Shown here: one piece after another, positions 1-20,247 of the stretch | How the letters are laid out: each line of letters starts with the position of its first letter | How positions within the stretch are numbered: the first letter of the stretch is position 1 | Origin: a virus | Reading direction: 5' to 3' (one strand) | Length of the DNA: 20,247 nt | IMG/VR virus record: IMGVR_UViG_3300025225_000053 | Location: 1 to 20,247 of that record | Translations under genes and position numbers: made by a program | Notes under the pieces: generated by a model | The model's input: only the letters and a program-made list of their open reading frames with translations | Databases searched by the model: none | What the model was told of the DNA's origin: nothing

Positions 1-345
1 CTGTGGGTCATCGTGCTCGGGCGCTCTTCTGCCGAAACGACGTCCCGTGACGCGACTCCCATGGAAATCCCGGTCGTCGCAGCCATGACTACGGCGGTAC
101 CCACAGTCGCGGCGGCAAGTTCGATGATGGAAACGGGTGAGACCGTTAGTCGCAATTTAGACGATCCGAATGAGAGGCCGTCGATCGTGACACGGCCTGA
201 CGACGCGGTGACTCGACTCGCGCACGACGTTGCGGCCGGTCTGGTCCGTCCCACCGTCGCAGACATCCGTGTCCACCTCGGCTGTTCACAAGCCAAAGCA
301 TTGGCACTTCGCCGGCGACTGGCCGAACTCAATCTGCCGGCATAA
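1..345 (+). CDS. Hypothetical protein, possible C-terminal HTH, 5' end open
   Basis: The reading frame is open to the first base of the window, so the gene may begin upstream; in-frame starts inside the window are GTG 13, ATG 61 and ATG 85, none with a clear ribosome binding site. The N-terminal part is low-complexity (Ala, Thr, Val rich). The last 35 residues (RPTVADIRVHLGCSQAKA and following) look like a helix-turn-helix of the type seen in plasmid and ICE accessory proteins. A GC-rich hairpin follows the stop at once. The neighbouring gene is also an ICE/plasmid-type small protein. Function is not recognised; DNA binding is inferred from the helix pattern only. Confidence 0.45.
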   Translation: MWVIVLGRSSAETTSRDATPMEIPVVAAMTTAVPTVAAASSMMETGETVSRNLDDPNERPSIVTRPDDAVTRLAHDVAAGLVRPTVADIRVHLGCSQAKALALRRRLAELNLPA

Positions 346-346
346 C

Positions 347-362
347 CCGGGCTTTCGCCCGG
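347..362 (+). terminator. Probable intrinsic terminator
   Basis: Perfect 6-bp stem CCGGGC/GCCCGG with a TTTC loop begins two bases after the stop at 345 and is followed by a pyrimidine stretch with CCTTTTCC. The short T tract makes it a modest terminator. Confidence 0.5.
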
Positions 363-444
363 CATCCTTTTCCTAATCCCTTCGGACGTCCTCGCATCCA
401 GCCAAGCCTGGAGGCCGTTGCTCGTCCATTCGCTGGAGAACACC

Positions 445-744
445 ATGAATTCGACATCCAACCATCTGCCTTGTCCGCGCTTCAAGCTAGGCCGAATCCT
501 TGCCACGCCTGCTGCGCTGAGCATCGTTGCCAACGCGAACGCCTCGATCGTCCATCTGCTGATCCGACACGCCTGCGGTGACTGGGGGGATTTGCCCGAG
601 TCCGATCGGGAACAAAACGAACTCGCGGTCGAAGCTGGATCACGGATTTTGTCCAGCTACGTTCTCGCTGACGGGCAGACCGTCTGGCTCATTACCGAAT
701 GGGATCGGTCCGTGACGACGCTTCTGCTACCCGGCGATTACTGA
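445..744 (+). CDS. Small ICE/plasmid-associated conserved hypothetical protein
   Basis: 99 residues from ATG 445, which has GGAGAA five bases upstream; the TTG at 418 is only three bases from a GGAGG and is less likely. The motif GDWGD near residue 45 and the C-terminal pattern of TVWLITEWDRSVTTLLLPGDY type match a family common on plasmids and integrative conjugative elements of proteobacteria, often labelled plasmid-related protein. The family role is unknown; it usually sits among transfer and maintenance genes. The leader holds a small hairpin (397-412, TCCAG/CTGGA). Its presence suggests that the left part of the window derives from an ICE or plasmid. Family recognition is from memory of the motif. 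Confidence 0.8.
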   Translation: MNSTSNHLPCPRFKLGRILATPAALSIVANANASIVHLLIRHACGDWGDLPESDREQNELAVEAGSRILSSYVLADGQTVWLITEWDRSVTTLLLPGDY

Positions 745-762
745 CGCTCCCCTAACGCAGCG

Positions 763-1065
763 CTATCGAAGAAGCTCATCAACAAACGCGATCACTGAGC
801 CTCTCTGACTTTTGCTCAATCGGTGAAATTTGAGCAGCAAGTCGGCTTCCGTATCGTCGGCGGCATAGAAGTACGCCGCCGGCATATGTAAGACGGCGGC
901 CAATCGAACAACCAAATCTGGATCCGGCACGCGCTTACCTAGTTCGTAGCGATTCATCCGCGTGCTCGCAGACATTGGGTCAAGTCCCGCCTCGATCCCA
1001 AGTTTCTCCTGAGACATCCCGACGCGCTGCCGGGCCTCTTTCAGCCGCTGGGCAAGTACGGACAT
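763..1065 (-). CDS. XRE-family HTH transcriptional regulator
   Basis: 100 residues. The start at 1065 is preferred over the in-frame TTG at 1077 because GAAGGT lies just upstream of this ATG. Residues about 5-60 form a Cro/CI-type HTH domain (LAQRLKEARQRVGMSQEKLG, then a recognition-helix region ending in NRYELGKRVPDPD). The short C-terminal tail (LLLKFHRLSKSQRGSVIAFV) resembles that of small XRE repressors. A 27-bp inverted repeat 50 bases upstream of the start is a likely operator, so autoregulation is probable. The gene points toward the 445-744 gene and ends 18 bases from it, so the two converge. Confidence 0.88.
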   Translation of the reverse strand: MSVLAQRLKEARQRVGMSQEKLGIEAGLDPMSASTRMNRYELGKRVPDPDLVVRLAAVLHMPAAYFYAADDTEADLLLKFHRLSKSQRGSVIAFVDELLR

Positions 1066-1115
1066 TTTTACCTTCAAACCATGGAAAGCAAAAATCGTCT
1101 CGGTTTAGCCGCCAT

Positions 1116-1142
1116 CAAATACTACCGATTTGGTAGCATTTG
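1116..1142. promoter_or_regulatory. Palindromic operator upstream of the XRE regulator
   Basis: Arms CAAATACTACC (1116-1126) and GGTAGCATTTG (1132-1142) are reverse complements except for one position, separated by GATTT. The core CTACC-N5-GGTAG is perfect. It lies between the divergent XRE gene and the lipoprotein remnant. Symmetric sites like this are typical for dimeric XRE regulators; the link to this regulator is inferred from position. Confidence 0.6.
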
Positions 1143-1303
1143 GGATCTTCCCCGGATTGCTTTTGGTTGAAACCGTCAGCCATCACCGGGCGAAGACCAT
1201 TTCAAGCGCAACTTCCGTTCCCGGAGTTGTCGCATTAACCACGACGTCGCTCATGGGCAAGAAGAAATCCAGCCACAGGTGACTAAAAATCAAAGGTGGA
1301 ACA

Positions 1304-1696
1304 ATGAAAGCCAAAAAACGTACGGGGCTCAGCAAACACATCTTGGGCCTGTCTGTCGCAACCGCTCTTGCCGCCTGCGGTGGAGGTGGCGATTCTGGCC
1401 CTAGTCAGCCGTCGGCCGGAGGCGGAGGCACGCCAACAACGCCAGCGCCTGCGGTCACTGGCAAAGCCATCGACGGTTACCTGGTCGGCGCCACGGTCTG
1501 GCTGGACCTGAACAACAACGGGGTTTGTGATTCGGGTGAGCCGACGGCAGTCACGAACGGGACGGCGATCGAACAGGAGCATGATCTTGCTGCTCAGCAA
1601 AGCCATGCACGCGAGATCGCGGCAGCAATAGCTGAGCAACGTGCAATGGTTGGGCAGATCAACAGACGTTCGCTCTCAGCTACGGCGGCATTTTGA
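1304..1696 (+). pseudogene. Truncated surface lipoprotein, fused to foreign sequence
   Basis: ATG 1304 is preceded by GGTGGA. Residues 1-25 form a lipoprotein signal (hydrophobic stretch ending in lipobox LAAC, then GGGG). After a Gly/Pro/Thr linker comes AVTGKAIDGYLVGATVWLDL, followed by NNNGVCDSGEP, a repeat-type motif of very large secreted or surface proteins of beta- and gamma-proteobacteria, where it normally continues for hundreds of residues. Here homology ends near base 1566, after a TNGT motif, and the frame runs on into a charged, coiled-coil-like stretch (EQEHDLAAQQSHAREIAAAI) of other origin, stopping at 1696. The gene is therefore a 5' remnant produced by deletion or insertion. 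A 131-residue lipoprotein could still be made and exported. Confidence 0.65.
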
Positions 1697-2091
1697 AAAA
1701 TGGCAATGCCCATTTCACGCCTGGAGCTGCTACTAAAGTCGAGGCGTGGCAGATCCTGACACCACGCCGGAACGAAGTATTAGGTGCACAAGACATCAAT
1801 CGCCTGTTGCACAAACGGTTCCGTAAAGACACGGTCACATGGGCGAGTCGCAACTCCGATCAGCGAGGTCGGATTACGCCACCTCGTGGCCCAGAGGAGA
1901 TCGTCTACGGAGATAAGGTCATCAATGTTCGGAACCACAAACGAAAGTATGTTACGCCGATCGATGGCGCGTTGGCCTATATCGCTAACGTCGTCGCCGC
2001 GCGGGACGGCTGTTGTCGACTGCGATCGTTCGGGGCGCCAGAGAGTGGCCATTCAATCGTCGAGTGCCAGGCAGCGTCGGACTCCGACTAA
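1636..2091 (+). pseudogene. Fragment of a RecD-like DNA helicase (C-terminal part)
   Basis: In a different frame from the lipoprotein remnant, the sequence encodes KVEAWQILTPRR, INRLLHKRFRK, GPEEIVYGDKVINVRN and ALAYIAN in order. These are hallmarks of the UvrD/RecD-type C-terminal region of large ATP-dependent helicases found on genomic islands. Frame 1 opens after a stop at 1633; there is no proper start or Walker A region, and similarity is lost after about 1989 where GEIG would be expected next. The last 30 residues to 2091 look unrelated. This is a decayed internal piece, not a working enzyme. Confidence 0.6.
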
Positions 2092-2198
2092 ATGTAGCGC
2101 ATCCGGCGGCCGATCTTGGAAGGCTGGCCAGCCGCAGCCATGTAGAGTCGCTCATTACCTCGATGGGTGGAATTGCTGGCATTGAGCCCGGTGAGTGT

Positions 2199-2642
2199 TT
2201 AGGGTAATTGCCCATTTCTGAACCATTTTTTGCTTTCTGGCATCAATAGTAATATTAGCGCGATAAGTAGTAGAAAATCCACCAATCCTAATCCGAATTT
2301 CTCGGTGTGGATGAATATTGCCAGTATTCGAAGAGCTGCGTCGATCAACAGCCAGCCGAGTGTCCATTGGCGCGCCCAATTTTTTCGGCGAATTAGGTTG
2401 ATTATAAAAAATCCGCCAACTGTTGGGAGGAGAACCAGGAGGGTGAGGGAGATCGCGGTGATTGAATATGACGCAGGTTTGCCATGAATCATTAAAATTG
2501 GATTCTGGATGACATAAATTATGCCCTTGAGCGATCCAAGGAGAATGAGACACCACGCTGCAAAGAGCGCTAGCACTGCGCCGATTGTTGGCCTCGGTGT
2601 GATTTCAAAAAAAGATGCAAGCTGTGTTTTAATTGGATTCAT
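2199..2642 (-). CDS. Four-helix inner membrane protein, unknown function
   Basis: 147 residues from ATG 2642, with GAGGAAAAT just upstream. Four hydrophobic segments are visible at about residues 20-45, 60-82, 92-112 and 115-136; the ends are charged (KTQLASFFE at the N side, MPESKKWFRNG at the C side). No catalytic motif is recognised. The gene is more AT-rich than its surroundings, which fits acquisition by transfer. It stands alone, with the helicase remnant downstream and a gene-poor stretch upstream. An immunity or exclusion role is possible for such lone membrane proteins on islands, but nothing in the sequence proves it. Confidence 0.65.
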   Translation of the reverse strand: MNPIKTQLASFFEITPRPTIGAVLALFAAWCLILLGSLKGIIYVIQNPILMIHGKPASYSITAISLTLLVLLPTVGGFFIINLIRRKNWARQWTLGWLLIDAALRILAIFIHTEKFGLGLVDFLLLIALILLLMPESKKWFRNGQLP

Positions 2643-2932
2643 ATTTTCCTCTGACTTGGATTTCTATGTCGGAATTCCACTTTGAAATACACAGGGAAAT
2701 ATTGCCGGTCTGATCCGCCGAACAAGGTCGGACGTGGAGCTCGATGCCTGTTCCTGCTGTCGCAAGCGTTAGTGATCTGGCTATGCAAGGGCTCTGAAAC
2801 TGTGGAAAGAGTAGATCGGCAGGTAGCCTGAAGCCGATCCCACGGGGCACTCCAGCATGCGTGCGTGCGGACCCTACCTGGCATCATGCACGCTCAACAC
2901 TGCGCTCCATGCTGCCGAGCACTCTTCCCCTC
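2643..2932. other. Intergenic stretch without a supported gene
   Basis: About 290 bases between the membrane protein and the tRNA. Overlapping minus-strand reading frames are present, but they lack convincing ribosome binding sites and family resemblance. The promoter of the membrane protein should lie near its right side (2650-2720). No repeat or clear terminator was found. Confidence 0.4.
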
Positions 2933-3009
2933 GGGCCCGTAGCTCAGTTGGTCAGAGCAGTCGACTCATAATCGATTGGTCGCAGGTTCAAGTCCGGCCG
3001 GGCCCACCA
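2933..3009 (+). tRNA. tRNA with CAT anticodon, most like tRNA-Ile2
   Basis: A full cloverleaf can be drawn: acceptor GGGCCCG/CGGGCCC (perfect), D stem GCTC/GAGC, anticodon stem GTCGA/TCGAT with loop CTCATAA (anticodon CAT at 2967-2969), variable TGGTC, T loop TTCAAGT and encoded CCA. The anticodon arm and the TTGGTCGC segment resemble the lysidine-modified tRNA-Ile2 rather than elongator Met, but CAT alone cannot separate the two. One T-stem pair is an A-G mismatch (2984 against 2996), in GCAGG/CCGGC where CCTGC would be expected. Confidence 0.85.
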
Positions 3010-3081
3010 CATGAACATCAATACGAACTCGACTGGCCGGTGCCACTCAAAGAAGCAATCACATACTTGAAACATCGTCCC

Positions 3082-3558
3082 ATGAACACCCCTACCATCC
3101 ACGAGTTGCAGAAACAGCTCGGTCAGTCGAACCTGCTAGTCGAAGAAGCCAAGCAACAGGAGAAACAAGCCAAGCTCAGGCAGATCGCAGAAGCCGTCAA
3201 GGAGTACGGCATTACCGAAACAGAACTGCTACGGGCTGCCGGCTTCATCCAAGTTAAACGGCAGAGAGCACCGGCCATGTACTACGACCCGAACTCGGGA
3301 AATTCCTGGTCAGGCAACTTCGTGCTGAATTCGATAATTGCCTGCGGCGTCTTCTGTTGCGTCACACCTCCCCCCGTTCTGTTCTATCGTCGTCAGGCAG
3401 TCCATCTTGCCCTAGTATCCGAGGCTCGATCTTATCGCGCCACATACGCAGTAAGTCGAGTGGCTGTCGACGGTAATGCTACTCGCGATCCCTGCCAATT
3501 TCCGCCTCCCGGCAATCCAACACACTTCTCTCGCTGCAATACGCGCTCCGCGTGCTGA
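3082..3558 (+). pseudogene. H-NS family protein with lost DNA-binding end
   Basis: From ATG 3082 the protein starts with a short coiled-coil oligomerisation region (residues about 5-45, QKQLGQSNLLVEEAKQQEKQ and onward, then EYGITETEL), followed by a linker and MYYDPNSGNSWSG (residues 66-78). In beta-proteobacterial H-NS-like proteins the next residues are the AT-hook-like GRGRxPxW motif that binds the DNA minor groove; here NFVLNSIIACG follows and no such motif occurs to the stop at 3558. The last 80 residues look like read-through of unrelated DNA. No strong ribosome binding site precedes ATG 3082. Either a broken gene or a short form that could still pair with full-length H-NS, as known for truncated H-NST proteins. 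Confidence 0.6.
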
Positions 3559-3623
3559 TCGACGTCCATTTCATACGAGCTACTCTTACGATATGGATTG
3601 ACTTGGATCCGCATTGAGAGCGA

Positions 3624-3645
3624 ACACCTACATGACACCTACATG
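3624..3645. repeat. Two tandem 11-bp repeats left of the att core
   Basis: ACACCTACATG occurs twice in perfect tandem (3624-3634, 3635-3645), 55 bases from the tRNA-Arg 3' end. Tandem 10-11 bp sites near an att core are typical of integrase arm-binding sites; their role here is inferred. Confidence 0.5.
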
Positions 3646-3700
3646 GATTTTTTTAAGACCGGAGATTAGCTTCGAAAAAAATCTAACCCATTGATTCCAT

Positions 3701-3802
3701 TGGCCCGCCCTACACGACTCGAACGTGTGACCTACGGCTTAGAAGGCCGTTGCTCGTGGGCGGCAAACCCTTGTCGGGTTTGCCTTCTATCCAGCTGAGA
3801 CC
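3701..3802 (-). tRNA. Interrupted tRNA-Arg(TCT) fragment, probable att site
   Basis: On the minus strand the 3' part is intact: D-stem half GAGC, anticodon stem ACGGC/GCCGT with loop CTTCTAA (anticodon TCT at 3741-3743), T arm ACACG-TTCGAGT-CGTGT, acceptor half AGGGCGG, discriminator G and CCA at 3701. The D-arm 5' part (TCTC AGCTGGATA GA) is found only 30 bases further upstream, beyond a hairpin insert, and the 5' acceptor half (CTAGATT at 3803-3809) does not pair with AGGGCGG. It therefore cannot fold as a normal tRNA and is best read as the tRNA-derived attachment core next to the integrase. A functional split or intron-like tRNA is unlikely but should be tested. Confidence 0.65.
3762..3784. 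repeat. 9-bp-stem hairpin inserted in the tRNA-Arg D arm
   Basis: GGCAAACCC (3762-3770), loop TTGTC, GGGTTTGCC (3776-3784), a perfect inverted repeat. It separates the two halves of the D stem. There is no T tract on either side, so it is not a clear terminator. Confidence 0.7.
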
Positions 3803-3807
3803 AATCT

Positions 3808-3829
3808 AGTCACACTCCAGTCACACCGG
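3808..3829. repeat. Tandem 11-bp repeats between att core and integrase
   Basis: AGTCACACTCC (3808-3818) is followed directly by AGTCACACCGG (3819-3829); the first eight bases are identical. The position between tRNA core and integrase start fits arm-type integrase binding sites. Confidence 0.45.
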
Positions 3830-3848
3830 CGACCTCCTTGGAGGCCGT

Positions 3849-4868
3849 ATGGCGACCGTAAGCAAGCGCGAAAATGGATGGATGTGCCAAGTTCGCAAAA
3901 TGGGCTACCCTGCCACGTCAAAGAAGTTCGCGACCAAGATCGAAGCCCTCGCATGGGGACGCATGATCGAATCGGAGATGGACCGGGGACTATTCGCGAG
4001 CCGTGACGATGCTGAGCGAACCACCCTAGCGGACTTGCTCGACCGGTACACCCGCGACATATCCCCGACCAAACGCAGCGGCGGCAGCGACAAAGGGCGC
4101 GCGGGGAAGCTCAAGAAGCAACTTGGCGCGTACAAGCTGACCGCACTAACCGCATCCCATCTCGTCGGCTACCGAGATGCACGACTCAAAGAGGTGTCGC
4201 CGCAAACGGTCGTTCATGAGTTGAATCTCGTGAATCGCGTACTGACATTGGCAACACGTGAATGGGGCATCGTCCTGCCCAGCGGCGTACCGAAGGTCGT
4301 CAAGCCTCGGAAGCCACAAGGCCGTAACCGCAGACTGCACCCGGACGAGATACAGGCAATCATCGACGCCACGGAATCTCCGGACCTACGAGACTTCATC
4401 CAGCTTGCCGTAGCGACCGGGATGCGCCGAGGTGAGTTGGCGTCGCTGCGTTGGGAGAACATCGACCTCGATCAACGCACCGCACACCTACCGGTGACGA
4501 AAACGGATACGCCGCGCACCGTCCCGCTCTCCAGTGTCGCCGCAGCCGTGCTACAGGCCCGCAAAGGCACTGGACATGCCGTTCCCTTCGCCGTCACTGC
4601 GGATGCCCTTACGCGAGCGTTCTGCCGCGCCGTACAGAGGGCTCGGAAACTCTATGAATCGACGTGCGGCATCCTTGACCGCCCTGCTACCCCGAACTGG
4701 CTTATCGGTATCCGTCTGCACGACCTCCGGCACGAAGCCACAAGCCGTTTATTCGAGAAAGGTCTCAACCCGATGGAAGTCGCCAGCATCACGGGTCATA
4801 AAACGTTGAGCATGCTCCAACGCTACACCCATCTCCGCGCCGAAGTTTTGGCGAAGAAGCTGGGCTAA
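3849..4868 (+). CDS. int: Tyrosine-type site-specific recombinase (phage integrase)
   Basis: 339 residues. An N-terminal arm-binding region (about 1-50) is followed by a SAM-like core-binding domain (about 58-145) and the catalytic domain (about 160-335). Catalytic residues are visible: Arg193 in ATGMRRGEL, Lys218 in the TKTDTPRTVPL hairpin, His291 and Arg294 in HDLRHEAT, His317 in GHKTL and the nucleophile Tyr326 in MLQRYTHL. All are present, so the enzyme should be active. ATG 3849 has GGAGG four bases upstream, inside the palindrome CCTCC-TT-GGAGG, which may limit translation. It should integrate and, with an excisionase, excise the element at the adjacent tRNA-Arg site. Confidence 0.96.
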   Translation: MATVSKRENGWMCQVRKMGYPATSKKFATKIEALAWGRMIESEMDRGLFASRDDAERTTLADLLDRYTRDISPTKRSGGSDKGRAGKLKKQLGAYKLTALTASHLVGYRDARLKEVSPQTVVHELNLVNRVLTLATREWGIVLPSGVPKVVKPRKPQGRNRRLHPDEIQAIIDATESPDLRDFIQLAVATGMRRGELASLRWENIDLDQRTAHLPVTKTDTPRTVPLSSVAAAVLQARKGTGHAVPFAVTADALTRAFCRAVQRARKLYESTCGILDRPATPNWLIGIRLHDLRHEATSRLFEKGLNPMEVASITGHKTLSMLQRYTHLRAEVLAKKLG

Positions 4869-4878
4869 CCGTCCAGGT

Positions 4879-4902
4879 TTCCGGTCATCCTCGAAACCGG
4901 AA
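4879..4902. terminator. Probable bidirectional terminator after int
   Basis: TTCCGGT (4879-4885) and ACCGGAA (4896-4902) form a perfect 7-bp stem with a 10-base loop, followed by TTATT. It lies between the converging integrase gene and the 4903-5373 gene. Confidence 0.5.
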
Positions 4903-5373
4903 TTATTGTGCATCACCGCCCTGCCCGGAGAATGGATTGAACTTCGGGTCCTCAATTCTTCGAGAAATTACCCACAGGTCAGTCAGCTTATTGCATTCGC
5001 CTATCACGCGCAGCAAATGGGCACGCGCCTCTCTTGCAGCGACCACTTTCGTCCAAATGGCATGCCCTTGTTCAAGCTGAGAGCGAAGTTCCCGCATCCG
5101 CTCCAGACCTGATTGGTTGACGTCCTGGAGAGCCTTATCTGTTGTCGGATCATAAGGCTTCGGCCCAAGCTTGCGTCGCGCACGCACATAAGATTCCTCA
5201 AGTGGTTGCATCATCTTAGCCAACTCATCGAAGCGTGCGTGAAGCACCTTTTGCTCATGCTCCAACTTCTGAAATTCTGCGTACGTCAGCCGGGGCTGCT
5301 CCCCGAGCGCGTCCACGGCCCTCCGCAGCTTCTTCGGATCGAACAACGAGAAGTTGATGGCGTCTTGATCCAC
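4903..5373 (-). CDS. Hypothetical protein with coiled-coil regions
   Basis: 156 residues. GTG 5373 is supported by CAGGAG about seven bases upstream. The sequence is strongly charged, with likely coiled-coil helices at about residues 32-65 (FQKLEHEQKVLHARFDELAK) and 85-115, no hydrophobic segment and no recognised catalytic motif. It points toward the integrase and is divergent from the HTH gene at 5543, so the two probably share the 170-base control region. Coiled-coil proteins of this kind are common accessory genes of prophages; the function is unknown. Confidence 0.7.
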   Translation of the reverse strand: MDQDAINFSLFDPKKLRRAVDALGEQPRLTYAEFQKLEHEQKVLHARFDELAKMMQPLEESYVRARRKLGPKPYDPTTDKALQDVNQSGLERMRELRSQLEQGHAIWTKVVAAREARAHLLRVIGECNKLTDLWVISRRIEDPKFNPFSGQGGDAQ

Positions 5374-5542
5374 TTCGCTTGCTCCTGACGAGAAAGAGGA
5401 GCAACCACTTTACACCGCGCATACGATCCAGTTCGAGTCCGGAAACAGGCACCGAACCGGCACCACCTATTTTCGTCGCACTCCTTCACAACTGGAAAAA
5501 GCTATCGCAGAATGCCTGCTCCTCGCCGACCAGGAGTGACCT

Positions 5543-5848
5543 ATGCCTAGAGTGAGAACACATCACTTTCCGGAATCGCGGCACCAACCTCAAGTGATCC
5601 GAGAAGTAGTCAGGCAAGGCCCAGGAATCTCCGAGATTGACGCCTTCCGGATAGCGTCGAAGGCCGTAGAGATTTACGCATCGCGCCATCCGAGACCACC
5701 GCACGTAACCTACACCCAAGCTGCTGAGATGCTTGGTATCAGCCGCCATACAGTGAAAAAGCGAATGGTGTTCTACCGCGTCAAGCTGAACAAGTTCGGC
5801 ATGATCCCCATCGAGGAGATAGACCGGATGCTGGCCGTGACCGACTGA
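5543..5848 (+). CDS. Small HTH DNA-binding protein, excisionase/AlpA-like
   Basis: 101 residues from ATG 5543, preceded by AGGAGTGACCT. The clear feature is a helix-turn-helix at about residues 56-76 (YTQAAEMLGISRHTVKKRM), of the kind found in excisionase-type and MerR-like winged-helix domains, followed by a region with the pattern IPIEEIDRML that often closes such domains. The N-terminal 50 residues are not recognised. Being close to the integrase and small, it could act as an excisionase or a regulator of integrase or early genes. The HTH is seen; the specific role is inferred. Confidence 0.75.
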   Translation: MPRVRTHHFPESRHQPQVIREVVRQGPGISEIDAFRIASKAVEIYASRHPRPPHVTYTQAAEMLGISRHTVKKRMVFYRVKLNKFGMIPIEEIDRMLAVTD

Positions 5849-5869
5849 TCCGCTGGAACTTCGTACGCG

Positions 5870-6172
5870 TCACTGTCCCATGATGAGCGGTAGGCCTGTC
5901 CCGATCACCGTCACAGCGGCGCTCAGGCCAACCGATACAGCCGTCCACAGAGCCGCACGTCGATTTAGCTCGGCACTCTCACTACTCGCTTCGAGGATTC
6001 CTGCAATCCAACCCGAATTGGAGGCGGAGGGAACCCCCGGCTCAATCCCGCCACACTTTTCCCATATCGGCCTTACGTATAGCTTGCTCGACAGATACCA
6101 GAGACGCGCGGCGTAGACTCCTGTGAACGCAGGGAACAAGGTAAGCCAACCGACAATTGCCAGCATCTTCAT
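5870..6172 (-). CDS. Small two-helix membrane protein
   Basis: 100 residues from ATG 6172, with AAGGTA about six bases upstream. Two hydrophobic helices are visible at about residues 4-24 (AIVGWLTLFPAFTGVYAARL) and 72-96 (ALWTAVSVGLSAAVTVIGTG), with a soluble loop of about 45 residues between. It lies 24 bases downstream of the HicB gene on the same strand and is probably co-transcribed with it. No family is recognised. Superinfection exclusion is one possibility for a small prophage membrane protein, but there is no direct evidence. Confidence 0.65.
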   Translation of the reverse strand: MKMLAIVGWLTLFPAFTGVYAARLWYLSSKLYVRPIWEKCGGIEPGVPSASNSGWIAGILEASSESAELNRRAALWTAVSVGLSAAVTVIGTGLPLIMGQ

Positions 6173-6196
6173 AACCGGTACCTTGCTGATTGAGGG

Positions 6197-6466
6197 TTAG
6201 GCCCGCCGAGGAAGGTCAACCTCGACCTTCGCCCAAACCGCTCCGGCATAGTCGGCGTTCGCTGAGAGTTCTTCCACGGTCGAACAGGTGAAGTGCGCCC
6301 CCTCTCCAAGCGCGAGCAAAGTCTCAACGTGACTTGCGATCGCAACCTTTGTGTTCTCGATGGCCTCGCCCATGGTCTCGCCCCATGAGTGCGCACCAGG
6401 AATGTCCGGTACGGTCACGCCGAACACAGTCCCATCGTCCTTATGGATTGCTATAGGAAATTCCAT
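6197..6466 (-). CDS. hicB: HicB-family antitoxin-like protein, without HicA
   Basis: 89 residues. ATG 6466 is chosen because CGGAGG lies just upstream; the longer open frame to 6565 runs through a strong hairpin. The fold signature is FPIAIHKDDGTVFGVTVPDI, then PGAHSWGETMGEAIENTK, the RNase H-like HicB domain. In this family HicB neutralises the HicA mRNA interferase and may repress its operon through a C-terminal DNA-binding tail. Here that tail is missing (the protein ends LPRRA) and no HicA-like frame is seen on either side. Solitary HicB genes occur in prophages and may act against host HicA. Domain identity is firm, role uncertain. Confidence 0.85.
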   Translation of the reverse strand: MEFPIAIHKDDGTVFGVTVPDIPGAHSWGETMGEAIENTKVAIASHVETLLALGEGAHFTCSTVEELSANADYAGAVWAKVEVDLPRRA

Positions 6467-6521
6467 CGCCGCCTCCGAGAGTAAAGGACCGCCGCAATGC
6501 AAATGTATATAGGCGCGATAA

Positions 6522-6550
6522 GGCCGCCGCCTATTTCTAGGCGAGCGGCC
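6522..6550. terminator. Strong hairpin upstream of hicB, probable terminator
   Basis: GGCCGCCGCCTA (6522-6533), loop TTTC, then TAGGCG-A-GCGGCC (6538-6550): a 12-bp stem with one bulged A. On the minus strand it is followed by TTATCG. It could end transcripts arriving from the small genes at 6683-7219 and insulate hicB. Confidence 0.5.
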
Positions 6551-6614
6551 GGGCTCATCACGCACAGGCGCGATTTGCCAAGAGCCTAGCGCCCCGTTCG
6601 GTCGACGATATCTG

Positions 6615-6673
6615 TTGACCGGTAATCCGAAAGTGCTAGACTGCGTTTATCCTACAAACACATATGTAGGATA
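6615..6673 (+). promoter_or_regulatory. Promoter-like elements with overlapping perfect palindrome
   Basis: TTGACC (6615-6620) and TAGACT (6637-6642) are separated by 16 bases, a plausible sigma70 pair. Right after it lies TATCCTACA (6648-6656), spacer AACACATA, TGTAGGATA (6665-6673), a perfect 9-bp inverted repeat placed where a repressor would block the start site. No well-supported plus-strand gene follows, so the target gene is unclear. Confidence 0.4.
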
Positions 6674-6682
6674 CAAAGACCT

Positions 6683-6763
6683 CTACGGATGACCGTGCAT
6701 CAACGCCATCAGCGCGTAGGTTGCCGCGAGAACCCAGTAAAGGGTTGCAGGATCAGGTTTCAT
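6683..6763 (-). CDS. Possible 26-residue membrane peptide
   Basis: ATG 6763 to TAG 6683, sequence beginning MKPDPATLYWVLAATY and continuing ALMALMHGHP. The middle 18 residues are hydrophobic and could span the membrane. AGGC lies seven bases before the ATG. Very short proteins of this type occur in prophage accessory regions. Support is the ribosome binding site, the hydrophobic design and the position between two regulatory palindromes. It could also be chance. Confidence 0.35.
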   Translation of the reverse strand: MKPDPATLYWVLAATYALMALMHGHP

Positions 6764-6791
6764 TTGATTGCCTGTTTGCGTGTAGGGCGGG

Positions 6792-6929
6792 CTACTTCGG
6801 TTTCCAGGCCACAGGTAGCTCACCCTCTTGTTTTACAAGGTCGGATGACCTTGCAGACACAATCCTAACGCACCTTTTCTCCGCGTCCAACACAGTCTTT
6901 CTGCAGTGAGTGATACCAGTACTGTGCAA
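6792..6929 (-). CDS. Possible 45-residue basic protein
   Basis: Frame from TTG 6929 to TAG 6792, encoding KTVLDAEKRCVRIVSARSSD and LVKQEGELPVAWKPK. It is basic and has no hydrophobic stretch. An AAGGAG lies in the loop of a long hairpin upstream, but 15 or more bases from the first usable start, so initiation is uncertain; a GTG at 6893 is another choice. The opposite strand has an open frame over the same DNA. No family recognised. Confidence 0.3.
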   Translation of the reverse strand: MHSTGITHCRKTVLDAEKRCVRIVSARSSDLVKQEGELPVAWKPK

Positions 6930-6982
6930 CAAGTTGGCTGGTTAAAAACTCCTTAGCAACTTGTCAGCACCGTGTTATCACT
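6909..6982. repeat. Long imperfect inverted repeat with AAGGAG in its loop
   Basis: Paired blocks are AGTGATA (6909-6915) with TATCACT (6976-6982), GTGC (6924-6927) with GCAC (6967-6970), and ACAAGTTG (6929-6936) with CAACTTGT (6957-6964). On the minus strand the apical loop contains AAGGAGTTTTTAACC. Confidence 0.6.
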
Positions 6983-7069
6983 ACTTTTCACGCATATTCA
7001 TTCTTATACACAGATATACATCCCGGAATACCAATCCCGGAAGAATATCTCAGCGAAAAGTCAATAAAT

Positions 7070-7219
7070 TTATTTTCTTCGTCGTGGGTTTCCAGCAACG
7101 GCCTGGGTGAGCCCGTAGTAATCCGCTCCAAGTTCCCGAACCAGTCGAGCCCCGCGCCTCGATGATTCGCTGCGTGGCCCACGCGGGGTTGCGCGTCTCA
7201 AGTGTGCATGCCGGGACAT
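7070..7219 (-). CDS. Small basic protein, unknown
   Basis: 49 residues from ATG 7219 to TAA 7070. The N-terminal half is rich in Arg and Ser (MSRHAHLRRATPRGPR and onward); the C-terminal half, RLVRELGADYYGLTQAVAGN ending in PRRRK, has protein-like composition. It starts 19 bases after the stop of the 7239-7622 gene, on the same strand, so both are probably one unit under the LexA-box promoter. The purine-rich GGGCGGG before the ATG is a weak binding site. No family recognised; reality is likely but not certain. Confidence 0.45.
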   Translation of the reverse strand: MSRHAHLRRATPRGPRSESSRRGARLVRELGADYYGLTQAVAGNPRRRK

Positions 7220-7238
7220 CCCGCCCGACAAGAAGTAA

Positions 7239-7622
7239 CTAGACCTCACGCGATTCGGAGGCTACCTTGACGCTCGCGTTTAGGAGTCTCCGGAGCGCGA
7301 TCACCTCCAGGACCATGCGGCGCACGTCCGCGCCGTCAACCCGCTCAGGGTTCTTCCACCAGCCCCGCAATGTGCCAGTATCCGGAGATACAAACTCCGG
7401 CAGTGGGTCCGCTCCAGCGGAGGCCGATGTGTACGAGAGCGCTTGCTCGCTAGACTTTGGCTGCAAATACCTATCCCTACGCGTCTCGTCTAGACGCCGT
7501 GCCCCTTCCTTCCCGAACGCGTGCCAGCGTTCAGCCTCCCAATCCGTCATCCAGAATTTGCAGTCGATCACGCCGTAGTACGGGTCAACGTACTCCCAGC
7601 GGTATTCCCAGAGCGGCTCCAC
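7239..7622 (-). CDS. Hypothetical phage protein under an SOS-type promoter
   Basis: 127 residues. GTG 7622 has GAGGT six bases upstream. The N-terminal part is rich in aromatic residues (EPLWEYRWEYVDPYYGVIDC, then FWMTDWEAERW), followed by a basic segment, a Ser/Ala-rich linker and a C-terminal helix (RRMVLEVIALRRLLNASVKV). No catalytic motif or membrane span is visible. The gene starts 16 bases from a perfect LexA box, so it should be repressed until DNA damage. Prophage genes under LexA often take part in induction or host takeover; the actual function is unknown. Confidence 0.75.
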   Translation of the reverse strand: MEPLWEYRWEYVDPYYGVIDCKFWMTDWEAERWHAFGKEGARRLDETRRDRYLQPKSSEQALSYTSASAGADPLPEFVSPDTGTLRGWWKNPERVDGADVRRMVLEVIALRRLLNASVKVASESREV

Positions 7623-7638
7623 GATTCACCTCAAAAGA

Positions 7639-7680
7639 CTGTATGGATATACAGTATATTCCGCGCTACTATGTGGTCAA
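7639..7680 (-). promoter_or_regulatory. LexA-regulated sigma70 promoter
   Basis: CTGTATGGATATACAG (7639-7654) fits the LexA consensus CTGT-N8-ACAG exactly, with perfect dyad symmetry extending one base on each side. On the minus strand, TTGACC (7680-7675) and TATACT (7658-7653) with 16 bases between form a good promoter; the box overlaps the end of the -10 element. It drives the 7622 gene leftward. It is also 90 bases from the plus-strand gene at 7744 and might influence it. Confidence 0.85.
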
Positions 7681-7743
7681 GTCTTGGAAACGGGGCGCGA
7701 TGTAGGTGGAGCGACCGATGCATCAGCGGCAGACGGGGTGAAT

Positions 7744-8268
7744 ATGAAAAAGTCGATTCTTGCCGTGCTTATTACTACGGCGTCGGTGTCCGCCCTCGCG
7801 TTCGACGTGGACGGCTTCCGAACCGGCATGAGTGTGAACGAGGTAGCTACCGTCGTTCGTGGGCAGGGCTGGACGCTTGGCCCAAACAATATGGTTGCTG
7901 GAGTTTACATAGAGGCCCACTTCGGCCCGGACGGTAAGGTAATGGAGCTTGGTCCTGCAAACTTCTCGTTCTGCAATGGGCGGCTTATCGCATACACGCG
8001 GGAACTGGACTTCGATACGGAATACGTGCAGCAACTGCGCGATATGGTCGCAAGATACGGTAGTCAATCAACAATCGAGGTCAGGCAACAGCCGTGGAGC
8101 GGCCCCGGCGGCGGCTATATCTCTACCGCTGCGACTAAGTGGTTCGTTGGCCGAGAGCGTGTTGAACTATCATTCACGCCAGAAGGGCGTACCGGTAACG
8201 GATCTCTGAAATACTACCGAAGTGCGAACGTTTCCTACGTTTTCCCCGGACAGTGCCCCGCGCATTGA
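7744..8268 (+). CDS. Exported protein of unknown function
   Basis: 174 residues from ATG 7744 (GGGGTG four bases upstream); the in-frame extension to 7684 would spoil the signal peptide. Residues 1-19 form a Sec signal (KKSILAVLITTASVSALA), probably cut before FDVDGF. The mature part begins with FRTGMSVNEVATVVRGQGW, a pattern seen in small periplasmic proteins with a BamE/SmpA-like start, and then beta-rich segments with Cys residues (FCNGRL, GQCPAH) that could form a disulfide. The SRAP gene follows after 28 bases on the same strand, so co-transcription is likely. The role is unknown; an envelope-modifying lysogenic-conversion protein is possible. Confidence 0.75.
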   Translation: MKKSILAVLITTASVSALAFDVDGFRTGMSVNEVATVVRGQGWTLGPNNMVAGVYIEAHFGPDGKVMELGPANFSFCNGRLIAYTRELDFDTEYVQQLRDMVARYGSQSTIEVRQQPWSGPGGGYISTAATKWFVGRERVELSFTPEGRTGNGSLKYYRSANVSYVFPGQCPAH

Positions 8269-8296
8269 TTGACGGGATAACGTGAAGGAGTGGGCC

Positions 8297-8959
8297 GTGT
8301 GCACAAACTACAAGGCACCGGGCGAGAACCCAGGTATCAGCGAGCTAAAGATAGGCATCGGCGACCTGTACCGTCGCGACCCTTGGGAATTGGACGTGTA
8401 CCCAGACTACGCCGCACCTATCGCCTACGCTGCTGGGGGCGGTCTAGAGGTCGTAAAGGCCGTGTTTGGCTTCTGGCCGAAGTTCATGCAGCCAGATCGT
8501 GTTGACGAGAATGGGAAGAAAAAGCGCAAGCTGGACACTGTGAACGCTCGGACGGAGACCGTCGGAGAATCCCGGCTGTACGGCAAAGCATGGCGTGAAG
8601 GGCAGCGCTGCTTGATCCCGGCCCAATGGGTTTATGAACCATGTTACGAGACCGGCAAAAACGTGTGGCAACGGATCGGCCTTGCTGGTTGGCAGTCGTA
8701 CTGCGTCGCGGGTATCTGGAAGCGCTATGCGGACCAGGACGGGCGGTCCTTGATTGGCATGTCCATGCTGACCGTCAACGCGGACGGGCATCCTGTTATG
8801 TCCCAGATGCACAAGCCGAATGACGAAAAGCGTTCAGTCGTGATTTTGCAGCCGAAGGACTACGACGAATGGTTGCACTCAAAGAATGTTGAGGCGGCTC
8901 GGACGCTGCTACAGTTATACCCGGCAGAAGAAATGACGGCCGAACCAGCAATTTCTTGA
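8297..8959 (+). CDS. SRAP-domain protein (YedK/HMCES type)
   Basis: 220 residues. The family binds abasic sites in single-stranded DNA and forms a thiazolidine crosslink through Cys2, shielding the lesion; it also acts as a self-cleaving peptidase. The start must leave Cys at position 2: GTG 8297 followed by TGC does this, and AAGGAG lies six bases upstream, so the frame start at 8282 is rejected. Visible active-site residues are Cys2 (MCTNYKAP), Asn83 and Glu87 in the TVNARTET motif, Glu114 in WVYEPC and His172 in MHKPNDEKRS. Length is usual. The family is linked to the SOS response by genome context, and here a LexA box lies 640 bases upstream. On a phage it may protect its own DNA. Confidence 0.93.
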   Translation: MCTNYKAPGENPGISELKIGIGDLYRRDPWELDVYPDYAAPIAYAAGGGLEVVKAVFGFWPKFMQPDRVDENGKKKRKLDTVNARTETVGESRLYGKAWREGQRCLIPAQWVYEPCYETGKNVWQRIGLAGWQSYCVAGIWKRYADQDGRSLIGMSMLTVNADGHPVMSQMHKPNDEKRSVVILQPKDYDEWLHSKNVEAARTLLQLYPAEEMTAEPAIS

Positions 8960-8971
8960 GGGCTGGCGATG

Positions 8972-9000
8972 GTAGTATTTTGCTCAACCACAAATACTAC
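8972..9000. promoter_or_regulatory. Perfect inverted repeat upstream of the HEPN-like gene
   Basis: GTAGTATTT (8972-8980) and AAATACTAC (8992-9000) are exact reverse complements, 11 bases apart, in the 59-base gap between SRAP and the HEPN-like gene and 18 bases before its ATG. Operator or mRNA hairpin; no T tract. Confidence 0.5.
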
Positions 9001-9018
9001 GGGGAACGAGGTCAAGAC

Positions 9019-9531
9019 ATGCTTGAACGGATGATTCCGATTTCGATGGAACTGGTGACTGGGTTTACGGCCGTTTTCTCGCGATATGAATACGCGCTTA
9101 AGAATTCCGGTTTCGCGAAAGGAAGCAAAAGCAAGGCGGAGCCGGACTGGGATGCGTTTGCCCTGAGCATCGCTGACAAATTCGATCATTTAACCAACCC
9201 GCGATTCCGTGAGGCAGTCACATATCTGGTGACATCCCCGCCGCGAAAGCAAGTTCTTGTCAATCATAGGGTAAGGTGGAAGGAATCGCCGCCCGATGCT
9301 GGGCTCCGTGCTTCGGCTCAAGCGCTGCTCATGGTGCGAAGGGTGAGAAATAACCTGTTCCATGGGGCAAAAGTTTGGGCTCCAGACGGCGATTGGTCAC
9401 GTGAACGTAATGAAAAATTGGTGAAGGACTCCCTCGTAGTCTTAGTTAATTGTTTGCCCCTGCATCCGCATGTAGGTGGGACGTTCGGATACTTCGATAT
9501 CCACGAGTATGTGGACCGGCTAGCAGCGTAG
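9019..9531 (+). CDS. HEPN-like protein with RX4H motif
   Basis: 170 residues. ATG 9019 has GAGG seven bases upstream; a TTG at 8956 overlapping the SRAP stop would add 21 residues but crosses a perfect inverted repeat and has no binding site. The mostly helical protein has FSRYEYALKNSGF (about 20-32) and, near the C-terminus, VRRVRNNLFHG with Arg110-Asn111 and His115: the R-polar-x3-H motif of HEPN ribonucleases, commonly found in toxins and defence effectors. It follows SRAP and precedes a PIN-like gene on the same strand. An RNA-cutting effector is a reasonable hypothesis; not every protein with this motif is an active nuclease. Confidence 0.65.
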   Translation: MLERMIPISMELVTGFTAVFSRYEYALKNSGFAKGSKSKAEPDWDAFALSIADKFDHLTNPRFREAVTYLVTSPPRKQVLVNHRVRWKESPPDAGLRASAQALLMVRRVRNNLFHGAKVWAPDGDWSRERNEKLVKDSLVVLVNCLPLHPHVGGTFGYFDIHEYVDRLAA

Positions 9532-9537
9532 GCGATA

Positions 9538-9555
9538 GCGAAGGCTTTCCTTCGC
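9538..9555 (+). terminator. Hairpin after the HEPN-like gene
   Basis: GCGAAGG (9538-9544), loop CTTT, CCTTCGC (9549-9555), a perfect 7-bp stem six bases after the stop. There is no T tract, so it may be a weak terminator or an RNA-stability hairpin that lowers PIN gene expression. Confidence 0.5.
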
Positions 9556-9646
9556 CGCACTGATACGACTCGTTTGCAGTTAGCGTCGCTGCTGAGGCGG
9601 CTGGTCGCGTACGGATGATTGACATTCAAATAAGAACGAGGCAAGC

Positions 9647-11116
9647 ATGTTAAGAGACCAATTCCCAGGCTACTACCAACCCACCAAAGATAATTTAGAA
9701 GCGATTTGGCGTGATGCGACGTTTATCGTTGACACAAATGTGCTTCTAAATTTGTATAAATTCCCCCAGCAGGCACGCGACGATCTTTTCGCAGTCCTGG
9801 AAAAGCTTGCCGGCCGCTTATGGATACCCTTTCACGTCGCCCTCGAGTACCAAAGAAATAGAGTCGGGGTAATTCTAGAAGAAAATGAAAAATTCGATTC
9901 AACTGTAAAGCAACTAGAAAAAGCAGAATCCGAACTTGACCAAGCTGTTGCACGTCTAGAATTGGGTAAGCGAGGACTGGGTATCGACCCGTCCCCTTTG
10001 ACGAGCGCATTGAAAGATGCAATATCAAAGATTCGGGAATCCGTAGACAAAGCCCGAAAAAATCAATTATCCGTCAACCATGATGATGCAGTCCGCGACC
10101 GCTTAGAGAAAATACTGGGCAGTAACATCGGAGCACCACCCAAAAATCAAGCAGAGCTAGATAAATCGCTAGATGATGCAGTCACACGGTATGAAAAAAG
10201 AATCCCACCCGGCTTCTTAGACCACGGCAAATCCAAAAATCCAAACGAAGCAAAATATATTCACGACGGCATTGAATACACCGCCGAATACGGCGACTTA
10301 ATTATATGGCGACAAATAATTCACCACGCCAACAACCAAGAAATCAAGAACTTAGTCTTTGTAACTGGCGACAGAAAGGAAGACTGGTGGGCTCGCAAAC
10401 TTGGTCAAACTTTGGGCCCACTGCCAGAACTTACGCAAGAAATATGTCGACTATCTAGCGTCAAGATGTTTTGGATGTACACAGTCGATCAATTTCTTGA
10501 AATGGCAAGCAAGGCACTTCACACCCCGATTGACAAATCGTCAGTCAGGGAGGTAAAAGACATCGAAAATGCCGAATTTAAGAACGAAATCGCAAAATCC
10601 CTATGGCAAAGCCTCACTCTTAATGCTCATCTTACGAAATCCCTCGATAGCCAAACAATAACTCAGGCTCTAGAACTAATAAATCACCTTACCACTAGAG
10701 AAAATGCACGCCAAGCAATTCTATACGCAGCCTCTGAAAGTGATTTGACAAAGATGAAAATTAGCATTGATGAGTGGGTTGCCCGACAGAAAGGCGATAG
10801 CGAATGGATTGAGGTCAATCCGAGTGTTTGGCCCACCTACCTTTTTAAGAATGAGTTCATAACTCGTGGACTTCACATTTCAACTGGGGAATTCCACTCC
10901 CACGCGTATGATTTGATCAAATGCAGCAGGGCTGTCGAGTCGGGTGATATCAACTCAGCAACCATCATCTTTACGGAGATGAAGCCACGCTCAAAGATCC
11001 TTGATAGCCGATTCGGCGACACTCGCGAGATGGAGAAAAACTTCCCAAACGTCAATTGCTTATACGGATTCTTTGACGACCAGATGAATTTCTCCGTGCC
11101 GGGAATCGACAACTAG
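9647..11116 (+). CDS. Large PIN-like domain protein, probable nuclease
   Basis: 489 residues from ATG 9647 (GAGG five bases upstream). The PIN-like domain is split: FIVDTNVLLNLYKF (Asp29, Asn31) and WIPFHVALEYQRNR (Glu67) lie before a long coiled coil (about 80-160), and EYGDLIIWRQI (Asp217) with FVTGDRKEDWWAR (Asp242) after it. These acidic residues would bind the metal. This arrangement matches the PIN_8 type of PIN-like domain, often found in defence islands. The C-terminal 200 residues are not recognised and may sense or regulate. The gene is clearly more AT-rich than its neighbours, so it was probably acquired separately. Fold identification is good; substrate and biological role are unknown. 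Confidence 0.85.
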   Translation: MLRDQFPGYYQPTKDNLEAIWRDATFIVDTNVLLNLYKFPQQARDDLFAVLEKLAGRLWIPFHVALEYQRNRVGVILEENEKFDSTVKQLEKAESELDQAVARLELGKRGLGIDPSPLTSALKDAISKIRESVDKARKNQLSVNHDDAVRDRLEKILGSNIGAPPKNQAELDKSLDDAVTRYEKRIPPGFLDHGKSKNPNEAKYIHDGIEYTAEYGDLIIWRQIIHHANNQEIKNLVFVTGDRKEDWWARKLGQTLGPLPELTQEICRLSSVKMFWMYTVDQFLEMASKALHTPIDKSSVREVKDIENAEFKNEIAKSLWQSLTLNAHLTKSLDSQTITQALELINHLTTRENARQAILYAASESDLTKMKISIDEWVARQKGDSEWIEVNPSVWPTYLFKNEFITRGLHISTGEFHSHAYDLIKCSRAVESGDINSATIIFTEMKPRSKILDSRFGDTREMEKNFPNVNCLYGFFDDQMNFSVPGIDN

Positions 11117-11223
11117 CATGATCAACAAATGGTATCGAAGGACGGTCCGGATTTGACACCTCCTCCCCAGCATACCGCAATCCGGCTAAAGAAAACTTGG
11201 TAGCGCCGGCCAGGTTTTCAGAT

Positions 11224-11246
11224 CCCTCGCCCTTATCGGGCAAGGG
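11224..11246. terminator. Hairpin between converging genes
   Basis: CCCTCGCCC (11224-11232) and GGGCAAGGG (11238-11246) pair except for one C-A mismatch, with loop TTATC and then TTTCC. It lies between the PIN gene (stop 11116) and the leftward gene ending at 11281. Confidence 0.5.
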
Positions 11247-11280
11247 TTTCCGGCCGATTGCTTATAGTAAATACAATTGG

Positions 11281-11901
11281 CTATCGTGGTTCACTCGTCG
11301 GACGCCCCCACCCTGTTCGTCCTTGGAACACACCCGGCCACGCATAGAATACGGCGGCCTCCTCCAACACCTCCCGCGACGTAAGCTTACTGTGCTTCTG
11401 AAACAAGCTGCCGAGCGCTTGCTCCTGGGCAATGACCCCGGCTGCCGCAATCTCCCCAACCAGATCGATATGCCGGTTCATGGCACGCGGCATCCGGGCC
11501 ACTTGCCCTTTCCGGTTGATATAGGCTCTGAGCAAATCCTCCAGGGGCTGAACGAAGGAACCACGGCAGTTTCTCATCTTGAGCAGAAACACACATAGCT
11601 CCCTCGCCCTCTTACCGAGTTGCGAATTCAGCACTACAAGCTGCTCGATCAGTCGCAGACTTTGATTTGAAGGCACCGGGTGTCGCCGGATAAACATATC
11701 TCGCTTCTTGATAATCTCGCCGGTGTCGAGATCAACATATGACTTGACCGACAACCTCGTTACCGGGTGGTTACTCTTTTTCCATCCTGCAGCCCTGAGC
11801 GACAGAGCAGGAACACGTACAGCGGTGACTTCCGGCCACCACGGCACGAACCGAGTAGATTGGTCGCTGTCTCGGTCGTGATCAGCATACTTGCCAGTCA
11901 A
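11281..11901 (-). CDS. Hypothetical phage protein
   Basis: 206 residues. The only start near the end of the frame is TTG 11901 with a weak TAGGT upstream; it begins 20 bases after the HNH gene stop, so the pair is probably one transcript. The N-terminal part is basic and proline-containing (RFVPWWPEVTAVRVPALSLR), followed by YVDLDTGEIIKKRDM and a helical C-terminal half (SLRLIEQLVVLNSQLGKRAR; EIAAAGVIAQEQALGSLFQK). No catalytic motif is recognised. The length, composition and coupling with HNH argue that it is real. A DNA-handling role is possible from context only. Confidence 0.6.
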   Translation of the reverse strand: MTGKYADHDRDSDQSTRFVPWWPEVTAVRVPALSLRAAGWKKSNHPVTRLSVKSYVDLDTGEIIKKRDMFIRRHPVPSNQSLRLIEQLVVLNSQLGKRARELCVFLLKMRNCRGSFVQPLEDLLRAYINRKGQVARMPRAMNRHIDLVGEIAAAGVIAQEQALGSLFQKHSKLTSREVLEEAAVFYAWPGVFQGRTGWGRPTSEPR

Positions 11902-11921
11902 TCGGTGTACCTACTGCCCAC

Positions 11922-12323
11922 TCAAGCCCAACCTTCCGGGATTCCGTCCAAACCAACCCGCCTCCGCACCCTGTATCCTTGGTCTGCATTGGTCTTGTCG
12001 TCATGACATTCCTTGCAGAGCAGTTGCAGATTCTCATCCTCGTTCGAGCCACCTTGAGCAAGGGGCTTGATGTGATCCACAACTCCAGCCCGTACGGCAA
12101 TTCCACAGGCCCGGCAGCAGTACCCATCCCGCTTACGGATTCGCTTTCGGATCACACCCCATGCGCCTCCGGACAGATCATCAATCCGGACTGCATTCCC
12201 TGCCGCAGCTACACGGGCTTTCTGCTTGGCCGTTAGAGACCGGTTGCTGATCGACACGCAGAACGGGCACGTCCATTGCAGCCCTGTAGGTTTCCATTCC
12301 GGGTGCTTCGAACAATCACTCAA
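11922..12323 (-). CDS. HNH endonuclease
   Basis: 133 residues. TTG 12323 is supported by AAAGGAGA about eight bases upstream. An N-terminal zinc-knuckle-like segment (His7, Cys19, Cys22) precedes the HNH domain: RKRDGYCCRACG (Cys70, Cys73), VVDHIKPLAQGG with catalytic Asp83-His84, Asn98 in NEDENLQLLC, then Cys103, Cys106 and His107 of CKECHDDKT. All zinc and catalytic residues are present. Phage HNH proteins of this size usually sit beside the terminase genes and assist DNA packaging or cleavage; no large terminase is adjacent here. A homing-type endonuclease is less likely because the gene sits in a normal operon position. Confidence 0.92.
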   Translation of the reverse strand: MSDCSKHPEWKPTGLQWTCPFCVSISNRSLTAKQKARVAAAGNAVRIDDLSGGAWGVIRKRIRKRDGYCCRACGIAVRAGVVDHIKPLAQGGSNEDENLQLLCKECHDDKTNADQGYRVRRRVGLDGIPEGWA

Positions 12324-12651
12324 TAAAACATCTCCTTTGATCAGAAGCCCATAGACGGGCTGATTGATTCAGGTATGCCCCAGCCCTTCGCAGCCTCGCA
12401 ACACGCCCACAGTGAGGCCGAAACGGCCGCTTGTGGTATCTGGAGCAAAGCCACTGAGGTGGCTAGGGACGGGGGGATAGGAAAAATGCGGAGGTCAAAA
12501 GCCGCAGCGCCGACCGGTCAGTGTCGAAATATCGCTAACTGCAAAAATTTCCGCCGATAACGCCCTAGCTCTCAGGGATCGGCCTGGAATCGCCTGAACC
12601 CGTCGACACCCTCGGCTACAATGCCGCTGTCGCCTCAATGGAGAGCAAGCA
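12324..12651. promoter_or_regulatory. Divergent control region, possible promoter for the 12652 gene
   Basis: This 328-base stretch lies between the leftward HNH gene and the rightward 12652 gene. CTGAAC (12594-12599) and TACAAT (12617-12622) with 17 bases between could serve the rightward gene. AGCCC/GGGCT (12346-12361) is a short hairpin near the HNH start. A 61-codon plus-strand frame (12375-12560) has no convincing start and looks like chance. Confidence 0.4.
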
Positions 12652-13188
12652 ATGAGTGACGCAAACACCGCATTGATAGCGCTTGTAGGTGTGCTCGCTG
12701 GCGGCTACATCAATAATTTCCTCGGGGACGACTATAGGCGGTTCCGCGAGGGGCAAGCGCTCGCGGGCGCACTCGCCGGCGAATTGAAATCGCACGGAAC
12801 CGCTGTCCCAGAATTAAAGCGCCAGTTGACGAGCATGCTTTCGCACGTCCCGTCGCTTGATTTCACTGAAACCGAGTTCACCCCGCCCAATAGCCCCATA
12901 TTCGATTCGAGCGTGTCGAAACTTGGGCTCCTTGGTCCGGCTCTTGCGGAGGACGTTGCCTACGTCTATGAACAAATTCGCGCCTTCCGCATCACGTTCA
13001 GCCGCGTTACCAAGATTGCAGGCAAGGCCGATCACGATCAGATCGCACACATGCTCAATTATTGCCTTACTTGCATCACACATGCGGATGAAAGAGGACG
13101 GCATCTCGTTGTAAATCTCCAGAGATTTGCGGCCGATGGATACTGGCGCACTCGCCCGTGGCTCAGTTGGATTAGAACGCTTGGCTAG
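12652..13188 (+). CDS. Membrane-anchored hypothetical protein
   Basis: 178 residues from ATG 12652, with GAGAG upstream. Residues 6-24 (TALIALVGVLAGGYINNFLG) form one hydrophobic helix, likely an N-terminal anchor; the rest is soluble and mostly helical (FREGQALAGALAGELKSHGT; ALAEDVAYVYEQIRAFRITF). It is the only plus-strand gene among leftward phage genes and has its own promoter-like sequence, the layout of a lysogeny-expressed moron. The final codons lie inside a sequence that closely resembles the 5' half of a tRNA-Arg, so the C-terminus may have been created by recombination. Function unknown. Confidence 0.65.
   Translation: MSDANTALIALVGVLAGGYINNFLGDDYRRFREGQALAGALAGELKSHGTAVPELKRQLTSMLSHVPSLDFTETEFTPPNSPIFDSSVSKLGLLGPALAEDVAYVYEQIRAFRITFSRVTKIAGKADHDQIAHMLNYCLTCITHADERGRHLVVNLQRFAADGYWRTRPWLSWIRTLG
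13152..13187 (+). other. tRNA-Arg-like 5' half, no 3' half
   Basis: CGCCCGTGGCTCAGTTGGAT followed by TAGAACGCTTGGCTA matches the acceptor, D arm and the start of the anticodon loop of a tRNA-Arg (ACG-type pattern, CTTGGCTA before CG). Similarity stops inside the anticodon loop; no T arm or CCA end follows. It overlaps the 3' end and stop codon of the 12652 gene. It may be a remnant of a former integration site. Confidence 0.45.
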
Positions 13189-13243
13189 GCGTGTTGTGCG
13201 CGCGTACACGTGTGAGGCTATAACCGGCCGGGATGTCCCGTAG

Positions 13244-13528
13244 CTACATGCCCCTGCCCTCTCGGATTGCGTCGGCCCCAGGTGCAAACGGAGAGGCAAT
13301 TCCGAACGCTTTCGTAATCCAGAGTCCTCGTCTATTCCGAAGCATCCCGGCGGCCCGCATCTCATCAGCAGTGAGGCAACGCCGCCGAGCCGGTAGGTAC
13401 TGACTATTCGGCCCGATACGCCCGTATTCGCCGACCCGATGCATGTCAAAGGCTCGCGAGGAGCGGAACCGCTCCCCACACGTCGGACAGATATTGTTAT
13501 CGTTGGACTGCCGCACGCCGCACCTCAT
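13244..13528 (-). CDS. Small phage zinc-finger protein
   Basis: 94 residues from ATG 13528, which has AGGA about eight bases upstream and overlaps the end of the preceding gene by 32 bases. Residues 14-30 read CPTCGERFRSSRAFDMH, a zinc-binding pattern with Cys14, Cys17 and His30; the fourth ligand may be the Cys in ARRRCLTADEM. Downstream, GMLRNRRGLW is also characteristic of this small phage family. It is the last gene of a three-gene overlapping group. The longer open frame up to 13660 is a shadow of the gene above. The function of such proteins is unknown; nucleic acid binding is likely. Confidence 0.7.
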   Translation of the reverse strand: MRCGVRQSNDNNICPTCGERFRSSRAFDMHRVGEYGRIGPNSQYLPARRRCLTADEMRAAGMLRNRRGLWITKAFGIASPFAPGADAIREGRGM

Positions 13529-13910
13529 ACTGGTCCTGCATGGCGCGAGCCCTCGCCAACCATTGACGGCTCGATGCAAGCGCGACTGCCTCGTCCTTCG
13601 GCCTACGTCGCTTGAGACTCGCAAGACGCTTGTACTCCTGTAACGCGTCCTGCCCTTCACGGACGGCCATTTGAGCTACGCCGAGCGAATGACCGAGTTC
13701 ACCACGGGCGCAAGCTACGCCGCGTAAAATCCGGTCGTCCATAGCTTGCGGCGTCGTGGCTCGCACCGCACCCAGATTCCGCCCGTACAGGCGCTCCAAC
13801 AACGCTGTGCGTACTGCTTCGGTGTTCATCGGGACGCGCTTACCGCGATAGAACATGTCGGTCCGCACACCAACGCGGCGGGCGGCCTCCAGCAATTGAC
13901 CGCGACTCAT
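13497..13910 (-). CDS. Hypothetical protein, possible packaging or HTH protein
   Basis: 137 residues from ATG 13910, with GGAG seven bases upstream; the ATG overlaps the stop of the upstream 58-residue gene (ATGA), a sign of coupled translation. The N-terminal part (SRGQLLEAARRVGVRTDMFY) looks helical with a possible HTH; the C-terminal half is a charged helix (REGQDALQEYKRLASLKRRR). Its place between portal and HNH is where a small terminase subunit would be expected in many phages, but no specific terminase motif is visible. Real gene, function open. Confidence 0.65.
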   Translation of the reverse strand: MSRGQLLEAARRVGVRTDMFYRGKRVPMNTEAVRTALLERLYGRNLGAVRATTPQAMDDRILRGVACARGELGHSLGVAQMAVREGQDALQEYKRLASLKRRRPKDEAVALASSRQWLARARAMQDQYEVRRAAVQR

Positions 13911-14083
13911 TCTTGCTCCGCCTCATCCAGTTCCATACGGATAAGTCGCATCTTCGATGCTGCTGCAATTAGGTCATTGCGGGCCATCTCAGCGGCGAGA
14001 CGACGATTATCTGAGTGAGCCGCCCCAATCAGAACGTTAAGTTGGTCGGCATCCATGCAACCGACCAGGAAATCATATTCCAT
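13907..14083 (-). CDS. 58-residue small phage protein
   Basis: ATG 14083 with AGGA five bases upstream (TTAGGATAACG). The sequence begins MEYDFLVGCMDADQLNVL and continues with a helical, charged tail (RRLAAEMARNDLIAAASKMR; MELDEAEQE). Its stop TGA overlaps the next gene's ATG as ATGA. An AT-rich stretch TAATAT lies 12 bases upstream and may be part of a promoter. No family recognised. The good binding site and tight coupling make it a real gene, easily missed because of its size. Confidence 0.65.
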   Translation of the reverse strand: MEYDFLVGCMDADQLNVLIGAAHSDNRRLAAEMARNDLIAAASKMRLIRMELDEAEQE

Positions 14084-14136
14084 CGTTATCCTAATATTAT
14101 TTGAGAAATCCAGAATACATGCACCCTAATGAGTAG

Positions 14137-15387
14137 CTATTCGGTACTTAGCTTGCGCCCTGCCAGTGCTGAAAGTGCGTAGTTCTGCTGCTGCATGTAC
14201 GGGGTGTCGCCGCCTTCCTTCGGTGCGAGTCCCTGTCGCGCGCGTGCCTCATTCGGGGCCATGATCCCAGCACCGACCGATTGCGCGTTAGCGGACAGCA
14301 TTGCGGCTTCGTCCATCCGCATCAGGCCGGATGTATCGAACTTGAAACCTACCGTATCAGGGACGCCGAATGCATCGTCTAGCAATAGCTCGATAGCCTC
14401 AAGGTAGGCTTGCAGGCAGTCGGAGTAATACATACCCTCATAGACCGCGTTAGAGGCCGCCGTACGCGCGCCTGTATCCAGTCCGATCTTATGGCCGGGT
14501 ACGTGGAAGCATCGGGCGACGTCTTGTGCAGTCCATTGGAGGTGTTCGACGGTTTGCGCGTCAGAACCGGTCATCGTCATGGGGTTGTACACAAGACCAT
14601 CACCAGCAACCAGCGTGCCGCCTGCACCCATACCGCTGTATTCGTCCATCTGCTTCTTAAGCCGCTGGGCGGTAGGTTCCGAGATTGCGCCCGGAGCGGA
14701 CAGCACGCCAGAAGGACGGGCCGCATTGGAGAAGAACGCGGCGGAGTTGTTCGTGATGCTGCTAGCGAGAACGGCAGACCCGGCACACGCCGCAATCGGC
14801 GTTATGCCTACGAGCGGATGCCACGACGTAATACCCCGATCGTGGATGATGTCGCGCGCGGGTACTACGAAGGTCTCCAACGGAGTGACCATAAGCGGAG
14901 ACATCGTGACCTGATAAAAGATCGAACCGTCAGGCGCAACGAGGGGAACGACGTACTTGGGATTTAGCACGTCCATTGAGACGATGCCGCCCATGCTGTT
15001 CCGGTTGAGAAGAACGTAGGTGTTGCCGTGCGTGAGTTTGCTCGCGAGCCACGCCTTAACGAACTGCTGGCGCGTTTGATAGTGGTTCGGTTTGCGTAGT
15101 ATGGTCGTGAAGCGCGGGGCGCTAGATTCGAGCCATACACCATCCGTCAACTTTACGTATTTGATACGCAACTTCGAAACGTCCGACGAGATGAGGTCTA
15201 CACATGCGAACACTGCCGAGCTAGCTAGCATACCGTCGCGTGTGCTTAGAGCCTGGTTCTTTTGCCACGCCCCAGGATACGGCTCGCGGATGTACCCATT
15301 AGAACCGGGTGCACCGATTGCCGATGCACCAACAGACGCGGCGGGACGCTTCTTGAACTTGAGCGCCTTGGTTAAGCGGGCGAACAT
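14137..15387 (-). CDS. Phage portal protein, HK97 type
   Basis: 416 residues from ATG 15387, with AAGGG eight bases upstream. The portal ring occupies one capsid vertex, serves as DNA entry channel and binds the terminase and tail connector. Typical HK97 portal motifs: SAVFACVDLISSDVSKLRIK near residue 60, the helix region AWLASKLTHGNTYVLLNRN, the D-I-I-H-D segment near 190 and the C-terminal EHLQWTAQDVARCFHVPGHK, with NEARARQGLAPKEGGD near the end. Length is usual. A terminator lies between capsid and portal, so the portal probably has its own promoter or depends on read-through. No protease or terminase gene adjoins it, which is unusual. Confidence 0.95.
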   Translation of the reverse strand: MFARLTKALKFKKRPAASVGASAIGAPGSNGYIREPYPGAWQKNQALSTRDGMLASSAVFACVDLISSDVSKLRIKYVKLTDGVWLESSAPRFTTILRKPNHYQTRQQFVKAWLASKLTHGNTYVLLNRNSMGGIVSMDVLNPKYVVPLVAPDGSIFYQVTMSPLMVTPLETFVVPARDIIHDRGITSWHPLVGITPIAACAGSAVLASSITNNSAAFFSNAARPSGVLSAPGAISEPTAQRLKKQMDEYSGMGAGGTLVAGDGLVYNPMTMTGSDAQTVEHLQWTAQDVARCFHVPGHKIGLDTGARTAASNAVYEGMYYSDCLQAYLEAIELLLDDAFGVPDTVGFKFDTSGLMRMDEAAMLSANAQSVGAGIMAPNEARARQGLAPKEGGDTPYMQQQNYALSALAGRKLSTE

Positions 15388-15437
15388 TGCATCCGCCCTT
15401 GATGTTGGACTTATTCAGCCTCCTTGCAATCAGAAAT

Positions 15438-15467
15438 CTAAAAAAGAATGGGCGGCCTGGAGCCGCC
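15438..15467 (-). terminator. Intrinsic terminator after the capsid gene
   Basis: On the minus strand GGCGGC, loop TCCAG, GCCGCC, then CAT and a T-rich run (TTCTTTTTTAG) form a classic terminator 16 bases after the capsid stop and 51 bases before the portal start. Confidence 0.85.
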
Positions 15468-15482
15468 GATCACGCGTAACCG

Positions 15483-16436
15483 TTATTTCAACGTAACGGC
15501 TACGGCCGCCCCTTCAACAAAGTCCCAGTCAGCGTACTGCTCGGCCTTGACTGCGACTTGATCGGTCGAGAACAAGTCAACATATACCTGCGATGTCGTT
15601 CCCGAACCATCATCGACGTTAAGGCGACCAGCGCCGGCCGCCCCCATTTCAACGTCGCCGATGTATGCCAGCACGCGGCTTGCATCCACAATGAACAGTT
15701 TGTCTTGCGGAACACCATACGAAGCAATAGCAGGTAGGCCGCCGTATTCGCCGCCACTAGCTGTAATTCGCGTCTCAGTAGGACTGCGGAGTGCGATCGC
15801 GGTACGCGGATGGACCAGAACACTCGAAGTCGTAAGATCGCCGGTAAACATATTGATACCGTCAGCGTACGTTGACGCCTGCAACGCCAGAGACGCTAAA
15901 CCAGCGGGAGCGGACTCATCCCGTCCCTGCCCACCTACAAAGTAATTATCAAGACCGCGACTCAATGCCCGTTGCAGTTGAGCGGAAATTACCTCCTCCG
16001 CTGCGTCGCCAGTCATCCGGAAAAGTTCCCGCGACATGACTGCGACGAGGCCCACTTTGCGCTTGTCCACAAGATTCGTGGTAAATGTACCTCGATACGT
16101 CGGGAGTGGCATGTACTCGCCTACGAACCTCGCTGCAATTTGTGAGGTCTCGGCGTTCACGCGGCAGATTGCCGGGACCTGTACCAGCCCATTAAGTTGC
16201 CCGAGAATCGAGCGGCTAAACACAGCCTGTACAAATTCCTGACGGCTCAAAGTCCCTGCCGTAAGGGCGCCCTTCGCGTCCGGGCCAGCGAGCATCGGGT
16301 TAGTAAGCGCCTTAACAACTTGTGTTGCACCTGCGTTTGCCCCCCACCGCGCCTCAGCATAGGTAGCAGCGCCCGCCGGGCCGGCAACAACGTCTGCGAT
16401 AACCGAGCGAATGAAGGTATTATTCTTTTTTGTCAT
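15483..16436 (-). CDS. HK97-fold major capsid protein
   Basis: 317 residues from ATG 16436, with AGGAAT six bases upstream. The protein forms the icosahedral shell. Recognisable parts are the region FVGEYMPLPTYRGTFTTNLV (E-loop/P-domain strand), RKVGLVAVMSRELFRMTGDA with the long spine helix following, RGLDNYFVGGQ, the A-domain region VLVHPRTAIALRS and the C-terminal DLFSTDQVAVKAEQYADWDF, typical of the family. It begins without the usual 100-residue delta scaffold domain and no prohead protease gene lies next to it, which suggests assembly without cleavage or loss of those parts. It has its own promoter and terminator. Confidence 0.93.
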   Translation of the reverse strand: MTKKNNTFIRSVIADVVAGPAGAATYAEARWGANAGATQVVKALTNPMLAGPDAKGALTAGTLSRQEFVQAVFSRSILGQLNGLVQVPAICRVNAETSQIAARFVGEYMPLPTYRGTFTTNLVDKRKVGLVAVMSRELFRMTGDAAEEVISAQLQRALSRGLDNYFVGGQGRDESAPAGLASLALQASTYADGINMFTGDLTTSSVLVHPRTAIALRSPTETRITASGGEYGGLPAIASYGVPQDKLFIVDASRVLAYIGDVEMGAAGAGRLNVDDGSGTTSQVYVDLFSTDQVAVKAEQYADWDFVEGAAVAVTLK

Positions 16437-16450
16437 GTCGTATTCCTAAA

Positions 16451-16478
16451 TTTATAGTGGTTAATGCCGTACATTCAA
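16451..16478 (-). promoter_or_regulatory. Probable sigma70 promoter of the capsid gene
   Basis: On the minus strand TTGAAT (16478-16473) and TATAAA (16456-16451) are 16 bases apart, with the capsid ATG 15 bases after the -10 element. The short leader still contains AGGAAT. Confidence 0.55.
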
Positions 16479-16501
16479 ATAACGAACCCGCCCCGGCTTC
16501 G
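16476..16501 (-). terminator. Possible terminator after the tape measure gene
   Basis: Minus strand: CGAAGCCG, loop GGG, CGGGTTCG (one G-G mismatch), followed by TTATTTG. It begins 22 bases after the tape measure stop and runs directly into the capsid promoter. Confidence 0.4.
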
Positions 16502-16523
16502 ACGGATTCGCGGTACTGGTCAG

Positions 16524-19289
16524 TTACAGCAGACCGTTACGGATTTGGTACGCGTATCCGCCCTGCTCGGTGATACGCTTGTGTACCTGGATGTCGATAA
16601 GCCCCTGAATCTGCGGAGCCAAGTCCTTCAGGTCAGCCTCCGTCAGAACGCTACCGCCGCCGTTCAGATTCAACGTGAGATTTGGTCTCTCGCCACTACC
16701 GGAGATAGCAACGGGCGACGACGACAGGGAACTTGCAATGCCGCCGTTAGCAAAGTGCGCCATGTGGCCCGAGTTGATCGCCTCAAGTAGGCTGCGGTAC
16801 TTCTTCGTAGACGCTGCATTAATGACGAACTCTCCGTTCGAAAGCATCGCGGGAATGCTGTCGCTTGTGCCCGTACCGGGACCGCTGATTGCACCGCCCG
16901 ACGCGAAATGACCAACGGGGCCGCCTTCGCTGAAAAAGCCGAACGAACTTGCCACGCCCTTGAACGCTGCGATCTCGGCTTGCCGCAAGGCGATCTTCGC
17001 GAGGTCTGCGAGAACGGACGTAGCGAACGAACTAAAGCTAGCTTTACCTGTCGTGATGAACGTATCGAGCGCGTTGCTAACGGAGTCGAACGCACCACGA
17101 AACCCGCGAGCGACAGCCTCGGCAGTGGTTTGCGAGGAGCCTACGAGGTCGTTGTACGTTAGCTTGAATTGCGCACCAAACGACTCGCGGACGGCTTGCA
17201 TCTCCTCTTGACGGGCCTGATACGCTTCAACGTCTCGCCGGTAGAATTCTCCCGCGATCCGGGCCTTCTCGTCATATTCCTTCCGGTCGGCCGTCAGACC
17301 GCTATAGGCTTCTGCGAGCGACACCATCTTGCGTTCGTACTGATCCCGCAAAGCCGCAAGACCGTCATACTTCGACTTCTCGTCAGCGAGCATAAACCGC
17401 GTGTGCCGCGTATCTGCATACTTATTGAGTTGCGCCCCATACGCTGCGGTTTCTTGTGCGGAGAATTTTGCAATGTTCGACGCACGTTGCGCGGACAGCT
17501 TCTCCAACGTGTTGGTCAAGTCCTGCTCAATGCCAACGCGGCGCGCCTGCAAGGCTTGAAGTTCCTTGAGTGCAGTTTGATATGTTGCGCTTTCAGAATG
17601 AGCCTTGGCTACGTCAACACGCTTCTGCGCATTCGCAATTTTCTGATCAATAGCGCGTGTCTGTAGTTCCTCCAATCTCCGATAGTAGTCCTTCACATTT
17701 AACACGCCGATGTCATACTGCGCTTTGAGATTCCGCTCATCTTGTCGCGCCATTTCCGCAATAGCGGCGTTGGCCGTCTCGTACTTGGCAAGATTCCCCT
17801 GCCATGCCGATCTATCCCCACTGCCTGATCGTTTCGGGTCTTTGTATTTCTCGTTGATGTTGCCTACCATCTTCTGATACTCGGCGGCAGACAACCCCCT
17901 ACCATCAGCAACAAGTGCGGCTTGATCCCTCGCGAGTTGCGCAAGTTCCCTCTGCCGCTTTTGCGCATTCGTCATGATCTGATCGCGAAGCGTGTCCATC
18001 CGTTGCAAGGCGGCTACGGCTGCCTGCTCTCGGGCGGTTCCTTCCGCTTGGGCCTGAGCATATTTGGCTTCGTTCTGCTGGTACGCTTTCAGGTTTGCGA
18101 TCTGACGATCTACGTCCGCGATGGAGTGGCTTGTGAAGCCTCCGCCCGCCTTCACCATTGCGGCTCGGTCGATCTGCAACGAATCGATACGATCCTGGAG
18201 CGACGGCCCCGAACTGAGACCCTGCTTGACCTTCACCCAGAACGTGTCAATTTCTCTGGATAGTGCGCGCCACGAACCGGCGGCCTCCCTGAGATGCTTC
18301 GCGCTGGAATCCTGCACCTGTGACAGCGCAGCCTCTATTACGGCCTGGACGGCTTGGTGTTTATCTCCGGCGTCCTGCAACGCCTTGATATGCTCATAGG
18401 TCGCCGCGTCCATGAAGTGCATGCTCCGGTTATGCTCGGTAGCCCATTTCATGGGGTCGTCTGCCAGATTCGCGTATTCCTTGGACACATCGTCAAGCGC
18501 GGCACCGGAGATTTTCGACGTGCGGAGAATGACTTCCGCCAACCCTTCCATCTCCTTTGACGTATAGCGCCCGGTCGATGCAAGACTCCGCAGCACGTCA
18601 CCAGCTTGGGAGAGCCCGCTATTCGCTGCCGCTGCAACCCGGAACTGCATCGCACCTAGACTATCCGCCGTTAGGCCCGCGAAGTTGTTGGTCAGTTGGA
18701 TAGCTGCGTTAAACTGCTTGGCTTCCTCTGCACCCTTCGCCATCGCTGCCGCGAATGCTGCGGCCGTCCCCGCTGCTGCCCCAAGACTGACCCCAAGCGG
18801 CGACATAATCACGCTCAGTGCGTCGGATGCCTCAGCCATTACCAGTAACGACCCGCCGAACCGTTTCCAACTTCCCTGTGACGCTTCGTGCGCGAGAACG
18901 AGCATTTCGCGACGCGCGGCGGAATTATTGAGGCTGAACGAATGCGCCGCGTGGGCGGCTTGTTGGATCGCTGCCGCCTGGGCGGAGAACGCTTGCGTAA
19001 CGCCTCGCGCGGCTGCTTGCTGGTTCAGCATTTCCAACCGCGTTTTACCGGCTGTTGCCTGGAGTCGGTCGTACTGATCTACGAGCTTCTTTGCCTCGCG
19101 TGCAGTGAGGTTATAGCCGTTGGTAGCGGCTTCCTGCATCGCTCGCTGTACTGCTTCTTGCTTGCGCCGTACTTCTTCCTGTGACGCGTTTAGTTGCGCG
19201 TTTGCGGCTCGTAGTTGGCCGATACCCGCCTGTGCGCCCGAAGCATCGACCGAGTACCGAACAGTGGTATTGTTGTTACTGATGCTCAC
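16524..19289 (-). CDS. Tail tape measure protein
   Basis: 921 residues, the largest gene. GTG 19289 overlaps the upstream stop (GTGA) and has AAAGGAGGT close by. The N-terminal part is coiled coil (about 20-110, ANAQLNASQEEVRRKQEAVQ); about 130-330 resembles the TMP_2 domain with a hydrophobic stretch near 165-190 (LGVSLGAAAGTAAAFAAAMA). Long Gln/Ala-rich helices follow, and the C-terminal 200 residues match lambda-type tape measures (LADLAKIALRQAEIAAFKGV; ALSNGEFVINAASTKKY-like segment; NLTLNLNGGGSVLTEADL). It sets tail length in a siphovirus; at about 1.5 angstrom per residue the tail would be near 140 nm. No frameshifted chaperone pair is seen upstream. Confidence 0.95.
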   Translation of the reverse strand: MSISNNNTTVRYSVDASGAQAGIGQLRAANAQLNASQEEVRRKQEAVQRAMQEAATNGYNLTAREAKKLVDQYDRLQATAGKTRLEMLNQQAAARGVTQAFSAQAAAIQQAAHAAHSFSLNNSAARREMLVLAHEASQGSWKRFGGSLLVMAEASDALSVIMSPLGVSLGAAAGTAAAFAAAMAKGAEEAKQFNAAIQLTNNFAGLTADSLGAMQFRVAAAANSGLSQAGDVLRSLASTGRYTSKEMEGLAEVILRTSKISGAALDDVSKEYANLADDPMKWATEHNRSMHFMDAATYEHIKALQDAGDKHQAVQAVIEAALSQVQDSSAKHLREAAGSWRALSREIDTFWVKVKQGLSSGPSLQDRIDSLQIDRAAMVKAGGGFTSHSIADVDRQIANLKAYQQNEAKYAQAQAEGTAREQAAVAALQRMDTLRDQIMTNAQKRQRELAQLARDQAALVADGRGLSAAEYQKMVGNINEKYKDPKRSGSGDRSAWQGNLAKYETANAAIAEMARQDERNLKAQYDIGVLNVKDYYRRLEELQTRAIDQKIANAQKRVDVAKAHSESATYQTALKELQALQARRVGIEQDLTNTLEKLSAQRASNIAKFSAQETAAYGAQLNKYADTRHTRFMLADEKSKYDGLAALRDQYERKMVSLAEAYSGLTADRKEYDEKARIAGEFYRRDVEAYQARQEEMQAVRESFGAQFKLTYNDLVGSSQTTAEAVARGFRGAFDSVSNALDTFITTGKASFSSFATSVLADLAKIALRQAEIAAFKGVASSFGFFSEGGPVGHFASGGAISGPGTGTSDSIPAMLSNGEFVINAASTKKYRSLLEAINSGHMAHFANGGIASSLSSSPVAISGSGERPNLTLNLNGGGSVLTEADLKDLAPQIQGLIDIQVHKRITEQGGYAYQIRNGLL

Positions 19290-19729
19290 TGACCTCCTTT
19301 CTTGTTTAGTGCTGCATGGATTACCTCTGTAGACCTATCCGCCGCCCGCTGTTTCATCGCTTCAAAGGCGGGCCGAACAAAGGGATGGGCGGGCATCTTT
19401 GATGTTCCATTTTCATGCCAACCCGCAAGCGCGCGGCGAGATACCTTTTTCTTTTTCGGGCCTTTGGGCTTGGTATCGCCAACAAATGTCGCAATGTAAG
19501 TAGCGACGAGACCCGCGACGCTATCCTCTTGGTCGTAGGCGACAGTTAGACCTGATGCCAAGTCACCGGATTCTCTCGGGACGCGTAGAGCAATCTCATT
19601 TTTGATCACCGTGACGCCTGCGGCCGCGGCTTTCCGCAACGTCGATTCCGAAAACGTCTGATCGAGCGCGGTGATTGCGTTAGCCAGCGCGTCGGGGTTA
19701 TCTACGGAGTACGATTTTCCGCGTGCCAT
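19286..19729 (-). CDS. HK97 gp10-like head-tail joining/tail completion protein
   Basis: 147 residues from ATG 19729, with GAGGGAC upstream. The family pattern is visible: TLRKAAAAGVTVIKNEIALR near residue 30, then RESGDLASGLTV, and a C-terminal GWHENGTSKMPAHPFVRPAF near residue 105-125, the most conserved part of gp10-like proteins. These proteins connect the neck or the tail end during assembly. The gene ends inside the start of the tape measure gene (4-base overlap), so translation is coupled. In usual siphophages it lies several genes before the tape measure, near the head-tail connectors; here it directly precedes it. Confidence 0.88.
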   Translation of the reverse strand: MARGKSYSVDNPDALANAITALDQTFSESTLRKAAAAGVTVIKNEIALRVPRESGDLASGLTVAYDQEDSVAGLVATYIATFVGDTKPKGPKKKKVSRRALAGWHENGTSKMPAHPFVRPAFEAMKQRAADRSTEVIHAALNKKGGQ

Positions 19730-19738
19730 CGTCCCTCA

Positions 19739-20074
19739 TTAATACACGCCATACACCAGCGTTCCCGGCATGGGTGTACGGTAGTCTGCCGGCGAACCGG
19801 AGTAAAACCAACTGATTCCGTTCGCCGCGATCTGGACAATAGGAACCGGGGCATTACCGCTCACGTGCTGATACAGCTAATCTGGAGTAAACGCCCAGAA
19901 CGGTGTACCTCCCGAGAGGTCAACCGCAACAGAACCGGCTTCACCAGCGATCCATTGCACATCCTTCGTTCCTGGTGGATGAATTCGGACAACACCGCTA
20001 ACCCTCCCTGCGCGCGTAGTCGCATCCAGAGCAATGCGTCCTTGCTGGTCCCAGATTTGGAGACCAACAGTCAA
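19739..20074 (-). pseudogene. Small tail-associated protein with in-frame amber stop
   Basis: TTG 20074 overlaps the upstream stop (TTGA) and has AGGA about nine bases before it. The frame gives MTVGLQIWDQQGRIALDATT and onward to FWAFTPD, then TAG at 19879-19877, then continues without another stop as LYQHVSGNAPVPIVQIAANG to a natural end GTLVYGVY (TAA 19741-19739), nine bases before the gp10-like gene. The start, the Gly/Thr pattern and the aromatic end resemble small proteins of about 110 residues found near phage tail tip genes. The simplest reading is a TGG-to-TAG or similar point mutation. Read-through or a sequencing error cannot be excluded. Confidence 0.7.
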
Positions 20075-20247
20075 TGCGTGTGGTCCTGGATGTAGGTTTC
20101 CAATGCCGTCTTAACAACAGCAGCAACCGCGCAATCCTTCTCCGCTGCAAGCTGCCTGAGTTGCCGGTGGAACTCAGGCGTAATCCGGGCGCTGATAACC
20201 CGACTGTCCGCGTAGGGAATATCCGGAACGCGGTGTACGTTATACAT
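20071..20247 (-). CDS. Ribbon-helix-helix (Arc/CopG-like) small protein
   Basis: 58 residues; the ATG is formed by the last three bases of the window, so an extension upstream cannot be excluded. SRVISARITPEFHRQLRQLA, then EKDCAVAAVVKTALETYI, is the strand-helix-helix layout of RHH DNA-binding proteins, which work as dimers and usually repress their own operon. Its stop overlaps the TTG start of the tail gene (TTGA). Finding a potential repressor as the first visible gene of a tail operon suggests local control of late genes. A non-DNA-binding structural use of the fold is possible. Confidence 0.7.
   Translation of the reverse strand: MYNVHRVPDIPYADSRVISARITPEFHRQLRQLAAEKDCAVAAVVKTALETYIQDHTH

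What the first reader, a model, noticed from the sequence alone, without database searches (positions are those of the whole stretch)
7639..7680. Perfect LexA box on a prophage promoter driving an unknown gene
CTGTATGGATATACAG is an exact match to CTGT-N8-ACAG and overlaps a good -10 (TATACT, with TTGACC 16 bases away). The first gene is a 127-residue protein of unknown family followed by a 49-residue basic protein. Direct LexA control of an unknown unit may mark an induction trigger (such as an antirepressor) in an element with no visible CI repressor.
Basis: partly seen in the sequence, partly recalled or inferred. Interest (0 to 1): 0.55.

Follow-up and report, generated by a model that had tools for sequence, protein, structure and literature searches.

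The report
LexA-controlled prophage SRAP and partner module
In a Burkholderia prophage, one binding site for the bacterial DNA-damage switch LexA sits between two oppositely directed genes, a probable abasic-site-shielding protein (SRAP) and a small protein of an undescribed family; the arrangement is kept in many unrelated prophages, so it looks like a mobile piece of the SOS response rather than simply an unknown induction trigger.

Summary
The box (7639-7654, CTGTATGGATATACAG) and the leftward promoter are real and selectively kept. A perfect box lies upstream of SRAP in 20 of 20 viral loci, in 5 of 5 Burkholderia phages fetched, and in 34 of 36 full-length mobile SRAP copies of 65 Burkholderia genomes, against 0 of 37 syntenic chromosomal SRAPs. 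Burkholderia lexA carries the same motif (12 of 12). The leftward 127-aa gene belongs to an undescribed modular family beside 52 of 60 such boxes. Intact 208/215-aa members keep the box at about -31 (25 of 26), including 14 of 15 syntenic chromosomal copies that have no SRAP. One LexA dimer would silence two overlapping divergent promoters until DNA damage. The antirepressor idea is not excluded, but all six relatives with a 97-98% identical portal encode a CI-like S24 repressor, so 'no visible CI' probably reflects an incomplete or rearranged record. Chromosomal SRAPs form a clade nested among phage SRAPs and lack the box, suggesting domestication with loss of SOS control. What the partner does is unknown; binding and induction are inferred, not shown.

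The parts
7639..7654 (.). LexA (SOS) box CTGTATGGATATACAG, shared operator
   Evidence: conserved in relatives
7675..7680 (-). -35 of leftward promoter (TTGACC); TTGAC conserved in relatives, usually at 19-bp spacing (16 here)
7653..7658 (-). -10 of leftward promoter (TATACT), overlaps the LexA box
7644..7649 (+). proposed -35 of rightward promoter (TGGATA), inside the LexA box
   Evidence: inference from the alignment of 65 sequences; coordinates; not reported by the promoter scan
7667..7672 (+). proposed -10 of rightward promoter (TACTAT; TAAGAT in most relatives), 17 bp from the -35
7239..7622 (-). 127-aa partner protein (N-terminal W-x-Y-x-W-E-Y region and C-terminal LR..WW...VRRMVLEVIALRR motif), GTG start 16 nt from the box
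7744..8268 (+). 174-aa ORF with signal-peptide-like N-terminus, inserted between promoter and SRAP; a homologue in L005 (88%)
8297..8959 (+). SRAP gene (SOS response-associated peptidase / YedK-HMCES family), 220 aa from GTG; Cys2, Asn83, Glu114, His172 kept

Best explanation
The site is a LexA operator between two divergent, overlapping promoters of a mobile SOS module. In the undamaged lysogen a host LexA dimer on 7639-7654 covers the -10 of the leftward promoter and the -35 of the rightward one, keeping both off. After DNA damage, RecA-stimulated LexA self-cleavage frees both. The rightward transcript makes SRAP (here preceded by an inserted 174-aa cargo gene). By homology with YedK/HMCES, SRAP would crosslink through Cys2 to abasic sites in single-stranded DNA and shield them. 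The leftward transcript makes a small partner of an undescribed family, probably acting in the same damage response. Shown here: box, gene content, conservation, host LexA motif, catalytic residues. Inferred: LexA binding, damage induction, SRAP activity, whether phage or host benefits, and everything about what the partner does.
For: Perfect box upstream of SRAP in 20 of 20 viral loci; in 5 of 5 Burkholderia phages fetched (KS9, Magia, AP3, Mana, BgManors32); in 34 of 36 mobile but 0 of 37 chromosomal full-length SRAPs, with 4 other perfect boxes in 361,192 bases of the same loci, about 0.008 expected per 700 bp. 12 of 12 Burkholderia lexA genes found carry two perfect boxes of the same type at -43/-23 or -46/-26. 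65 aligned sites keep TAAGAT-like and TTGAC elements at fixed places. 52 of 60 box loci have a leftward gene of one modular family (hhalign probabilities 95-98%). The partner's box persists without SRAP: 14 of 15 syntenic chromosomal 215-aa copies, 0 of 15 with SRAP in the fetched stretch. Cys2 in 105 of 105 SRAPs. SRAP chemistry: PMC9436759 (passages).
Against: No expression or binding data. Two of 36 mobile SRAPs lack a perfect box (L153 has one mismatch, L154 none), and Bordetella phage PHB09 has none in 200 bp upstream. In three of five loci where the partner occurs without SRAP nearby the box is absent. The rightward -35 is inferred and weak; the promoter scan reports only the leftward promoter. 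Leftward spacing in relatives is 19 bp, longer than ideal. In the window 658 bp separate box and SRAP, so SRAP may have a second promoter. The virus loci are related, and some records were seen from both genes, so counts are not independent events. The order of the window's structural genes differs from relatives, so this prophage may be defective or the contig misassembled.
Confidence: 0.7

Rival explanations
1. The leftward protein is a LexA-controlled antirepressor that inactivates a phage repressor, as in Gifsy prophages or Tum of phage 186; the box is an induction trigger.
For: LexA-controlled antirepressor genes outside the immunity region are documented (PMC3121763, abstract). Phage 186 has a LexA site on p95 driving tum near the genome end. 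23 of 30 virus and phage records searched show no S24 repressor, so a non-cleavable repressor is possible in them.
Against: All six records with a 97-98% identical portal encode an S24 repressor. The same partner family sits in phages of different families (KS9 99%, Mana 73%, Magia 43% to one 155-aa member) and as a syntenic chromosomal gene. No detectable similarity to Tum.
Confidence: 0.12
2. Phage SRAP is itself a damage sensor and lysis switch, with the partner as its target or regulator, as Aravind and co-workers suggested for phage SRAPs.
For: PMC3765255 (passages) proposes this and names a Burkholderia thailandensis prophage SRAP; the LexA box adds a regulatory link.
Against: Later biochemistry points to abasic-site crosslinking (PMC9436759, passages). 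In two loci a DUF72 gene takes the place of SRAP behind the same box and partner, and a box-less SRAP is fixed in chromosomes, which fits a repair-type cargo better than a lysis switch.
Confidence: 0.08
3. The module is lysogenic-conversion cargo that helps the host survive DNA damage, with no role in the phage cycle.
For: Both halves appear as chromosomal genes: 37 syntenic SRAPs forming one clade nested in phage SRAPs and 15 syntenic partners. It occurs in phages of different families, and other sequence or cargo stands between promoter and SRAP in the window, L018, L021, L157 and L180.
Against: Expression only on LexA cleavage would coincide with prophage induction, when the host is about to lyse; a benefit to replicating phage DNA is as likely.
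Confidence: 0.3
4. The box is a chance or fortuitous palindrome with no LexA role.
For: A single CTGT-N8-ACAG in a 20-kb window could arise by chance; one-mismatch sites occur at the chance rate.
Against: Conservation against a background of 4 sites in 361 kb.
Confidence: 0.02

Closest known systems
SRAP / YedK-HMCES family (PF02586; PHROG 1599)
   Same: Above Pfam cut-off; Cys2 and the Asn/Glu/His positions kept; SOS association is the origin of the family name (PMC3765255).
   Different: Here it stands divergent to an undescribed partner under a shared, conserved LexA box in prophages, instead of in a umuDC or imuAB-dnaE2 neighbourhood (two Burkholderia loci, L160 and L183, do pair it with an imuA-like gene, recognised from memory).
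LexA-controlled prophage antirepressor operons (Gifsy GfoA/GfhA; Tum of phage 186)
   Same: Small gene with a LexA box over its promoter, in relatives away from the repressor gene.
   Different: No sequence similarity to Tum; relatives of the window's phage have an S24 repressor; the box also serves a divergent SRAP gene.
PHROG 17852 (unknown function)
   Same: The 208-aa leftward gene of many relatives is this family.
   Different: The window's 127-aa protein shares only a C-terminal segment of about 44 residues with it (hhalign 96%) and has another N-terminal region.
hypA/hypB, hypothetical LexA-regulated genes of beta-Proteobacteria (PMC3323433)
   Same: hypB is described as Burkholderia-specific and LexA-regulated; it could be the chromosomal 215-aa partner copy.
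   Different: The passage gives no sequence, so identity is a guess.

Membership tests
SRAP (PF02586) | Profile match over the curated cut-off | tested here: met
   82.7 bits against 27.1
SRAP (PF02586) | Cys at position 2 after Met | tested here: met
   Window protein, and 105 of 105 SRAPs compared
SRAP (PF02586) | Asn, Glu and His active-site residues (YedK 75, 105, 160) | tested here: met
   N83, E114, H172 invariant in 20 rows; correspondence to YedK numbers is inferred from order and motif, no alignment to YedK was made
SRAP (PF02586) | Crosslink to abasic sites | not testable with these tools
   needs protein
LexA regulon | CTGT-N8-ACAG box overlapping a promoter | tested here: met
LexA regulon | Host LexA uses this motif | tested here: met
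   Two boxes before lexA in 12 of 12 Burkholderia genomes examined; the window's own host is not known
LexA regulon | Box conserved in relatives that keep the gene | tested here: met
LexA regulon | LexA binding and damage induction | not testable with these tools
   needs footprint and RNA
LexA-controlled antirepressor | LexA box on the promoter | tested here: met
LexA-controlled antirepressor | Sequence similarity to a known antirepressor (Tum) | tested here: not met
   hhalign probability about 0.1%; Gifsy antirepressors were not compared
LexA-controlled antirepressor | Phage repressor is not an S24 self-cleaving type | tested here: inconclusive
   S24 found in 7 of 30 records, including all 6 close relatives; none in the window itself

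The most novel reading that the evidence does not exclude
The leftward proteins are a previously undescribed family of SOS proteins, spread by Burkholderia phages and fixed in some chromosomes, that work with (or regulate) SRAP or a swapped-in DUF72 enzyme at damaged DNA. The LexA-boxed cassette has been domesticated in two separate halves: chromosomal SRAP lost the box, chromosomal partner kept it.
Probability: 0.4. Interest if true: 0.65.

Novelty: new variant of a known kind. Interest (0 to 1): 0.52.

Why it matters
It gives a concrete, testable answer to why temperate phages carry SRAP genes: in Burkholderia they appear wired directly to host LexA, together with a protein family that no library used here names. 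It warns that a LexA box in a prophage does not by itself mark an induction trigger. PSOSP (PMC12527982, passages) classes prophages as SOS-dependent from SOS boxes in prophage promoter regions; by that stated rule a module box like this one could decide the class. It also offers a natural experiment, with phage SRAP under apparent SOS control and a domesticated chromosomal SRAP outside it.

Tried and rejected
Family libraries gave nothing for the partner: Pfam, PHROGs, PADLOC, NCBIfam, apart from PHROG 17852 for the 208-aa form and matches too weak to use. AlphaFold models were poor (127 aa: pLDDT 66; 208 aa: pLDDT 56). Foldseek of the first found nothing at E<=0.001 among 87 matches; the second was not searched because a poor model gives meaningless matches. 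Profile search of solved structures with A2 gave one ribosomal protein at E 0.76, ignored. A strict box-plus-SRAP-start pattern found 1 of 399 genomes across the order and a box-plus-TAAGATG pattern 3 of 150 in the family. These patterns are too strict to show absence: the first missed G001, which has the module. In the family search the SRAPs of genomes outside my Burkholderia set are 41-50% identical; L194, L197 and L198 have a box 62-77 bp upstream. Plasmid search with 7000-9000 found only SRAP-like pieces in 13 records.

No printed report pairing a Burkholderia prophage SRAP with a LexA box turned up in ten searches of the open library. That covers open-licence PMC papers only. Papers seen: PMC3765255, PMC3323433, PMC9436759, PMC12527982, PMC10710452 (matching passages only), PMC3121763 (outline and abstract); the rest of the search hits as listings only.

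Rows dropped: of 98 SRAP matches, I used the 73 that start at profile position 1 without an internal stop and are not cut short (one 118-residue fragment was also left out). Duplicate sites were removed. Of 35 phage records with an SRAP match, 6 records were fetched (5 Burkholderia, 1 Bordetella).

Full report
What is there. The window is a 20,247-base IMG/VR record. A perfect LexA box lies at 7639-7654. On the minus strand it overlaps the -10 of a good promoter (TTGACC-16-TATACT) whose first gene is the 127-aa ORF 7239-7622. The 49-residue downstream ORF is not conserved: alignment to the relatives L001-L005 ends at 7209 or 7153.

Is it more than chance? One core box in 20 kb is not striking alone, but conservation is. 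Eleven viral loci encode a 127-aa relative: nine have a perfect box, L010 has one mismatch, and L011 holds only part of the gene and no box. Twenty viral SRAP loci all have a perfect box upstream: sixteen at -66 to -68, two at -87, two at -496. Four loci occur in both sets. Five of five Burkholderia phages fetched have it, at -66 to -68 or -85; a Bordetella phage does not within 200 bp.

Host and chromosomal contrast. Named relatives are Burkholderia. In 12 genomes examined, each lexA gene carries two perfect boxes of this motif. In 65 Burkholderia genomes 58 have SRAP (98 matches); I fetched the 73 full-length ones. Thirty-seven share one chromosomal neighbourhood and none has a perfect box in the 700 bp upstream; of the other 36, 34 do. 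Elsewhere in these loci there are 4 perfect boxes in 361,192 bases. A tree of 105 SRAPs puts the 37 chromosomal ones in one clade (100/99), next to the viral copy L024 and inside box-bearing phage SRAPs. Domestication of a phage SRAP with loss of the box is the simplest reading, with the root placed only by midpoint.

Promoter anatomy. In 65 non-identical sites the box is followed at a nearly fixed distance by TAAGAT (TACTAT here), 17 bp from a TGGATA-like hexamer inside the box: a proposed rightward promoter. Then GTCAA follows, which read leftward is TTGAC, in most 19 bp from TANACT over the box edge (16 bp in the window). A single LexA dimer would cover the leftward -10 and the rightward -35. 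The rightward promoter is my inference; the scan did not report it.

The partner family. At 60 distinct box loci the gene starting just left of the box is of the W-x-Y-x-W-E-Y type in 33 (124-156 aa, the window's type), the 208-aa PHROG 17852 type in 18 (one of them cut to 82 aa), and an 85-aa form with only the shared C-terminal segment in one. Four have a small cysteine-containing protein, one a 103-aa protein, two an imuA-like gene (L160 and L183; the script filed L183 under 'other', and the imuA label is from memory), and one is unclear. Profile comparison links the three main forms (probability 95-98%). A partner-first search found 42 of 65 genomes with matches; of the 30 loci returned, 26 have a perfect box beside the partner's start. 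With the 208-aa profile there are 29 matches in 28 genomes: 26 intact genes, of which 25 have a perfect box at -30 to -33 and one has a single mismatch; three broken copies have none. Fifteen of the 26 are a 215-aa chromosomal form: all 15 lie beside the same oxidoreductase-like gene, none has SRAP in the fetched stretch, and 14 keep the perfect box. In two loci (L237, L246) a DUF72 gene takes SRAP's place behind the same box.

Mechanism. LexA represses both arms; damage releases them. SRAP's Cys2 is present in 105 of 105 sequences and N83/E114/H172 are invariant in 20, matching the residue types that make the abasic-site crosslink in YedK (PMC9436759, passages). The likely benefit is protection of damaged single-stranded DNA in the induced lysogen. 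Whether phage or host gains, and what the partner does, is not shown. In the window a 174-aa gene has entered the rightward operon between the conserved leader and SRAP.

The induction-trigger idea. LexA-controlled antirepressors exist (PMC3121763, abstract; phage 186 tum). The partner shows no similarity to Tum. All six records with a portal 97-98% identical to the window's carry an S24 repressor, CI-like by PHROG for the one scanned. Seven of 30 records searched have S24 in all, so in others a non-cleavable repressor is possible and the idea stays open at low weight. The window's structural genes run tape measure, capsid, portal, unlike relatives, so the immunity region may simply be missing.

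Novelty. An SOS link of SRAP and a guess at a phage switch are in print (PMC3765255, passages). The conserved LexA operator, the partner family and the split domestication were not found in the ten searches listed under Tried and rejected. Verdict: a real, conserved new variant of LexA-controlled prophage cargo.

Noticed in passing
L237 and L246 (about 480-1505, minus strand): A DUF72 (PF01904) gene stands in the place of SRAP behind the same LexA box, leader and partner gene.
   Followed up: partly
L256, L269, L292-L306: A chromosomal 215-aa relative of the 208-aa partner, beside the same oxidoreductase-like gene in 15 of 15, with a perfect LexA box at -31 to -33 in 14 of 15 and no SRAP; perhaps hypB of PMC3323433.
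   Followed up: partly
L160 and L183: SRAP divergent from an imuA-like gene (recognised from memory) with a perfect LexA box between them.
   Followed up: no
window 14140-19729: Order on the minus strand is neck, tape measure, capsid, portal; in relatives the portal precedes the tape-measure region. Possible defective prophage or misassembly.
   Followed up: partly
window 12510-12593: An 84-base stretch 95-98% identical to a part of relatives that lies about 1.4 kb from their S24 repressor gene (G589), perhaps a remnant.
   Followed up: no
window 8956-9531: ORF of PHROG 19013 overlapping the SRAP stop, possibly the next gene of the same operon; function unknown.
   Followed up: no
window 9647-11116: 489-aa protein with a PIN-like domain (PIN_8, E 5.1e-60).
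   Followed up: no
window 6197-6565, minus strand: HicB-like antitoxin domain (PF15919); no partner toxin was looked for.
   Followed up: no
window 2933-3009: tRNA-Met 0.8 kb before the integrase (3849-4868), a candidate attachment site.
   Followed up: no
L005 (rightward of its box) and L185: Box and conserved leader kept with other genes downstream (174-aa ORF in L005, a spanin-like ORF in L185) and no SRAP found in the fetched stretch.
   Followed up: partly
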